In this document: positions 1-64,000 of the stretch, piece after piece
Layout of the letters: every line of letters begins with the position of its first letter
Position numbering within the stretch: the first letter of the stretch is position 1
Program-made: the position numbers and the translations under genes
Notes under the pieces: model-generated
What the model was told of the DNA's origin: nothing
The model's input: only the letters and a program-made list of their open reading frames with translations
The model's database searches: none
NCBI GenBank assembly: GCA_002050165.1
Contig: MWSW01000011.1
Coordinates: 1 to 64,000, forward strand
Direction: 5' to 3'
Source of the DNA: Candidatus Tepidiaquacellales bacterium OLB4/UTCHB1
GTDB lineage: Bacteria > Bacteroidota > Ignavibacteria > Tepidaquicellales > Tepidaquicellaceae
DNA: 64,000 nt

Positions 1-15
1 GTACTCCTGAAGTAA
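1..15 (+). CDS. 3' end of an upstream gene, possibly a T9SS cargo protein
   Basis: Frame 1 reads Val-Leu-Leu-Lys and then a TAA stop at 13-15. The T9SS sorting domains elsewhere in this window end in very similar tails (MVLIR, FVILK, MMLLK), so this could be the last four residues of another sorting domain. A second frame stays open until a stop at 31-33 and cannot be excluded. A strong plus-strand terminator follows at 49-82, which supports a plus-strand gene ending here. Confidence 0.3.
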   Translation, partial: VLLK

Positions 16-48
16 GGCAGGAAGTTACTTAAGTAAACAACTAAGATT

Positions 49-82
49 AACGGACATCTCTAATTATAGATGTCCGTTTTTA
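49..82 (+). terminator. Rho-independent terminator of the upstream plus-strand gene
   Basis: An 11-bp perfect stem (AACGGACATCT pairing with AGATGTCCGTT) encloses an 8-nt loop and is followed by a run of T. It sits just after the gene tail that enters the window from the left. Confidence 0.8.
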
Positions 83-134
83 ATTTCAATTGAATTGAAA
101 AAATAAAAGCACATTGAAACGGCTCTTAAACATC

Positions 135-163
135 AAAAAAAGCGACTTTTGAGTCGCTTTTTA
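135..163 (-). terminator. Bidirectional terminator downstream of the DUF1573 gene
   Basis: The stem AAAAAGCGACT/AGTCGCTTTTT has a 4-nt loop. It is A-rich on one side and T-rich on the other, so it can act in both directions. It lies just beyond the stop of the minus-strand DUF1573 gene. Confidence 0.75.
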
Positions 164-187
164 TAAATTCTAGCGTAACAAATATAC

Positions 188-634
188 TTACATACTTGGA
201 TCTATGTTACACGTAATTTTAAGGACTTGTTGAGGATTCGCCGGATCATTCGTGAAAACCAGAACAGTTTTTTCCTGTTTTCCTTCTCTTCCCTGAGTTT
301 TGAAAGTAACTTTTATTTCGCCGGTTTCATCTTTCGTAAATGTATCTTTGTCGCCGCTGGTAGCTCCGGTGCAACCACATGAAGAAGTAATCTTCTCAAT
401 TTTCAATGTACCGCTTCCTGAGTTTTTGAATTCAAACGAATGAGATACTTCCGGACCCTGTGGAACTGTCCCGAAATCAAATGTAGTATTGGTGAATACT
501 ATTTTAGGAGAATCGCTACTTAGTGAAGCGGTAATCTGAGAATTAGTAAACACGACAAACATGATTGCTGAAATGATTACAATTCCCACACCAATGAAAG
601 TAAAACTTTTACCTCGTGTTGGTATTTTATTCAT
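188..634 (-). CDS. DUF1573 domain protein, membrane anchored
   Basis: This 148-residue protein has one N-terminal hydrophobic segment (about residues 15-35), which would anchor it in the inner membrane or act as an uncleaved signal. The rest is an Ig/ASH-like beta domain of the DUF1573 type, with the family's NTTFDFGTVPQG opening and a central SCGCTG cysteine cluster. DUF1573 proteins are common in Bacteroidota and their function is not established. The start is well supported because a GGAGG Shine-Dalgarno sequence lies about 10 nt upstream of the ATG. It is divergent from the T9SS gene that follows and has its own terminator. Confidence 0.85.
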   Translation of the reverse strand: MNKIPTRGKSFTFIGVGIVIISAIMFVVFTNSQITASLSSDSPKIVFTNTTFDFGTVPQGPEVSHSFEFKNSGSGTLKIEKITSSCGCTGATSGDKDTFTKDETGEIKVTFKTQGREGKQEKTVLVFTNDPANPQQVLKITCNIDPSM

Positions 635-976
635 ATTTTGAAACCTCCGTTAATTTAATTTGAAAAATGTAAACTTCCTGTTACTTAAATAAATTTTATG
701 GTTATATAAATAATAAAAATCGTTTTTTGGTAATAAGATATCAAGTGTAAAATGTAATGAATTTAAAAAAATATTACAATTTTAGGTTTTGCTATGCGAT
801 GAAATGTTATTTTAAAAATACAAAACATTTAAATTCGGAATTATGTCTGTAACCTAAGGATTGAAAAGAATAGTATTTCGATTTAGACTAACAAACAGAT
901 TATAACTTGATAGTATGATTAACAAATACCTTGATTTATTCATTGAAAAAATCTAAATCATAAAAAAAGAACCCTC
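635..976. other. AT-rich divergent intergenic region
   Basis: This 342-bp gap separates two divergent genes, so it should carry promoters for both. It is very AT-rich and has several TTTG and TATAAAT-like stretches, but no spacing that lets me name a Bacteroidota-type promoter with confidence. I see no RNA gene or open frame with a recognisable product. Confidence 0.4.
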
Positions 977-3900
977 ATGAAGACAATAATATTTATTTTC
1001 TTTGTGTATTTATCTTATGCAAGTGCTGTCGCCTCCGGAAAACCGACCATTCTAATATCACCCAACTCGATTGAGATACAGCAGGTAAGGTTGCTTTCAC
1101 CAAATATGGGATCATGGTTTCAGAACACCGGTATCTTTAATCAGTATAACCAAATTGGCTCCCCGGGGCTTGAGTGGCCTTATAAAAGCGGAAATTTTGC
1201 TGTCTTCTCTTCCGGGCTTTCAATTTCAGCTTTCATAAGTAACAGACTTGCTCAGGTAACCGCTTCATTCAGTGGCGAATATACCCCCGGATATATCATG
1301 AACGATTCAGGTATTACAAATAGTGATTTTAAAGTTTATTTAGTGAGGTTTAATGATAACGCCAGCACGAATCCGGATTATGCGAACTGGTATAAAATGG
1401 TTCCATACGGAGCGCCTTACAATGATGTGAACAATAACGGAGTTTTCGATATTAACCTTGACATACCCGGCAAACCAAACGCGTATCAAACAACATTCAT
1501 TGCGATGACAGATGCTTTTGTTGATCAAAGGAATGCAGTTGAAGGATTCGGTGGCGGTGTAAGGGATCCGTTGCTACTCGCTGATATTAGATGGACCTCC
1601 TGGACGTACACTCATCCGGGTTTAGCGGACGCGCAGTTTATTGAATGGAAAATAATTAATCAAAGTACAGATACAGATAGAGTATGGAAGAGAACACGAG
1701 TAGCGTTATTTACTTTACCGGAGATTGGAGATTTTTCAGACGAATATATAGGGTGCGATACAAACCTTAAACTTGGTTATGGCTATAACGGAAAACCTAA
1801 TGATGGTTCCGGTTTTGCTAATTCATATGGTCAGTATCCGCCTGCATATGGATTTAAAGTTTTAAAGGGTATGGTTGATAAAATCACGAACATTGATCAA
1901 TCATTTACGAGCTTCAGCACATTTATGGATATTTTTGGATCATACCCTCCATGTGAATCTGAACCAATTGGTGACCCATTAGGAACATATAACTTAATGT
2001 CAGGGGTAAAAAAAGATTTAACCCCGTGGATAAATCCATTAACTGGTGCGCCCACGAAGTTTATTTATCCCGGTGATCCTGAGACCGGAACAGGCTGGAC
2101 AGAGTTCAAAGGCTCGGTTCAAAACTGTAATGGCGAGTTAACAGGAAATATTACAAATGTAAATCCTCCCGGTACTCGATATTTACTTATAGGTTTCGGA
2201 AAAGACGATTTTACTATCTCTCCTGGTGATACACAATTGCTTGTAGGTGTTCAAATGGTTCGTGCGGGTACCAATCATTTGAACTCCGTAACGATGTTAA
2301 AGCGCTACAGCGAGGCAATGCAGAAATTTTACGATAATGAATTTAATTCCTTTTACTCTACACCTTCGCCTCAGGTGAAATCAAGTATAACTCACCTGCC
2401 GGGAGATAAGTGTGAAATTAATTTACTTTGGGATGACATTGCCGAAAGTTTTCGTTATCACGATACCTTGTTCTTTGCAGGCTCCGATTCCAATATCTAT
2501 GAATTTGAGGGATACGAAATTTACGAAGTAAATACAAATGCACTAATTCTGCCTGATTTTAACGCCCCGTTTGCCATCAACCCCAATATTATAAAACTAA
2601 TTGCAATATACGATAAGAGGAATAAAACAGGATTTATTTACGATACACTTTTGATTGGAAATTACAACGAATTTTCTAAAGTTCCGGTAATTCCTGCATT
2701 CGGTTTCAATCAACCTGAGAATTTCCCGAACTTTGGATTGAACAGAAGTCAGACAATTGCCCAAACCATGTTTCCCGAAAATTACGGTAATGTATCTGAG
2801 CTTCAGTACAACAAGAAATATACCTATCTTGTAATGGGATATTCTGTGAGCCGCAATCCTGATATTCGCAGAGGGTTCAGGGTAAACCGCAGTATATTAA
2901 AAAACAGCCTGATTACAGTTATCCCGAGGCGGCCGGGCAATTCAACGTTTAGCTTTGTGAACGGGGATACGCTGGTAACAAACCGTCGTGACCTTGGAGT
3001 TGTACCGGTAGTGTTAGGTCAGGAATATCTACGGGATGCAATTTACAGGGTAATTTACGATACACCCGATACGACATATTCAATACACCGTTCAACCAAC
3101 AACGGCGGATCATTTTCTGTATTGAAATCAGGTTTGAAGTTTACTCTAAATTCATCTGCACAGGATTCCTCACGGATTATTGACGGGATACTTATAGATG
3201 TTGAAAAGATTGTTAATCATGGAGTAATTCGCGATCCTGGTCCGAATTCGCAGTCACGGGATTATGGCTGGTCGTATCAACCGGAGAATAACAGGTTCGT
3301 TGAAGGTGCATCGGCATTCAGAATAAGAGACTATCAGTCGGAGTCAATGTCGTTGGTATATCCGAGCATAGGTTATTATACACTCGTTCATTCAGGCTTA
3401 CCCTGGGAGGAGTTAGAGATAGTGAAGATAGTTTTCGATGAGGACAACGGGCAGTTAGCGTACAGATATCTCGATGAGGAGATTTCAGGCGATAATTTTT
3501 ATATATATCAGGATATGACAAATGTCCCGTTCAGGGTTTACGGAACGACAGATCTTACCGGTTTAAATGGGTACAGGCAGTTAAATTGCGCTTTTGTAGA
3601 ATCCAATGACATAAACCCTGCAACCGGGCAATGGAATCCCACATCAGATTCACTCGGTGGCAAATTGTTGCTGTATGTTTTCAAATCATCGTACAGTCCG
3701 ATACCCGATACAGCATATACGACAAAGAATTTATTCATTTCTGTAAATATAGATATTCAGTATGTCTGGGCGCCACGTTTAATTCAGCCGGGATTATTAC
3801 CACAAAAAGGGGACTCGCTTAAAATATATCCGTACCAGGTTACCCGGGAGGGTACGAGTTACGAATTTAAAACTACAGCTCCGTACCTTGATTTCGATAC

Positions 3901-4198
3901 AATAACTCCACCGATACCACCGGAGGTACCGCTTTCGTATTCGCTCGGTCAGAATTTCCCGAACCCGTTCAATCCGACAACAAGGATAAAGTTTTCTGTT
4001 CCTGAACCGACCAATATAAGCCTAAAAATTTACAATGTACTTGGTCAGTTAGTTTATACTCTAATCAACAATGTGAATTACCAGCCGGGAGAGGTAACGG
4101 TTGAGTTCAGTGGTAATGACCTCTCATCAGGGATTTACTTTTACATGTTAGAAGCGAAGAACTTTGTTAAAACAAAGAAAATGGTATTAATAAGATAA
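977..4198 (+). CDS. Large secreted protein with T9SS type A sorting domain
   Basis: The product has 1073 residues and an N-terminal signal peptide (hydrophobic to about residue 20). The large middle region is mostly beta-rich and matches no catalytic family I recognise. Residues from about 987 to the end form a type IX secretion sorting domain: a QNFPNPFNPTT motif, then KIYNVLGQLV, then a SGIYFYML segment, ending in KKMVLIR. Such proteins cross the outer membrane through the T9SS and are usually attached to the cell surface or released. The calcium-type motif DVNNNGVFD near residue 155 resembles a dockerin/EF-hand-like loop. The function of the exported part is unknown. Confidence 0.85.
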   Translation: MKTIIFIFFVYLSYASAVASGKPTILISPNSIEIQQVRLLSPNMGSWFQNTGIFNQYNQIGSPGLEWPYKSGNFAVFSSGLSISAFISNRLAQVTASFSGEYTPGYIMNDSGITNSDFKVYLVRFNDNASTNPDYANWYKMVPYGAPYNDVNNNGVFDINLDIPGKPNAYQTTFIAMTDAFVDQRNAVEGFGGGVRDPLLLADIRWTSWTYTHPGLADAQFIEWKIINQSTDTDRVWKRTRVALFTLPEIGDFSDEYIGCDTNLKLGYGYNGKPNDGSGFANSYGQYPPAYGFKVLKGMVDKITNIDQSFTSFSTFMDIFGSYPPCESEPIGDPLGTYNLMSGVKKDLTPWINPLTGAPTKFIYPGDPETGTGWTEFKGSVQNCNGELTGNITNVNPPGTRYLLIGFGKDDFTISPGDTQLLVGVQMVRAGTNHLNSVTMLKRYSEAMQKFYDNEFNSFYSTPSPQVKSSITHLPGDKCEINLLWDDIAESFRYHDTLFFAGSDSNIYEFEGYEIYEVNTNALILPDFNAPFAINPNIIKLIAIYDKRNKTGFIYDTLLIGNYNEFSKVPVIPAFGFNQPENFPNFGLNRSQTIAQTMFPENYGNVSELQYNKKYTYLVMGYSVSRNPDIRRGFRVNRSILKNSLITVIPRRPGNSTFSFVNGDTLVTNRRDLGVVPVVLGQEYLRDAIYRVIYDTPDTTYSIHRSTNNGGSFSVLKSGLKFTLNSSAQDSSRIIDGILIDVEKIVNHGVIRDPGPNSQSRDYGWSYQPENNRFVEGASAFRIRDYQSESMSLVYPSIGYYTLVHSGLPWEELEIVKIVFDEDNGQLAYRYLDEEISGDNFYIYQDMTNVPFRVYGTTDLTGLNGYRQLNCAFVESNDINPATGQWNPTSDSLGGKLLLYVFKSSYSPIPDTAYTTKNLFISVNIDIQYVWAPRLIQPGLLPQKGDSLKIYPYQVTREGTSYEFKTTAPYLDFDTITPPIPPEVPLSYSLGQNFPNPFNPTTRIKFSVPEPTNISLKIYNVLGQLVYTLINNVNYQPGEVTVEFSGNDLSSGIYFYMLEAKNFVKTKKMVLIR

Positions 4199-4304
4199 AG
4201 GGATTCTGAACAAGGTTTTTTGAATTACGTATAAAATCCATGACAATTTAGTTAATAATCCTGCAATCCATCAAAATTCCGTGACATCGGTTTGATAGAT
4301 ACAG

Positions 4305-4769
4305 TTAACTATGCTCGGATTCAAGGGGAATTTTCTCAGAGTGAGGTTTATGAAAAAATAAAATAATTAATACCCCGGCAAGCAGAAACACATCCTCAAC
4401 TATTCTGATGATAAGATCTGATTTTGTTGAAGTATCAGTAACTGAGAAGCATCCGCAGTTTATATCAAGCCCCCTAATCGCTGCTTGAATCAGCGCAACG
4501 AGGAACAATAAAAGCAGAACAGTAATTGTCATTGCACTTCCTTTTTTATAAATCCCGAAAATTAACATTAACCCGGCAACCAGTTCCATCATGGGAATCA
4601 CAATTGCAAAAAAGTTTACAAGTGAAAGCGGCAACATATCGTAATTTTTTACAGCTTTTGCAAAATCCGCAGGATTAGAAATTTTATCAATTGATGCGTA
4701 AATGAAAATTCCGCCTATGATAATTCGTATCGTAAGCAATAAAAATTTATTGGACAGAAAATCTTTCAT
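4305..4769 (-). CDS. MauE/DoxX-type redox-associated membrane protein
   Basis: This 154-residue protein has four predicted transmembrane helices and belongs to the DoxX/MauE fold. A cysteine pair at residues 105 and 107 (INCGCF) sits in a loop, as in MauE-like proteins tied to thiol-disulfide chemistry. It lies directly downstream of the rhodanese gene with no gap. A GGAGG ribosome-binding site overlaps the end of that gene, so the two are translationally linked. I infer that the pair handles sulfur or thiol redox at the membrane. The substrate cannot be named. Confidence 0.8.
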   Translation of the reverse strand: MKDFLSNKFLLLTIRIIIGGIFIYASIDKISNPADFAKAVKNYDMLPLSLVNFFAIVIPMMELVAGLMLIFGIYKKGSAMTITVLLLLFLVALIQAAIRGLDINCGCFSVTDTSTKSDLIIRIVEDVFLLAGVLIILFFHKPHSEKIPLESEHS

Positions 4770-5345
4770 TTACCTTTCCTCCTTTAAACCATTTTCAGTC
4801 CACTCTTTCCAACCGCCGAGATAAATATTTACACTGGTGAAACCGAGTTTTGCGATGTCATAGGCTAAGTCAATACTTACTTCGCAATCACCCCCGCCGC
4901 AATACACAACTATAATGCCGTCTTTATTATATTTATCCATTATCTCAAGTTTTTTTTCGTTCGGTAGAGACGTAAAATTAATGTATGGAATATTAATTGC
5001 GCCAGGAATGTGGCCGAGTTTATACTCTTCTTCGGTACGACCATCAATAAAAAGCGCATTCTTTTCGTGCAGGAGCTTTGTAAAATCCAGTTTAATGTTT
5101 TGAGGTTTTACAAATCCTTCTTCGGTAAGATTTGGGTTCTGAATAAGGTTTGTATTTTCTTTTGATGTGGTATCGGTTGGATTATTCATAAAATCCTGCA
5201 TTAATTTATCGCTCTGTTCGGTTGAATAACGACTTTCGTCCATCACTAAAGGAATACCGTTTGGGTTAAGCCAGTTTACAAATAATCCGAGCAAAACGCT
5301 GAAACCAGTTACAAATAATGTTTGAGATGCGAAACGGTTTTTCAT
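4770..5345 (-). CDS. Rhodanese-like domain protein, membrane anchored
   Basis: The 191-residue product begins with a hydrophobic segment (about residues 8-26) that suggests anchoring to the inner membrane and a periplasmic domain. The C-terminal half is a rhodanese domain with an FIDGRTEEEYKLGHIPGA motif near residues 99-116. The active-site loop starts at Cys149 (CGGGDC). A second cysteine at 154 is unusual in the loop and could form a disulfide with Cys149. Rhodaneses carry sulfane sulfur or act as thiol relays. It is the upstream member of a two-gene operon with the MauE/DoxX protein. Confidence 0.87.
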   Translation of the reverse strand: MKNRFASQTLFVTGFSVLLGLFVNWLNPNGIPLVMDESRYSTEQSDKLMQDFMNNPTDTTSKENTNLIQNPNLTEEGFVKPQNIKLDFTKLLHEKNALFIDGRTEEEYKLGHIPGAINIPYINFTSLPNEKKLEIMDKYNKDGIIVVYCGGGDCEVSIDLAYDIAKLGFTSVNIYLGGWKEWTENGLKEER

Positions 5346-5430
5346 AAAATTTTATTGCATTAAAAAGCCTTTAAAAATATCCTGTAAAAAATAAATTTAA
5401 TTCTGAAATCTACATGTGAAAAATCGCAGA

Positions 5431-6468
5431 TCAGTCATTAAACAGCCGGTGTTGTTCCTTATTTTGTTTTTTAGTAATACCGAGGTGTTTATAAGCAAGT
5501 TGTGTTGCCTCTCTGCCTTTTGGAGTTCGTTTAATAAAACCCTCAATCAGCAGGAATGGTTCATAGACTTCTTCCACGGTTCCCGGATCTTCACTAATGG
5601 ATGCAGCAATAGTAGAGAGACCTACTGGTCCGCCATCGTGTTTGAGAATAATTGTTTCAAGAATTTTTTTATCAATATTATCAAGACCGAATTCATCAAC
5701 TCCGAGGGATTCCAATGCATATACTGCGATATCTTTATCAATTTTTCCTCTCCCTTTTACAATTGCAAAATCACGTGTTCGTCTCAACAGCCTGTTTGCA
5801 ATCCTCGGGGTTGCGCGACTCCGCTTTGCAATTTCGATACTTCCGGATTTGGAAATTTCAATTTGCAAAATCTCTGCCGATCGATTTACAATTTGGGTTA
5901 AATCTTCAATTTTATAATAATCGAGATGACATGTAATCCCGAAACGGTCCAACATAGGAGATGAGAGTAATCCCTGCCTTGTGGTAGCGCCAATCAAGGT
6001 GAACTTTTCCAGTTTTAGTGGAATACTTCGCGCTGCCGGTCCCTGATCTATCATGATGTCGAGTTTGTATTCCTCCATTGCGGAATATAAAAACTCTTCA
6101 ACAACTTTGGGAATGCGGTGAATTTCGTCAATGAAGAGAATTTCATGTTGCCTCAATTTAGTTAACATTCCGGCAAGGTCACCCGGCTTTTCAATAACCG
6201 GTCCGGAGGTAGAGATTATTTGTGTTTCCAGTTCATTTGCAATGATATTGGCGAGGGTTGTTTTTCCAAGACCCGGCGGACCGGTAAACAAAATATGGTC
6301 AAGCGATTCACCGAGAACCTTAGCGCTTTCAATAAATATTTTCAGATTTTCCTTGGTTTTATTCTGCCCTGTGAAATCGTCGAATCGCTTTGGTCTGATG
6401 CGTGAAGTGAAATCGGTTTTGTCTTCCGGTAGAAGCTCTGATGAGTTAGCCGAGCCCCGTTTCTTCAT
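5431..6468 (-). CDS. ruvB: Holliday junction branch-migration ATPase RuvB
   Basis: RuvB is the hexameric motor that drives branch migration of Holliday junctions together with RuvA. The 345-residue length is typical. Walker A GPPGLGKT is at residues 63-70, Walker B FIDEIHR near 112-118 and sensor GATTR near 160-164. The C-terminal winged-helix domain ends with the family GFIKRTPKGR segment. ruvA and ruvC are not adjacent, which is common. It is divergent from the small membrane protein gene at 6529. Confidence 0.97.
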   Translation of the reverse strand: MKKRGSANSSELLPEDKTDFTSRIRPKRFDDFTGQNKTKENLKIFIESAKVLGESLDHILFTGPPGLGKTTLANIIANELETQIISTSGPVIEKPGDLAGMLTKLRQHEILFIDEIHRIPKVVEEFLYSAMEEYKLDIMIDQGPAARSIPLKLEKFTLIGATTRQGLLSSPMLDRFGITCHLDYYKIEDLTQIVNRSAEILQIEISKSGSIEIAKRSRATPRIANRLLRRTRDFAIVKGRGKIDKDIAVYALESLGVDEFGLDNIDKKILETIILKHDGGPVGLSTIAASISEDPGTVEEVYEPFLLIEGFIKRTPKGREATQLAYKHLGITKKQNKEQHRLFND

Positions 6469-6528
6469 ATTGTTTTAGTAGTATTTTTTTAAAAATAATA
6501 TTATTTTGACTTACAAACAATTTTATTT

Positions 6529-6981
6529 ATGAATTCAGAAGTATCACTTGTCGAAGAAGTAAGGTTTTCTGTCCTCTCAAGACGGATTAAGATTATCGGT
6601 ATCGTGATAATAGTTGCGCTTTTTATAACCTATCTCGCAGGCTTGTTCGTTACTGCAAGTTACGTTAACAAAGACTTTGCAATTCTTAACCTGATTTCGC
6701 TCATTGCTTGTACTGCCATGTGTATAGTTTCGATCTATATACGTAAGGCTTTATTAAGCAAAGTAAACTCGAAAAATTTTATCAACAAATATTTTTCCAC
6801 TCACATCATTTCTTTCGCAATCTGTGAAACTGGCGGACTTTTCAGCATTACCACCAATTTATTTATTAACTCAAATATAATGTACGCTTCAGTGAGCGTC
6901 CTGATTGCTATAATTTATGTATTTTTAAATTTCCCCCGGCATGGTGATCTCGGTAAGCTCAACCTTGAGAAAGGTGTCTGA
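6529..6981 (+). CDS. Four-helix membrane protein of unknown function
   Basis: The 150-residue protein has four hydrophobic segments, at about residues 22-44, 52-70, 90-108 and 115-132. I recognise no family motif. It stands alone between ruvB and a minus-strand Nudix gene, so context gives no clue to its role. A real gene is likely because the frame has a clear membrane-protein pattern and no competing frame. Confidence 0.65.
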   Translation: MNSEVSLVEEVRFSVLSRRIKIIGIVIIVALFITYLAGLFVTASYVNKDFAILNLISLIACTAMCIVSIYIRKALLSKVNSKNFINKYFSTHIISFAICETGGLFSITTNLFINSNIMYASVSVLIAIIYVFLNFPRHGDLGKLNLEKGV

Positions 6982-7127
6982 TGCACTACGGTTATAGTTT
7001 AGTCAAACGGTAAATATATGGATACAGTTTATTCTTAAACTTCCTTTTAGAAGTTACAACTGGTAGTAATAATAAATGAAAACGAAGAGCAAGTTCAGGT
7101 AACGGATAAATATCAAACTGCTTTTAT

Positions 7128-7673
7128 CTACTTTAGAAAAAGTACCCGCATTAAGAGATACAATGAAAATCCGTCCTTGATTTCATTTCTCAGAATCATT
7201 TCTCTTAACTCATCTTTGGAAAACCATCGGCGGTCTAAAATTTCATTGGTATCAAGTTTATCGGTAACAACTTCAACGTCATTTGTATAATAACAACTGA
7301 AAAGCTGACTTGATGATCCGATTGACGGGAAATAATCTCCGAGAAATTTGAGCGAACTCAAAGATGTTTTACATCCTGCTTCTTCAAACAGTTCCTCTAC
7401 AGCACATTCGGCAGGGGTTCTATCAGGAGGTACAGTGCCGGCAGGGAGTTCCCAACCGGTGAAATCATTTATGTACCGGTAACTTTTTATCAGTACTATT
7501 TTCCCTTCGGAATTCTCAGCGGCAATTGCCGCTCCGTTTCGATGATAACGTAAGGCTTCAAAAGTTATATTTGATCCGTCAGGTAATTCAATCGTATCTA
7601 AATCAAGGTCTATCCACTTTCCGGCGAACCCTTTTTTTGAACTTATAATTTTCCAGAATTTTTCTTTAGTCAA
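7128..7673 (-). CDS. Nudix hydrolase, ADP-ribose pyrophosphatase-like
   Basis: This 181-residue Nudix protein resembles the ADP-ribose/NDP-sugar pyrophosphatase group, which cleaves nucleoside diphosphates linked to another moiety. The segment WELPAGTV precedes the Nudix box. The box reads G-x5-R-x7-E-E-L-F-E-E-A-G-C, where the usual pattern is G-x5-E-x7-R-E-U-x-E-E-x-G-U. The metal-binding EExG glutamates are kept, but the first Glu and the Arg are exchanged in charge. It is the last gene of a cluster with NfeD and a stomatin-like protein, 45 bp after nfeD, though a functional link is not evident. Confidence 0.87.
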   Translation of the reverse strand: MTKEKFWKIISSKKGFAGKWIDLDLDTIELPDGSNITFEALRYHRNGAAIAAENSEGKIVLIKSYRYINDFTGWELPAGTVPPDRTPAECAVEELFEEAGCKTSLSSLKFLGDYFPSIGSSSQLFSCYYTNDVEVVTDKLDTNEILDRRWFSKDELREMILRNEIKDGFSLYLLMRVLFLK

Positions 7674-7718
7674 TAAAATTATTTTTACAATTAACCCGAA
7701 ATTTGCTCTAAAGGTAAA

Positions 7719-8210
7719 CTACTCAGATTCCGGTTTACCCTTATTTTCATTCGCTGTTGAGCGCTTTACAATTAACCGTAGGTTATTTCTGGCCTCGATA
7801 ACGACAATCTCACCGGATTGTATTATTTCCTCCGCATCGGCATCCCAATTAGTTCCGTTAAACTCGACTTTCCCGTCAATCCCACCCGGAGTAATTGTAT
7901 TAATTACCCTCGCACGTTTACCTTTTATGTCATCAATTGATTCATTCTTTCCTAGCCTATGCGATACGTTGCCTGAGAAGTAAGTGCTCCATCTCTTTCT
8001 GAAAGTGAGGAGCGAAATAACAGACGAAGCAATGAATACAATAATCTGAATATTGAATGAACTAATAATCCCGAATTGTGTAAGCAAAGCGGTAATCAAA
8101 GCGCCAACACCGAAAAACATAATTATAAATCCCGGTAAAAAAAGTTCAGCTATAAGAAAAACTATTCCAAGAATAAACCAAAATAATCCAAGTGAAGTAA
8201 TTTCTGACAT
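7719..8210 (-). CDS. NfeD family membrane protein
   Basis: This 163-residue protein has a short N-terminal membrane block (about three helices up to residue 70) and a C-terminal OB-fold domain of the NfeD type, with GKVEFNGTNWDADAE and IVVIEARNNLRLIVK segments. NfeD proteins partner with stomatin/SPFH proteins, and here the gene follows the SPFH gene by 28 bp. Together they probably form an inner-membrane scaffold complex. It lacks the ClpP-like protease domain of long NfeD proteins. Confidence 0.9.
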   Translation of the reverse strand: MSEITSLGLFWFILGIVFLIAELFLPGFIIMFFGVGALITALLTQFGIISSFNIQIIVFIASSVISLLTFRKRWSTYFSGNVSHRLGKNESIDDIKGKRARVINTITPGGIDGKVEFNGTNWDADAEEIIQSGEIVVIEARNNLRLIVKRSTANENKGKPESE

Positions 8211-8238
8211 TGTACTTTAGGATGTTTAAAAGTTTTCC

Positions 8239-9156
8239 TTATTTAGTTTTCATTTCGCTGAAAACCTTACTGAGTGACGCAACCATTCCGGCCACATCGC
8301 TTATATTGCCGGGAATAATCATTGAATTATTCGTTTTAGCCAGCTTACCGAACTCGGACAGATATTGTTCAGCAATTCTGAGATTAACAGCTTCGGCTCC
8401 GCCCGGTTCGTTAATTGACTTTGAAATTTCACGGATACCGTTTGCTGTTGCAAGTGCAATACTTTCAATTTCTGAAGCTCTACCCTGTGCTTCATTGATT
8501 CGTTTCATCTTTTCACCCTCTGACCGTGCAATGGCCTCCTGTTTATCACCTTCGGCGCGGTTTATTTTCGCCTGCTTCTCACCTTCGGATTCCGCAATGA
8601 TCGCGCGTTTTTCCCTCTCTGCTCTCATTTGTTTCTCCATCGCATCACGGATGGTTGCTGGCGGAATGATGTTCTTGATTTCGTACCTTGTAACCTTTAA
8701 ACCCCATGGATCAGACGCCTTATCAATTGCAGACACAATGGACGAGTTTATGCTTTCACGTTCTTCGAAAGTTCTGTCGAGATCAATCTTTCCAATCTCA
8801 CTTCGCATCGTGGTTTGCGCAAGCTGTACCGTGGCGAACCTGTAATCGGTTATTCCGTATGAGGCTTTAACCGGATCAATTATCTGAACGTAAAGTATTC
8901 CATCCACTTCTACCTGAATGTTATCCTTTGTAATACATGTTTGCGGCGGAACGTCAATTGCCAATTCCTTCATCGAATGTTTATAAGCTACTACATCAAT
9001 GAAGGGGATGAGAATGTGAAAACCAGCGTCTAGCGTTTTACTGTACTTTCCGAGTCTCTCGATAATGAATACAGTCTTTTGCGGAACTACCCTCGCTGTT
9101 TTGAAAAATATTATTATGATGAATATGGCGAGAACAACTAATATTATTATTTCCAT
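8239..9156 (-). CDS. SPFH/Band 7 protein, paraslipin (QmcA-like)
   Basis: The 305-residue product has one N-terminal transmembrane helix (residues 2-20). A Band 7 domain follows, with PQKTVFIIERLGKYSKTL and DPWGLKVTRYEIKNI segments typical of stomatin/paraslipin. An alanine/glutamate-rich coiled-coil with repeated AEGDKQEAI-like units spans about residues 180-235. Such proteins oligomerise into large membrane cages. Its partner NfeD is encoded immediately downstream. A 211-codon open frame on the opposite strand is a shadow of this gene. Confidence 0.93.
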   Translation of the reverse strand: MEIIILVVLAIFIIIIFFKTARVVPQKTVFIIERLGKYSKTLDAGFHILIPFIDVVAYKHSMKELAIDVPPQTCITKDNIQVEVDGILYVQIIDPVKASYGITDYRFATVQLAQTTMRSEIGKIDLDRTFEERESINSSIVSAIDKASDPWGLKVTRYEIKNIIPPATIRDAMEKQMRAEREKRAIIAESEGEKQAKINRAEGDKQEAIARSEGEKMKRINEAQGRASEIESIALATANGIREISKSINEPGGAEAVNLRIAEQYLSEFGKLAKTNNSMIIPGNISDVAGMVASLSKVFSEMKTK

Positions 9157-9228
9157 TTTAACAGTTTATTTTTTAAATCTACGAATTTTATACCTCTTTT
9201 AAAACCATGAATTTTAACTTTAGTAAAT

Positions 9229-9260
9229 AAAAAAGCCTTTCAGTTTCGAAAGACTTTTTA
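9229..9260 (-). terminator. Bidirectional terminator after the FKBP gene
   Basis: An imperfect hairpin (AAAAGCCTTTC/GAAAGACTTTT, one mismatch) has A and T runs on the two sides. It lies between the minus-strand FKBP gene and the start of the SPFH gene, so it likely ends the FKBP transcript. Confidence 0.65.
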
Positions 9261-9282
9261 ACAGCGAACCCGAGAGAATGGA

Positions 9283-9711
9283 TTATTTTATTTCAATCAA
9301 TTCCACTTCAAATTCGAGAGTTGCGTTTGGCGGTATAACCCCACCGGCACCACTTTCACCATAGGCGAGATGTGGAGGAATGATTAGCTTTCGTTTACCG
9401 CCGGTCTTCATAGACATTATACCCTCGTCCCATCCGGGAATAACCTGGCCTTGCCCTATAACAAAACGGAAAGGTTCCCCGCGATCAATCGAACTGTCGA
9501 ATTTTACACCATCAGGAAATCTTCCTGTGTAGTGAACGATAACTGTATCCCCCGGTTTTGGGCTACGTCCCGTGCCTTCGGTGATATCAATGTAATTTAA
9601 ACCTGATTTTGTACTTGTGAGCTTTTTTTCTTCCATTCCTTTATCCCCGCAACTTGTGATTAAAACTGCAAACAAAAGTAAAACTGAAAAATTTAATTTT
9701 AGTAATTGCAT
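9283..9711 (-). CDS. FKBP-type peptidyl-prolyl isomerase, lipoprotein
   Basis: The protein catalyses cis-trans isomerisation of proline peptide bonds and should act in the periplasm. I place the start at the ATG at 9711 (142 residues), not the longer frame from 9753. The shorter form begins with a clean lipoprotein signal ending in the lipobox LITSC. The FKBP domain follows with [40 protein letters not shown] and [15 protein letters not shown] segments, and the active-site aromatic residues look intact. Confidence 0.92.
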
Positions 9712-9760
9712 TAAAGTTTGGTTTAAAAATATTATTGAAATATTGAAATCCAATCCGGGA

Positions 9761-10207
9761 TTACTGTCTTCTGTATTCCTGCTTCATCCCGTTTCCCTCC
9801 CCGTCCATAAGTATGAGGGAGTTATCTGTTAGTTCAAGTATCGTGTAAATCTTCTGAACCTCCATTTCATTCCCGTTTTCGTCTTTTTGCATTGAAGAGA
9901 TTCCGATGAAGTTACCATCCGCCTTCCATCCGGTATATTTTATTTTGCCGGGATCCAATGAGGTCATATTACCATTGTCTCCCAGAACAAATCCCGTTCC
10001 GCCGTCTGCGGAAACCCATTTCCCCTTCAGTTCAGCTTCAATCTCCTCAACTGATTTTTGGTTAAGTTCAACCTGAGTTTGAACATTCTTTTCACCGGAT
10101 GAAGTATTGTTGGAATTAGGTTGATTTTCGCCCGATCTTTCCCCGTTGTTATCTCCACAGGCGGAAAATAAAAAAATTAAAATTATTACCGGTAATAAAT
10201 TTCTCAT
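9761..10207 (-). CDS. Small lipoprotein with lipocalin-like C-terminal domain
   Basis: The 148-residue product has a lipoprotein signal with the lipobox FSAC near residue 17. A low-complexity Asn/Ser/Gly linker follows. The C-terminal 85 residues start with [11 protein letters not shown] and look like the lipocalin-like beta domain common in Bacteroidota lipoproteins. No catalytic residues are visible. It is 49 bp upstream of the FKBP lipoprotein gene and probably co-transcribed with it. Confidence 0.75.
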
Positions 10208-10301
10208 ACTTTATTGTTAGATTAATATGTTTAAAACCATTTAAATTCTCCGAAAAATTTTTCAGCTCATCGTCTGAAACCGGTTATACCCGATTTCAAG
10301 T

Positions 10302-10604
10302 CTAACTTAATATTTCAGAGAGCTCTTCTTCAATCTTTTGTTTAATACTACCACGGAAAAAAAATAACGTAGGGGGCAGGTCACCCGATATTTTTACACT
10401 TTCATCGTTTACTTCTATATCGCAACTGATTTTAAACCCTTTGATTCCAACGTCAATTTTACCGTGATTACCATTCCAGTTCTCTACCTTTTGCGTGATG
10501 ACATCGCTATATTCCTGATTAAGCTTTTTTAAGTGCGATCGGATTTTTTCACATGCATTGTTAGCTCCTAACTTGTGCGGATAGTTGATTTCAAAATATG
10601 ACAT
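10302..10604 (-). CDS. Polyhydroxyalkanoic-acid-system-like small protein
   Basis: This 100-residue soluble protein resembles the family annotated as putative polyhydroxyalkanoic acid system (PHA granule region) proteins. These start with an INYPHKLG-type strand and contain a central GIKGFKISCDIEV strand and a C-terminal amphipathic helix. I see no PHA synthase in the window, so a link to PHA storage is only the family name. It has no signal peptide. Confidence 0.6.
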   Translation of the reverse strand: MSYFEINYPHKLGANNACEKIRSHLKKLNQEYSDVITQKVENWNGNHGKIDVGIKGFKISCDIEVNDESVKISGDLPPTLFFFRGSIKQKIEEELSEILS

Positions 10605-10768
10605 TTATAAAAGATAGATTAATAGTTGGTAGCCTTGAAGTGTCAAATATAAAGATTGATTTTTGCAAGTTAAACATATTCTACTTGCCTAAAAACATTT
10701 GAGAGAGTTTTAATTTTTATGTTTAACTTCCAATTATTAAAAAATATCTTCGATTACGAATAGAATTT

Positions 10769-11611
10769 ATGTCACAACTTTTGTTTGTATTTTTGGTAAT
10801 CCTGAATTTTCAATGTGCAGAGAATTCAGGTGACGGATCGACTCACGAAGTAGTACATGATTCAACTGATGTTGTCATGGAAGTAACGGAAGTTGTTCAT
10901 GTGAATACCGAGATTCCCCAGGGTCTGCGAAGGTTACTCGCCGCATATCCTGAATTTCTGGATTCAGCAGACGGTAACAATTTATACTGGAAAGACGGGA
11001 CAGTCATGGTATATGATGACGGCTACGACAAGACACACGAAGAGAAACTAAATAACCCTGACCTTGAAGATATGATGTCTCAAGAATACATTCCGGGTGT
11101 TGACTGGGATTCACCGCCACCCGAAGATTTCGAACCGGGCAGGATAAGGTTTGAACCGTTTTTTAAAAAGATGTACGGCGCTTCCTCCGATCAGGTCAAT
11201 GAAAACCTGGTATCGCTCAAATGGATTCCCGGGATATGCGGAACGACTGTCAAGGTGAATACAGTCAATGGTGTTGCCGAGAAACTCAACAAAATTTCTG
11301 AGGAGTTATCACAGTTGCCTGCGGAATTCCATAAATACTTAGCCCGGACAGGGGGAACCTTCAACTGGCGGAACATTGCTGGTACAAATCGTCTCTCAAC
11401 GCACGCATTCGGAACGGCAATTGATATAAATACGGAATACTCGGATTACTGGAAATGGAACAACAGTACACAATATAGAAATAAAATCCCCATTGAAATC
11501 GTCGTTATCTTTGAGAAGTACGGATTCATCTGGGGAGGAAAATGGTTTCATTACGATACCATGCACTTTGAGTACAGACCGGAACTATTGAATCAGGCCG
11601 AAGAGGAATAG
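10769..11611 (+). CDS. M15 family D-Ala-D-Ala carboxypeptidase-like metallopeptidase
   Basis: The 280-residue protein has a hydrophobic N-terminus ending near a cysteine at residue 16, so it could be a secreted lipoprotein, although the lipobox (NFQC) is atypical. The C-terminal domain has the M15 zinc signature: STHAFGTAIDI near residues 212-222 (His and Asp ligands) and WFHYDTMHFEYRPEL near 260-274 (His ligand). M15C enzymes trim peptidoglycan stem peptides in the periplasm. It converges on surE with only 2 bp between the stop codons. Confidence 0.87.
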   Translation: MSQLLFVFLVILNFQCAENSGDGSTHEVVHDSTDVVMEVTEVVHVNTEIPQGLRRLLAAYPEFLDSADGNNLYWKDGTVMVYDDGYDKTHEEKLNNPDLEDMMSQEYIPGVDWDSPPPEDFEPGRIRFEPFFKKMYGASSDQVNENLVSLKWIPGICGTTVKVNTVNGVAEKLNKISEELSQLPAEFHKYLARTGGTFNWRNIAGTNRLSTHAFGTAIDINTEYSDYWKWNNSTQYRNKIPIEIVVIFEKYGFIWGGKWFHYDTMHFEYRPELLNQAEEE

Positions 11612-11613
11612 CT

Positions 11614-12387
11614 TTATTTTTTCAAGTTCCAGCTTTTAATCTCATCCAGAAGTTTATGCGCAGTAAGATCGTAATGAATAGGTGTAACAGAAATAAAACC
11701 GTCAACAATTGCTTTATGGTCGTATTCCCGGGAGTTGTCACCATTGAGCATCTTTCCTGCGAGCCAGTAATACTCGCGTTTATTCGGATCAAGTCGCTTT
11801 TCGTACCAATCTTCCCAATCTGATTTACCCTGCTTTGTTACAAGGACTCCCTTAATTTTCGATTCGGGTAACGCGGGGACATTAACATTGAGCAGAACGC
11901 CTTTAGGTAATCCCCTTTTCAAAACTACCTTAGCCAACTTTGATGCGAACTTTGCCGCAGGTTCAAAATTCTTATACTCAAAACTTCCAAGCGACACTGC
12001 GATTGATGGAATACCTAACACCGTACCTTCCGTTGCTGCCGAAACAGTACCAGAATATATAACATTAATTGCTGTATTTGACCCCTGATTAATCCCGGAG
12101 ACAAGCAAATCAATTTTCCTGTCTATAAGTAAATTCCGGACAGCAAGTTTTACCGAATCAGCCGGAGTCCCTTCCACCGCATATCCGTAAAACCCTTTGT
12201 CAATCAGGTTTTTTCTAACCCTTATCGGGCTTGACGTTGTAATCGCATGTCCGACCGCACTTTGTTGTGTTAGCGGAGCTACCACAACCACATCGCCGAA
12301 TTTCCTTAACTGTCGCCAAAGCGCCTGAATGCCATCAGCTTCAATACCGTCGTCATTTGAAATTAATATTAACGGTTTCTTTTTCAT
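11614..12387 (-). CDS. surE: 5'/3'-nucleotidase SurE
   Basis: SurE is a metal-dependent nucleotide phosphatase acting on nucleoside 5'- and 3'-monophosphates. The N-terminal ISNDDGIEADGI motif (residues 9-20) supplies the metal-binding Asp pair. VSGINQGSNTAINVIYSGTV near residues 97-116 is the family core. The length of 257 residues is normal. It is the last gene of an aminotransferase-obgE-surE operon and starts 3 bp after the obgE stop. Confidence 0.97.
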   Translation of the reverse strand: MKKKPLILISNDDGIEADGIQALWRQLRKFGDVVVVAPLTQQSAVGHAITTSSPIRVRKNLIDKGFYGYAVEGTPADSVKLAVRNLLIDRKIDLLVSGINQGSNTAINVIYSGTVSAATEGTVLGIPSIAVSLGSFEYKNFEPAAKFASKLAKVVLKRGLPKGVLLNVNVPALPESKIKGVLVTKQGKSDWEDWYEKRLDPNKREYYWLAGKMLNGDNSREYDHKAIVDGFISVTPIHYDLTAHKLLDEIKSWNLKK

Positions 12388-12390
12388 TTT

Positions 12391-13422
12391 TTATTGATTT
12401 GATTTAATTTCGTTATCCTCAACCTTTGTTTTGATTAAAAGTTTCCAGATGAGGTCTTTAAGCTTATTAATATTGTATCCCGAGACTGAAGAAATTCCAA
12501 TAGCAGGAACATTAGTTTCAATCTTTGAAATTAGTTTTTTTGTAGTTTCATTTATTGCATCATATTTTGTAAAACAAATTAAACGAGGCTTTTGCGTAAG
12601 GTTCACATCATATCTTTCAAGTTCATTTACGAGGATCAGATATTCGTCGAGTGGGTTTTTCACTTTTCCCGACTCGATATTAAGTGCATCAATCAAGAAT
12701 ACAAGAATCCGCGTTCGTTCAATATGTCTGAGGAATTGCAACCCCAGCCCTTTACCTGAGGAAGCGCCCTCAATTATGCCCGGGATGTCCGCAACGACGA
12801 ACGAATCGTAATCTCCGTATCGCACAATTCCGAGGTTCGGGACGAGTGTGGTAAACGGATAATCTGCAATCTTAGGTTTGGCAGCGGAGATATTTGCGAT
12901 GAGGGTTGATTTTCCCGCATTGGGAAACCCGACCAATCCAACGTCAGCAATTAATTTCAGTTCAATTTCAATTTCGAGTTCAATACCTTTCTCACCTGGT
13001 TGGGCGAACCTTGGTGCCTGATTAGTAGCAGATTTAAAGTGTGCGTTTCCTTTGCCGCCGATACCACCTTTAGCTACGAGGAGTTCTTCACCGTCGTTCA
13101 AAATTTCACCGATAGTTTCACCGGTTAAAGCATTTTTTATAACCGATCCCGGCGGCACCATTACAATCTCGTCTTTTCCGTTTTTCCCTGTTTTGTCTCC
13201 ACCCATTCCGTGCGTACCGCGACCGCCCTTGAAAATTTTATTATACCTGAAATCAAGCAATGTTGAAATGTTAACGTTACCTTTAAATATAACGTCTCCA
13301 CCTTTACCACCGTCTCCACCATTAGGACCACCTCTCGGAACAAATTTCTCCCGCCGGAAACTGATACAGCCGTTTCCACCATCACCAGATCGGATTTTTA
13401 CTTTTGCGTAATCTATGAACAT
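12391..13422 (-). CDS. obgE: Obg family GTPase (ObgE/CgtA)
   Basis: This essential ribosome-associated GTPase acts in 50S maturation. The 343-residue product has the glycine-rich Obg fold (residues 1-158, opening MFIDYAKVKIRSGDGGNG) and a G domain with P-loop GFPNAGKST near 165-173, DIPG near 212 and a TKYD (NKxD variant) near 290. It has no long C-terminal Obg extension. It lies between the aminotransferase (10 bp upstream) and surE. Confidence 0.97.
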   Translation of the reverse strand: MFIDYAKVKIRSGDGGNGCISFRREKFVPRGGPNGGDGGKGGDVIFKGNVNISTLLDFRYNKIFKGGRGTHGMGGDKTGKNGKDEIVMVPPGSVIKNALTGETIGEILNDGEELLVAKGGIGGKGNAHFKSATNQAPRFAQPGEKGIELEIEIELKLIADVGLVGFPNAGKSTLIANISAAKPKIADYPFTTLVPNLGIVRYGDYDSFVVADIPGIIEGASSGKGLGLQFLRHIERTRILVFLIDALNIESGKVKNPLDEYLILVNELERYDVNLTQKPRLICFTKYDAINETTKKLISKIETNVPAIGISSVSGYNINKLKDLIWKLLIKTKVEDNEIKSNQ

Positions 13423-13432
13423 CCTAAAGCTT

Positions 13433-14704
13433 TTATGAAAGTTTCGAGAGAGCAGCTTCGAGTTTTTCCATCACAACAGGAATGTCATCATCCCGGCAGG
13501 TCCCGACCGAAAGACGATACCAGGTACTTTCCTGATTAGAGCCGAACGCGTAAAACGGTACTAATCCGAGTTGCGCTTCATTCATCAGGTAAGTCGTAAT
13601 ATCACCGGTTGAGTTCAATGCTTTTCCTGAAGGAGTTTTAAAACCATGAAGGTCAAATTGTACGGTTAGGTATATTGCGCCTTGCGGTGCAATCGAATCT
13701 ACTTTGTATCCCTTTGATTTTAATGCTGTGATGCCGTTATAGATTTTTAAAAGCTTTGAGTTGATAGTTGCCTTTATCCATTCAATGTATTTGTTAACCT
13801 CGTTAGTTTCATTAAGGTACTCCGCAACGGCAATTTGTTCAGCTTTAGGTGCAAATGCACCCATGTGTGAAATAAAAGATTTCATTTTGTCAATAACACC
13901 TGAAGGTCCGAATCCCCAGCCAACTCTTATTCCGGTAGAAGCCAATACTTTTGAAATTCCGTCAACGAAAATTGTATAATCCCTCATCTCGGGAATCAAT
14001 GTAACAGGATTGAAATGAGTTGTCGCGCCATAGGAAAGCATCCAGTATATCTGATCGTACATTACATACAAAGGTTTTATTCCTTTGTTCATGCGCATTT
14101 TGTTCTCTTCAACTATCCGGGTAAAAATTTTAATGAGGTCTTGTTCACCGAATGCGGTTCCGGTCGGGTTTTGCGGTGAGCATAGCGCCAGTAGAGATGC
14201 TTCTTTGATGAAGGGTTCTATCTGTTCAATTCTCAACATGAAATTCTCTTCAGGTAAAGTTTCAACTTCGATTCTCCCGGCGCGGGCAAGGTGCGTGTAA
14301 TGATTATTGTTCCAAGACGGAACCGGCAAGATTACTTTATCTCCCGGATTGAGTACAGTTTGGAATATCGCATAAATAATCGGTCTTGCACCACAACCTA
14401 TCAGAATATCCTCCGGTGAATAATCTAAATGCTCGCGATGTTTGATAAACCTGCTGACGGATTCACGCAGTTCGGGTGTACCATTGATTCTGGGGTAATT
14501 GGTAATATCGTCTCTGTAGCACTGAATGATTTTTTCTTTTAACAACTCCGGTATCGGAAAAATCTTCGGATCGAAATCTCCTACGGTAAAATTATAAATC
14601 TTTTTTCCCTGTTTTTGAAGGTCACTGATTTCGTTTGAGATTCTTTGAATGTGAGATCCGAGCAGGCTCTCGGCCATTTCGGAAACTTTCAATTGGTTAG
14701 TCAA
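13433..14704 (-). CDS. PLP-dependent aminotransferase, class I/II
   Basis: The 423-residue fold type I aminotransferase resembles aspartate aminotransferases. Visible elements are NFTVGDFDP for substrate binding, CSPQNPTGTAF with the conserved Asn, and the lysine of VDGISKVLASTGIRVGW (near residue 254) that forms the internal aldimine. Arginine in YRLSVG near the C-terminus binds the alpha-carboxylate. The amino-donor specificity cannot be fixed from sequence. It heads the operon containing obgE and surE. Confidence 0.88.
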   Translation of the reverse strand: MTNQLKVSEMAESLLGSHIQRISNEISDLQKQGKKIYNFTVGDFDPKIFPIPELLKEKIIQCYRDDITNYPRINGTPELRESVSRFIKHREHLDYSPEDILIGCGARPIIYAIFQTVLNPGDKVILPVPSWNNNHYTHLARAGRIEVETLPEENFMLRIEQIEPFIKEASLLALCSPQNPTGTAFGEQDLIKIFTRIVEENKMRMNKGIKPLYVMYDQIYWMLSYGATTHFNPVTLIPEMRDYTIFVDGISKVLASTGIRVGWGFGPSGVIDKMKSFISHMGAFAPKAEQIAVAEYLNETNEVNKYIEWIKATINSKLLKIYNGITALKSKGYKVDSIAPQGAIYLTVQFDLHGFKTPSGKALNSTGDITTYLMNEAQLGLVPFYAFGSNQESTWYRLSVGTCRDDDIPVVMEKLEAALSKLS

Positions 14705-14886
14705 ATTTTTGTGTCGTTGTATGGTTCAGAAATATTCACAAATATACCATAACGCAATTTCTAATTTGAGTTAATTAATTGAACCTTGCACTTCTGGCGA
14801 ACCTGTAGTGGAAATTTTATATTACAAATTAAATGACTTATATAATTTAAATTTGGGTTTTACTTTCAAAAAATTTAAATACAACC

Positions 14887-16728
14887 ATGAAGATTTTTAT
14901 TACGCTGCTGTTCATTGTCTTTGTTACCGTCTCCGGGGTTCATCCCGGAGATCGGTTAGTTTATATTGAAGCATTCACAAGTAGCACCTGCGGTGCGTGT
15001 GCGTCGTTAAATCCTGCGTTCAATAACTGGTTTGCAACGCAAAATCCAGAAGAAGTTTTGAGGGTTTATTATCACATGAACTGGCCGTCGCCTGGAAATG
15101 ACCCGATGTATCACCATAACTCGGCGGATAATAATGCGAGGCGTAGTTTTTACGGTGTTAATGCTATCCCAAATGGCTTTATGGATGGAACAACCGAAAT
15201 TGAATATTCCGGATCTTGGTTAGCAGCAAATCTCAATTCAAGAAAGAATATTCTCAGCCCGATTGCCATTACTGTTTTAGACAGCGTTCAAGGTGACTCG
15301 GTTAAAGTAACAGCGGTAATTTATTGTGAACAAATGATGAGTTCACCGCTCGTAACTGTTTACATGAACGTTATCGAAACGTTAATTACAAATATCAACC
15401 CGCCTCCCACAAATGGTGAAACGGAGTTTCCACATGTAATGCGTAAGATGTTGCCGTCTTCTTCCGGCAGGCAAGTTTTACTTAAACCGGGTAATACTGT
15501 GATACTTGAAGAGCGTTTTAAAATGCACCCTGACTGGGATCCGTCAAAAATTGTAGTTCACGTTTGGGCACAGGCTCCCGATAAAGAAGTACTAAATGTA
15601 GCAACATCCATCAGTTCATATTCCCTTATTCCGGATCCGGGCTACAGAATTGTGGAGCTCGGACAGGCAGGTTCGGAGTCATTCAATATAAACATTCCGT
15701 ATTTTGCAGAAGGATACAATTCGCCTGTACAGTTTTCAGCTGAAGTTGAACCCGCAAACAATAACATCAATGTATCATTTCCTTCAGGCAATACAATAAG
15801 TTCATTCCCGGGATCGGTTACGATGAACGTTTCATCCGGTGCACAGGTACCTGCCGGATTGTATAAAATTATTGTAACCGGTACTAACTCAATTAACCGT
15901 CCCAGAAAAATTGTTGTAAATTATCTGGTAGGGAAAAACTTCGTTGAGATTGGTACCAATAAAGGCGGAATTCCGTTCACTATTAACGGTTCGAGTTTTA
16001 CTATGAGTCAACTCTACGCATGGGATATCGGAAGTCAACAGAATCTTGAAGCGCCTTTAACTCATACAGTAGGGAATGTTAAACACGTTTTCGAAAACTG
16101 GAACAATGGCGTTACCACTAATCAACAAACTATTACTGTTAACTCGTCAACGGGTAATTACACTGCAAATTATAAAACTCAATTTAAAATATTAAGCGCC
16201 GTGAACCCCGGTGGTATCCCGGCAAATATTGTCAACGGTAATATGTTCCATGATTCGGGTTCATCTGTAACTGTCAGTGTCGAACCTACACAGGTTCAGT
16301 ACAATGGAAAAACCTATTATTTCAATCGTTGGTACGGTAGCGGAGAGGGATCTTATAATGGTACGAACCCATCATTCACGGTAAATTTATCCAATCCGAT
16401 AAATCAAATTGCAATCTTTGACACAGTTAATGTTGGCATTGCAACGCTCGGAAGCGAAGTTCCGGATAAGTTTTTCCTTTACCAAAACTATCCCAATCCA
16501 TTTAACCCTGTTACAAAAATAAAATTTGATATTGCCAAATACGGTAATGTCTCGCTTAAGGTTTACAATGTATTGGGTGAAGAGGTAGCGATATTGCAAA
16601 ACGGGAATATGTTACCGGGGAGATACGAATATTCGTTTGATGCTTCCGGCCTGTCAAGCGGGATTTATTTTTATAAGTTGACCAGCAATGAATTTGTCAG
16701 CATAAGGAGATTTGTAATATTGAAGTAA
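14887..16728 (+). CDS. T9SS cargo protein with N-terminal thioredoxin-like (Omp28-type) domain
   Basis: After an N-terminal signal peptide (about residues 1-20), the 613-residue product has a thioredoxin-fold segment with YIEAFTSSTCGACASLNP, giving a CxxC pair at Cys35 and Cys38, and a later NAIPNGFMDG cis-proline-like loop. This matches the Omp28-related proteins of Bacteroidota. Residues about 350-510 hold repeat-like beta segments (GGIPFTING, NPGGIPANIVNG, FNRWYGSGEG). From about residue 528 a T9SS sorting domain follows (YQNYPNPFNPVT, SGIYFYKL, ending FVILK). A redox-active protein at the cell surface is the likely outcome. Confidence 0.85.
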   Translation: MKIFITLLFIVFVTVSGVHPGDRLVYIEAFTSSTCGACASLNPAFNNWFATQNPEEVLRVYYHMNWPSPGNDPMYHHNSADNNARRSFYGVNAIPNGFMDGTTEIEYSGSWLAANLNSRKNILSPIAITVLDSVQGDSVKVTAVIYCEQMMSSPLVTVYMNVIETLITNINPPPTNGETEFPHVMRKMLPSSSGRQVLLKPGNTVILEERFKMHPDWDPSKIVVHVWAQAPDKEVLNVATSISSYSLIPDPGYRIVELGQAGSESFNINIPYFAEGYNSPVQFSAEVEPANNNINVSFPSGNTISSFPGSVTMNVSSGAQVPAGLYKIIVTGTNSINRPRKIVVNYLVGKNFVEIGTNKGGIPFTINGSSFTMSQLYAWDIGSQQNLEAPLTHTVGNVKHVFENWNNGVTTNQQTITVNSSTGNYTANYKTQFKILSAVNPGGIPANIVNGNMFHDSGSSVTVSVEPTQVQYNGKTYYFNRWYGSGEGSYNGTNPSFTVNLSNPINQIAIFDTVNVGIATLGSEVPDKFFLYQNYPNPFNPVTKIKFDIAKYGNVSLKVYNVLGEEVAILQNGNMLPGRYEYSFDASGLSSGIYFYKLTSNEFVSIRRFVILK

Positions 16729-16765
16729 ATTGATAATCGTCCAGGTGCGATTTTTACTTTCAGAG

Positions 16766-16803
16766 AACCGGTTGATTTGAGCTTTGTTCAACCGGTTTTT
16801 TTT
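16766..16803 (+). terminator. Rho-independent terminator
   Basis: A perfect 10-bp stem (AACCGGTTGA/TCAACCGGTT) with a 12-nt loop is followed by eight T. It ends the transcript of the preceding T9SS gene. The rest of the 308-bp gap up to 17036 is AT-rich and shows no further recognisable feature. Confidence 0.9.
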
Positions 16804-17036
16804 ATTGCGTATCAAATGTTGTTCCGTTTGGTCAACATGTCAATGAAACCATGTGAACGAAAAATAGCATCTGAACAGATCTGAAATCTTTCCATTTAAA
16901 ATTCAATCATGTTAAAATCTAAAAATTTTTTCTGTGGATTTCAGTAATAATTGACAATTAGTATTGTGTCAATCTGGATTGAAATTAGATTTTAATAATT
17001 GATTAAAATTTTTACTATAAGGTAAACAATTTTAAA

Positions 17037-18767
17037 ATGAGAAAACTATTATCTTTCATTATTTTATTTTCGTTCACAGGAATAGCTGTTTCACAGTGGT
17101 CATCAAACCCTGCAATTAACCTCGAGATTTGCAATCTGACCGGCGAGCAAACACTTCCGTTAGTTGCTCCCACATCGGATGGAGGTTGTTATATATCGTG
17201 GTTTGATAACCGCAACGGTTCTTATGCTGTTTACCTTCAGCGGTTATCTCCGGAAGGTATAAAATTATTTGCACAGGACGGGTTGCTGATAAGTTCAAAT
17301 CCGCAAAATAGTTCATTAGTTGGTTACGATTTAAAAGTGGATGCAAACGACAATGCGATTCTGGTTTTTACCGATATGCGTGCCGGATCGGATATTAATC
17401 CCTACGCATATAAAATCAGTCCGTCAGGAAATTTCGATTGGGGTCCAAACGGGATTGGATTAACCGATTCAACAAATATATTTCAGGCGAACCCTAAAAT
17501 CGCAGTTACCTCAGACGGGAATTACGTTTTTACCTGGATGTACATTTCAACTCCGAAGAAGATTGCGATTCAAAAATTAGATCAGTCAGGTAATAAAGTT
17601 TGGGGTTCATCACCAATAAAGTTAAGCGGGAGTCCACCGGAAAATTATGACTGGCCAGGAATTATCGCCTCGGATAACGGTTCGGTAATTTTACTATGGT
17701 CGGGTTACTCGGGTACGTTCCTTAATCCTCAGAATTATAAACTATACACACAGAAATTTTCTTCAGCAGGTACACCGGTGTGGAACTCCACGCAGGATAC
17801 AGTTTACAGCCTTGGACAAGTTTCAGGTTTTTACAACCCGTTGATTTTCCCTGACGGCAACAACGGCGCTCTGTATTGCTGGCATGATGACCGCGACCAG
17901 AATAATCTCATGTCGGCACATGTTCAGAGGTTTAATTCAAGCGGGCAAAGGTTATTTCCGTTGAACGGCACAGAGCTCTCAACACAATCCGGCAGGAACA
18001 ACTATAACCCTGTTGGTGCGGTTAATCCGGTTAGCAATGAAACGTTTGTTTTCTGGAGCCCGTCAAATTCAGGTCAGACTTTAGCCGGCGGACTTTACGG
18101 ACAGAAGATTGACGCTACGGGGCAACGACTATGGACGGATAACGGCATCGAGTTCAAACCAATGGATAATAATACTATCTCCGATATGGGAGTTTATTTA
18201 AAAGATACCAACGTAATTGTATCCTTTAACGAATCGCAGTTCGGGAGTATTGTTTCTCTGATTAAAGCGTTCAGTACCGGACCAGCGGGAGTTACCGGGT
18301 GGAGCGGTTCGATATTGACTGCAAGCTCAAATACAAGCGAGAAAGTTGGTTTCAATAGTAATATAACCGAACAGGGGATGTCAATTCTGACGTGGTCAGA
18401 CAGGCGAAGTTCATCCGGCGGGATTTATGCGCAGAATATTAACCTCAACGGTACGCTCGGTGGCGGGACCGGAATTATTCACCAAACAAATATTCCGCAG
18501 GATTTCCGTTTATTCCAAAACTATCCCAATCCGTTTAATCCAGTTACCATTATAAGTTTCAATATTCCGAAATCATCGAACGTTAAACTGACAATCTCTG
18601 ACGTACTGGGGCGATCTGTAGCTATCCTTATTGATGAAGTTCTAAGCGCTGGTTCATACAACTATCAGTTTTCAGCCGGTAAATTTAAGTTGAGCAGCGG
18701 GATTTATTACTATACTTTGCAAGCGGAGGATTTCATTGAAACAAAACAAATGATGTTATTGAAGTGA
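17037..18767 (+). CDS. T9SS cargo protein with beta-propeller-like repeats
   Basis: The 576-residue protein has a signal peptide (residues 1-19). A long repetitive beta region follows with recurring units such as ISWFDNRNGSYAVYLQRL, LVFTDMRAG and LTWSDRRSSSGGIYAQNI, which look like blades of a propeller. A T9SS sorting domain from about residue 490 (FQNYPNPFNPVT, SSGIYYYTL, ending MMLLK) completes it. Similar proteins are common as secreted, uncharacterised products in Ignavibacteria and related groups. No enzymatic residues can be pointed out. Confidence 0.82.
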   Translation: MRKLLSFIILFSFTGIAVSQWSSNPAINLEICNLTGEQTLPLVAPTSDGGCYISWFDNRNGSYAVYLQRLSPEGIKLFAQDGLLISSNPQNSSLVGYDLKVDANDNAILVFTDMRAGSDINPYAYKISPSGNFDWGPNGIGLTDSTNIFQANPKIAVTSDGNYVFTWMYISTPKKIAIQKLDQSGNKVWGSSPIKLSGSPPENYDWPGIIASDNGSVILLWSGYSGTFLNPQNYKLYTQKFSSAGTPVWNSTQDTVYSLGQVSGFYNPLIFPDGNNGALYCWHDDRDQNNLMSAHVQRFNSSGQRLFPLNGTELSTQSGRNNYNPVGAVNPVSNETFVFWSPSNSGQTLAGGLYGQKIDATGQRLWTDNGIEFKPMDNNTISDMGVYLKDTNVIVSFNESQFGSIVSLIKAFSTGPAGVTGWSGSILTASSNTSEKVGFNSNITEQGMSILTWSDRRSSSGGIYAQNINLNGTLGGGTGIIHQTNIPQDFRLFQNYPNPFNPVTIISFNIPKSSNVKLTISDVLGRSVAILIDEVLSAGSYNYQFSAGKFKLSSGIYYYTLQAEDFIETKQMMLLK

Positions 18768-18974
18768 GACGTGATTCAAATGATCGTTTCGTAATATTCA
18801 GACAAATTAAAAGCTAAGGGCTCTTCACAGGCTGGTAAACCGTAAACAGTTAATGAAGTATGAATCCGGGTTAACAGACAGGTAAAAACACAAACTGAAT
18901 TTCTTGAATTTTTAACTATTTTTCTGCACCACTAAAATTGTTTCAATGAAATTGAATGAAATCACAACCGACAA

Positions 18975-20516
18975 ATGAAAACTTTAATATCAAATGCACG
19001 GATCTGGTTAGGGAGGAATTATTACGCGTCGCACATCGGTTTCGACGATGAAAGCGGTAAAATAGAATTTGTCGGGAATTCAGATTCACTCAGCAAATGT
19101 AAAATTGATTTCGATGAGATTTTAAACCTCCCGGACAAACTCGTAATACCGGCATTTCACGATGGTCATTGTCATCTCTTAGCCGGAGCGATACTGAACT
19201 CACATCTCGATTTACGCGCAGCCAGTACCATCAAAGATTTTACCGATTCAATAAAAAATTATTCCCGTGAAAATACCGGCCAATGGACGTGCGGCGGATA
19301 CTTTTCGGATTCAAATTTCGTTGAACACATTCCACTTGGATTGGATTTCTTCAACAGTATCGAAAGCGAAAAACCTTTATTTATCCCGCGATTCGACCTG
19401 CACTCAGCTTTCGTAAATTCAAAAGCACTTGAGTTATCCGGTATCATGAACAAGTCCGGTTTATTTACACGGGATGAGTTAATCTATGATGAGAATGGAA
19501 ATCCGACAGGCGAGCTGAAGGAACGTGCGATGGAATATGTACAAAGCGTTATTCCACAAAAATCCTTATCTGAAAAATCGCAATTACTGAAGAATCAGAT
19601 AGCGAAACTGCACAGTCTGGGGATTACCGCCGTTACGGATATTGTAAGGAGACCTGACCTTGAGGTTTACAAACTGCTCCTTGAAAAAAATGAGTTCGGT
19701 TTATTTGATTACGCCGTGCTACCGTTTAGTGAATTTGAGAATATTGAAACAATAAAAAAGGAATTTGCAGAGTTTCGTTCTGCCATTGTTTTTAAATGTT
19801 TCAAAGCCTTTTATGACGGATCATTATCGAGCAAAACAGCGCTCATGCACGGAAACTACAAGGGGACAAATCATTGCGGAATCAGAACAGAATTTGTTGA
19901 TTCGGGTAGTTTCGATAAATATTTTGAGATGATAGATCTCGCTGATTACGGGATGGCTGTCCATGCGATTGGTGATAAAGCAGTTACCGAATTACTTGAC
20001 AAGATTGGTAACTTAAATAAAAAATCCGGTATCAGACCACGAAGATTTAGAATAGAACACGCGCAACACATTCAGCCTGCAGATTTTGAACGGTTCAGAA
20101 TTTTAAACATCATTGCATCGGTTCAACCCGGACATCTGAGCAACGATGCGAAAACTTCAGAAGAGATTCTCAATGACATTTCAATTGTTCACAACTATCG
20201 CGAATTACTTAGCAGGGGAGTTACTATAAACTTCGGTACAGATTTTCCTGTCATAATTGAAAATCCGTTTGAAACCATTTATTATGCTCTGACACGGGCA
20301 GGATTACCGGGTGATCCGTTTACTCCGGATGAATGTCTCGATGCTTACACAAAGGCAAATGCGTATGCTACTTATACCGAAGAGACGAGAGGATACCTTA
20401 AACCCGGGTTCATTGCGGATTTGGTTATTACTGAAAACCTGTTCGAAATGAATTTTGAAGAGATTAAAAAATGTAAAGTAATAATGACATTTAAAAACGG
20501 GAAAAGGGTTTACTAA
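18975..20516 (+). CDS. Amidohydrolase family protein, YtcJ-like
   Basis: The 513-residue protein belongs to the metal-dependent amidohydrolase superfamily, YtcJ/exoenzyme-regulatory AepA group. The HDGHCHLLAG motif near residues 62-71 is the HxH metal site, AFYDGSLSSKTALM lies near residue 282, IEHAQHIQP carries further histidines, and NFGTDFPV near 418 supplies the catalytic Asp. A C-terminal beta strand set returns to the N-terminal beta-sandwich, as usual in this family. Substrates of YtcJ-like enzymes are poorly known, so none is proposed. It has no signal peptide. Confidence 0.87.
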   Translation: MKTLISNARIWLGRNYYASHIGFDDESGKIEFVGNSDSLSKCKIDFDEILNLPDKLVIPAFHDGHCHLLAGAILNSHLDLRAASTIKDFTDSIKNYSRENTGQWTCGGYFSDSNFVEHIPLGLDFFNSIESEKPLFIPRFDLHSAFVNSKALELSGIMNKSGLFTRDELIYDENGNPTGELKERAMEYVQSVIPQKSLSEKSQLLKNQIAKLHSLGITAVTDIVRRPDLEVYKLLLEKNEFGLFDYAVLPFSEFENIETIKKEFAEFRSAIVFKCFKAFYDGSLSSKTALMHGNYKGTNHCGIRTEFVDSGSFDKYFEMIDLADYGMAVHAIGDKAVTELLDKIGNLNKKSGIRPRRFRIEHAQHIQPADFERFRILNIIASVQPGHLSNDAKTSEEILNDISIVHNYRELLSRGVTINFGTDFPVIIENPFETIYYALTRAGLPGDPFTPDECLDAYTKANAYATYTEETRGYLKPGFIADLVITENLFEMNFEEIKKCKVIMTFKNGKRVY

Positions 20517-20546
20517 TCTTCCGTTGAAAATTACAGGTTACATCAA

Positions 20547-21239
20547 TTACTTCTCCATGACTACATCAATAACGTAAGGTTCCTTCAGTTTGCTAAATTC
20601 GTCCATACTAATTTTCCAGGTAAGCGTGTTTCCGTTCGTCTCGGTAGCGTTAGACGAAATTATTTCGTATGGGAATTCGATTTTGAATGTGGCAAATTTC
20701 CCGTTAAGAAAATTATCGAAACCTTTGGAAAGAGTATTGCCGCCATCCTCTTCATCTGCTGCAGGTATAATTGTATATCTGAAATTAATCTGTTCGTCCG
20801 TTTCATCCCATACTACAGAGTAATTGTAATTTGAATTATCACGGGAATTGGACGTTCCTATCGGGTCGTTTAGAGACATGACGTTATCGAAGTTGTATCC
20901 AACAAAAATTGTTTTAGATGAGTCTTCGTTTGTTGCGGAATTTATTACAAGATCAGAAATTCCTTGAACATCCTTTGAGTCCTTTCTTATATCTGAAGTG
21001 AAATATTCATCGTTATATAATGAATCTCTGAAAGTAGTTATTCTGGTTGAATCAAGCGAAGCTATAAATTCAATGAGGGAATCAAAGAAAACCTTTTCGA
21101 TATGAAACGTAAGTTCTTCCGATCCGGATCCGTCTTTATTTAACTTTATGTTTCGTTGAAACTCCATACAGCCTTGAAAAAGAATGACCGGAATTATGAT
21201 TATTAAAATCAGATATAAAAATTTATTTTTCATCTGCAT
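20547..21239 (-). CDS. Lipoprotein of unknown function
   Basis: The 230-residue product has a lipoprotein signal with lipobox FQGC ending near residue 24. The mature part opens with FQRNIKLNKDGSGSEELTF, a pattern seen in many small Bacteroidota lipoproteins whose beta-rich domains are uncharacterised. The ATG two codons downstream of the one used here is an equally good start. It is divergent from the M1 aminopeptidase gene. Confidence 0.7.
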   Translation of the reverse strand: MQMKNKFLYLILIIIIPVILFQGCMEFQRNIKLNKDGSGSEELTFHIEKVFFDSLIEFIASLDSTRITTFRDSLYNDEYFTSDIRKDSKDVQGISDLVINSATNEDSSKTIFVGYNFDNVMSLNDPIGTSNSRDNSNYNYSVVWDETDEQINFRYTIIPAADEEDGGNTLSKGFDNFLNGKFATFKIEFPYEIISSNATETNGNTLTWKISMDEFSKLKEPYVIDVVMEK

Positions 21240-21300
21240 TTAAATTTAGGAACAAAATTAGTGAACTTAATTTTAAATTGCAGTTATAAGATTTAAACAA

Positions 21301-23091
21301 ATGGATTTTTTTTATCCGAACAATAATCAAATCAAACCCATACCGGTTATGATAAAAATCTCAGCAACAGTTTTTATGATTATGATGTCAGTAATCCATG
21401 TCATCGCAATCACCTTTATCGCGAAATTAATTTTTGCATTTCCGACGCCGGAAAAGATAAAGGAACTCAGCAACCGCCTGTTAGAAAAGTACGGGGAAGA
21501 AACGTTCAACGATGATCTGAGGGTTGACAGCGAACGTACAATTGCCATGCAGGATCAATTCGACGTCAGGCACAATGAAATCAGAATCACCGTAGATACG
21601 GATAATAAAAGTATATCAGGAATAGTAACTTCAAAAGCGCGGAATGAATCTGATACATTAAATTCCGTCTGGATAAATTTTTACGATAATCTGAACGTCA
21701 GTCTGGTTTCGCTTAATGGTGAAAATGTAGGTTACGTGCGGGAAGAGAATATGTTGAAACTGTTTACATCGGGTAAAATTAATAAGGGTGATGAATTTGA
21801 AATAAAAATTGAATACAACGGTAAACCCGAAAACAAAGGATTCGATTCGTTTTCGTTTTGGAAATACGACGGCTATCCATGCGTTTATACGCTAAGCGAA
21901 CCAACTTTTGCTCCGACATGGTGGCCTTGTAAAGACAGACCTGACGACAAGTTCACTTCGGATATGATTATCAATGTTGATTCAGCATTAACGGCAACAT
22001 CCAACGGTTTGCTAATAAACGAAACAATTGAAGGCGACAGGAAAATATTCCACTGGAGATCTTCTTATCCGATAACAACTTACCTTGTTGCGATGACGAT
22101 TGGCAGATACAACCAATGGCAGGATGAATACAGATTGTCCGACAATACTGTGATGCCGATAACGTATTACAGTTTTCCGAGCCTTACCGAAAAAGCTAAA
22201 ACCGATTGGAGTAATACACCGGAGATGATTGATTATTTCTCAGGGCTTTTCGGTGAGTATCCGTTTATAAACGAGAAGTACGGCATGGTTACATTTGGCT
22301 GGCTTAACGGAGCTATGGAACATCAAACAATTTCAAGCATGGGATACATGACAATTACCGGTGATTTTAAATATGAAAATATAGTAGCTCATGAACTTGC
22401 ACATCAGTGGTTCGGTAATTCCGTTTCTCCTGCAAGCTGGAAAGATATTTGGTTAAACGAAGGGTTTGCATCTTATTCGGAAGCGTTGTGGGCTGAACAC
22501 AGGAAAGGTAGAACAGGTCTAAGCGAATACATGATGCAGGAAGATTTCGGTTACTTCAACAGCACGGTTTACAATCCGGAAGGATTTATTTTCGGATCAT
22601 CGGTTTACCAGAAAGGCAGTTGGTGTCTCCACATGCTCAGAGGAGTTGTAGGGGATTCAACTTTTTACAGGATACTCAGGAAATACGCCGGCGAGTATAA
22701 ATTCAAAAACGCAACGACTCAACAATTTCAAGCTATATGCGAAGAAGTCTCAGGAACAGATCTTCAGTATTTTTTCGATCAATGGATTTATAAGGGTAAA
22801 GATCGTCCGGTGTACGAATTCTCCTGGAAAGCGGATGAGTTTGACATTCCGGGACAGCCTCATACTTACAACCTTAGAATACATCTCGAGCAGGTTCAGG
22901 AAGGTTACAAACTTTACAAGATGCCGATTAGAATTTTGGTTGAAACCGGGTTTTCAGTTATGGAACTAAGATTCTTTAATGACAGTGTGGCTCAGGATTT
23001 TGTGCGACCGATACAGGGGAAACCATTGAAAGTTACATTCGATGCAGATAACTGGATACTTAAGAAAGTTATAAATAAGGAGTACAAATAA
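21301..23091 (+). CDS. M1 family zinc aminopeptidase
   Basis: This 596-residue gluzincin has the exopeptidase motif GAMEH near residues 337-341. The zinc motif HELAHQW lies near 363-369, with the third ligand Glu in NEGFASYSE about 19 residues further. A hydrophobic segment at about residues 18-42 suggests membrane anchoring with the catalytic domain in the periplasm. It resembles the shorter bacterial M1 enzymes that lack the full C-terminal helical domain. The N-terminal 16 residues before MIKISATV could be non-coding if an internal ATG is used. Confidence 0.92.
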   Translation: MDFFYPNNNQIKPIPVMIKISATVFMIMMSVIHVIAITFIAKLIFAFPTPEKIKELSNRLLEKYGEETFNDDLRVDSERTIAMQDQFDVRHNEIRITVDTDNKSISGIVTSKARNESDTLNSVWINFYDNLNVSLVSLNGENVGYVREENMLKLFTSGKINKGDEFEIKIEYNGKPENKGFDSFSFWKYDGYPCVYTLSEPTFAPTWWPCKDRPDDKFTSDMIINVDSALTATSNGLLINETIEGDRKIFHWRSSYPITTYLVAMTIGRYNQWQDEYRLSDNTVMPITYYSFPSLTEKAKTDWSNTPEMIDYFSGLFGEYPFINEKYGMVTFGWLNGAMEHQTISSMGYMTITGDFKYENIVAHELAHQWFGNSVSPASWKDIWLNEGFASYSEALWAEHRKGRTGLSEYMMQEDFGYFNSTVYNPEGFIFGSSVYQKGSWCLHMLRGVVGDSTFYRILRKYAGEYKFKNATTQQFQAICEEVSGTDLQYFFDQWIYKGKDRPVYEFSWKADEFDIPGQPHTYNLRIHLEQVQEGYKLYKMPIRILVETGFSVMELRFFNDSVAQDFVRPIQGKPLKVTFDADNWILKKVINKEYK

Positions 23092-23117
23092 AAAAGGCGC
23101 CGGTAGAGGCGCCTTAA
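23089..23117 (-). terminator. Terminator of the HU gene, shared with the aminopeptidase gene
   Basis: An 8-bp perfect stem (AAGGCGCC/GGCGCCTT) with a 6-nt loop sits between the converging aminopeptidase and HU genes. The A run on the plus strand becomes a T run for the minus-strand HU transcript. Confidence 0.8.
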
Positions 23118-23131
23118 CATAAATATTAAAG

Positions 23132-23419
23132 TTACTTTTTCTTCGAACCGTTAACGAATGAATCAAATTCTTTTCCCGCTTTGAACTTCACGGATTTCTT
23201 TGCTGCAATTTTAATATCAGCGCCGGTCTGAGGATTCCTTCCCATGCGGGCTTTCCTCTTTGTGTATGAAAAAGTTCCAAATCCTACAAGTCCTAATCTA
23301 TCACCTTTCTTAACGGTTTTCTTTACTGAGTCAATGAATGATTCTAATGCTGCTTTAGCTTGCACTTTTGTTATTTTAGCGTCCGCAGACATTTGTGAAA
23401 TCAGTTGTTCTTTGTTCAT
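23132..23419 (-). CDS. HU/IHF family DNA-binding protein
   Basis: This 95-residue nucleoid protein opens with MNKEQLISQMSADAKITK. It has the family signature GFGTFSYTKRKARMGRNPQTG near residues 46-66, which forms the DNA-binding arm and includes the intercalating proline. It ends with a lysine-rich tail. It would bend and compact DNA as a dimer. It stands alone with its own terminator, as expected for an abundant protein. Confidence 0.96.
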   Translation of the reverse strand: MNKEQLISQMSADAKITKVQAKAALESFIDSVKKTVKKGDRLGLVGFGTFSYTKRKARMGRNPQTGADIKIAAKKSVKFKAGKEFDSFVNGSKKK

Positions 23420-23581
23420 GATTTATTTTTTAATTGGTTTGTTACAATTACAAAAATAACTCCATATTGAGATAAATGCAAAGTGATTATGAAGTATAAA
23501 TATTTACGGTAAGTTTAATATTTTTATCCGACTTTATGTTTTTAAAGAGTATAATTATTTTTAACTAATAAAAAAGTTGTC

Positions 23582-24223
23582 ATGGCAAAAAGAATGTTCA
23601 TCTCAAATAAAGATGAAACAATCAGACTTTTTAAAAATCCCATACTGGAATATTTCTCGCACATCCACCCGGCAACACCGATAGTGGTTTACCTTCCCGC
23701 GTCAATCGCGATGCTATATTTAGCTTATAACAGAATATCAATTCCGGATATACTCTGGTCTTTCGTAGCAGGTGTATTTATTTGGACGATTTTTGAATAC
23801 GCATTTCACAGGTGGGTATTCCACTACGATCCGAAATCTGAAACGGGTAAAAGGATTCACTTTCTGGTACACGGAATTCATCACGATTATCCGCGCGACA
23901 GTACAAGGCTTGTGATGCCACTACTGGTGAGCCTCCCGCTGGCGGTGTTGTTCTTCTTCATTTTTCAATGGGTGTTTGAACCGTACAATTATTCCATTTT
24001 TGCAGGGTTCATTATCGGGTATATATCCTATGACTCGATTCACTACGCGACGCACCACATGAAGATGCAAGGGAAAATTGGAAGGTTCCTGAAAGAATAT
24101 CACCTCAGGCATCACTATAATGATGAACATACAGCGTACGGTGTAAGTAACCCGCTCTGGGATTACGTCTTTAAAACCGTTCCCCCTCACATCGAAAAGG
24201 AAAAGGAAACTCAGGTTTTGTAA
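23582..24223 (+). CDS. Fatty acid hydroxylase / sterol desaturase superfamily membrane enzyme
   Basis: The 213-residue di-iron membrane protein has the histidine clusters of the superfamily: HRWVFH near residues 79-84, HGIHHDYPRD near 98-107, SIHYATHH near 157-164 and LRHHYNDEHTAYG near 177-189. The HHDYPRDSTRLVMP segment resembles fatty acid 2-hydroxylases of the FA2H/Scs7 type. That suggests hydroxylation of lipid acyl chains, for example in sphingolipids or ornithine lipids. No cytochrome b5 domain is fused. Three to four membrane helices surround the motifs. Confidence 0.88.
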   Translation: MAKRMFISNKDETIRLFKNPILEYFSHIHPATPIVVYLPASIAMLYLAYNRISIPDILWSFVAGVFIWTIFEYAFHRWVFHYDPKSETGKRIHFLVHGIHHDYPRDSTRLVMPLLVSLPLAVLFFFIFQWVFEPYNYSIFAGFIIGYISYDSIHYATHHMKMQGKIGRFLKEYHLRHHYNDEHTAYGVSNPLWDYVFKTVPPHIEKEKETQVL

Positions 24224-24249
24224 GCCGGTTTAATCACCGGCTTTTTTTT
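24222..24249 (+). terminator. Rho-independent terminator after the hydroxylase gene
   Basis: The stem AAGCCGGT/ACCGGCTT has a 6-nt loop and is followed by eight T. It closes the last core gene before the accessory defence region. Confidence 0.9.
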
Positions 24250-24295
24250 GTTTTTGTTAATGTACAAACTGTCACTGGCGAACTGATATTGTTTT

Positions 24296-24841
24296 CTACC
24301 AAATGTTATTTGTAGCGTAGCGCTTAAAACTAATCTGTTGTGAAAGTATTGACAAAATCCTTTCATTCTTGTCGTTAGCTTCTACCGTCTTTTCCTCGGG
24401 TTCACCTGATTCGTTTTTTTCTTCTTCAGTAAATGGCAGATGCTTTTTTAAATCTTCGAGATTTGAGTTGTGCGAAAGCGAAGAAAGAAAAGTTTTAATT
24501 TCTGATTCACCTTGAAAAATATCTTCATCTACAAAAGGGTTTGCAATATTCTTTGTTCTGATTTCCGTGAACAAACGATTATTCAAATTCTCAAGTGCAG
24601 TATTAAATTCATTGAATAGTCTTAATCCTGCTGGTCTGAATTTAAAGTCATTTCGGTTTTTCAAATGTCGGCTGCCAATTTCACCATCAAAAACAGCAAA
24701 TTGGTTAAATACACCATTGCCAACATCATCAGGATATTTAAGAGGTAAAGCACCTTCATCAGTTGTAAATTGAAAAGCTTGGCTTGTGGGTCGGCTTGTG
24801 ATATTGGGGCAAAAGCAAATGTGCCATTTGCGTGCTGGCAT
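24296..24841 (-). pseudogene. Fragment of an SMC/AAA-type ATPase gene
   Basis: Residues from about position 28 of this frame (LPLKYPDDVGNGVFNQFAVFD, then HLKNRNDFKFRPAGLRLFNEF) look like an interior part of a large AAA/SMC-like ATPase of the kind found in bacterial defence loci. There is no Walker A, signature or Walker B motif, so it is not a complete enzyme. The first 27 or so residues are encoded by the non-coding filler segment that also separates this piece from the HsdR fragment. I therefore read the gene as truncated at its 5' end and probably not functional. The exact family is uncertain. Confidence 0.55.
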
Positions 24842-25020
24842 AAAATTTCAAAATATTTTGTGCGGAGGGATAAAAAATACAGAAGGGTCGGCAAAGAGTG
24901 TCTGCCTACTCGCTGTCCGTTTGAAATATGGTCTGTATGTTGTCGTCCCCCTGTCAAAACTTGTTTCTCTCTTTTCAGTTTTCACTCGGTAAATGTCTGC
25001 TGTGTCGTGTTGTTTTACGC
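24785..25020 (-). other. Non-coding filler segment between two gene fragments
   Basis: This stretch has no credible coding frame of its own, although short open frames cross it. On the minus strand it begins with GGACGTTGGCAGCAAGCG and contains GACAGGGGGACGACAAC and TTTGCCGACCCTTC. It resembles intergenic filler I associate with cassette-rich and mobile regions of Bacteroidota genomes. It joins the broken HsdR gene on one side to the broken ATPase gene on the other. Confidence 0.4.
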
Positions 25021-25314
25021 TTGCTGCCAACGTCCCGCTTGTTCTTTTCCGTCTAACGGATTTTTGTCTTCCTTTTTGGCTTCCAAAATAACGAGTGGAA
25101 AACCTTTCTCATCAAGCAATAAAAAATCAATAAATCCGTTTTTTGTAGATTCAAAATCTTCGCCGAAAGCGTCAATGTCCCTTTGGGTAAGTTTTACATT
25201 CGGTTCAAGCGAAATATTCGCTTGTCCATTTTCATTATCAAAAAATCGCCAGCCCGCCTGTTCAAGCAGTTTGTTTATTTTTATTCGTGCTTTTGCCTCT
25301 TTGGAATTTGCCAT
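25015..25314 (-). pseudogene. Truncated HsdR N-terminal nuclease domain (type I restriction enzyme)
   Basis: The first 93 or so residues match the N-terminal nuclease domain of type I restriction R subunits. An opening helix precedes a PD-(D/E)xK core with Asp in NGFIDFLLLD and the EAKKEDKNPLDGKEQA motif. The normal sequence continues with several hundred residues of helicase motor, but here the frame hits a stop six residues after KEQAG, exactly where the filler segment starts. An isolated nuclease domain of this kind is unlikely to restrict DNA. No hsdM or hsdS gene is present in the window. Confidence 0.75.
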
Positions 25315-25435
25315 ACTTTTATTTCATTAAGTTATCTAGCGAAACGCCGGGCGCGTTCAACAGTGTTTTTCGAGGTTTGATTCTTTGCGGTGTGCTTTCG
25401 AAAAAATTCGAACTGATTTCGCCCAAAATTCGTAG

Positions 25436-25474
25436 GGCGGGCGGAATTCCCCCCAGACCGCCCTTCCGCCCGCC
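25436..25474. repeat. Perfect 11-bp GC-rich inverted repeat
   Basis: GGCGGGCGGAA at 25436-25446 is the exact reverse complement of TTCCGCCCGCC at 25464-25474, with a 17-nt spacer. There is no T run, so a simple terminator role is not obvious. Confidence 0.75.
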
Positions 25475-25517
25475 AACGGAAGCGACCCTTTCGGATTGGA
25501 CGATTTCAAGTTTTTCG

Positions 25518-25551
25518 TTCCGCTTTTAGCGGAACTCCGAGCTTCGCTCGG
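25518..25551 (-). terminator. Two adjacent hairpins just downstream of the Res gene
   Basis: CCGAGC-TTC-GCTCGG (25537-25551) and TTCCGC-TTTTA-GCGGAA (25518-25534) lie 22 bp and more beyond the stop of the minus-strand Res gene. On that strand the second hairpin is followed by a short CGAAAAAC stretch, not a T run. They may end or stabilise the restriction-modification transcript. Confidence 0.5.
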
Positions 25552-25572
25552 TTTGGCGGCAAATTCTTTTTA

Positions 25573-27786
25573 TTAAATTCCGAATAATTCCCAGTTAGAA
25601 AATTCATCAGGATTAAGTTCAGATCCTTTTCCTTTGTAACACATCCAGCGACCGGAAAAATCTTTTGAATTTGTGTTTGCCACAATTCCGCCGGAAATGT
25701 TTTTGTGTTTCTTTATGTATTCTTGTAAACCATCGCTTTTTTCTCGTGCGTCTTTAATCGTGTTTCCGCTTTTCGTATCAAACAAACCAATTTTTCCGTT
25801 TTTAAACTTCACGATGAAGTCAACATAAAAAGGTTTTTGCTCGTCATTTTCAACATAAGGCACGGCAAAAAATGTCGCATCTCGATCGCCGTTTTTAAAC
25901 CACCATTCAATTTGATCTGATTTTTCGAGAAATTTGATGAACGCTTCTTCGGTTTTCCATTTGTTGTCGTAATAAAACGGCTTCATTGCTGATAATTCGG
26001 TTTTAAACTCAGTGAAGTTTCCACCAAAGTTCAACATTTCAGGCAATTCCCAATCTTCTGATTTTTGTAGTTCTGCTTCTCGTTTCTGAGTTTCGGCAAT
26101 GTATTTTTCTTTAGTGCTATCAATGACATTGATAAAATGCTGGCTATTTTTCGGACTTAACACAATATTGATTATTTCAGCAAAGCGATCTGTATATTCC
26201 ATGCCCAGGCGCATTCTAAAAAAGTAGTAAATTGCTTCTTTTAGTCTGCCGATTGAGCGGTCTTCGGGATAAAACGGAGAAAGATTATTTTTAACAAAAA
26301 AATCATAAAGCTTTTGTAAATCAGCTTCATTTTCGGTGTTGATTTTGGCTTCGCCTTTGATTTCTGCATTTACTAGTTTATCAACTCCTTCTGCTTCATA
26401 ATCTGAAATTAAAGACAGTTCCAGTTTTTGCCCTTTGGTTTCAATTTTCTTTTCAAGATCATATTTTTTAGCCTCATCCAAAAAGATATTGATAAACTTC
26501 GGGCTTAAACGAGTTTTTTCTCTTTGACGTAAACGATAAACTGATTCGAGTTTGATTGGTTTGTAGTTTTCAATTCTTTGGCTGGTGTAAATCGTTACAT
26601 AGTTTCTTGCCACGTCTTCCTTAATTTCAATATCGGCAAGGTTTGTAAACACAAAGCCATGATTCAAGATTTCCTGTTTGTAATGCCCTATATCTGGCTC
26701 GGGCATACGCATAATTCGTCCGACTGTTTGGACCGAAAACGTTAGACTTTTCCAATCTCTAAAAAGCACCAAGACTTGAGCGCGAGGGCAATCCCAGCCA
26801 AGAGCGATTGCTTGTTTGAAAATCAAAACTTCGGTTTCGTGATTGTTCTTTGCGATATTTTCAAGATTTTCTTTTCCTTCTGACAAATAAATCGCCAATC
26901 TTCCGTTTTCCGTCGTCATTCCGTATTTATCTTTCAAAATACGCACAACATCATTTTTAACTTGATCTTCCACTTGCGTTTTGCGATCAGGTAATTGAAT
27001 AAGCAAAAGCGGGTTTATATCAATTCCTGCTTCTTTGTACGCTTTTGCGATTTCTGCTCGCTTTTTTATACCTTCTTCAAGCACCATTGCATCTGTTCCG
27101 TCCGCAAGTGTGGTTTTCAAGCTATCACCCGATAAAACATTTTTGAAATTTGGATTAAGAATGACTGATTTTTTGATCATGCCTTCCAATTTCACATCTT
27201 CCAATGGCACGGAAACAATCTCATCGGGGTTTGCGATAACTGGAGTGGCGGAAACTTCAATCGTCAGCCTTGGGGCAATGTCAGAAATTAAATCTTGAGA
27301 AATTTCACTGGTGGCGTGGTGATGACTCTCGTCAATAATCAAAACGATTTCTCGTCCTTCTTCTTTGGTGTTTTCAACAATTTTGCCGAGATAAAATTCT
27401 TTTTCATTTTCTTTGACGATCGTGTTTTTGTCTTTTTTGTTTATACTTTCCCAGTTCAAAAACAAAATTTCATTTTCGCCAATCTGTTTGTCGGTCAAAT
27501 CTTCAAAGTCGGAACATTCCAAAGCCCTTGTATCCTCATAATACTTTTCTAGTTTTTCCTTGCTTTGAGTGTGCAATTTTCTTGGAGCAGTCCAAATAAA
27601 CGAAAGCGGAGTTTTGATTTCCTTATCATCAATGAGTTGCTTCAAAAATTCCGCCATCATTATGGTTTTACCCGATCCTGTCGGAGCTTTAAAAATAACT
27701 TTCTTCTCTCCGCTTTGTTCAAGCAGTTCCTTGCTTCTTGAGAGAAGTTTTTTTATAGCCGTATTTTGATAGTCTTTTAGCTGCAT
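25573..27786 (-). CDS. Type III restriction enzyme, Res subunit
   Basis: The 737-residue Res subunit combines an SF2 helicase/translocase with a nuclease. Walker A APTGSGKT is at residues 34-41 and the DEAH-like box DESH at 152-155, followed by SATP. Helicase motif VI is represented by QTVGRIMRMPEP. A PD-(D/E)xK nuclease at the C-terminus has Asp656, Asp670 and Lys672 (YVDF and FDTKSG). It cuts DNA when two unmethylated sites are engaged and requires the Mod subunit. It follows mod by 11 bp. The gene looks complete and all key residues are present. Confidence 0.93.
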   Translation of the reverse strand: MQLKDYQNTAIKKLLSRSKELLEQSGEKKVIFKAPTGSGKTIMMAEFLKQLIDDKEIKTPLSFIWTAPRKLHTQSKEKLEKYYEDTRALECSDFEDLTDKQIGENEILFLNWESINKKDKNTIVKENEKEFYLGKIVENTKEEGREIVLIIDESHHHATSEISQDLISDIAPRLTIEVSATPVIANPDEIVSVPLEDVKLEGMIKKSVILNPNFKNVLSGDSLKTTLADGTDAMVLEEGIKKRAEIAKAYKEAGIDINPLLLIQLPDRKTQVEDQVKNDVVRILKDKYGMTTENGRLAIYLSEGKENLENIAKNNHETEVLIFKQAIALGWDCPRAQVLVLFRDWKSLTFSVQTVGRIMRMPEPDIGHYKQEILNHGFVFTNLADIEIKEDVARNYVTIYTSQRIENYKPIKLESVYRLRQREKTRLSPKFINIFLDEAKKYDLEKKIETKGQKLELSLISDYEAEGVDKLVNAEIKGEAKINTENEADLQKLYDFFVKNNLSPFYPEDRSIGRLKEAIYYFFRMRLGMEYTDRFAEIINIVLSPKNSQHFINVIDSTKEKYIAETQKREAELQKSEDWELPEMLNFGGNFTEFKTELSAMKPFYYDNKWKTEEAFIKFLEKSDQIEWWFKNGDRDATFFAVPYVENDEQKPFYVDFIVKFKNGKIGLFDTKSGNTIKDAREKSDGLQEYIKKHKNISGGIVANTNSKDFSGRWMCYKGKGSELNPDEFSNWELFGI

Positions 27787-27797
27787 AGTTTTTCCAA

Positions 27798-29477
27798 TTA
27801 TTTAAATACTCTGCGATAAACTCGGAGTATTGCCTCCGGTATAGGTGATAATTTTACTTTTTTCTTCATATCTTCGAATTCTTCGTCAAAAGTATCATCG
27901 CCAAGCGAGAAAATATAAAGACTGAATTTGCCGTCAATTTTGGCAATTTCTTTTTTAAAATCATCTATTGCTTGATGATCAAAAACAATTCCAGTATATC
28001 GCTTCTTGTTTCTGTAAATTTTATATTGCTTTGTTGATTTTACTTCTTCAAAAGTATCTTCTTTTATGCAAAGCATTTCTGTCGCTTTTTCGGTTAGAGC
28101 AATTTTGTTTTTGTCTGTTGGCTCCGCTGGAACAAAAGAAGTTTTAAAGTATTTTAGATTTCCGCCTAAGCCTTCAATTTTAGCCTTTTGAATATCCGCA
28201 TACCCTGCAATAACTTTCTTAATTCTAGGATAACAAATTTCTTCTGCAATATTTCCTTCGTTGTTTGTGCACAGAATAAACTTTCTCCTGCCTTCGTCTT
28301 TTGAATTTAAATTCAAAACAGCGTGTCCCGTTGTTCCGCTACCAGCAAAAAAGTCTAAGATTATACTATCTTTAGGATGTACTGAGGCTTTTATTGCTTC
28401 TTCAACAGCATACAATGATTTTGGGAATGGAAAATCTTTATTTAAGATATTTTTAACAAGCTCGGTGCCATATTTCTTTGCGTTGTACTTTGGTGAGATC
28501 CAAACAGTTTTATAATTGATTTTATTTTTTGTTCGAATTATTTGGGGCTCTTTTGTCCTAGAATTTATTTTTACACTTAGCTCATCAATAATCTCTTCAA
28601 CCGAGTTTCTGGAAAATAACCATTTTCTTTCAACCCCGTCATTGTCTATTGGGTATATTTCTAAAATTTTACCATTTTGGACAACTCGTGATTTGGGGTG
28701 AAAATTTATAGCGCAAACATCACCAAATCCAACAACTTTATTGTTTTTTACCAGTATAGGATAAAAAGAGTTATTACCAGATTCTCTTAAATAGCTTTTT
28801 GTGTTACCTTTTGCTCCGTTTATAAACGGTCTTACATCTGCGCTATCTTCATCTCTTTCTTCTAGTGCAATACTTTTTTCTGATCCATTATATACAAAAA
28901 ACAAAAATTCATTGTTATTTGAAAAATTTTTCCCTTGTATACCGCTAGGATTGTGAATAACCGTAACGGGTGTGATGTATTTAGACGGAAATAGTTCTTC
29001 TAGAAGTACGCCCAGATGCGATATTTCGTTTTCATCAATTGCACAAATCAAAACGCCATTTTTTTTTAATACATTTTTTGCAATTTTCAATCGATTATTC
29101 ATCATTGAAAGCCATTTGCTATGTCTCCAACGATCATTTATATCAACATAGTCATTATTATACTTCCAATCTTTAGCTCCTGTGTTGTACGGCGGATCAA
29201 TATAGATCACATCAATTTTGCCTTTATGTGTGTAATTCAAAACTGAAAGAGCGTGGTAATTATCGCCTTCAATCAAGATATTGGTCGGCTTGTCGGGATC
29301 GGTGATTATCTCTTTGCTTTTTACTTCTTCCAAAACCGGCAATTCCGTTTTACATTGCTCAACAACATTTTCCGGCTTATCTTCCCAAACAAGCCCATAT
29401 TTTTTGCGTTTACGAAGTTGCTCAATCTCTTTGATTAAGTCTTTTCTGTCCCAATTTGTATAATCTTTTTTTGCCAT
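27798..29477 (-). CDS. Type III DNA methyltransferase, Mod subunit
   Basis: This 559-residue N6-adenine methyltransferase gives site recognition and protection for the type III system. Catalytic motif DPPYNTG is at residues 94-100. The S-adenosylmethionine motif DFFAGSGTTGHAVL comes much later, near residue 370. That motif order is the beta class typical of Mod proteins. The region between the motifs should hold the target-recognition domain. An N-terminal basic coiled stretch (residues 10-30) is also seen. The gene is complete and lies 2 bp after the XRE regulator gene. Confidence 0.94.
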   Translation of the reverse strand: MAKKDYTNWDRKDLIKEIEQLRKRKKYGLVWEDKPENVVEQCKTELPVLEEVKSKEIITDPDKPTNILIEGDNYHALSVLNYTHKGKIDVIYIDPPYNTGAKDWKYNNDYVDINDRWRHSKWLSMMNNRLKIAKNVLKKNGVLICAIDENEISHLGVLLEELFPSKYITPVTVIHNPSGIQGKNFSNNNEFLFFVYNGSEKSIALEERDEDSADVRPFINGAKGNTKSYLRESGNNSFYPILVKNNKVVGFGDVCAINFHPKSRVVQNGKILEIYPIDNDGVERKWLFSRNSVEEIIDELSVKINSRTKEPQIIRTKNKINYKTVWISPKYNAKKYGTELVKNILNKDFPFPKSLYAVEEAIKASVHPKDSIILDFFAGSGTTGHAVLNLNSKDEGRRKFILCTNNEGNIAEEICYPRIKKVIAGYADIQKAKIEGLGGNLKYFKTSFVPAEPTDKNKIALTEKATEMLCIKEDTFEEVKSTKQYKIYRNKKRYTGIVFDHQAIDDFKKEIAKIDGKFSLYIFSLGDDTFDEEFEDMKKKVKLSPIPEAILRVYRRVFK

Positions 29478-29479
29478 AA

Positions 29480-29704
29480 TTAAATCTTTATTAAATCATC
29501 AATGGTAATCCCTAAACCATCCGCAATTTTCGTTATTGTCTGCAAGGAGGGATTTTGAATAACATCACTTTCTATCTTGGCTAAAGTCGTATAGGGAATA
29601 TCCGCCTTTTTAGCTAAAGCGTCTTGCGTAATGTCTTTCTTTTTACGCCATGCTTTGATTTTCTGGCCTATTGTTTTGACTTGATTCATTTTCTTTTCTT
29701 CCAT
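29480..29704 (-). CDS. XRE-type helix-turn-helix regulator
   Basis: The 74-residue protein is almost entirely an HTH_XRE domain: TIGQKIKAWRKKKDITQDALA, then the recognition helix region PYTTLAKIESDVIQNPS and a closing LGITIDDLIKI. It is the first gene of the operon and probably acts as the controller protein that delays restriction until methylation is established. An ATG five residues downstream (MNQVKTIG) is an alternative start. Confidence 0.88.
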   Translation of the reverse strand: MEEKKMNQVKTIGQKIKAWRKKKDITQDALAKKADIPYTTLAKIESDVIQNPSLQTITKIADGLGITIDDLIKI

Positions 29705-29788
29705 AAAATGATAGTATTAATATGATGGCGTATGTATATCATCAGTATTATACTAACAAATATAATAAAAACAATCAAATTAAAAATT

Positions 29789-29886
29789 CGGGAAGCCCGC
29801 TTTTGGCTAGCCCCTTCGGGGCAAAGATAAAAAATTCCAATTTACGCTTAAAATTGGCTGGCGAGCCCTCGCAGAGGGCGAGCCAA
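29789..29886. repeat. Cluster of four hairpins between the R-M operon and tRNA-Ser
   Basis: Four stem-loops follow one another: CGGG-AAG-CCCG (29789-29799), GCCCC-TTC-GGGGC (29810-29822), CCAATTT/AAATTGG (29837-29857) and a larger structure with outer TTGGCT/AGCCAA and inner GCCCTC-GCA-GAGGGC (29854-29886). They lie just 3' of tRNA-Ser(CGA) on its transcribed strand and upstream of the XRE gene. They could process or terminate the tRNA transcript, or mark an island boundary. Confidence 0.6.
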
Positions 29887-29903
29887 CAAAGACATTTCCT
29901 AAC

Positions 29904-29993
29904 TGGCGGAGAGACAGGGATTCGAACCCTGGATACCCTTGCGGATATGCCGGTTTTCGAGACCGGTGCTTTCAACCACTCAGCCATCTCTCC
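29904..29993 (-). tRNA. tRNA-Ser (anticodon CGA)
   Basis: A full cloverleaf is visible on the minus strand. The acceptor stem is GGAGAGA/TCTCTCC, the D arm GCTGAGTGG, the anticodon stem CCGGT/ACCGG with loop CTCGAAA, and there is a long variable arm. The T arm contains GGTTCGAATCC, and the 3' CCA is encoded. The large variable arm and G discriminator fit serine. It reads UCG codons. Its 3' end faces the restriction-modification island. Confidence 0.97.
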
Positions 29994-30120
29994 GTGTATT
30001 CCGTCGGTGTTGTCTTTGAGCAATTTGAATTTACAGTTCCGCCTAAAATGTCAATTTAAAATTTAATTTTTAATTCAATTCGCAGGAATTAGTTTTAAGC
30101 GGTAATCGTTAATTTACCTT

Positions 30121-30636
30121 ATGAAAGTATTATCAGTTTTGACAATTTTAATTTTAGCGATTGTGTTGCTTAAGCCTCAGTCGGTGTACAATATAGTCAC
30201 ACATTTAAGACCATTAAACAAATCACAAAACTATTTTACGCACATGAAACCGGATCAGATTAACGACAGCCTGAAGTACAATAAGCTAAGCCCTGAAGAG
30301 GAGCGGGTAATAATACACAAGGGTACGGAGATGCCTTTTACGGGTGAGCTTCTCAATAACAAAGAACGCGGGGTTTACATTTGCAGGCGATGCAATTCAC
30401 CGCTTTACAGGTCGGAAGATAAATTCGATTCGCATTGCGGGTGGCCGAGTTTCGATGATGAAATTAATGGCGCAGTAAAACAAGTTCCGGACGTTGACGG
30501 AATCAGGACGGAAATCATCTGCAACAATTGCGGCGGTCACCTCGGGCATGTATTTTCCGGCGAAGGTTACACCGATAAAAATGTACGTCATTGTGTGAAT
30601 TCAATCTCAATGAAATTTGTAAAAGATGGCGAATAG
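30121..30636 (+). CDS. msrB: Peptide-methionine (R)-S-oxide reductase MsrB, membrane anchored
   Basis: MsrB reduces the R form of methionine sulfoxide in proteins. The 171-residue protein has an N-terminal hydrophobic anchor (residues 3-20), suggesting export and action in the periplasm. The MsrB domain has zinc pairs CRRC and CNNC. HCGWPSF contains the likely resolving cysteine, and RHCVNS near residue 160 the catalytic cysteine. The stop overlaps the start of the next gene by 11 bp. Confidence 0.95.
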
Positions 30637-31381
30637 TACCGCCACAACAATCAAGCCGGTATTGTTTGTAAAGAACATCTCCCGCGAGGGTCCGGGAATC
30701 TTTGAGAAAGTTTGCATAGGCAAAAATCAACCCTATGAAATTATTGACCTCACTTTATTAACTTCGATACCGCGAATAAATAATTACGGCGCAGTTGTAA
30801 TGCTCGGCGGACCTGCAAGCGCTAACGATAACTCACACGTCATTCGCCTTGCGTTTCAAATCGTTGACGAAGCCATCGGGTTAAATTTACCCTTTCTCGG
30901 AGTATGCCTCGGATTACAGATACTGGTGAAAGCTACCGGCGGCGAGGTTGTTAAATCGGTTAAAAAGGAGATTGGATTTTCAGACGGTGATTCCGGGTAC
31001 TATGAAGTTGAATTAACCGAAGAAGGGAAATCCGACCGGCTGTGTGATTCCGTAAGCGAAAAGTTCAGGGTATTTCACCTTCACGGCGAAACAGTTATAC
31101 TTAGCCCGGGCACGACTTTGTTAGGTGTTGGAAAAGAATGCAAAAATCAATTTGTACGTGTAGGAAGTTACCAATACGGAATTCAGGGTCACATTGAAAT
31201 TACCGGAGAAATGCTTGAATCATGGATTGTTGAAGATACGATGTTGAGAACGGCAAACCGGCCGGAGTTATTAGCCGGCTTCGAGATGATTAAAGATCAA
31301 ATGCGTTTAACGGGTCAACAGATATTTGAAAATTTTTTACACCTTGCACAGCAGAGAGTGCGGGATTCGAACCCGCGATGA
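30626..31381 (+). CDS. Class I glutamine amidotransferase (GMP synthase-like)
   Basis: This 251-residue protein has the glutaminase triad of class I amidotransferases: Cys in FLGVCLGLQ near residue 93, and His and Glu in [11 protein letters not shown] near 190. It resembles the stand-alone GMP-synthase-like glutaminases whose ammonia acceptors are mostly unknown. The frame overlaps the msrB end by 11 bp. The stop codon lies about 30 bp inside the oppositely oriented tRNA-Ser(GGA) gene, so the last ten or so residues are encoded by antisense tRNA sequence. Confidence 0.82.
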
Positions 31382-31438
31382 CGTTACCGCCATACACGAT
31401 TTCCAATCGTGCTCCTTCAGCCACTCGGACAACTCTCT
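31352..31438 (-). tRNA. tRNA-Ser (anticodon GGA)
   Basis: The cloverleaf on the minus strand has acceptor stem AGAGAGT/ACTCTCT, D arm TCCGAGTGG, anticodon stem CACGA/TCGTG with loop TTGGAAA, a long variable arm and T-arm GGTTCGAATCC. The discriminator is G. The 3' CCA is not encoded, unlike in the nearby tRNA-Ser(CGA). It reads UCC and UCU codons. Its 3' end overlaps the end of the amidotransferase gene. Confidence 0.97.
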
Positions 31439-31524
31439 GTATAAAACGATAGAACGGATTTGCGTTCAGTGATTACAAAACTATACAATACGTGAATGAA
31501 TGTGAATTCACAATTGAACACCTC

Positions 31525-31932
31525 TTAAGCGCCGGACATCCTGATGATAGTTTCCCATAAATCATCTGTTACGGGCATTGCTGATAGTCGCGAAATTCTG
31601 ACTAAAGGAAAGTCCGCAAATCTTTTGTCACCTTTTATACTTTGCAGCGTTACCGGTGATTTCAATTTTTTTACGGGCTTTAAGTCAAAGACTACAAACC
31701 GTGGGTTTTCAGCCGTAGGATCCGGATACGGGTCTGATGTTATTTTTGCGATGCCGGTAATTTGCCGTTCAGACCCGGTGTGGTAAATGAGCGCAAGGTC
31801 GCCTTTGCGCACGTTCCTCATGTGAACCAGCGCGGTGTTATTTCGCACTCCGTCCCATACGGTTTTTTTATCTTTAACCAGATCATCGAATGAATAAACA
31901 TCCGGTTCCGTTTTCAATAACCAGTTTGCCAT
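31525..31932 (-). CDS. EVE domain protein (PUA-like fold)
   Basis: The 135-residue protein is a single EVE domain, with the family opening ANWLLKTEPDVYSFDDL, the WDGVRN segment and GDLALIYHTG. EVE domains bind modified bases in DNA or RNA and often sit near restriction systems, but here the gene is next to a helicase gene. It starts 1 bp after the UvrD-like helicase stop and so belongs to the same transcript. Confidence 0.92.
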   Translation of the reverse strand: MANWLLKTEPDVYSFDDLVKDKKTVWDGVRNNTALVHMRNVRKGDLALIYHTGSERQITGIAKITSDPYPDPTAENPRFVVFDLKPVKKLKSPVTLQSIKGDKRFADFPLVRISRLSAMPVTDDLWETIIRMSGA

Positions 31933-31933
31933 A

Positions 31934-34162
31934 TCAAATTTCGTTTACTGTCATTTTTGCGTACTTCAAAACAATTTTCTTTAATCCGACATCTTCAAAA
32001 TAAATTTCAGCTTTCTTATCCAAACCTTTTCCGTTAGTGCCGAGCACTGTACCTTTGCCGAAAGTATTGTGAACAACAACTACACCTTTTTTAATATCGG
32101 GGAATTTATCGTTCTCCGGCGCGGAATTACTCCGCCGTGATTTATAATGTTCGTACCTGATTGATGCGCCGGTTGCAGAGTGGGATTTCTTTTTCGGTTC
32201 GATATTTGGATTCCTGACGTTCAACTTTAATCCAGCGTGGTCAATTATGCTATTCAATAAATCGTTGCTGATATCTTTAAGGAACCTGGATTTCATTTGG
32301 TAAGATTGAACTCCGAATTTGTACCTTTGATTTGCATGGCTCATGTAGAGGTTATTCATGGCGCGGGTAATTGCAACGTAAAACAATCTCCTTTCTTCTT
32401 CGAGTTCATCATCTGATAAAAATGAATTGCCGACAGGGAATAAACCCTCTTCCAGACCGGTGATAAACACAACGGGAAACTCCAATCCCTTTGCGGAATG
32501 AATTGTCATAAGTGTTACAGCGTTCTTCTGGTTATCGAGGTTATCAATATCTGCAACCAGAGACACTTCCTGTAAGAATTCTTCAAGCGTAGGGTTGTCA
32601 TTATTTTCGGAATATTCAGCAATTGCGGAAGCAAGTTCCATGATGTTTGAAATGCGATCTTCAGACTCGGGAGTATTTTCTTCCCGGAGTTTTCTAATGA
32701 CGCCGGCTTCGTCAATTACCATCCGCGCAAGTTCGGAAACTGATACTTCGTCCTTGAGGTACTGATATTTCCTGATGAAGTTAAGTACACCAACGAGCCG
32801 GTTTTTAACCGCGCCGCCGAATTCAGGGTTACCGTCAATATTTTTCAGCACATCGTAAATTGAGGTTTCCTGAATTTCCGCTTTTTGGATTAACCTGTCA
32901 ACCGAAGTTTTACCAATCCCTTCGGTTAATCCGAACAAACGCTTCAGCGCTTCATCGTCTTTCGGGTTTACTATAACTTTAAGGTTACATAGAACGTCCT
33001 TGATTTCCTTTCGCTGGTAAAACCTGATACCGCCAATGATCACATAGGGGATTTTATTATTTCGCAACGAATCCTCAAATAACCTCGATTGCGCATTTGT
33101 CCTGTAAAGAATTACGAAGTCCTTATAGTTAATTTTTTTCCTGCGCATTTCGTTGTGGATAATCGTAACGACTTTCAGCGCCTCGTCACGGTCGGTCATT
33201 AGTTCATTGATAACAATATTGTCGCCGTCGTCGTTATCAGTCCACAAAGTTTTTTCAATCTGCCTTTTGTTTCTCTTGATTACATCATCGGCGAGTTTGA
33301 GAATTTTTTTCGTTGAGCGGTAATTTTTTTCGAGACGGAAAATTTTCGCATCGGTGAAATCAGAACTGAAGTCGAATATATTCTGAATTTCCGCACCGCG
33401 CCATTTGTAAATTGATTGTGCATCATCACCGACAATGGTGAGGTTCCTGTACTTTGATGCAAGCAGTTTAACAATTAAGTATTGCGCTTTGTTCGTATCC
33501 TGATATTCATCAACTAAAATAAACTTAAACCGATCCTGATATCTTTCCAGCACATCCGGAAATTGCCTGAATAAATAAATGGGGTTCAGCAGCAAGTCGT
33601 CGAAGTCCATTGCGTTACTTTTTCTAAGTACCTGCTGGTAATCTTTGTAAATTGTTGCGACTTTCAGTTCAAGTGGATTTTTAGCGATTGAGGAGAATTC
33701 GTGCGGCAGCACCATTTTATTTTTCAGGTTGCTGATGTACCCGTAAATAGTTTTCGGTGTTGGGTTTTCGGTTGGGATACTGCATGAAATCATTGATTGT
33801 TTAACTGCGTTAACAGCATCATCGGAATCGTATATAGAAAAATTCCGGGTGTAGCCGAGTTTATCGCCGTCAAATCTCAGGATCTTCGCAAAGATTGAAT
33901 GAAAAGTTCCCATCCACAATTTTTGAGAGTAATGTCCGACGAGATTATCAACCCTCTCTTTCATTTCCCTTGCGGCTTTATTTGTAAATGTAAGCGCTAA
34001 AATTTCAAAAGGGTTTACGCCTGATTCTATAAGGTGTGCAATTTTATAAGTGAGTACCCGCGTTTTTCCGCTCCCCGCACCAGCTATTATCATTGAAGGA
34101 CCTTCGATTTCCTCAACAGCTTTCCTTTGCTCTTCGTTTAGTACACTTAGGTCAATGCGCAT
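31934..34162 (-). CDS. UvrD/PcrA-type SF1 DNA helicase
   Basis: This 742-residue 3'-5' helicase is involved in repair and removal of proteins from DNA. Walker A AGAGSGKTR is at residues 28-36. The DEYQDTN motif lies near 227-233, GDDAQSIYKWRGA follows, and VTLMTIHSAKGLEFPVV is near residue 545. The C-terminal GVVVVHNTFGKGTVLG segment forms the PcrA/UvrD Tudor-like domain that contacts RNA polymerase. It is followed directly by the EVE gene. Confidence 0.95.
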   Translation of the reverse strand: MRIDLSVLNEEQRKAVEEIEGPSMIIAGAGSGKTRVLTYKIAHLIESGVNPFEILALTFTNKAAREMKERVDNLVGHYSQKLWMGTFHSIFAKILRFDGDKLGYTRNFSIYDSDDAVNAVKQSMISCSIPTENPTPKTIYGYISNLKNKMVLPHEFSSIAKNPLELKVATIYKDYQQVLRKSNAMDFDDLLLNPIYLFRQFPDVLERYQDRFKFILVDEYQDTNKAQYLIVKLLASKYRNLTIVGDDAQSIYKWRGAEIQNIFDFSSDFTDAKIFRLEKNYRSTKKILKLADDVIKRNKRQIEKTLWTDNDDGDNIVINELMTDRDEALKVVTIIHNEMRRKKINYKDFVILYRTNAQSRLFEDSLRNNKIPYVIIGGIRFYQRKEIKDVLCNLKVIVNPKDDEALKRLFGLTEGIGKTSVDRLIQKAEIQETSIYDVLKNIDGNPEFGGAVKNRLVGVLNFIRKYQYLKDEVSVSELARMVIDEAGVIRKLREENTPESEDRISNIMELASAIAEYSENNDNPTLEEFLQEVSLVADIDNLDNQKNAVTLMTIHSAKGLEFPVVFITGLEEGLFPVGNSFLSDDELEEERRLFYVAITRAMNNLYMSHANQRYKFGVQSYQMKSRFLKDISNDLLNSIIDHAGLKLNVRNPNIEPKKKSHSATGASIRYEHYKSRRSNSAPENDKFPDIKKGVVVVHNTFGKGTVLGTNGKGLDKKAEIYFEDVGLKKIVLKYAKMTVNEI

Positions 34163-34315
34163 TAAAAAATACGGTATTAGTTTGAATGGTAACTAAGATA
34201 ATTATTTTGTTTGTGACTTTAAACCAAAAATTTTTTTAAAGCGTTGTGAAAGATATTGATTGAATTTATTTCATAGATACAGCATTGGTTATTGGCTAAT
34301 TTTACGGATACAAAT

Positions 34316-35419
34316 ATGAAGAGAGATTTAAGGTCAATAACAAAGGAGCAATTAGAAGCTGAAGTTTCAGATGCTGGTTTCGAAAGATTCAGGGCGAGGC
34401 AGATTTTCCGGAGCGTTCATAAAAATAAAGTTAAGGAGATTGGGAAAATTCACGGACTACCAAAGGATATTAAGGAGTTCCTGAACACCGGCTATCAAAT
34501 CAAAATTCCGCACGTATTGCAGACGAGCGTTTCGGGGAAATATGAAACGTTCAAATATCTGTTGAATATGGGCGGGACGAAAAACGGAAACAGGATTGAA
34601 ACTGTACTGATCAACGAAGGCAGAAGAAACACCGTTTGTGTTTCGACTCAGGTTGGTTGCAACGTAGGGTGCGAATTTTGTGCTACGGGGAAAATGGGGT
34701 TCAGCAAAAATCTCAGCGCCGGCGATATTGTCTCACAAGTTTATACCGTATGCGACCAGACCGGACTCGACCCGACAAACCTTGTATTCATGGGCATGGG
34801 TGAACCGTTCCTTAATTACAGTAACACGATTTCATCATTGAAAATATTGACCGATCCCGAGGGGCTCGCTGTTTCTTCGCGCAGGATTACCATTTCAACT
34901 GTCGGGTTTAAGGGAAGGATAAAGAAATTTGCGGACGACATTTCATCAGAAAAGAATTACCAGATTCGGAATGTAAAACTTGCACTTTCACTCCACTCGA
35001 CCGACCGTGGTTTGAGGGAAGCTTTAATACCAACCTCAAAAGTGAACGAACTTTCGGCAATTTATGATGAGCTGATATACTTTTACCGGAAGACAGGAAA
35101 CAAGGTAACTTTTGAGTACATCGTTTTCCCCGGTTTGAACGATACTGATAAAGACGTTGCACGAATTGAAAAGATTTCAAGAATGGTACCATCTAACGTA
35201 AACGTAATCCCTTTTCATCCGATAAATTTCAAATTATCCGAACCGATATCTTACTTAAACTCATTTTCGGATAAACAAAATTCACTTTCAAAAAAAAATA
35301 TAAATAACTTTATTGCAGCCTTAAGGGATCGCAGGGTAGTAGTAAACCTACGTAAGAGCAGCGGTGAAGATATAAACGCCGCATGCGGACAATTAGCAGC
35401 CATTGAAAAAATAAAATAA
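34316..35419 (+). CDS. rlmN: 23S rRNA (adenine2503-C2)-methyltransferase RlmN
   Basis: RlmN is a radical SAM enzyme that methylates A2503 of 23S rRNA and A37 of some tRNAs. The radical SAM motif is CEFCATG after NVGCEFC, with three cysteines in a CxxxCxxC arrangement. GMGEPFLNY and a late cysteine in AACGQLA provide the resolving residue. I place the start at the ATG at 34316 (367 residues), because the longer frame begins with TTG and adds residues not expected in the family. adk follows by 3 bp. Confidence 0.94.
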   Translation: MKRDLRSITKEQLEAEVSDAGFERFRARQIFRSVHKNKVKEIGKIHGLPKDIKEFLNTGYQIKIPHVLQTSVSGKYETFKYLLNMGGTKNGNRIETVLINEGRRNTVCVSTQVGCNVGCEFCATGKMGFSKNLSAGDIVSQVYTVCDQTGLDPTNLVFMGMGEPFLNYSNTISSLKILTDPEGLAVSSRRITISTVGFKGRIKKFADDISSEKNYQIRNVKLALSLHSTDRGLREALIPTSKVNELSAIYDELIYFYRKTGNKVTFEYIVFPGLNDTDKDVARIEKISRMVPSNVNVIPFHPINFKLSEPISYLNSFSDKQNSLSKKNINNFIAALRDRRVVVNLRKSSGEDINAACGQLAAIEKIK

Positions 35420-35422
35420 AAC

Positions 35423-35992
35423 ATGTACAGATTAATAATTTTCGGTCCACCGGGCGCCGGTAAAGGTACTCAGGCAGAGATTATTGCTGACAAACTGAAC
35501 CTGGACCATTTTTCCACCGGACAAATATTGCGGGAAGCAGTTACAGCCGGAACAGATCTCGGTAAAAAGGCTAAAGCAATAATGGATTCAGGTCACCTCG
35601 TACCGGACGAGATCATGATTGGTATAGTAGAGCAATCTTTAGCGGAACGGTCTGAGAGTAACGGATTTATTCTCGATGGATTTCCACGAACTCTTGCGCA
35701 GGCAATTGCGTTAACCGGTATTTTTTCGAAGCTCGGTTTCGATGACGTTAAGGTAATTAACCTTATCGTAAAAGACGAGGAATTGATCGAACGTATGCTC
35801 TCAAGAGGCAGGAGCGATGATACTGAAGACGCGGTGAAAAACCGGCTTGCAGTTTATAAAGAGTCAACCGCGCCTGTGCTTGACTATTTCAGGAAAAACG
35901 GGAATGCTATCTTTGATATTACCGGGGCAGGTGAAATTAACGATATTAACGACCAAATTCTAAAATCCATAACCTTAAATCACAGGTCGTGA
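35423..35992 (+). CDS. adk: Adenylate kinase
   Basis: Adenylate kinase interconverts 2 ADP with ATP and AMP. The P-loop GPPGAGKGTQ is at residues 7-16. The AMP-binding segment DHFSTGQILREAV and the DGFPRTLAQA motif are present. The LID region is the short type (SRGRSDDTEDAVKNRL) without zinc cysteines, matching the 189-residue length. It is co-oriented with rlmN, 3 bp apart. Confidence 0.97.
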   Translation: MYRLIIFGPPGAGKGTQAEIIADKLNLDHFSTGQILREAVTAGTDLGKKAKAIMDSGHLVPDEIMIGIVEQSLAERSESNGFILDGFPRTLAQAIALTGIFSKLGFDDVKVINLIVKDEELIERMLSRGRSDDTEDAVKNRLAVYKESTAPVLDYFRKNGNAIFDITGAGEINDINDQILKSITLNHRS

Positions 35993-36072
35993 GACAACTC
36001 TATTATTAAAAATACTTTGTAAATTGCAATTTTCTTTATAATGATTTAATTTGTCCAACAAAAATTTCAATT

Positions 36073-36417
36073 ATGGCAAATATAAAAATCGAAGAAATCT
36101 CAGATAAAGGTTTGGTTGTTGTTGCACCGAAGGGAAGTTTTGTAGGTGGAGATGAAACTGATGATTTAAGAAACACAATAAAGAAATTATCTGATGAAGG
36201 TAATGTGAAAATGATAATTGATCTTGGCGGAGTAAACTATTTAAACTCAACTGCATTGGGTGTGTTGATTTCAGCGCATGCAAATTACTCAAAGCGGGAA
36301 GGTACCATAAAGCTATGCCAGCTAAATAAAAACCTCGAGAATTTGTTTGTTATCACCAAACTGTCTTTGATATTTGACTCATATCCGACACTTGAGGAAG
36401 CAATAGCAAGTTTCTGA
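36073..36417 (+). CDS. STAS domain protein (anti-sigma factor antagonist-like)
   Basis: The 114-residue protein is a single STAS domain. The conserved DLGGVNYLNSTALGVLI segment near residues 56-72 contains the serine/threonine (NST) normally phosphorylated in SpoIIAA-type antagonists. It would bind a serine kinase or other partner in a switch. No partner kinase is adjacent. The next genes encode a proton-channel complex, 70 bp away. Confidence 0.9.
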   Translation: MANIKIEEISDKGLVVVAPKGSFVGGDETDDLRNTIKKLSDEGNVKMIIDLGGVNYLNSTALGVLISAHANYSKREGTIKLCQLNKNLENLFVITKLSLIFDSYPTLEEAIASF

Positions 36418-36487
36418 TATATTAAATGATCATTTCAAAACAAAACATAATCAAAAAATCCTAAATGGAAATCGGGAGGTTAATTTA

Positions 36488-37261
36488 ATGAAACAATCAA
36501 TGTTTGCAACAGTTCTGATAATCGTTGCACTAGTAGTTTCAAGTCTTATTTATTTCTTTGTGTTCGGGAACCCGGCAAACTTCGATCCTGCAAATCCAAA
36601 GCAACCAATCAATCTGGTTGGAACGGTATATTTAGGCGGACCGGTTGTTATAGCGCTCATGACGCTTAGCATTATGGTTATTACTTACACAATAGAAAGA
36701 CAGCTTACCTTAGGTAAAGCGAAGGGAAGAGGTCCGATAGAATCTTTCCTGAAAAGATTTCAACAACACGTTCAAAGCGGTGATATTGAGTCAGCGAAAT
36801 CGGAATGTGATAAACAAAAAGGTTCAATTGCAAACATCCTGAGGCAGGGGATTGAGCGATATGAAACCCTTGTTGTAGATGATCAGATGGACGCCGAGAA
36901 GAAACTTGCAGAAATTTCAAGGGCGGTGGAAGAAGCGATGTTGCTTGAAGTTCCGTTGCTCGAGAAAAACCTTGTTGTGCTTTCTACAATTGCTTCGGTT
37001 TCGGTACTTGTTGGTTTGTTCGGAACGGTTATCGGAATGATTAGAGCATTCCAGACCCTTTCCGTTGCAGGTACACCAAATGCCGCTGAACTTGCCGCCG
37101 GTATTTCAGAAGCTCTGATTTGTACAGCAGGCGGACTTATTGGCGCAATCATCGGAACTATTGCATACAATTTCTTCGTCACTAAAGTAGGAAACATTAC
37201 TTACATGATTGACGAGGCAACTTACAATATGCTTCAGTTGCTTGCTATCAAGATAAAGTGA
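36488..37261 (+). CDS. MotA/TolQ/ExbB proton channel family protein
   Basis: This 257-residue inner-membrane protein forms the stator-like channel that uses the proton gradient with ExbD/TolR partners. Hydrophobic segments lie at about residues 7-27, 50-70, 158-182 and 205-235. The family core is VSVLVGLFGTVIGMIRAFQ and ISEALICTAGGLIGAI. A GGGAGG-like ribosome-binding site (GGGAGG, 12 nt upstream) supports the start. Two ExbD genes follow, so this is a complete ExbB-ExbD-ExbD cluster. Confidence 0.93.
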   Translation: MKQSMFATVLIIVALVVSSLIYFFVFGNPANFDPANPKQPINLVGTVYLGGPVVIALMTLSIMVITYTIERQLTLGKAKGRGPIESFLKRFQQHVQSGDIESAKSECDKQKGSIANILRQGIERYETLVVDDQMDAEKKLAEISRAVEEAMLLEVPLLEKNLVVLSTIASVSVLVGLFGTVIGMIRAFQTLSVAGTPNAAELAAGISEALICTAGGLIGAIIGTIAYNFFVTKVGNITYMIDEATYNMLQLLAIKIK

Positions 37262-37311
37262 ACTTTGGATTTTCAAGTTCAATTTTGATAATTAAACGGT
37301 AAAATTTTACA

Positions 37312-37887
37312 ATGAAAAAGCCAAAGGCTGCCAAAAAGCCAGGTGTTAATATTGATATGACTCCGTTGGTTGACGTGATTCTCCTTCTGTTAACTTTCTT
37401 CATGCTTACTGCTACTTTCAAAGCAGCTGAATCCGAAGGTGTAGAAGTTTCGTTGCCGGAGTCAATTAATGTTGATACCACAAAGCTGCCCGAAATTGAC
37501 GTGATGACCATAACCCTCTCGCCCACCGGCGACATTTTCCTGGACGTAGATAATTACCTTGTCAGAGAAGAAGTTTTCGGAGATAAATTTGCCATTGGCG
37601 TATGGCATCCCGACAGCACTTCCAAAAGTGAGATTATTGAAACCGGAAAGGTTGGAGATGTTGTCTTGCGAAGGAAACCTGTACTGTTGGATAAAGACCA
37701 ATTTGAGAGAACTATGAACGAGCTTAGAGTTGCCTTGAGGAATATGACTGACGGTAAATCAGATTTCAGGATTGTTGTTAAAGGCGATAGAGACGGGAAA
37801 TACGGTGCGATGGAAGATCTTATGGCGGCATTGAAAAATTCCGGTAACACGAGATTTGCTCTCGTTACTGAAATTAAACATGATTAA
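37312..37887 (+). CDS. ExbD/TolR family protein (first copy)
   Basis: The 191-residue protein has a short cytosolic N-terminus and one transmembrane helix in DMTPLVDVILLLLTFFMLTA (residues 15-34). The conserved Asp near residue 21 is needed for proton coupling. The periplasmic domain is longer than in E. coli ExbD because of an insert around residues 60-120. It pairs with the upstream channel protein and would energise an outer-membrane or cell-envelope partner. Confidence 0.92.
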   Translation: MKKPKAAKKPGVNIDMTPLVDVILLLLTFFMLTATFKAAESEGVEVSLPESINVDTTKLPEIDVMTITLSPTGDIFLDVDNYLVREEVFGDKFAIGVWHPDSTSKSEIIETGKVGDVVLRRKPVLLDKDQFERTMNELRVALRNMTDGKSDFRIVVKGDRDGKYGAMEDLMAALKNSGNTRFALVTEIKHD

Positions 37888-37915
37888 TATTAATCAATAA
37901 TAAGGAGTTTCCACA

Positions 37916-38443
37916 ATGGCTGGAATGGGTGGCGGAGAAGATACCTCCGCACAAGGTGACCGGTTTAAAAAGAGTTACAGCAAAGGTAAGAAACCCGGAG
38001 TAAGGATTGACATGACGCCGATGGTTGATGTTATCCTGCTCTTGCTTACTTTTTTTATTCTTACAACTGTATTGGCTCAACCTCAGGTTATGCAGATAAA
38101 CCTCCCGAAAGGTGACGAAAAAGACAAGGTAAAGGTTGACATGTCAAACGTCCTTTACATAAGGGTTTCCGGTGAAGGTAACATTTACTTTTCTCTTGGA
38201 AAAGCCGACGGTACTGAGAACCCCCCTGAATTCGTTGCCTTCAATAACGTTAAAACCAGACTCGAACAAATTTACGGAGCGAATGACCAGACGCTGATGT
38301 TACTGAAATTCAGCCGGGATATGAAATACAGCCTGATGGTTTCGATTATTGACGAAATCAACAGGGCAAATATTGAGAGACGGTATACATTTATGCCAAT
38401 GGAAGATATGGATAAAGAAATTGTACGACTTGCCGGAGGTTAA
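37916..38443 (+). CDS. ExbD/TolR family protein (second copy)
   Basis: The 175-residue second ExbD has a longer, glycine-rich N-terminus (residues 1-25), then DMTPMVDVILLLLTFFILTT with the coupling Asp. The periplasmic domain ends with a PMEDMDKEIVRLAGG tail. An AAGGAG ribosome-binding site precedes the ATG by about 8 nt. Two different ExbD copies in one operon suggest a hetero-oligomeric complex, as in several Bacteroidota. Confidence 0.92.
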   Translation: MAGMGGGEDTSAQGDRFKKSYSKGKKPGVRIDMTPMVDVILLLLTFFILTTVLAQPQVMQINLPKGDEKDKVKVDMSNVLYIRVSGEGNIYFSLGKADGTENPPEFVAFNNVKTRLEQIYGANDQTLMLLKFSRDMKYSLMVSIIDEINRANIERRYTFMPMEDMDKEIVRLAGG

Positions 38444-38468
38444 ACCTTAAAACCAAATAATTATATTC

Positions 38469-38496
38469 AGGCGATCTATACGGGTCGCCTTTTTTA
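38469..38496 (+). terminator. Terminator after the ExbB-ExbD-ExbD cluster
   Basis: The stem AGGCGA/TCGCCT with a 10-nt loop is followed by a run of six T. It separates the energy-transduction operon from the TPM gene train. Confidence 0.8.
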
Positions 38497-38547
38497 TTTA
38501 ATATTAATTTCAACACAGAAGAACTATTTTACTTTTTTTAGTTACCG

Positions 38548-39312
38548 ATGAGATTTATTTTCAACACGATAGTTTTAGTCTTATTTTTAACGTTCCCCTT
38601 ACATTCACAGCAAGGGAAATCACTTGGCACTACTTCGTCACGGCTAATGTATTTTGTAACCGATGAAACCGGAACTCTGACCGAAAGTGAAATAAGCTCC
38701 CTTGATAATAAACTGAAAGCATTCGCTGATTCCACTTCCAATCAGGTTGTTGTATATATGATTTCATCGCTTCAAGGTGAACCGATTGAAGACGTTTCAT
38801 TGAGAATTGCAGAGGAAAATCTGATCGGACAAATGGGTAAGGATAACGGAGTATTACTTCTGATTGCGAAAGACGACAGAAAGCTAAGAATAGAAGTTGG
38901 CTACGGATTAGAGGGCGCTTTGACAGATGCTCTCGCAAATTCAATTATCCGGAATGAAATAACACCGGAATTCCGAAACGGAAATTTTTATAAGGGTATC
39001 AATAACGGCGTTGATGCGATAATTCAGGCAACGAAAGGTGAATACGAAGCTGAGGAGACTTCAAATGAAAGTTTTAATATCCCGTCGTTTATAGTAACTG
39101 TTATTATTTTCGGATTCATATTCGTTATGGTCATTATCAGGATAATTGCGACAATAGCCGGTGTGGGTAAATCTTACAGAATTGGCGGAGGCAGATCAGG
39201 CTTTTCAGGCGGATTTTGGGGAAGCGGCTCAGGGAGTAGCGGTAGTTCGTTCGGGTCTTTCAGTGGTGGCGGCGGATCTTTTGGCGGGGGCGGTTCAAGC
39301 GGAAGTTGGTAA
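38548..39312 (+). CDS. TPM domain membrane protein with Gly/Ser-rich tail
   Basis: The 254-residue protein has a signal peptide (residues 1-21) and a TPM domain (about 30-160), including VVVYMISSLQGEPIEDVSLRI and GVLLLIAKDDRKLRIEVGYG. One transmembrane helix spans about residues 178-205. The C-terminal tail is almost only Gly, Ser and Phe (SGGFWGSGSG-type repeats). This is the YgcG-like architecture. TPM proteins may act in photosystem repair in plants, but their bacterial role is unclear. It is followed by a second, soluble TPM protein. Confidence 0.9.
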   Translation: MRFIFNTIVLVLFLTFPLHSQQGKSLGTTSSRLMYFVTDETGTLTESEISSLDNKLKAFADSTSNQVVVYMISSLQGEPIEDVSLRIAEENLIGQMGKDNGVLLLIAKDDRKLRIEVGYGLEGALTDALANSIIRNEITPEFRNGNFYKGINNGVDAIIQATKGEYEAEETSNESFNIPSFIVTVIIFGFIFVMVIIRIIATIAGVGKSYRIGGGRSGFSGGFWGSGSGSSGSSFGSFSGGGGSFGGGGSSGSW

Positions 39313-39328
39313 TTAATTTAGCAAAAGT

Positions 39329-39787
39329 ATGACTCAAAAATTTTTAGCGAAATATCTTAACGATAACGACCTCAAACGAATTGAAGAAAAAATTTCCGGG
39401 GTGGAATCGAAAACCTCAGGCGAAATTAAGTTGTGTATTAAAGTCACCAGGGGAATTTATGAAGATACCCTTAGCCCGAGAGAAATAGCAGTCTCGGAGT
39501 TCTTTAATCTTGGTATGCAAAACACTAAAGACAGGACAGGAATTTTAATTTTCATCTTATTTGATGAACGAAAGTATGAGATTATTGCCGATGAAGGAAT
39601 TTACGAAAAAATTCCCGAAGAGAAATGGCGCTACGTTAAAGAAATTATCGTGAATAATTTCAGAAATGGTAATTATTGCGACGGAATTATTGACGTAATT
39701 AACGAAATGGGGAATATGCTGATAAAGGAGTTTCCCGCCGATGGTGTGAACCCCGATGAACTTAGTAATGAGGTTGTTGTGAAGTGA
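39329..39787 (+). CDS. TPM domain protein, cytosolic
   Basis: This 152-residue protein carries a TPM domain without a signal peptide or membrane helix. The LILFDERKYEIIADEGIYEKIPEEKW region and the GNYCDGIIDVINEMG segment match the second TPM protein commonly found downstream of the Gly-rich one. In many Bacteroidota a LemA gene precedes the pair, but here none is present. The next gene starts at the base after its stop codon. Confidence 0.87.
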   Translation: MTQKFLAKYLNDNDLKRIEEKISGVESKTSGEIKLCIKVTRGIYEDTLSPREIAVSEFFNLGMQNTKDRTGILIFILFDERKYEIIADEGIYEKIPEEKWRYVKEIIVNNFRNGNYCDGIIDVINEMGNMLIKEFPADGVNPDELSNEVVVK

Positions 39788-42325
39788 ATGGTTTTGAGAA
39801 GTTCAATATTAATTCTCATATTTTTTTCCGTATTCTGTGAACTGCTATTCTCACAGGGAAATCCGGTTGAGACTCCCGCCGATACCGTACACGGACAAAA
39901 TGATTCGATTCACGAATATCCTGTTGCAGAATCGGAAATCACTGATATCATCAATTATATCGCAAGCGATTCCGCAGTATTTGATTTAAAATCAAATCAA
40001 CTTTTCCTTTACAACAAAGCTGAACTGACCTATCAGGATATGAGGCTAACGGCTGGTAAAATTGTAATTGACCGGCAAACGCAGATTCTGGACGCTACCG
40101 GAGTTGCAGATTCAACGAACGAATCGGGATTCAGTCAGTTGCCGGTTATGATACAAGGAAGTGAAGTTTACGAGGGTTCGCATCTTACATATAACTTCAA
40201 AACCCGGCAGGGGAGCGTATCTCAGGGATTTACCGAAGCAGATGTAGGTTATTACTTCGGCGATAAAATCAAACGCGTTGCCGGCGACCTTTACTACGTC
40301 AAAGGTGGACTTTACACTACTTCCTCCTATCGGGTTAATCCCGAATACTTTTTCAGTTCCCCCGAAATGAAAATTATCCCCAATGACAAGATCATCGCCC
40401 GGTCGGTCTTTTTGTATATAGAAGGTGTCCCGGTGTTCTGGGTACCGTTTGCGGTATTCCCCAATAAAAAAGGAAGGAACTCAGGAATTATAACTCCGAC
40501 CTTCGGCGATGATGGAACTTATGGTAATTACATTGCCGGGCTTGGATATTTCTGGGCAATCAACGATTATATGGATATCAATGCGACGCTATCATATTTT
40601 ACGAAAGGTAGATTAGACCTTAAATCGAAGTTCCGTTATGCTTTAAGATATAATTTTTCCGGGGGAATTGAAGCAGGTTACTCAAGGATAAGGCTGGGCG
40701 AAGATACCGATCCGGATAAATTTTCGTCCGATGCCTGGATGATCAACATCAGGCACAATCAGAGAATTGACCCGACCCTTACGATTGACGGAAATGTTAC
40801 GTTCACAAGCGGGAAGAGTTATTTCGATAACATTACAAATAATCTTAATGACCTACTACGTCAGAACATTGTTTCAAATTTTACACTGACAAAATTTTGG
40901 GAGGGAACGCCGTTCTCGCTTTCACTGAACTATTTCAGGGATCAGAACCTGCAAACCGGAGATATTAATGAAAGATTACCCTCAATTAATTTTTCCAATA
41001 CGGAAGTATTTCCATTCAGGTCAAAAGACTTTACCGGTAGTAACGCGTCAGCAATTGAATATTTGTCCTATTCATATAACCTCGCTGCAATTTATAATAG
41101 GCAAAAAATTAACGTTGAAACCACAACCGGAGTTGACAGTGTATTTAAAGATTCCCGTCCGGGAGTAAGACACGATTTGAGAATAAATTTCACACCGCCA
41201 TTTGATTTCATTACCATTCGACCATTTTTCAATTATACTGAACTTTGGTACGACAGATCGATTAGAAAATATTTCGAGCCTGCCGATAGTTCAGTTTTAA
41301 CTACAACTGTTAACCGGTTTGAAGCAGTGCGGTTCTTCAATACCGGGATTTCGTTGTCATCTAAACTGATAGGAATCTTCACACCTGAGATATTTAATAT
41401 TACCGGTATCCGGCATACGATTACGCCTTCGATATCTTACAGCTTTCAGCCGGATTTTTCGAGTCCGGGATTTGGATATTACGGTGAATATAAAGATGCG
41501 GAGGGTGATATAGTAAAGTATTCACATTACGAGGGAAGCCTTTTCGGTGGTGCGCCGGCAAGCGAACTTCAGTCTTTGAATTTCTCAATCGGTAACCTTT
41601 TTGAAATGAAAACTTTAGAAAATGATACAACCGAAAATAAGTTTCAGTTATTTAATCTGAACACAGGATTGAGTTATAATTTTGCGGCGGATTCGTTGAG
41701 GTTCTCAGAGTTATTTACAGACTTTCGTACTGCTATCGGGGGGATACTTAATATTGGCGGGAGCGCAAGATTTAATTTTTACAAATTTGATCCGGTTTCA
41801 AATAGAAGGATAAATACTTTTCTCTGGGATTCCGATGGGAAACTTGCGGAACTTACATCATTTTCAATCAACCTTTCAACCGGATTTAATTTTGGTTTCA
41901 GTAGCTCGTCTGATTTAAACCTCGATTCAATTGAGAGGCTTCCGAATGAAACAGTGTTTGATAAATTGGATCATGTTGTTTACGATATTCCGGTTTCGGT
42001 TAGTTTCAATTACAATTATTCTGAGAATAAATCGAATCCTTTTATACCGAGCCGCATTTCCAATTTACGCACGAATCTGAATTTCAGTTTAACCAGAAAC
42101 TGGAAGTTCACCGCATCTGCAAGTTACGATTTCATTCGTAAAGAAATTGGCGCGCCGTACATTACTGCATACCGCGACCTGAATTCATGGGAAATGTTAT
42201 TCAATTGGTACCCTACGGGATTTTACAGAGGATTTCGACTTGAAATAAGGATTAAAGCACCCGACCTTAGAGACATTAAGATTACCAAAGAAACAAATTC
42301 AAGGGGTGCCTTTTCAGATTTCTAG
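39788..42325 (+). CDS. LptD-like outer-membrane LPS assembly protein
   Basis: The 845-residue protein has a signal peptide (residues 1-23). An OstA/LptD-type N-terminal domain (about 55-130) contains the repeating strand pattern YNKAELTYQDMRLTAGKIVID, which forms the periplasmic beta-jellyroll. A long beta-barrel region follows to the C-terminus, rich in alternating aromatic strands. LptD inserts lipopolysaccharide into the outer leaflet with LptE. An LptF/G permease gene near 58 kb supports an LPS transport route. The stop is 1 nt before the dapF ATG. Confidence 0.82.
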   Translation: MVLRSSILILIFFSVFCELLFSQGNPVETPADTVHGQNDSIHEYPVAESEITDIINYIASDSAVFDLKSNQLFLYNKAELTYQDMRLTAGKIVIDRQTQILDATGVADSTNESGFSQLPVMIQGSEVYEGSHLTYNFKTRQGSVSQGFTEADVGYYFGDKIKRVAGDLYYVKGGLYTTSSYRVNPEYFFSSPEMKIIPNDKIIARSVFLYIEGVPVFWVPFAVFPNKKGRNSGIITPTFGDDGTYGNYIAGLGYFWAINDYMDINATLSYFTKGRLDLKSKFRYALRYNFSGGIEAGYSRIRLGEDTDPDKFSSDAWMINIRHNQRIDPTLTIDGNVTFTSGKSYFDNITNNLNDLLRQNIVSNFTLTKFWEGTPFSLSLNYFRDQNLQTGDINERLPSINFSNTEVFPFRSKDFTGSNASAIEYLSYSYNLAAIYNRQKINVETTTGVDSVFKDSRPGVRHDLRINFTPPFDFITIRPFFNYTELWYDRSIRKYFEPADSSVLTTTVNRFEAVRFFNTGISLSSKLIGIFTPEIFNITGIRHTITPSISYSFQPDFSSPGFGYYGEYKDAEGDIVKYSHYEGSLFGGAPASELQSLNFSIGNLFEMKTLENDTTENKFQLFNLNTGLSYNFAADSLRFSELFTDFRTAIGGILNIGGSARFNFYKFDPVSNRRINTFLWDSDGKLAELTSFSINLSTGFNFGFSSSSDLNLDSIERLPNETVFDKLDHVVYDIPVSVSFNYNYSENKSNPFIPSRISNLRTNLNFSLTRNWKFTASASYDFIRKEIGAPYITAYRDLNSWEMLFNWYPTGFYRGFRLEIRIKAPDLRDIKITKETNSRGAFSDF

Positions 42326-42326
42326 T

Positions 42327-43136
42327 ATGGAGGATAAAAAATATTCAGGTGCCGGAAATAAGTTTGTAATGCTTAACAACCTTGACGGGCAATTCTCCGA
42401 TTACGAAAAGGTGGTTAAGGAGAAGGTCGAATTGCACAAAGAAATTGACGGTGTAATTTTTCTGGAAAGCAGCCGCAAAGCAGATTACAAGATGAATTAT
42501 TACAACAAAGACGGAACAGGTAATGCACTCTGCGGTAACGGGTTGAGATGTACTGCCGGATTTATTTTTGATGAGGGATTGTCCGGTAATCATTCGCTAT
42601 TGATTGAAGCGGTGAACGAAGTTTATCGGGTCAACCGGTTGAACAATGGAATTTATTCCGTTGGATTTCCGCCACCAAAAGTGTTTAACCCGGATGTGCC
42701 GTTAACCGTAAATACTTCAGGATGGTGGATAAGCATTAATATTTCTTATGTTGATGTCGGATCGCCACACGCGGTAATTTTCAATAACGAGGTTAACTCG
42801 TCACACTTTAAGGATATTGACAATATGGATGTTGATATGATCGGCAGAGTAATCAGAAACCATAAAGACCTTCTCCCGGAAGGGGCTAATGTAAACTTTA
42901 TTGAGATACAAGAAGAATTTCTGAAGATAAGAAGCTACGAGCGTGGAGTTGAAGGTGAGACCTTAGCGTGCGGGACAGGAGCACTTTCAGGGGCTTTCTC
43001 CGCATTTGCGAAATACGGAATCGAACCACCGATAAAATTACTCACCAGATCAGGAGATATACTGGAAGTAAATTTTAACTTCGATAATGGATTTAAAAAT
43101 ATTGAGCTTTCAGGACCGGCAAAGAGATACATCTAA
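42327..43136 (+). CDS. dapF: Diaminopimelate epimerase
   Basis: DapF converts LL- to meso-diaminopimelate for lysine and peptidoglycan synthesis. I choose the ATG at 42327, directly after the LptD-like stop. A longer frame from a GTG would overlap that gene. The two catalytic cysteines are in ALCGNGLRC near residue 67 and LACGTGA near residue 213. GAGNKFVML opens the protein as in the family. It ends by overlapping the stop of the convergent glycosyltransferase gene by 4 bp. Confidence 0.95.
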   Translation: MEDKKYSGAGNKFVMLNNLDGQFSDYEKVVKEKVELHKEIDGVIFLESSRKADYKMNYYNKDGTGNALCGNGLRCTAGFIFDEGLSGNHSLLIEAVNEVYRVNRLNNGIYSVGFPPPKVFNPDVPLTVNTSGWWISINISYVDVGSPHAVIFNNEVNSSHFKDIDNMDVDMIGRVIRNHKDLLPEGANVNFIEIQEEFLKIRSYERGVEGETLACGTGALSGAFSAFAKYGIEPPIKLLTRSGDILEVNFNFDNGFKNIELSGPAKRYI

Positions 43137-45292
43137 AAGTAATTGAATATCCAGTTTAACACATGGTCACCCTGATACCTTTGCGAAAATAAAAGTTGAA
43201 GCCAGTTTTGTGTTGTTATTCTAAGGAAGTCCGATTTCTTCTGAACAATTTTATTAAAATCAGAATCGGGAAACATTGCAATAATGTTTCCAAGGTTGTA
43301 GGAATACATTACTGAATCCATGCTATTGCCAACCTTAGTTGTTTTTTGTGTCTTGTTTAATAATGTATCCATAGCAATTGACGAATCCGGGGAAACGTTT
43401 CCGGAATCTGAAAGCATAAGCTCCCTTGAATACGGTTTGTCACCCTTAAATACCTGCAAATCAGTTTTCAGTTTATTGTCTCTGACTTTGAGCGACAGGT
43501 CGTAAACTCCGCCTTCAAAGGGCGATGATCCGTACTGTCTCGAATATTGTAATAGTGCAAATGGTCTGAGGACAATAATATTTTTAACACGGTTATATTG
43601 TAGCAACTCCTCGATAGCCCGATCTGAAAAGATATTTGTTGAGATGTTGTAAACTGATGAATCGTTATCGATATTTTTGATTTCAATTATACACTTGTAT
43701 CTGTTGAAGTCAAATTCTTTGTAAGCAAGGCTGTCAATGATATATTTATTAGTTGATGCCCATTCAATTACAACGGTTTGAGGATTTAAACCGAAATTTG
43801 TGTTATCAATTTCATAGCTTTTTATAGCAAGTAATTTACCGAAGTTTATTACGGTTGAATTGCTATCGAGCGATTCAATATTTCTGGCTTCAAGTGAGAT
43901 TGTGGAATCTGAAATCGAACTTTCCCTATCTTTCACGTAGAATACTTTATATTCGCCAATCTCATCATACTTTAGCATAAGTCTAGAGAGTTTATCACGG
44001 TAGCTGTCCGAACGGACAATAGCTGCCTGCACGTTATTATCTTCAAGGAAATTTTTTACATCGAGAATGTTCGGATCCAGATCTTCACCTGAAGGTTTTG
44101 ATTTGAACTTCGTTTTAGATCTTGAAGTAACCGGAAATATACCGAGGAGAAACTTATCCGGTGCATTTGAAAGTGCTTTAATAGCCCATACATCATGATA
44201 ACCTGCAATTTCTTCAAAATAAATTTTTCCGTTTTTGGAGATATAACCACTGTTGATTAAATCCTTTGTTAAATATCCAACTTCGAATGTATCTTCCCTG
44301 TAAGGCTGCGGGTAATAAAAACTCCAGATGGCATTAATTAAAACAGTTACAAATATAATCGTAACAGCAACGGGTTTTTTAAATAAAAGAAATTGATATA
44401 CGGATAACGGTAGCAATAAAATCGCATTGAGGATAATGTATCTTGAAATCATATTTGTCCCGCCTGTTCCCGAAATGCTGTGTATCATCAATAAAACAAT
44501 CTGTATTAATATAAACAGGACAAAATATTTAGCAAGCGCAAATTCCCTTCGTCTGAGAATATCGTAAATTGGTTTAAGCGCGAAAAAAGTTGTAATCGGA
44601 GCAGTGTAAAAAATGAAAGTTGGATATTGAACTAATCTTTGAAAAAATCCCGCAGAGTTAAATTGATTGAAAATTTTTGTTGTTTCAGAAGCGAAGAAAA
44701 ACCCGTTACCGTGATCAATGTAGTTTTGTATAATCCACCAGATAATTGTAAATGTGGATATGGCGCTAATGGACAGGTGTTTCACTAACCTGAAAGACAA
44801 CTTTTTATCCCGGAGCGACTCTGCAAGCACGAGTATAAGAAACGTAAACGTAAACAGCCAACCCTCGTAGCGGAATAGATTACTTAAACCAAAAGCAATA
44901 CTGCTCAGTACAAGCAGCAGATTTCGGTGTCCGTGTTTTTTCCACAACAAAAAGTAATAAATACCGCAAAGCGTAAAGAAAAAGAAAATAGTTTCCGGTA
45001 AACCTGAAATTCCCAGCCAAACCTGAAAGTGAAAGATTGCAAATATCAACCCTGACCAGAACGCAATGACCTTACTGAATACAAGTTGACATAACCTGTA
45101 GAATACAACTAATGCGAGGGTTGAATAAATGTAATTTACCAGTGCAACTGCCTCAAGCATGTTGCCCATAAAGTTTATAAACAAACCGTTAATCCAGAAG
45201 TGAGGAGATAGCCACACGCCCGAATAAATTTCCGGGCTTTGTAGCCATTCAAATGATTTTACCGTGCGACAATAATCATCTGCTGATAGCAT
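43133..45292 (-). CDS. GT39/PMT-like membrane glycosyltransferase
   Basis: The protein has about ten transmembrane helices in its first half and a soluble C-terminal half of about 300 residues. It resembles the GT-C group of dolichyl-phosphate or undecaprenyl-phosphate sugar transferases. The acidic SADDYCRTV motif near the start is where these enzymes carry their catalytic Asp. The coordinates use the first ATG, but the same frame stays open upstream to at least 45436. That extension encodes a further hydrophobic helix (FGSTGFLILLLVVV), so the true protein probably starts earlier with a non-standard codon. The sugar and acceptor are unknown. Confidence 0.78.
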   Translation of the reverse strand: MLSADDYCRTVKSFEWLQSPEIYSGVWLSPHFWINGLFINFMGNMLEAVALVNYIYSTLALVVFYRLCQLVFSKVIAFWSGLIFAIFHFQVWLGISGLPETIFFFFTLCGIYYFLLWKKHGHRNLLLVLSSIAFGLSNLFRYEGWLFTFTFLILVLAESLRDKKLSFRLVKHLSISAISTFTIIWWIIQNYIDHGNGFFFASETTKIFNQFNSAGFFQRLVQYPTFIFYTAPITTFFALKPIYDILRRREFALAKYFVLFILIQIVLLMIHSISGTGGTNMISRYIILNAILLLPLSVYQFLLFKKPVAVTIIFVTVLINAIWSFYYPQPYREDTFEVGYLTKDLINSGYISKNGKIYFEEIAGYHDVWAIKALSNAPDKFLLGIFPVTSRSKTKFKSKPSGEDLDPNILDVKNFLEDNNVQAAIVRSDSYRDKLSRLMLKYDEIGEYKVFYVKDRESSISDSTISLEARNIESLDSNSTVINFGKLLAIKSYEIDNTNFGLNPQTVVIEWASTNKYIIDSLAYKEFDFNRYKCIIEIKNIDNDSSVYNISTNIFSDRAIEELLQYNRVKNIIVLRPFALLQYSRQYGSSPFEGGVYDLSLKVRDNKLKTDLQVFKGDKPYSRELMLSDSGNVSPDSSIAMDTLLNKTQKTTKVGNSMDSVMYSYNLGNIIAMFPDSDFNKIVQKKSDFLRITTQNWLQLLFSQRYQGDHVLNWIFNYF

Positions 45293-45396
45293 CCGGTATC
45301 CGGATTTGAGAATCAGTAGTTGAAATAAGGTTTTTACGACTACGAGCAGTAAAATGAGGAATCCCGTACTGCCGAAAAATTTAGATGCTTTATTTT

Positions 45397-46632
45397 TTAA
45401 ATCCGGTTCGATGTATCGTTGTTTTGTTTGGACAATTTTATTCTGAAAGTTGTCCCCTTGTTAATATCAGTATCAAGCAAAATCAGTTTACCTTTGTGGT
45501 AATCTTCGATAATTCTTTTTGACAGGCTCAAGCCGAGACCCCAACCGCGTTTCTTTGTGGAGTATCCCGGTCTGAATACATCCTTTTTAAACTTGTTGTC
45601 TATCCCTTTACCATTATCTGTAATATCAATTATGGCATCTTCTTCGTTTTCGGAAATTGTAACGTTTATCTCACCGGATTTCTTATCCATTGCATCCAGC
45701 GCATTTTTAAACAGGTTCTCAACAACCCATTCGAATAGATCTTTATTTACGAGCGCAAATACATCGTGGTTTGAGTTTACGCTCATCTCAACTTTTTTCT
45801 TTACGTCGCCTGCAGTTGATTTTAACGAGGGGATTCGTTTCTCGAAATATTTTTTTACGTTGACAATAAGTTTGTTCAGGTCTTCTTTTTTGAGTTCAGG
45901 TTTTGAGCCGATTTTTGAGAACCTGCCGGTAATTTTATTGAGCTTTTCAATGTCATTTTCAACTTCGCGGATAATCTCCAGCGCTTTGTCATTGTCGCGT
46001 TGGTTTTCTTTGAGCAGTTCAACCCATCCCATGAGGGAAGAGAGTGGAGTTCCCAGTTGATGCGCTGTTTCGCGTGAAAGCCCAACCCATATATTGCTCT
46101 GTTCGGTTCGTTTAATATAGGAAAATCCTATGTAACTAATGAATAAGAACAATACTGCAATCGTTATCTCCACGATAGGAAAGATCTTAAGTTCCCTCAC
46201 AAGGTTTGACTGGCCATAGTGAACCAGATTAAGTACAATCGAATCCTGATAAGTAACTTTTATGGGTGGATTAATTTCTGCCATGGATTGAGCGAGCTCA
46301 AATAATTTCGCGGTATCAAGTGCAGTCCATTGTCTGTTGGTATCTAAGTTAACATTGCGGGTCATGGTGATGTACCGGTAGTTCGGGTCGGTGGCGATCA
46401 CCGGAAAATCAATCTGGAAAATTATCTCATTAAAAATGAAGTTGTATTCGCCGGATTCATTTTCATCGTTTGCCAAATATTCGAGTGAACGGGCATAAAG
46501 TCCAGCTATCTGCTTTTCTCGATTTTCAATTTTTGTAACGATGGATTGGGTATATAAAAGAATAATAATTATGATTAACAATCCGCCGAAGATGAGAGCA
46601 ATCTTTATTTTAAACGAGCCGAATTTGTTCAT
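45397..46632 (-). CDS. Sensor histidine kinase
   Basis: The 411-residue kinase has two transmembrane helices (about 9-29 and 152-172) flanking a 120-residue periplasmic sensor region. A HisKA-like segment contains the phospho-acceptor His in ETAHQLGTPLSS near residue 194, a form common in Bacteroidota. The HATPase domain has NLFKNALDAM (N box), DITDNGKGID (G1) and GWGLGLSLSKRI (G2). No response regulator gene is adjacent, so its partner is elsewhere. Its 3' end overlaps the probable start of the glycosyltransferase gene. Confidence 0.92.
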   Translation of the reverse strand: MNKFGSFKIKIALIFGGLLIIIIILLYTQSIVTKIENREKQIAGLYARSLEYLANDENESGEYNFIFNEIIFQIDFPVIATDPNYRYITMTRNVNLDTNRQWTALDTAKLFELAQSMAEINPPIKVTYQDSIVLNLVHYGQSNLVRELKIFPIVEITIAVLFLFISYIGFSYIKRTEQSNIWVGLSRETAHQLGTPLSSLMGWVELLKENQRDNDKALEIIREVENDIEKLNKITGRFSKIGSKPELKKEDLNKLIVNVKKYFEKRIPSLKSTAGDVKKKVEMSVNSNHDVFALVNKDLFEWVVENLFKNALDAMDKKSGEINVTISENEEDAIIDITDNGKGIDNKFKKDVFRPGYSTKKRGWGLGLSLSKRIIEDYHKGKLILLDTDINKGTTFRIKLSKQNNDTSNRI

Positions 46633-46684
46633 TAAATAAAATTGTTGATGGAGTTAACTTGTAAAAGTAAACGGATTTAGTCCA

Positions 46685-47683
46685 TTGAAAAAAAATTTCC
46701 TCATAATATCGGGTTTGCTTTTACTCTTAATGGTTCTGGTAGTTGTATCATTGTTATCCGGTAGTGTGAAGATAAGTGTTTCAAGCCTTATCTCGCTTTC
46801 ACTCGATGAAGTTCAGGCAAAGATATTTTACGATATCCGTTTACCTCGTGTAATAATATCAATATTGGTAGGAGCAGCCTTAGGAAGCGCCGGAATAATA
46901 CTTCAATCTTTGTTAAAAAATAACCTTGCAGAACCCGGATTGCTTGGGATTTCCGCGGGTGCGGGGTTCGGTGCAATTCTGATATTCTTGCTCCCATGGT
47001 TAATTTCATTCTATTTCGTTACCCCTGTTTCCTTTGTTTTTGCGTTCCTTACAACTTTGTTTATTTACCTTATAGCAAAAGGAATAGATGATAAATATAG
47101 TAATTTTATCTCATCAAATAAAATCATCTTAGCGGGAATTGCTGTTAACGCTTTGCTGGCATCCGTAAATGGATTTCTCCTTCTACGCGCCGGCAGGTCA
47201 GTAGCTCAAATAATATTCTGGCTGAACGGCGGTCTTTCAGGTAGAGGTTGGACTGAAATTTATATGGCAGGTGGGTTTATTCTAACCGGCGTGTTTGCTA
47301 CTGTTCTGATCTCAAAAGAGCTGAATATACTCAGTATGGGAGAAGAGCTTTCAATCTCTGTTGGTTTGAATATAAAAAGGGTGCAAGCATTGTGCATATT
47401 TATATCTTCCGTCCTTGCCGGCGGCGCTGTTGCAATCTCGGGTATAATTTCTTTTGTAGGGTTGGTAGTGCCAAACATTGCTAAAATCATGGTTGGGGCT
47501 GACCATCGCGCTGCCGTTGTCTGTTCGGTTTTGCTTGGTGCAATATTTCTGGTGATCTCCGATCTTGTGGCGAGAACAATTATTGCTCCGTCTGAACTTC
47601 CCGTTGGTATTGTTACATCATTTATTGGCGCGCCGGTTTTCATCTGGATTATTTATAGGTCGCAGAAATTTAAAACTATATGA
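46685..47683 (+). CDS. FecCD-type ABC transporter permease
   Basis: The 332-residue permease of the BtuC/FecCD family has about ten transmembrane helices, with family segments YDIRLPRVIISILVGAALG and GSAGIILQSLLKNNLAEPGLLG. It would move iron siderophores, heme or cobalamin across the inner membrane. It starts with TTG. The expected ATP-binding and substrate-binding genes are not adjacent. mnmE follows with a 4-bp overlap. The substrate cannot be deduced. Confidence 0.92.
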   Translation: MKKNFLIISGLLLLLMVLVVVSLLSGSVKISVSSLISLSLDEVQAKIFYDIRLPRVIISILVGAALGSAGIILQSLLKNNLAEPGLLGISAGAGFGAILIFLLPWLISFYFVTPVSFVFAFLTTLFIYLIAKGIDDKYSNFISSNKIILAGIAVNALLASVNGFLLLRAGRSVAQIIFWLNGGLSGRGWTEIYMAGGFILTGVFATVLISKELNILSMGEELSISVGLNIKRVQALCIFISSVLAGGAVAISGIISFVGLVVPNIAKIMVGADHRAAVVCSVLLGAIFLVISDLVARTIIAPSELPVGIVTSFIGAPVFIWIIYRSQKFKTI

Positions 47684-49062
47684 AGAAAAACCTGTATGAC
47701 ACAATAGCCGCAATTGCGACTCCCGCCGGTGAAGGCGGTATTTCGGTTATCCGCGTTTCAGGGGGAAATGCGTTCGCTTCATTAGGTGAAATATTTTATA
47801 AAGATAAGGGGAGAAAATTATCCTTTAACGCAGAAGCGGTACTTAGCCATACTATCCACTTCGGGTACATTTTTGACGGCGGGAATCTGCTGGACGAAGT
47901 GCTCGTGTCAGTTTTTAAAAACCCAAATTCATATACCGGTGAGGATATTATAGAAATTTCGTGTCACGGTGGCCAATATTTGACACAGCGGATTTTATCT
48001 GCATTATTGAAATCCGGAGTGCGACTTGCTGAAGCTGGTGAATTTACAAAACGAGCTTTCCTCAATGGCAGGATTGATTTGTCACAGGCGGAAGCAGTTG
48101 CCGACTTGATTAAAGCGAAAACGGAAAAAGCTCAGTTTTCCAGTATAAGACAACTTGAAGGCTCACTTTCTGATTTTGTTAAACAAACCCGGAAGGAACT
48201 TATTAACCTTACGTCACTGGTTGAACTCGAACTCGATTTTGCAGATGAAGGATTGGAGTTTACTGATAAAAGCGAGATGCTGAAAAAATTTCAACTCCTT
48301 AAAGACAAACTCGAACAAGTTATAGATTCATACATTGCAGGAAAGGTAATAAGGGAAGGTGTTAAACTTGTCATTGCCGGGAAACCCAATAGTGGCAAAT
48401 CATCACTGTTCAATGAACTGTTGAAATCCAATCGCGCGATAGTTAGTGAAATTGAAGGTACAACGAGAGATTACATCGAGGAGAGCCTGATTATCAAAGG
48501 TTTCCTGTTTAGTCTGACTGATACGGCAGGATTGCGTTTTGCTGAAGATATTATTGAGAGCGAAGGTATAAAGCGAAGTATGGATAAAATATATGAAGCT
48601 GATGTAGTTTTGTATTTAATTGATTCAACCAAACCCAAAGGGACAATTCTTGATGAAATCAATCAGGTGAAAAGTATTGTTAAACCGGAAAAGTTACTCA
48701 TTGTGTTATCTAAGTCAGACCTTGCAAATTCAGATGGACAACTAAACGAGCTGAAAATTTCAATAAAAGACAGCAACACGATAGAAGCGTTGAAATTGAA
48801 AATGGTTGAGATTGTTTCGAATGAAATTACGGTTGGCAAATCATCAGAGATAACTCTTACTAATCTCAGGCACAAAATATGTCTTGAGAACGTTGTTGCG
48901 TCATTGAGCAAGGCAATTGAATCATTGAAGAACAATATGAGTGGTGAATTTATTTCCATTGATCTCAGGAATGCGATGGATTACCTCGGAGAAATAACCG
49001 GTGAAGTAACAAACAATGAAATATTGTCAAATATCTTTGGAAAATTTTGTATCGGCAAATAA
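47680..49062 (+). CDS. mnmE: tRNA modification GTPase MnmE
   Basis: With MnmG, MnmE adds the cmnm5 group to wobble uridine of certain tRNAs. The 460-residue protein has the N-terminal tetrahydrofolate-binding domain (DTIAAIATPAGEGGISVIRVSG), a helical domain and an inserted G domain with P-loop GKPNSGKSS near residue 231, DTAG near 283 and SKSD near 346. The family-specific C-terminal FCIGK with its cysteine is intact. It overlaps the permease gene by 4 bp. Confidence 0.97.
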   Translation: MKKNLYDTIAAIATPAGEGGISVIRVSGGNAFASLGEIFYKDKGRKLSFNAEAVLSHTIHFGYIFDGGNLLDEVLVSVFKNPNSYTGEDIIEISCHGGQYLTQRILSALLKSGVRLAEAGEFTKRAFLNGRIDLSQAEAVADLIKAKTEKAQFSSIRQLEGSLSDFVKQTRKELINLTSLVELELDFADEGLEFTDKSEMLKKFQLLKDKLEQVIDSYIAGKVIREGVKLVIAGKPNSGKSSLFNELLKSNRAIVSEIEGTTRDYIEESLIIKGFLFSLTDTAGLRFAEDIIESEGIKRSMDKIYEADVVLYLIDSTKPKGTILDEINQVKSIVKPEKLLIVLSKSDLANSDGQLNELKISIKDSNTIEALKLKMVEIVSNEITVGKSSEITLTNLRHKICLENVVASLSKAIESLKNNMSGEFISIDLRNAMDYLGEITGEVTNNEILSNIFGKFCIGK

Positions 49063-49180
49063 ATCTGAAATACTTTCCCATGTAGAATTTATTTCAACTA
49101 AAAAGTTTTATATTCATTAATCGTAATACCTGTCTAAATTATTTTGAATGTTTCGGGTATTATCCATAACTTGTTTTTAA

Positions 49181-49801
49181 ATGTTCATTACATTTGAAGG
49201 TATAGACAGAAGCGGAAAATCAACTCAGGCAATTTTACTTCACAATTATCTCAGTGGCATAGGTTATAGGACAAAACTTATCCGCGAGCCCGGTGGAACT
49301 CGGGTATCAGAAAAAATAAGGAAAATTCTGCTGGATAAATCCTGTAAGCCGATGGATTTCCTGACGGAATTTCTGTTGTTTTCTGCATCGAGGAAACAAC
49401 TTACCGAAGAAGTTATCAAACCATGTTTAAATCAAGGTGTGATTGTAATTTGTGACAGGTATTTTGATTCTTCAACCGCGTATCAGGGATATGGCGGTAA
49501 AGTTGATATGAAGATAATTTCAATGGTAAACAAAATTTCATCTGCCGGAGTTAAACCTGACTTAACTTTCCTTATTGATATTACTTACCCGGAATCCATT
49601 AAAAGGAAAGGTTTAATGTCTTCATCAAATGACAGGATCGAAGATCGTAGAGCGGGGTATTTTAACAAGGTTATCAAGGGTTACCGTGAACTTGCAAAAG
49701 TTAATAGCAGGATTGTAAAGTTAAATGGTCTTAAACCTGTAAATGAAATTCATAATAAAATTAAACTGTTAATAACAGGAAAACTAAAATCTTTATCATG
49801 A
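49181..49801 (+). CDS. tmk: Thymidylate kinase
   Basis: This enzyme phosphorylates dTMP to dTDP. The 206-residue protein begins MFITFEGIDRSGKSTQ. The P-loop has Arg in the position where E. coli Tmk has Gly. DRYFDSSTAYQG near residue 97 and the LID segment SSSNDRIEDR near 148 follow. Arg in the P-loop is the feature of type I thymidylate kinases. The stop overlaps the start of the S41 protease gene by 4 bp. Confidence 0.95.
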   Translation: MFITFEGIDRSGKSTQAILLHNYLSGIGYRTKLIREPGGTRVSEKIRKILLDKSCKPMDFLTEFLLFSASRKQLTEEVIKPCLNQGVIVICDRYFDSSTAYQGYGGKVDMKIISMVNKISSAGVKPDLTFLIDITYPESIKRKGLMSSSNDRIEDRRAGYFNKVIKGYRELAKVNSRIVKLNGLKPVNEIHNKIKLLITGKLKSLS

Positions 49802-51462
49802 GGAATAAATTTTTCAGTAAAGTTTTTCTAATATCGTTTTTTGTGTATTCAGTTGTTGCATCGAGTAAGTTGAATTCAAAACCACCTGATGATATTTACG
49901 ACAGGATAAACAGAAATCTTCAAAAATTCGGCGAGGTTTACCGGGAGGTAACTCTCAATTATGTAGATGAAATTAATACAGACATGTTTATGAGGGCAGG
50001 GATTGAAGGTATGTTATCAACTCTCGATCCTTACACCGGATTTTATGACGAGGTAAACGCAAATGAGATTGACCTGATAACAAACGGTAAGTACGGCGGT
50101 ATTGGAATAACTGTCGGAGTTCACGGGAACAGTGTGGTTATTACCGATGTGATGAACGGTTATGAAGCGCAACGACGAGGTCTGAAAATAGGGGACAAAA
50201 TTATCACTATAGACGGTAAGGAAATTAATCCTTCGATGTATAATGAGCTAAACAAAATTGTACGGGGGACAGTCGGAACTCCTCTCTTTGTGCAAATTAA
50301 ACGGGACGATGAGATAATTGATTTTAACCTGACTCGCGAAGAGATAATTTTAAAAAATATATCTTATTACGGATACATTGGCGATGAACAAACCGGTATC
50401 GGATATTTCAAACTTGACCGCTTTACTGCCAATACTGCGAATGAGGTTGATAACGTAATTAAGACAATGAAATCCACCGGCGATTTAAAAGGTTTAATTA
50501 TTGATCTTAGGAATAACACCGGAGGTTTACTCGATGCTGCTACCGGATTGCTTAATAAAATACTCCCGAAGAACAGCCTGATTACAATCATCAAGGGTAG
50601 AAAACCTGAATCTGAAAAGAAAATATTTTCAACCGAAGATCCACTGGTTTCACCTGAAATACCGTTAGTAGTATTAATAAACGGTAATACGGCATCGGCG
50701 TCAGAAATCGTTGCAGGCGCAGTGCAGGATCTCGACCGCGGAATAATAGTTGGCGAAAAATCGTTTGGAAAAGGACTTGTGCAGGTAATAAAAAATATTG
50801 GCGACGATGCGCAACTGAGAATTACAACATCGAGATATTTTACACCTTCAGGACGATGGATTCAAACAAAGAATTATTTTAAAGAGAACGAAGGCGGTGT
50901 GTTTATTAACACAAGGGAATTTTCACAACAGGAATTCAAAACGCTTAATGGGAGAACTGTTTATGCATTCGGCGGAATTACACCGGATATCGAAGTTAAC
51001 CTGATGAGCGAATCAGATATTCACAAAGAGCTTTCAAGGAACGATATGTTCTTTAAGTTTGCATCATATTATCTCGACAAAAATCCGTTATCAGGTGTCT
51101 TTAAGGTTGATGAAAATACCTTTATCGAGTTTAAATCATTTCTCGCTCAAAGTGGGTTTGAGTATCATTCAAAAGTTGAAAAAGAACTGGCGGAACTTAA
51201 AAATCTTGCAGTCGAACAAACTTATTCGGAAGAGTTTATCAGTTCAATTAGCCGGCTGGAAGCAGAAGCAGAGAATAAAAGCGAAGAAGAAATGCAAACG
51301 TATCGAAATGAAATTCTAAGGAGCATAGAGTCTGAGATTAACAAAAGATTGATTGAAGAATTCGAACAGGTGAAATCCACACTCGGCTCCGATATGCAAT
51401 TATTTGAAGCAGTTGAAATAATTAAAGATGTTCCGCGCTATAACCGTACTCTTGGTAAATAA
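49798..51462 (+). CDS. S41 family C-terminal processing protease (CtpA-like)
   Basis: The 554-residue periplasmic protease has a signal peptide (residues 1-22), an N-terminal helical domain with STLDPYTGFYD, and a PDZ domain (about 95-175). The S41 catalytic core has the nucleophile Ser in NTASASEIVAGA near residue 300 and the general base Lys in GEKSFGKGLVQ near 325. A C-terminal helical extension of about 150 residues is rich in Glu and Lys. It lies between tmk and purK in one transcript. Confidence 0.95.
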   Translation: MRNKFFSKVFLISFFVYSVVASSKLNSKPPDDIYDRINRNLQKFGEVYREVTLNYVDEINTDMFMRAGIEGMLSTLDPYTGFYDEVNANEIDLITNGKYGGIGITVGVHGNSVVITDVMNGYEAQRRGLKIGDKIITIDGKEINPSMYNELNKIVRGTVGTPLFVQIKRDDEIIDFNLTREEIILKNISYYGYIGDEQTGIGYFKLDRFTANTANEVDNVIKTMKSTGDLKGLIIDLRNNTGGLLDAATGLLNKILPKNSLITIIKGRKPESEKKIFSTEDPLVSPEIPLVVLINGNTASASEIVAGAVQDLDRGIIVGEKSFGKGLVQVIKNIGDDAQLRITTSRYFTPSGRWIQTKNYFKENEGGVFINTREFSQQEFKTLNGRTVYAFGGITPDIEVNLMSESDIHKELSRNDMFFKFASYYLDKNPLSGVFKVDENTFIEFKSFLAQSGFEYHSKVEKELAELKNLAVEQTYSEEFISSISRLEAEAENKSEEEMQTYRNEILRSIESEINKRLIEEFEQVKSTLGSDMQLFEAVEIIKDVPRYNRTLGK

Positions 51463-51476
51463 AATCGCCTGCTGTA

Positions 51477-52616
51477 ATGGGACATACTTTGAAGAAGATA
51501 GGAATACTTGGAGGAGGGCAGTTAGCGAGAATGCTGGTTGAATCTTTTAACAGATACGATGCATCTTTCAGGATTTTATCTAAGGAAGATAATTCGCCCG
51601 CCGGTAAGATCAACAAAGATGTTGTAATCGGCGATTGGGACGAGGATGAGACCTTGTTGAAATTTGCCCGCGGTTGCGACGTGATAACACTTGAGAACGA
51701 ATTCATTAATCACGAACGGATAAAGTTTCTTGAAGCATTGAACATTCCGGTTGCGCCGACATCTGAAGTCGTACGGTTAATTCAGGATAAATACACGCAA
51801 AAGAAAACATTGAAGAATCTTGGAATTCCTGTTGCAGGATTTTCACCGGTAAATAATACCGATGATATAAAAAAATTTGCGGAGGATAAATCTTATCCGG
51901 TTATACTTAAATCACGGACGATGGGATATGACGGTAAAGGCAATGTTGAAATTAATTCATCGTCAGAGATTGAGTCTGCATTCGAAACACTTTCTGACAG
52001 GGGAGACCTTTTCGTCGAAGAGTTTATCCCTTTCCTGATGGAACTTGCGGTTCAGACAGCCAGAAATACTAAAGGCGAAATGGTTTTGTATCCGATTGTT
52101 GAAACAATTCAGAAAGATCATATTTGTCACATTGTAAAAGCCTGCAGGGACAGGTTCTTTCATCTGAGGGAAAAAATACATGAATATTGCAGGTTGATTA
52201 TGACAGAACTCGATTACGTCGGCATGATGGGGATTGAAATATTTTTACTTGCAGACGGCAGCATTAAAGTAAATGAGCTCGCGCCACGAGTACATAATTC
52301 CGGACACTATACAATCGAAGGGTGTGTTACGTCTCAATTTGAAAATCATATCAGGGCAATTTGCGGATACCCGCCCGGGTCAACTGCAATGACTATGAAC
52401 TCAGCAGTTATGATAAATATCTTAGGTGAGAGGAACGGTGATGCTGAACTACATGGTTTGGAGAGTATGCTTAATGTACAAAACACATTCCTGCACATAT
52501 ACGGTAAAACCCAAACTCGTGTTGACAGAAAAATGGGACATATAACCGCACTTGATGATAATCCCGAAGTTGCGTATGAGAAGGCAATCAAAGCCCGCGG
52601 TTTAATTTCAATATAA
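51477..52616 (+). CDS. purK: 5-(carboxyamino)imidazole ribonucleotide synthase PurK
   Basis: PurK is the ATP-grasp enzyme that carboxylates AIR in purine synthesis. The 379-residue protein has the nucleotide-binding opening GILGGGQLARML and ATP-grasp segments KSRTMGYDGKGN and EEFIPFLMELAVQ. The LAPRVHNSGHYTIEGC motif near residue 272 is diagnostic. purE is not adjacent. The DUF2007 gene follows after 5 bp. Confidence 0.96.
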   Translation: MGHTLKKIGILGGGQLARMLVESFNRYDASFRILSKEDNSPAGKINKDVVIGDWDEDETLLKFARGCDVITLENEFINHERIKFLEALNIPVAPTSEVVRLIQDKYTQKKTLKNLGIPVAGFSPVNNTDDIKKFAEDKSYPVILKSRTMGYDGKGNVEINSSSEIESAFETLSDRGDLFVEEFIPFLMELAVQTARNTKGEMVLYPIVETIQKDHICHIVKACRDRFFHLREKIHEYCRLIMTELDYVGMMGIEIFLLADGSIKVNELAPRVHNSGHYTIEGCVTSQFENHIRAICGYPPGSTAMTMNSAVMINILGERNGDAELHGLESMLNVQNTFLHIYGKTQTRVDRKMGHITALDDNPEVAYEKAIKARGLISI

Positions 52617-52621
52617 AAATT

Positions 52622-52885
52622 ATGTTGTTTCTGGAAGTACATGAAACCTATAATCCGATTGAAGCAAGCCTGGTAAAAGCCAAGCTCAACGATGATAATA
52701 TTCCTTTTACTGTAAGCGGTGATTTCGATATTTCATATTCAATGGAGGCATTCAACACTACTCTTTCAAGAATGGCGCTTAAGCGACCAATAAAGTTTTT
52801 TGTCCCGGAACAATACTTTGAAATTGCAAAAGTTTCCATAAACACAGACAATTCCTCAATGTTGAACGATGAGTTTGAATATTAG
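52622..52885 (+). CDS. DUF2007-like small protein (putative signal transduction)
   Basis: The 87-residue protein resembles the DUF2007/GlnB-like ferredoxin-fold family, with the EVHETYNPIEASLVKAKLNDD opening and a VPEQYFEIAKVSI segment. Members are thought to bind small ligands, but no function is established. It overlaps the next gene by 17 bp and follows purK closely. Confidence 0.75.
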   Translation: MLFLEVHETYNPIEASLVKAKLNDDNIPFTVSGDFDISYSMEAFNTTLSRMALKRPIKFFVPEQYFEIAKVSINTDNSSMLNDEFEY

Positions 52886-54155
52886 TAAAATATCACCATT
52901 AATCCGAAATGGAATAGTAATCGTGACAGTGACAATTGTTGTTTTTGTATTGCTGAGTTACAAGGATTTGCTCTCTAAGAAAGAAAATTTTATTACGAAA
53001 AGTGAAACCACAGAAATCATGAATTCAGACTCAAATCAAGACACAAATATTTTTAAATTTCATTACGACAATATCCTTGTTGATACACACAACGATTTTC
53101 TCTGGCAATCATTTTACAGAAATGCGCCTTTCGGGAGAACTGATTATTCATTTGACTCCGATAAAGTAAGATTTAAAGAAGGCGGGGTAGACGTTCAGGT
53201 CTTTGCAGTGTGGATACCAATGAACAAAGTAAAAACGTCATACAAATTCGTCGTTCAGCAAATCAACAAGCTCGAACAACTGGCATTAACTTATTCTGAC
53301 GATTTGGAGCTTGCTAATTCTTATGATGACATAATTCGCATCGTTGACTCCGGAAAACTCTGTGGACTTATAGGTGTGGAAGGCGGTACTGCAATACACT
53401 CCGATCTGGAGAACGTAAGCCGGCTCTATTCAAAAGGGGTAAGGTACATCGGATTAACCTGGAACAATTCAAACAACATTGCAACTTCAGCGAAAGATGA
53501 AAAAGTATCAGGTGTATCAGGGGGATTAACCCCTTTCGGGAAAAGTGTCATAAAAAAAATGAACGAACTCGGTATAATGGTTGATGTATCGCACCTTGGT
53601 GAACGCGCGTTCTGGGATTTGGTAGAAACTACCAATGACCCTATTCTTGCCTCGCACTCGAATGCGTACAGTATAAATCCTCATTACCGCAATCTGACTG
53701 ATGACCAGATAAAAGCAATAGCTAAATCCGGCGGTGTGATTCAGGTTAACTTTTATGATTTGTTCTTGAATAAAAATGTTACCGACAAAAAGTATCCGGA
53801 TGCACGGGATTTGTATGCAGAGCAACTTGATTCAATTTACTCCGAATCAAACGGTGACCTTATTAAGTTCAATGAACTACGCTATGAATTTCTCATGAAC
53901 TACAGATCCGGTAGCGTTACAACCGTTGACTTGCTGATCGACCACATTGACCATATTGTAAACCTCGTAGGTATTGATTATGTCGGTATTGGAAGTGATT
54001 TCGATGGTGGGATTTCCACACCGTTTGAGCTTTATGATGTATCAACTTATCCGGTTCTTACAAAGAGATTATTCGATCGTGGTTATACAACCACCGATAT
54101 AAAAAAGATTCTTGGTTTAAACTTCCTGCGAGTGTTCAAAGAAGTATGCGGATGA
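52869..54155 (+). CDS. Membrane-anchored dipeptidase, M19 family
   Basis: The 428-residue protein has one N-terminal hydrophobic segment (about 13-34) and an M19 renal-dipeptidase-like domain. Zinc and catalytic elements are visible: DTHNDFLW near residue 76, GVEGGTAIHSDL with the bridging Glu near 168, DVSHLGE near 240, SHSNAY near 261 and IGSDFDGG near 375. It should hydrolyse dipeptides, possibly from peptidoglycan turnover, in the periplasm. Its start overlaps the DUF2007 gene. Confidence 0.93.
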   Translation: MSLNISKISPLIRNGIVIVTVTIVVFVLLSYKDLLSKKENFITKSETTEIMNSDSNQDTNIFKFHYDNILVDTHNDFLWQSFYRNAPFGRTDYSFDSDKVRFKEGGVDVQVFAVWIPMNKVKTSYKFVVQQINKLEQLALTYSDDLELANSYDDIIRIVDSGKLCGLIGVEGGTAIHSDLENVSRLYSKGVRYIGLTWNNSNNIATSAKDEKVSGVSGGLTPFGKSVIKKMNELGIMVDVSHLGERAFWDLVETTNDPILASHSNAYSINPHYRNLTDDQIKAIAKSGGVIQVNFYDLFLNKNVTDKKYPDARDLYAEQLDSIYSESNGDLIKFNELRYEFLMNYRSGSVTTVDLLIDHIDHIVNLVGIDYVGIGSDFDGGISTPFELYDVSTYPVLTKRLFDRGYTTTDIKKILGLNFLRVFKEVCG

Positions 54156-54171
54156 AATGTGATTTTTGAAT

Positions 54172-54777
54172 TTATTCACGCCTGACAAGCGCAGCTACGT
54201 TTATCAGATATTTCCCTTTCGATTCGAGGTCCACGCAAACTATACGTGTCCTTCGTTTAATACCACGGATGTATTTCCTGCCATTGGACAACAATAAGAA
54301 AAGTTCACCCTCTTTAAGTTCTCCCAGAAATATCTCAGATTCGTGTTTGATATCGTACCTGTTAAGTACCATTGCCAATTTATAATCCGAATACCGGCTT
54401 GCTTTTGGATTTTTCATGTAAATTCTGATTGCATTTTTTACGTCTTGTGGTAGATTGTATTCGCAAAATAAATTCAACAGGTTTGAAAAGTATGATTTCC
54501 AAATGATACCGTGCTTCTCTATGCGATTACCCAAATCCCGCCAAACCATCAGGTGAGCGATTTCATGAAGGAGTGTTACTGCAAAGGAATATTGATTGAG
54601 GTTTGAATTAATTGTAATGACGCCTTCATTTCCTTTAATAACTCGAAAGTCTCCCAGACGGGTTTTCCGTCGGCGGGTTATTATTTTCAGGCTAAAGGGA
54701 TATTGCTTTTTAAGCGAAAGAAAAAATGAATATGTTCCTTCCGGGACGTAATCTTCAAATGGAGAGGAATTTTGCAT
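54172..54777 (-). CDS. SprT-like metalloprotease domain protein
   Basis: The 201-residue protein has the SprT-like zinc motif HEIAHLMVW near residue 71 and a downstream KHGIIWKSYF segment with the third histidine. It lacks the CxxC zinc ribbon at the C-terminus of E. coli SprT, since only two scattered cysteines occur. SprT-like proteins, as in eukaryotic SPRTN, can degrade DNA-protein crosslinks, but that role is not shown for this form. It is divergent from nothing nearby and converges with the dipeptidase gene. Confidence 0.88.
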   Translation of the reverse strand: MQNSSPFEDYVPEGTYSFFLSLKKQYPFSLKIITRRRKTRLGDFRVIKGNEGVITINSNLNQYSFAVTLLHEIAHLMVWRDLGNRIEKHGIIWKSYFSNLLNLFCEYNLPQDVKNAIRIYMKNPKASRYSDYKLAMVLNRYDIKHESEIFLGELKEGELFLLLSNGRKYIRGIKRRTRIVCVDLESKGKYLINVAALVRRE

Positions 54778-54831
54778 ATGTGCTTTTTAATATAAATTGT
54801 CTGAAGTTCAAACGTAAAATATTATAGCTAA

Positions 54832-55932
54832 TCACTTCGGTATTGCAAATCTGAAAACCGAACCGTTTCCCGGACTACTTGAGACGCTGATTGATGTTGA
54901 ATGTATTTCCAAAATATGTTTTACAATTGAGAGTCCAAGACCGCTTCCACCTCTGTCACGTGACCGGTTTTTATCAATCCGGTAAAACCGCTCGAAAATT
55001 CGCGGTATGTCCTTTGCTGGTATTCCGATTCCGCTGTCTTCAACCTCAAATAAAACGTCTTTTCTCCGCTCAATTGCCCTGACAATCACGTTACTACCTT
55101 CATGCGAGAATTTAATTGCATTGCCAATCAGGTTAATGAAAACGTGTTTCAGTTGTTCCGCATCGGCAAAAATTTCACACTTGCTGCTCGTTTTATTCAT
55201 AAATAAGATCTCAGATTTGTTTCCGGCAGCAAGGTCTTTCATTCCCGAAATAATTTCCTTTATATATTCCCCAACGCAGAAATATCGTCTGCTTAGTTTC
55301 ATTCCGGTTTCAATTTTCGAAATGCTGATGAGGTTATCAACCAATTCTTTCATACGCCCGGCTTGTTTGTTTGCCCTTTCAAGAAAATCCTTGTTAACCC
55401 GTTTGTCGTCAATTGCACCGTCTAACAACGTTTCAAGTGCAAGTTGAATGGCAAAAATCGGAGTCCTTAATTCGTGCGCAACGTTTCCGAGGAATTCATT
55501 TCTGTTTATCTTAAAAGTTCTTGCGGTTGAAATCTCGCTTTTAAGCTGTTCAGTTAATTCTGTTATTGTCTCAATAGCTGAAACAGTTTCCTTGTTGAAT
55601 GAATTTTTAAAATTGAATTTGATTAGTTTATCTGAAATCTCGGTTAACTCGTTTAACTTTTTATCGAGGTCATCTGAACACAGGTTGGATTGTTCCGGTC
55701 CGCCTGAAAAGAGTTTAACTGAAATTTCTTTAAGTTGGGTTAACGGGTTTGTTACTTCGTGGTTCAAAAATATGGCAGTAAAAATCACAAAAGATAAAAT
55801 GGAGATCATCACAACCAAAATTAATTTATAATCTGAACCGTTCAATAAAAAAATTGATAATATTAATATCAGCAGGAAGGTAGAAAAGATAAAATATTTT
55901 GTGATGAGATTAAGTTTTCTGAAAGCTGGCAT
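54832..55932 (-). CDS. Sensor histidine kinase, PhoR-like
   Basis: The 366-residue kinase has two adjacent N-terminal transmembrane helices (about 11-30 and 36-54) with almost no periplasmic loop. A HAMP-like linker follows, then HisKA with the phospho-acceptor His in GNVAHELRTPIFAI near residue 152, and HATPase with NLIGNAIKFSHEG, DSGIGIPAKD and GGSGLGLSIVKH. It lies 11 bp downstream of the PhoB-like regulator gene, forming a two-component pair. The absence of a sensor loop suggests input through the membrane or a partner. Confidence 0.94.
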   Translation of the reverse strand: MPAFRKLNLITKYFIFSTFLLILILSIFLLNGSDYKLILVVMISILSFVIFTAIFLNHEVTNPLTQLKEISVKLFSGGPEQSNLCSDDLDKKLNELTEISDKLIKFNFKNSFNKETVSAIETITELTEQLKSEISTARTFKINRNEFLGNVAHELRTPIFAIQLALETLLDGAIDDKRVNKDFLERANKQAGRMKELVDNLISISKIETGMKLSRRYFCVGEYIKEIISGMKDLAAGNKSEILFMNKTSSKCEIFADAEQLKHVFINLIGNAIKFSHEGSNVIVRAIERRKDVLFEVEDSGIGIPAKDIPRIFERFYRIDKNRSRDRGGSGLGLSIVKHILEIHSTSISVSSSPGNGSVFRFAIPK

Positions 55933-55943
55933 TGGCAGTGCGA

Positions 55944-56732
55944 TTACGCCCCCTTGAGCCTGTATCCGAGCCCTTTAATAGTCTCGATATAATCTGAATA
56001 TTCTCCGAGCTTTTCTCTTACTTTGGCAATATGAACGTCAATTGTCCGGTCGGTTACATAAATATTTTCTCCCCAGACATGATTGAGCAAGGTTTCGCGG
56101 GTGAAAACCCTTCCGGGATTTGAAAGCAGGAAGTGGAGCAGTTGGAATTCTTTTTTCGGGAAAAAAATATTCCTCCCATCTATTCTTACAGAGTGAGCAT
56201 TGCCGTCAACTTCAACATTTTTAAAGTGGATGACCGACTTAAATGCAGGGCGGGAATCATTGTCAGCAGTTGTTCGTCTTAGAACAGATTTAATACGGGC
56301 AATTACCTTCCCCGGTGAAACGGGTTTCTGTATGTAATCATCGGCGCCGAGGTCGAGCCCGTTTATTTCATCAATTTCATTTTCTTTTGCGGTTAAAAAA
56401 ATCACAGGGATATGGGAAGTATAATTTTCGGATTTTAATTTTTTGCATACATCAAATCCGCTGATTTCAGGCATCATAATATCGAGGAGAATCAGATCAA
56501 TCTTTTCGGTTGTAACCACATCCATTGCCATCTTTCCGTCGTATGCTGTTTTTACGATGAACTCATTTCCTTTTTCGAGATTATACTTCAAGAGCTCAAC
56601 AATATCCTTTTCGTCATCTACTACGAGAATTTTTATTTTATTGCTTTTTTTAATGTGCGGTGATTTAAAATTTAAGGTATTAAAGTTGAGGTTATTTAAA
56701 TGCGATTTCTTTCCCTGACTTTGCCGATTCAT
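55944..56732 (-). CDS. Response regulator, OmpR/PhoB family
   Basis: The receiver domain has the acidic pair in ILVVDDEKD, the phospho-acceptor Asp in LILLDIMMP and Lys in YIQKPV. A winged-helix DNA-binding domain (about 165-262) follows, with VFTRETLLNHVWGENIYVTDRTIDVHI. The first ATG gives a 35-residue basic, Asn-rich leader and a 41-bp overlap with the upstream oxidoreductase gene. An ATT codon directly before KKSNKIKILVVDDE would give a more typical length. It is the partner of the downstream histidine kinase. Confidence 0.93.
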   Translation of the reverse strand: MNRQSQGKKSHLNNLNFNTLNFKSPHIKKSNKIKILVVDDEKDIVELLKYNLEKGNEFIVKTAYDGKMAMDVVTTEKIDLILLDIMMPEISGFDVCKKLKSENYTSHIPVIFLTAKENEIDEINGLDLGADDYIQKPVSPGKVIARIKSVLRRTTADNDSRPAFKSVIHFKNVEVDGNAHSVRIDGRNIFFPKKEFQLLHFLLSNPGRVFTRETLLNHVWGENIYVTDRTIDVHIAKVREKLGEYSDYIETIKGLGYRLKGA

Positions 56733-57696
56733 AAATTGATTCGATAACGTGCATTACTTTCAGTGCATCTTCACCGGTTGAGAATAGTTGACTTTTCCCT
56801 TGAACTGCAGAGATGAACGAAGATAGTTCGAGCTCATAACTGCTCTTAAAGAGATTTGATGGCATTTTAACATTTTTCGGAGTGATGTCAAGCAAACTTC
56901 CCGACATTTTTTTGTGGATCTTTAACGGGTTGATTCTTGTACTTCCGGTTGTTCCATATACATCGCAATAAAAGAAATCGTTTGACAACATGCTCCAGCT
57001 TGATTCCATGCTTAACAATGAACCGTTTTTAAACTTTATGGTAGCGATACATGTATCTTCGACGGATTTCGTGTTATGGTAATAAGTAATTGCCGAGACG
57101 GATTTAATCTCAGGGAAACCGAGCATCCACAGTCCGATATCAAGAATAGCAATCCCGTTATCAAGCATTACACCACCGCCGGATTTATCTTTTTCAGTTG
57201 ACCATTTTTTATCGGAGCTTTTTGCTTTAAGCCAACCAGCTTTTATATAATAAATATCGCCAAGTTCTTTTTCGCGGATGAAATTCCTTGCGAATATCAC
57301 GTCAGTCCGGAACCTGTTATTCATACCGACCATTAGTTTTCTCTTCCGTTTTTTAGCAACGTTCACAACATCTTTAGCTTCATCGTAATTTCTTGCGAGC
57401 GGGCGTTCCACAAGTACATCTTTACCGGCGTTTATTGATTTAATTGCTATGTCTTTATGTGCGTCAGTATTCGTTGCAACGAGCACTGCTTCAATCTGCT
57501 CTTCATTTTTCAGCATATCATCAGGACTTTTATAATAAGATTTTATTCCGTGTTTGTGCGCAAGTGTCTTTGCTTTGGAGTAATCCATATCACAAATTGA
57601 AACTATTTCAATGTCTTTGAACTTGCTTAGAATTGGAAGGTGAATAACCTGCGAAATTCCACCCAGTCCGATGATACCGATTTTAGTTTTCTTCAT
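56692..57696 (-). CDS. Gfo/Idh/MocA family NAD(P)-dependent oxidoreductase
   Basis: The 334-residue protein has an N-terminal Rossmann fold with IGIIGLGGISQVIHLPIL and the conserved VERPLARNYDEA (EKP-type) motif near residue 98. A C-terminal alpha/beta domain contains GGGVMLDNGIAILDIGLWMLG with the catalytic Asp and a His-like position. Such enzymes oxidise or reduce sugars and cyclitols, and the substrate here is unknown. It is the first gene of the cluster with the PhoB/PhoR-like pair. Confidence 0.92.
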   Translation of the reverse strand: MKKTKIGIIGLGGISQVIHLPILSKFKDIEIVSICDMDYSKAKTLAHKHGIKSYYKSPDDMLKNEEQIEAVLVATNTDAHKDIAIKSINAGKDVLVERPLARNYDEAKDVVNVAKKRKRKLMVGMNNRFRTDVIFARNFIREKELGDIYYIKAGWLKAKSSDKKWSTEKDKSGGGVMLDNGIAILDIGLWMLGFPEIKSVSAITYYHNTKSVEDTCIATIKFKNGSLLSMESSWSMLSNDFFYCDVYGTTGSTRINPLKIHKKMSGSLLDITPKNVKMPSNLFKSSYELELSSFISAVQGKSQLFSTGEDALKVMHVIESIYESAKSGKEIAFK

Positions 57697-57730
57697 GAGT
57701 AAGCGGAGCGAGATATTGTTAAAAAAAGGT

Positions 57731-57819
57731 CAAGACACCCGGATCACATACTCGATTACTTACCGCTGCTTCCTTTCAGACCTGACGGAGTTGGGTAATT
57801 TCATATTGTCCGGGGCTTG
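57731..57819 (-). ncRNA. ffs: Small signal recognition particle RNA (4.5S type)
   Basis: The minus strand encodes the SRP domain IV hairpin, with GTCAGGTCTGAAAGGAAGCA matching the conserved GGAAGCAGC tip and the opposing GUCAGG strand. The ends pair as CAAGCCCCGG with CCGGGTGTCTTG, forming a single long hairpin of about 89 nt. A run of seven T follows on that strand and would terminate transcription. The RNA binds Ffh for co-translational membrane targeting. Confidence 0.95.
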
Positions 57820-57857
57820 ACAAATATAATTGTTGGTTCAATTAAGTTTTAATATAA

Positions 57858-59183
57858 TCAGGATGATTTAAACATTAAATACAAACCGAATATTCCGAGC
57901 ACAATATCGGCAATCCACATACCGAGAAGTGGTGAGAGCAAGCCTCTATCAGCGAGTTTCTCCCCACCGATAAGCGATGCCCAGTAAATCAGAAAAAACA
58001 ATAAAGAGAATCCCGCAGAAATACCGAAGCCACCCTTTTTAACTCTGTAACCGAGTGGCGCTCCAATAAGTACAAAAACTATGCAGGCGAATGGAATGGA
58101 ATATTTTTTGTAAATCTCCACTTCGTATCGGGAAACCTGAGATAGCAGGCTTCTGCTGTTTAAAACAATTCCCTGTCGTTGCGTTTTTTTCATAATAACA
58201 TTGTCGTAAAGACTTATGATATTTGAATTAGCTTGATTTAAGCTTTGGCCGAGGCTGTCTGAGGTTACCCCCGTTCGCCTGATAGTTAAATTCCGGTAAG
58301 GAATTTTTGCCAGTTCCAGTGCGAGTTCTGATGATGCGCTGGAAAGTTTCCCGGACATATCATTCACCTGTGCAATCAAAGAATCGCGTATAGACACCAT
58401 TGAATCGGCGGATAGTTCCCGGTCGCCCCTGAATGAACCTTCGCCTGACTGTTGCAATCCAAACCCTTCAGAGCTTAATGTTATCCTGTGTTTATTAAAT
58501 TTCACCTTCTTGTACTTTTGCGAAGGGTTAATAACGTTCAATTGATGAATCTCACCGTTCTCAAGGTTCATGACAATATTGTTGAGATCTGCTGTAAACC
58601 CGATATCGCCCGATTTTGCAGTGAAAATATTTCTCACCTGTGGATTGGAGTAATCGTAAATATAAATATCCTCGAGCTTGTTAGATACCGGATCAATTTT
58701 CCTGACCAGAATTTTTGCTCCACCGATATCATCGCTGAATTTTCCGGGTTCGAGAATGAATGTAGGTTTCGTACGAGATATGTCACCGAGCAGAACTCTC
58801 GCCTGATGGTTAGCCTCGGGTAAAACTTCGTTATTGAATTTTACCATTAGATAGAAAAGAATTATACTACAAAGGATAACCGGTATCATCATTCGCCTTA
58901 AACTTATCCCGCCGGCTTTGATTATTGTTAGTTCATTTGTTGACGCGAGATTTCCAAACGCCATTAAAGTTGCAACTAAAACTGCCATTGGGACAGCCAG
59001 CGTTACTATCCACGCCATGTTGTATGAAATGAGCTGAACAATGAGCCAGATGCTTAGCCCCTTACCTACCAACTGATCAATTGTTTTGTAAATGAACTGA
59101 AATAGAAAAAGGAACACAACTGTTGCAAATGCAAACAGGAACGGCCCGATGTGGGATTTAAGTATGTACTTATATAGAATCAA
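57858..59183 (-). CDS. LptF/LptG family permease (YjgP/YjgQ)
   Basis: The 441-residue protein has three N-terminal transmembrane helices, a large periplasmic jellyroll-containing domain (about 120-330) and three C-terminal helices. The LYKYILKSHIGPFLFAFA start and LMAFGNLASTNELTIIKAGGISLRRM near residue 90 are typical of LptF/G. It would pair with LptB to extract LPS from the inner membrane. Only one of the two permeases is in the window. The periplasmic domain contains an extra coiled region near residues 245-285. Confidence 0.93.
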   Translation of the reverse strand: MILYKYILKSHIGPFLFAFATVVFLFLFQFIYKTIDQLVGKGLSIWLIVQLISYNMAWIVTLAVPMAVLVATLMAFGNLASTNELTIIKAGGISLRRMMIPVILCSIILFYLMVKFNNEVLPEANHQARVLLGDISRTKPTFILEPGKFSDDIGGAKILVRKIDPVSNKLEDIYIYDYSNPQVRNIFTAKSGDIGFTADLNNIVMNLENGEIHQLNVINPSQKYKKVKFNKHRITLSSEGFGLQQSGEGSFRGDRELSADSMVSIRDSLIAQVNDMSGKLSSASSELALELAKIPYRNLTIRRTGVTSDSLGQSLNQANSNIISLYDNVIMKKTQRQGIVLNSRSLLSQVSRYEVEIYKKYSIPFACIVFVLIGAPLGYRVKKGGFGISAGFSLLFFLIYWASLIGGEKLADRGLLSPLLGMWIADIVLGIFGLYLMFKSS

Positions 59184-59254
59184 TTAGTTTTAGTTTGATT
59201 CCGATAGCATGTTATTGGCTATCCTTGACTTTTCAATAAAACTGAAATTCGGAT

Positions 59255-60448
59255 TCAGTTAATCACATTGAGAGCTTTACCCACTTTTGTAAAGGCATCT
59301 ATACATTTATCCAAATGATCTTTCGTATGTGCCGCGGAGATTTGTACTCTGATCCTCGCCTGACCTTTGGCAACTACCGGATAGAAAAATCCGATTACAT
59401 AAATTCCTTCGTCCAATAACTTCGATGCCATTTCCTGTGATAGTTTGGCATCGTAAAGCATGATAGGTACAATCGGGTGGTCGCCCGGTTTAATGTCAAA
59501 TCCGGCGGTTGTCATTTTCTCCCTGAAATATTTTGTGTTATCCTCGAGCTTATCTCGAAGCTCGGTTGTCTCCGATAACATTTCGAATACCGCAATTGAC
59601 CCGCCAACTATTGCAGGTGCAAGTGAATTTGAAAACAGATAAGGTCTGCTCCTTTGTCTTAGCATTTCAATGATTTCTTTTCTACCGGATGTAAATCCGC
59701 CCATTGATCCGCCGAGAGCTTTCCCCAACGTACCGGTAACTATGTCAACCCTGCCCATTACATCGCAGTGTTCAATTGCGCCACGACCGGTCTTCCCGAG
59801 AAATCCGGTGCAATGACATTCATCTGACATAACAAGCGCATTGTATTTATCAGCTAAATCGCAGATACCTTTCAAATTCGCAATTGTACCATCCATTGAA
59901 AATGCGCCATCGGTAACAATCAGCATTTGATCTGCGCCTTTATCTATTGCCTCAGACAAACAGCGTTCGAGATCTGCCATATCGTTGTGTTTGTATCGGA
60001 ATCTCATTGCTTTGCACAGCCTGACGCCGTCAATAATACTTGCGTGATTTAGTTCGTCGGAGATGATTGCGTCATGGTCGTTTAACAGCGGTTCAAATAC
60101 ACCACCGTTTGCATCGAAACATGCTGCGTACAGTATTGTATCGTCTGTTTGAAGGAATTCTGAAATTTTCCTTTCGAGGGTTTTATGTATGGTTTGCGTA
60201 CCGCAGATAAACCGGACTGATGACATACCGAATCCCCATTGTTCAAGCGCGCGGTGAGCCGCTTCAATTACTTTCGGATGAGAGGAGAGCCCGAGATAAT
60301 TATTTGCGCAAAAGTTTAAAACTTCCTTGCCGTTTGATTTAATCGCTGCGCCTTGCGGAGTTTCAATAATTCTCTCTGTTTTGTATAACCCCGCGGATTC
60401 AATTGACTGTAATTCAGCCTCTAATGTTGGTTTAAGTTTATCGTACAT
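59255..60448 (-). CDS. kbl: Glycine C-acetyltransferase (2-amino-3-ketobutyrate CoA ligase)
   Basis: This PLP enzyme of the alpha-oxoamine synthase family condenses glycine with acetyl-CoA or runs the reverse reaction in threonine breakdown. The 397-residue length and opening ([32 protein letters not shown]) match Kbl closely. The PLP lysine is in [10 protein letters not shown] near residue 243. [10 protein letters not shown] near 210 holds the cofactor-binding Asp and His. The usual partner threonine dehydrogenase gene is not adjacent. It is divergent from the citrate synthase gene. Confidence 0.94.
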
Positions 60449-60656
60449 AGGTTTTTTCGCCTAAAATAATTTATTTGTTGGTGCAGATTAAGGCAAATCA
60501 ATCTCATATAAAAAATTCAATTCTGAATGTAAAACCCGGAGATCAAGGTTAGATTAACGAACCTCTTAATTTGTCAAAAATCCTTGCCTTTAATAAAAAG
60601 CGCAATCAGATTATATTTAGTGTTCGACCGGAAAATTACTAATTAAAAATACAACG

Positions 60657-61931
60657 ATGATATTAAAAGATAAACTTGCATCCCAAATACCGGCGCTAAG
60701 GGAAGAAGCGAGATCAATTGTAGCCAACAACGGCGATAAAGCAATCAGCGGTGTTACAATTGAACAGCTTTTCGGCGGTATGCGTGGCGTTAAAAGTCTG
60801 ATTTGCGATACTTCTGAAGTCGGATTAGATACCGGGGTAATAATCAGAGGTTATCCTATACTTGAGCTGACAAATAAAATCCCCGAAGAAATATTCTATC
60901 TGCTCGTCTCAGGCGAGTTACCCGATAGCGAAGGTTTAAAAGACCTGCAAGCGGAATTGCAAAAAAGATCTGAAGTGCCTCAGTACATTTGGGATATGTT
61001 AAACACACTCCCTTCCGATTCTCATCCTATGATGATGCTGAACTCATCTATACTTGCGTTGCAACACGAGTCAATATTTGCGAAAAGGTATGACGAAGGA
61101 ATCAGTAAAGACGATTACTGGGATCCGATGTTTGAGGATTGTCTGAACCTCATAGCGAAGATGCCTGTAATTGCAGCTTACATTTACCGTAAACGTTTCA
61201 ATAAGGGTGAAAGGATAGAATCCGATAAAACGCTCGACTGGGCAGCGAACTTCGGTCACATGCTTGGCATTGCTCCGGGAAATGAGTCGTTCAAAGCGTT
61301 AATGCGACTTTATATGGTATTGCACTCCGACCACGAAAGTGGCAATGTAAGCGCATTCTCGTGCCAGACTATCGGTTCCACTTTGTCTGATGTGTATTAT
61401 TCGGTAAGCGGAGGACTAAGCGGATTGGCCGGTCCGCTACATGGACTTGCCAATCAGGAAAATCTGAGATTTATTGTTAACATGCGGGAAGAAATCGGGC
61501 ATTCACCGACCGATGAAGAAGTTAAGGAATATTGTCTCGACGTTCTTGCACAAAAAAGGGTAATCCCGGGGTACGGTCACGCAGTGCTAAGGGTTACCGA
61601 TCCAAGGTTTACGGCATTTCTTAACTTCGGTAAAGAGGAAATGAAAGACGATGAAATATTTAAAATCGTTAGACAGCTTTTCGAAATTGTCCCGAAGATT
61701 TTAATTGAACAGGGTAAAGCGAAAAGTCCGTGGCCAAATGTGGACGCTGTCAGCGGAAGTTTATTGTATCACTTCGGATTGAAGGAATATATTTACTATA
61801 CTGTCCTGTTCAGTTTGTCGAGAACGCTTGGCCTAACATCACAGCTAATCATTGCAAGAGCTATGCACTCACCGCTGATAAGACCTAAGTCAGTTACAAC
61901 AAAGTGGGTTAAAAGTCAGATAGGAAATTAA
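60657..61931 (+). CDS. gltA: Citrate synthase, eukaryote-like (type I) form
   Basis: Citrate synthase condenses oxaloacetate and acetyl-CoA. The 424-residue protein has catalytic residues in GPLHGLANQE (His near residue 263), PGYGHAVLRVTDPR (His) and VDAVSGSLLYH (Asp). The N-terminal part, with LFGGMRGVKSLICDTS and RGYPILEL, resembles mitochondrial citrate synthases more than E. coli GltA, and the allosteric NADH-binding domain is absent. A terminator follows, so it is transcribed alone. Confidence 0.94.
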   Translation: MILKDKLASQIPALREEARSIVANNGDKAISGVTIEQLFGGMRGVKSLICDTSEVGLDTGVIIRGYPILELTNKIPEEIFYLLVSGELPDSEGLKDLQAELQKRSEVPQYIWDMLNTLPSDSHPMMMLNSSILALQHESIFAKRYDEGISKDDYWDPMFEDCLNLIAKMPVIAAYIYRKRFNKGERIESDKTLDWAANFGHMLGIAPGNESFKALMRLYMVLHSDHESGNVSAFSCQTIGSTLSDVYYSVSGGLSGLAGPLHGLANQENLRFIVNMREEIGHSPTDEEVKEYCLDVLAQKRVIPGYGHAVLRVTDPRFTAFLNFGKEEMKDDEIFKIVRQLFEIVPKILIEQGKAKSPWPNVDAVSGSLLYHFGLKEYIYYTVLFSLSRTLGLTSQLIIARAMHSPLIRPKSVTTKWVKSQIGN

Positions 61932-61965
61932 TACTGCCTGAATCTGATTTGTTTAATAAACTAAA

Positions 61966-61998
61966 AGCCGTGCCTGATTAAGGTGCGGCTTTTTTTTT
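61966..61998 (+). terminator. Terminator of the citrate synthase gene
   Basis: The stem AGCCGTGCC/GGTGCGGCT (9 bp with two G-T pairs) has a 7-nt loop and is followed by nine T. The remaining gap up to 62225 is AT-rich and shows no other feature. Confidence 0.85.
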
Positions 61999-62225
61999 GG
62001 AGAAGTTGTCCTTAATTAATTTTGATTGAGAAATGATCACACATACATTTTTAAATTTCTCAATTTTTAAACCGCAATTTGAAATCTTAAAAGGAAACAG
62101 TTAATTGATTACTTCATTTGAGGCATAAATAATAATCGAATTTGCGAATCAAAAAACTGTGTAAATTAATTTCTTATTAAAGATGGAAATTGCATTTATT
62201 ATATATGTAAAAAATATTACTATTC

Positions 62226-64000
62226 GTGCTAAAACCTCTTTTATCCTACTTGAGAAAATTACGATACATTATATTTTTATCTGTTTCAGTTTTATTGATA
62301 TTAATTGCATCGTATTCTTATTACAGTTACTCCAGAAACAGGATTTACAATGATTACACGCATCACCTAAGATTAACAACAGACTTTAAAAAAAATCAAA
62401 TCTATGATTGGTTAAAGGAGAGAAAAGCCAATAGCAAGGTAATATCATCTCAGCCCGGTGTGATAAAAGAAGTAACCGAATTACTGAAAGATACATCAAA
62501 TTCTTCTGTTAAAGAAAACATAAAATCCCTCCTTAATCTCGCAAGGATTGAATACCAATATAATAATATTTTTATCTCAACACTTGACGGGAAAATCCTG
62601 CTTAGCGTTAAAGAATCCTCTCGCGATATTATAAATGAGTTGAGTAGCATTAACTTTAAATCAGTTTCAAAAGACAGTATAATCATTTCAAAAGTTAATA
62701 GCCCGGGGATTACAAATGAAATCAATCTTGAGTTTATTACACCAATTTCCGGTAGTGATGGTAAACCGATAGCTGCTTTTATATTGCAGGTTGTTCCAGC
62801 TCAATACCTGAATGATAATTTTTCAGACATTTCATACATCAATGAAAGTGGCGAAATTTTAATTTTATACGCTACAGGTGATAGTATATTTTATCTGAAC
62901 AAAACAAGCTTAGCGATTAATGGAAATAAAATTATAGGTGCACCGATATCGGATACAAATTTAAGTGGTGTAAAAGCAGTTCTTGGGCAGCGGGGAATTA
63001 CAACCGCAATGGATTACAGGGGAGAGGTTGTTTTTTCTTATCTGGATGAGATTCCGGGAGCACCATTCTACATTGTAGTTAAGTTTGACGATAACGAATT
63101 AGTATCAGAACTGAATTTTTATACTGCGATAGTAGTAATTTCGGGTACCTCCGTTATTCTGATTTTAATTCTCGCTTTGGGTTATATGTACAGTTCGAGG
63201 CAGCATGCGTTGTATAAAAATCTCTTTCTTGCCGAAAAGGAATCGCGCGAGCAGGAAGAGGAATATAAAACTACTTTATACAGCATAGGCGACGGAGTCA
63301 TCACTACCGATAAAGCGGGGATAATAAAACAAATGAACCTCAATGCCGAAAAGCTTACCGGATACACCGAAATTGAAGCAGTCGGGAATGAACTAAATAA
63401 AATTTTTAAGATTGTTAATGAAGTTACGGGTGAACCGATTGACGACTTAGCGGCAGAAATTATCAACGGGAGGAAATCAATTCCTTTAGCCAATAATACT
63501 TTGCTGATATCTAAGGATGGAAAGAGAATTCCGATTTCAGATAGCGGATCACCCGTCATTAACGATGAAGGGCAAATCACCGGTGTTGTGATTGTTTTTC
63601 ACGACCAATCGAAAGAGCGGGAAATTAAAAATCGTTTGCTTGAATCCGAAAGAAGGTTATCCACAATGATTGATAATATCCCGGGACTTGTGTACAGGTG
63701 TCAGAATAATGAAAACTGGACTATGGAATTTATTAGTCATGGCTCAGCTTACTTAACGGGATACGAACCGTGGGAGCTTATAAATGACAAGGTGATTGCT
63801 TACAATGATATTATATTCGAGGAAGACCGGGAATACGTTCGGGAGAATGTGAATCAGGCTTGCAATAAAACAAAGTCTGCATTTGAAATAGAGTACAGAA
63901 TAATTACGAAATCAGGTGAAATGAGATGGGTCTGGGAAAAAGGTACGTGCGTTTACGATGGTAACGGAGAACTTATCGCAATTGAGGGGATAATATTCAA
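62226..64000 (+). CDS. PAS-domain membrane sensor, 3' end outside the window
   Basis: An open frame runs from a GTG at 62226 (or a TTG at 62250) to the end of the window, about 590 codons, and the stop lies beyond. The product has a transmembrane helix near residues 15-33, then a periplasmic sensor of about 250 residues with Cache-like character. A second helix (VVISGTSVILILILALGYM) lies near residue 305. Two PAS domains follow, with SIGDGVITTDKAGIIKQMN and, later, WTMEFISHGSAYLTGYEPWEL, the second ending in a PAC-like EYRIITKSGEMRWVWEKG. A histidine kinase or diguanylate cyclase domain would be expected next. A stop at 62208 rules out a start further upstream. Confidence 0.85.
   Translation, partial: MLKPLLSYLRKLRYIIFLSVSVLLILIASYSYYSYSRNRIYNDYTHHLRLTTDFKKNQIYDWLKERKANSKVISSQPGVIKEVTELLKDTSNSSVKENIKSLLNLARIEYQYNNIFISTLDGKILLSVKESSRDIINELSSINFKSVSKDSIIISKVNSPGITNEINLEFITPISGSDGKPIAAFILQVVPAQYLNDNFSDISYINESGEILILYATGDSIFYLNKTSLAINGNKIIGAPISDTNLSGVKAVLGQRGITTAMDYRGEVVFSYLDEIPGAPFYIVVKFDDNELVSELNFYTAIVVISGTSVILILILALGYMYSSRQHALYKNLFLAEKESREQEEEYKTTLYSIGDGVITTDKAGIIKQMNLNAEKLTGYTEIEAVGNELNKIFKIVNEVTGEPIDDLAAEIINGRKSIPLANNTLLISKDGKRIPISDSGSPVINDEGQITGVVIVFHDQSKEREIKNRLLESERRLSTMIDNIPGLVYRCQNNENWTMEFISHGSAYLTGYEPWELINDKVIAYNDIIFEEDREYVRENVNQACNKTKSAFEIEYRIITKSGEMRWVWEKGTCVYDGNGELIAIEGIIF

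What the first reader, a model, noticed from the sequence alone, without database searches (positions are those of the whole stretch)
24296..29993. Layered defence island next to tRNA-Ser(CGA): one intact type III R-M system and two broken defence genes
An apparently complete XRE-Mod-Res operon is followed by a truncated HsdR nuclease domain and a fragment of an SMC/AAA-like ATPase. The core genes on each side (fatty acid hydroxylase with its terminator, and the tRNA-Ser/msrB block) are ordinary. The 3' end of the tRNA faces the island, a common site for island integration. The arrangement suggests repeated insertion and loss of defence systems at one locus.
Basis: partly seen in the sequence, partly recalled or inferred. 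Interest (0 to 1): 0.55.

Follow-up and report, generated by a model that had tools for sequence, protein, structure and literature searches.

The report
Jumping restriction-modification cassette in tRNA-Ser
A small DNA cassette carrying a complete bacterial anti-virus enzyme system sits at the end of a tRNA gene, with landing-site marks that match a family of site-specific jumping elements found in tiny Patescibacteria, which suggests that defence genes move between distantly related bacteria this way.

Summary
In detail: XRE-Mod-Res is intact by sequence, and the HsdR and AAA pieces are remnants. The island resolves further. About 4.52 kb (25387-29905) is an integrated cassette with recognisable ends: tRNA-Ser(CGA) '...CTCCGC|CAGTT' on one side and '...CACCGC|AAAG' on the other. 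Both flanks match attachment arms of a large serine recombinase (LSR) element in a CPR-like bin (P' arm 92% over 64 bp; P arm 77% over 88 bp, stopping at the core). A P-arm matrix built without the window ranks this site first in the window. In 19 of 20 LSR loci from the order of a Staskawiczbacteria genome the LSR abuts a tRNA 3' end; 6 of 10 bounded cargos hold defence-type genes. The window's genome has no such LSR, so the cassette is a non-autonomous form. A complete element, 91-92% identical in DNA to copies from that order, sits in tRNA-Asn of another genome of the window's class. The HsdR fragment follows an XRE tail, so an older XRE-led module probably lay here; the AAA fragment's route is unknown. 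In relative G002 the syntenic locus has no defence genes. Direction of transfer, mobility and enzyme activity are inferred, not shown.

The parts
29904..29993 (-). tRNA-Ser(CGA), target gene; its encoded CCA end runs into the cassette's P' arm
   Evidence: of 7 tRNA-Ser(CGA) genes of relatives printed, 6 read CCGC-A without CCA and 1 (G002) reads CCGCCAATTT
29770..29905 (-). P' attachment arm (attL = tRNA ...CTCCGC|CAGTT...), containing GGCTCGCCCTCTGCGAGGGCTCGCCAGCC
   Evidence: 29823-29886 is 92% identical to an arm beside the LSR gene of L147, E 3e-21; junctions read; inner limit about 29770 by eye
29480..29704 (-). XRE-type regulator, first gene of the cassette
   Evidence: HTH_3 E 1e-15; PADLOC HTH_VI 2.1e-12, control protein 1.6e-11
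27798..29477 (-). Mod, type III DNA methyltransferase (DPPY before FAGSG), 559 aa
   Evidence: Mbo45V (7dsu) E 2.8e-43
28374..28904 (-). variable middle of Mod (probable target recognition region)
   Evidence: unaligned in blastn against each of L067, L068, L072, L077, L078, L099, chosen by eye; L062 and L063 align throughout
25573..27786 (-). Res, type III restriction subunit (Walker A, DESH, C-terminal DFIV...DTK), 737 aa
   Evidence: motifs read by eye
25387..25517 (-). P attachment arm (attR = ...GTTCGAATTTTTTCGAAAGCACACCGC|AAAG), core CCGC 25387-25390
   Evidence: 73.5-77% identity to L147 arms, alignments stopping at 25385 and 25387; best matrix hit of the window at 25418 minus
25319..25386 (-). 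probable remnant of an older XRE gene tail (...GVSLDNLMK*)
   Evidence: 25307-25357 is 86% identical to the XRE tail/Mod start junction of L077, E 9e-10; reading by eye
25015..25314 (-). HsdR N-terminal fragment, residues 1-99 of about 849
24296..24841 (-). fragment of a PDC-S06-like AAA ATPase, about residues 161-279 of 866
23582..24223 (+). fatty acid hydroxylase, core flank
   Evidence: matched in 34 of 40 genomes, own included

Best explanation
The intact XRE-Mod-Res system is the cargo of a 4.5-kb integrated cassette that entered the 3' end of tRNA-Ser(CGA) by attP x attB recombination catalysed by a large serine recombinase of a family frequent in Patescibacteria. The recombinase pairs the cassette's attP core with the tRNA end, leaving P' beside the tRNA and P at the far end; the P' arm supplies the CA of an encoded CCA, so the tRNA gene stays whole. 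The cassette has no recombinase gene, so it was either mobilised in trans or lost its LSR. It landed next to the remains of an older XRE-HsdR module. Shown: arms, junctions, gene content, family architecture elsewhere, no LSR of the family found in the host genome. Inferred: catalysis by that LSR, direction of transfer (Patescibacteria to Ignavibacteria), restriction activity.
For: Both noncoding flanks match the arms of L147, where the same sequences border a methylase module, an LSR gene and the 3' end of a tRNA. The P arm found by a matrix from 19 other arms (neither window nor L147 among them) is the window's top hit (19.2 against 13.1) at this boundary; hits above 17.5 in 1.24 Mb of 96 loci fall only in L147, L149 and L155, all contigs of G041, of which L149 was in the training set. 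In 19 of 20 LSR loci from the order of a Staskawiczbacteria genome the LSR abuts a tRNA 3' end. tRNA-Ser(CGA) of 6 of 7 relatives reads CCGC-A, fitting the expected empty site. A complete element 91-92% identical in DNA to copies from that order sits in tRNA-Asn of G437, same class as the window genome. Both flanks of the window island are syntenic with G002, so two assembly joins would have to be wrong.
Against: No LSR of this family was found in the window genome, so present mobility is not supported. In L147 and the other bounded cargos the cargo has P arms on both sides, whereas in the window the XRE side carries P', so the window form is not a simple subset of the full element. Mod-relative loci that do lie beside an LSR (L068, L069, L081, L083, L099 and others) and the G047 LSR contigs L227-L229 give no P-arm hit above 17.5, so the R-M genes also travel otherwise. 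The shared core is only about 4 bp. The P-arm score alone is not decisive: the highest of 30 shuffled windows reached 17.6, and shuffled loci gave 1 hit above 17.5 in 1.15 Mb of one strand. The best arm match comes from G041, a fragmented bin whose CPR identity is inferred from its LSRs.
Confidence: 0.84

Rival explanations
1. An ordinary chromosomal defence hotspot: R-M genes were gained and lost by homologous or illegitimate recombination near a tRNA, with no dedicated element.
For: Fragments of other systems lie beside it; Mod-Res relatives sit in varied contexts.
Against: Boundaries coincide with LSR attachment arms on both sides and with the tRNA discriminator end.
Confidence: 0.08
2. Assembly or binning artefact: a Patescibacteria cassette joined into an Ignavibacteria contig.
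For: A 3692-bp contig with 3 mismatches to 26174-29865 is binned as Ca. Peregrinibacteria; tRNA ends are partly shared between phyla.
Against: Host flanks are syntenic with G002 on both sides; older remnants sit between cassette and flank; a complete element occurs independently in G437 near the end of a 76-kb contig, of which I read 14.3 kb, genes ordinary by eye.
Confidence: 0.05
3. Integration by a tyrosine integrase or as an integron cassette.
For: L142 (the same contig as L062, Mod 95%) lies beside a XerA/integron-integrase-like gene.
Against: 24191-25575 compared with the whole window gave only the identity match at E 0.01, so no long copy of the tRNA end at the far boundary (repeats under about 15 bp would not show); LSR arms are present instead; the attC-like palindrome of L142 folds only weakly, z -2.4, 4 of 200 shuffles as good.
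Confidence: 0.03

Closest known systems
Type III restriction-modification (EcoP15I, Mbo45V)
   Same: Mod with DPPY then FxGxG and variable middle; Res helicase with C-terminal nuclease-like motif; adjacent genes
   Different: Led by an XRE gene; Res has no phmmer match to a solved structure at E 0.001
Staphylococcal cassette chromosome (SCC/Ccr) elements (recalled)
   Same: Large serine recombinase, defence cargo, recombinase-less forms; NCBIfam XisF and CcrB are sub-cut-off hits of these LSRs
   Different: Target is tRNA 3' ends, not rlmH; inverted P' arms around the LSR; Patescibacteria
tRNA-targeted genomic islands with tyrosine integrases (recalled)
   Same: Insertion at the tRNA 3' end leaving the tRNA whole
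   Different: Serine recombinase arms, about 4-bp core, no long direct repeat found
Type I R-M genomic island in Patescibacteria nzgw456 (PMC12455944; passages seen)
   Same: R-M system on an island of a Patescibacterium
   Different: The words recombinase, integrase and tRNA do not occur in the main text held

Membership tests
Type III R-M system | Mod: beta-class N6/N4 methyltransferase with DPPY and FxGxG | tested here: met
   motifs by eye
Type III R-M system | Res: SF2 helicase plus PD-(D/E)xK nuclease | tested here: met
   Helicase domains by Pfam; nuclease motif DFIV...DTK read by eye, weak sub-cut-off NCBIfam match over 330-692, E 1e-9
Type III R-M system | ATP-dependent cleavage and methylation | not testable with these tools
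   needs expression or kinetic sequencing data
tRNA-targeting LSR element of Patescibacteria (as defined here) | P arm and P' arm meeting a tRNA 3' end at a short shared core | tested here: met
tRNA-targeting LSR element of Patescibacteria (as defined here) | LSR gene beside the tRNA, flanked by inverted P' arms | tested here: not met
   no such ORF in the cassette and no family member found in the genome; hence a non-autonomous derivative, not a full element
SCC element | Ccr recombinase and attB in rlmH | tested here: not met
   target is tRNA-Ser; no LSR of the family found in the genome
Integron cassette | attC sites and IntI | tested here: inconclusive
   none of the five island proteins searched matches an integrase; no dedicated attC search of the window was run
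Type I R-M (HsdR fragment) | HsdR, HsdM, HsdS | tested here: not met
   only residues 1-99 of HsdR

The most novel reading that the evidence does not exclude
Patescibacteria, many thought to live on other bacteria (recalled), keep a system of small LSR elements that insert XRE-led defence cassettes at many tRNA genes, with recombinase-less cassettes moved in trans, and these elements pass to and from other phyla such as the one holding the Ignavibacteria, so that a parasite and its possible hosts draw on a shared pool of defence genes.
Probability: 0.35. Interest if true: 0.8.

Novelty: new variant of a known kind. Interest (0 to 1): 0.6.

Why it matters
It gives a concrete vehicle, with readable ends, for the movement of defence genes between Patescibacteria and another phylum. 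Because the arms can be searched for, cross-phylum transfers and recombinase-less passengers can be counted in any genome set. It also points to serine recombinases with tRNA targets.

Tried and rejected
Long direct att repeats as left by tyrosine integrases: none seen. Other copies of the island in the own genome: none at E 0.001, 40 of 67 first-look candidates scored. Two arm patterns in viral contigs: 0 and 0 exact matches. FA hydroxylase and tRNA as direct neighbours in relatives: not found; 0 of 29 hydroxylase loci with about 1.5 kb or less of flank held a tRNA, and G002 keeps order with three other genes between. Integron origin of the relative L142: its recombinase passes NF040815 (tyrosine recombinase/integron integrase) but not TIGR02249 (integron integrase), and the palindrome is weak. 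A family restricted to Patescibacteria: rejected, since 11 of 247 genomes of the window's phylum (own included, without a hit) have LSR hits at 1e-20, the best 54%, 39% and 36% identical; beside the 39% one (L311) a P-arm hit of 21.5 but no tRNA, beside the 36% one (L312) a tRNA-Asn facing it but no P-arm hit above 14. Matrix hit of 17.2 in L221: an AT-rich site, taken as chance. Ten paper searches listed no paper whose title or abstract start describes LSR elements at tRNA genes in Patescibacteria; I read only passages of PMC12455944, the other listed papers were not opened.
Full report
OBSERVATION. The genes and fragments described are present at the stated coordinates. XRE, Mod and Res form one minus-strand block with gaps of 2 and 11 bases between ORFs. 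Mod carries DPPY before FAGSG and matches type III enzymes; Res carries Walker A, DESH and a C-terminal DFIV...DTK (motifs read by eye). The HsdR piece covers residues 1-99 of an 849-aa relative and the AAA piece about residues 161-279 of an 866-aa relative; no further stretch of 24101-25450 matched either better than E 0.9. They are remnants, not whole genes misread.

HOST. The window genome (2.42 Mb, 19 contigs) is of the same family as G009, whose Mod locus L244 is contained letter for letter in L079, titled 'Ignavibacteria bacterium isolate Bin_45'. So the host is very probably a member of the Ignavibacteria.

LOCUS IN RELATIVES. In G002 the order lipoprotein, M1 peptidase, HU, FA hydroxylase... 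tRNA-Ser(CGA), tRNA-Ser(GGA)... UvrD is kept, with carB, carA and a cytochrome-like gene (named by eye) where the window has the island. Mod has a 50% relative in G009 and weaker ones in four others: 6 of 40 genomes, own included, at E 1e-20. The island is therefore unlikely to be ancestral.

ENDS OF THE CASSETTE. The island searched against three genomes that carry its closest Mod relatives gave short repeated matches of its noncoding flanks in G041 (29 matches in all; 40 of 86 candidates scored). In contig L147 of G041, window 29823-29886 matches at 92% (E 3e-21) and window 25387-25474 at 77% (E 3e-13), the latter stopping where a CCGC core occurs. L147 holds a large serine recombinase (Resolvase, Recombinase and Zn-ribbon domains) whose end abuts the 3' end of a tRNA cut by the contig end (CTCTCCGC|CAGTT), an internal copy of the full site (ACACACCGC|CAGTT), and a far end (ACACACCGC|AAGAC). 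The window shows CTCTCCGC|CAGTT at the tRNA and GCACACCGC|AAAG at the far end. Of seven tRNA-Ser(CGA) genes of relatives printed, six read CCGC-A without an encoded CCA and one, G002, reads CCGCCA; the six fit an empty site CCGC|AAAG. The element thus spans about 25387-29905, 4.52 kb.

TEST OF THE P ARM. A matrix from 19 P arms (14 of the 20 loci, plus L149, L223, L224, L225 and L226; not the window, not L147; loci where I could not read an arm were left out) gives its best score of all positions on both strands of the window at 25418 minus, 19.2 against 13.1 for the next. Thirty mononucleotide shuffles had a mean maximum of 11.4 and a highest of 17.6 on one strand. In 1.24 Mb of 96 loci scores above 17.5 occur only in L147 (two sites, 19.2 each), L149 (in the training set) and L155; shuffled sequence gave one such hit in 1.15 Mb of one strand. 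Against a simple story: the G047 LSR contigs L227-L229 and Mod-relative loci beside LSRs gave none above 17.5.

THE ELEMENT FAMILY. The LSR of L149 has relatives at E 0.001 in 14 of 26 genomes that carry Mod relatives, 13 of the 14 of 1.4 Mb or less, and at E 1e-60 in 41 of 147 genomes of the order of G047, the genome of L069, titled Ca. Staskawiczbacteria. Of 39 Mod-relative loci scanned, 10 hold an LSR hit at 1e-5, some weak. I fetched 20 of the listed LSR places, favouring long contigs. In 19 of 20 a tRNA 3' end faces the LSR and the LSR frame runs 12-189 bases past that end, into or through the tRNA on the opposite strand; in the twentieth no tRNA was found and the contig stops. In 16 of 20 an inverted copy of the arm at the LSR's 3' side lies beyond its 5' side (my count, which showed at most six repeats per locus; L283, L287, L289 and L299 show none). 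Ten cargo intervals with both P arms visible were read (9 of the 20, plus L147). Six hold defence-type genes: L288 type II R-M and a ThsB-like TIR, L292 type I R-M, L294 type II R-M, L295 AbiL, L296 type I methylase and specificity genes with a PDC-S18 protein and an Old/GajA-like ATPase, L147 a type II methylase. Four show none I would call defence: L283 (an XRE gene and one protein without a hit), L284 and L298 (no hits in two proteins each), L280 (eight proteins, three partial PADLOC hits: dCTPase 1.6e-7, PDC-S07 2.4e-15, mad2 3.8e-16). PADLOC saw 29 of the 57 ORFs.

TRANSFER. With the L149 LSR, 40 genomes (own and 39 relatives) gave one weak hit, G033 at E 2e-4. With the L147 LSR, 11 of 247 genomes of the phylum have hits at 1e-20, the own not among them. 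One, G437 (same class), has an element in tRNA-Asn with the same layout, P-arm score 26.0 and inverted arms of 127 bp; its LSR region is 92.5% and 91.2% identical in DNA over 1.8 kb to L262 and L292 from the order of G047, LSR protein 96%. Its LSR match carries one TAG, and the open frame is 493 aa. It lies on a 76-kb contig of which I read 14.3 kb. The window cassette is 99.92% identical to contig L061 (3 mismatches in 3692, two of them within 22 bases of the contig end, inside P'), binned as Ca. Peregrinibacteria, and Mod is 95% identical to L062. L061 holds only island sequence, so its true host is open; its bin G040 has only weak LSR relatives, E 6e-29 and 3e-5.

LAYERS. Just outside the cassette, 25319-25386 reads as the last codons of an XRE gene, and 25307-25357 is 86% identical to the XRE-Mod junction of L077, followed at once by the HsdR start. 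An older XRE-led module therefore probably occupied the same tRNA. L088 shows an XRE tail directly behind tRNA-Met (by eye). The AAA fragment has a relative in an XRE-AAA-Mod-Res gene order, but its route here is unknown. The window's cassette differs from the bounded cargos in having P' rather than P on its XRE side, which fits loss of an LSR from a simple element or a distinct recombinase-less form; I cannot tell which.

JUDGEMENT. What it works like: a type III R-M island delivered by a serine recombinase to a tRNA. Membership: type III R-M by sequence, yes; full LSR element, no, because the LSR is missing; non-autonomous derivative of that family, likely. Named precedents (SCC, tRNA islands) are recalled. 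Ten searches found no print record of this element family, but the library lacks most subscription journals and most listed papers were not opened.

Noticed in passing
L280-L299 (LSR loci from the order of G047): In 19 of 20 loci the recombinase frame runs into or through the antisense strand of the tRNA, so the protein's tail would change on integration.
   Followed up: partly
L310:9725-11554 (G437): Element with LSR in tRNA-Asn of a genome of the window's class, 91-92% DNA identity to copies from the order of G047, with a methyltransferase-like cargo gene.
   Followed up: yes
L142 (G041:C30): The 95% Mod relative with Res lies beside a XerA/integron-integrase-like recombinase and an attC-like palindrome that folds weakly.
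   Followed up: partly
G041: A 0.8-Mb bin with at least 29 matches to the island, many of them different Mod/Res genes on short contigs, several ending in repeats.
   Followed up: partly
L280, L283, L284, L288, L292, L294, L295, L296, L298: Cargo is bounded by inverted P arms and, in all of these but L283, the LSR by inverted P' arms, leaving an inverted attP inside the integrated element; its purpose is unclear.
   Followed up: partly
L077:7700-8010 and L088:7724-7900: Truncated XRE tails sit close behind tRNA genes in front of Mod, as in the window's older layer (by eye).
   Followed up: no
window 28374-28904: Middle of Mod is unaligned to six relatives whose ends align at about 70-83% DNA identity, which points to exchange of the target recognition region.
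   Followed up: no
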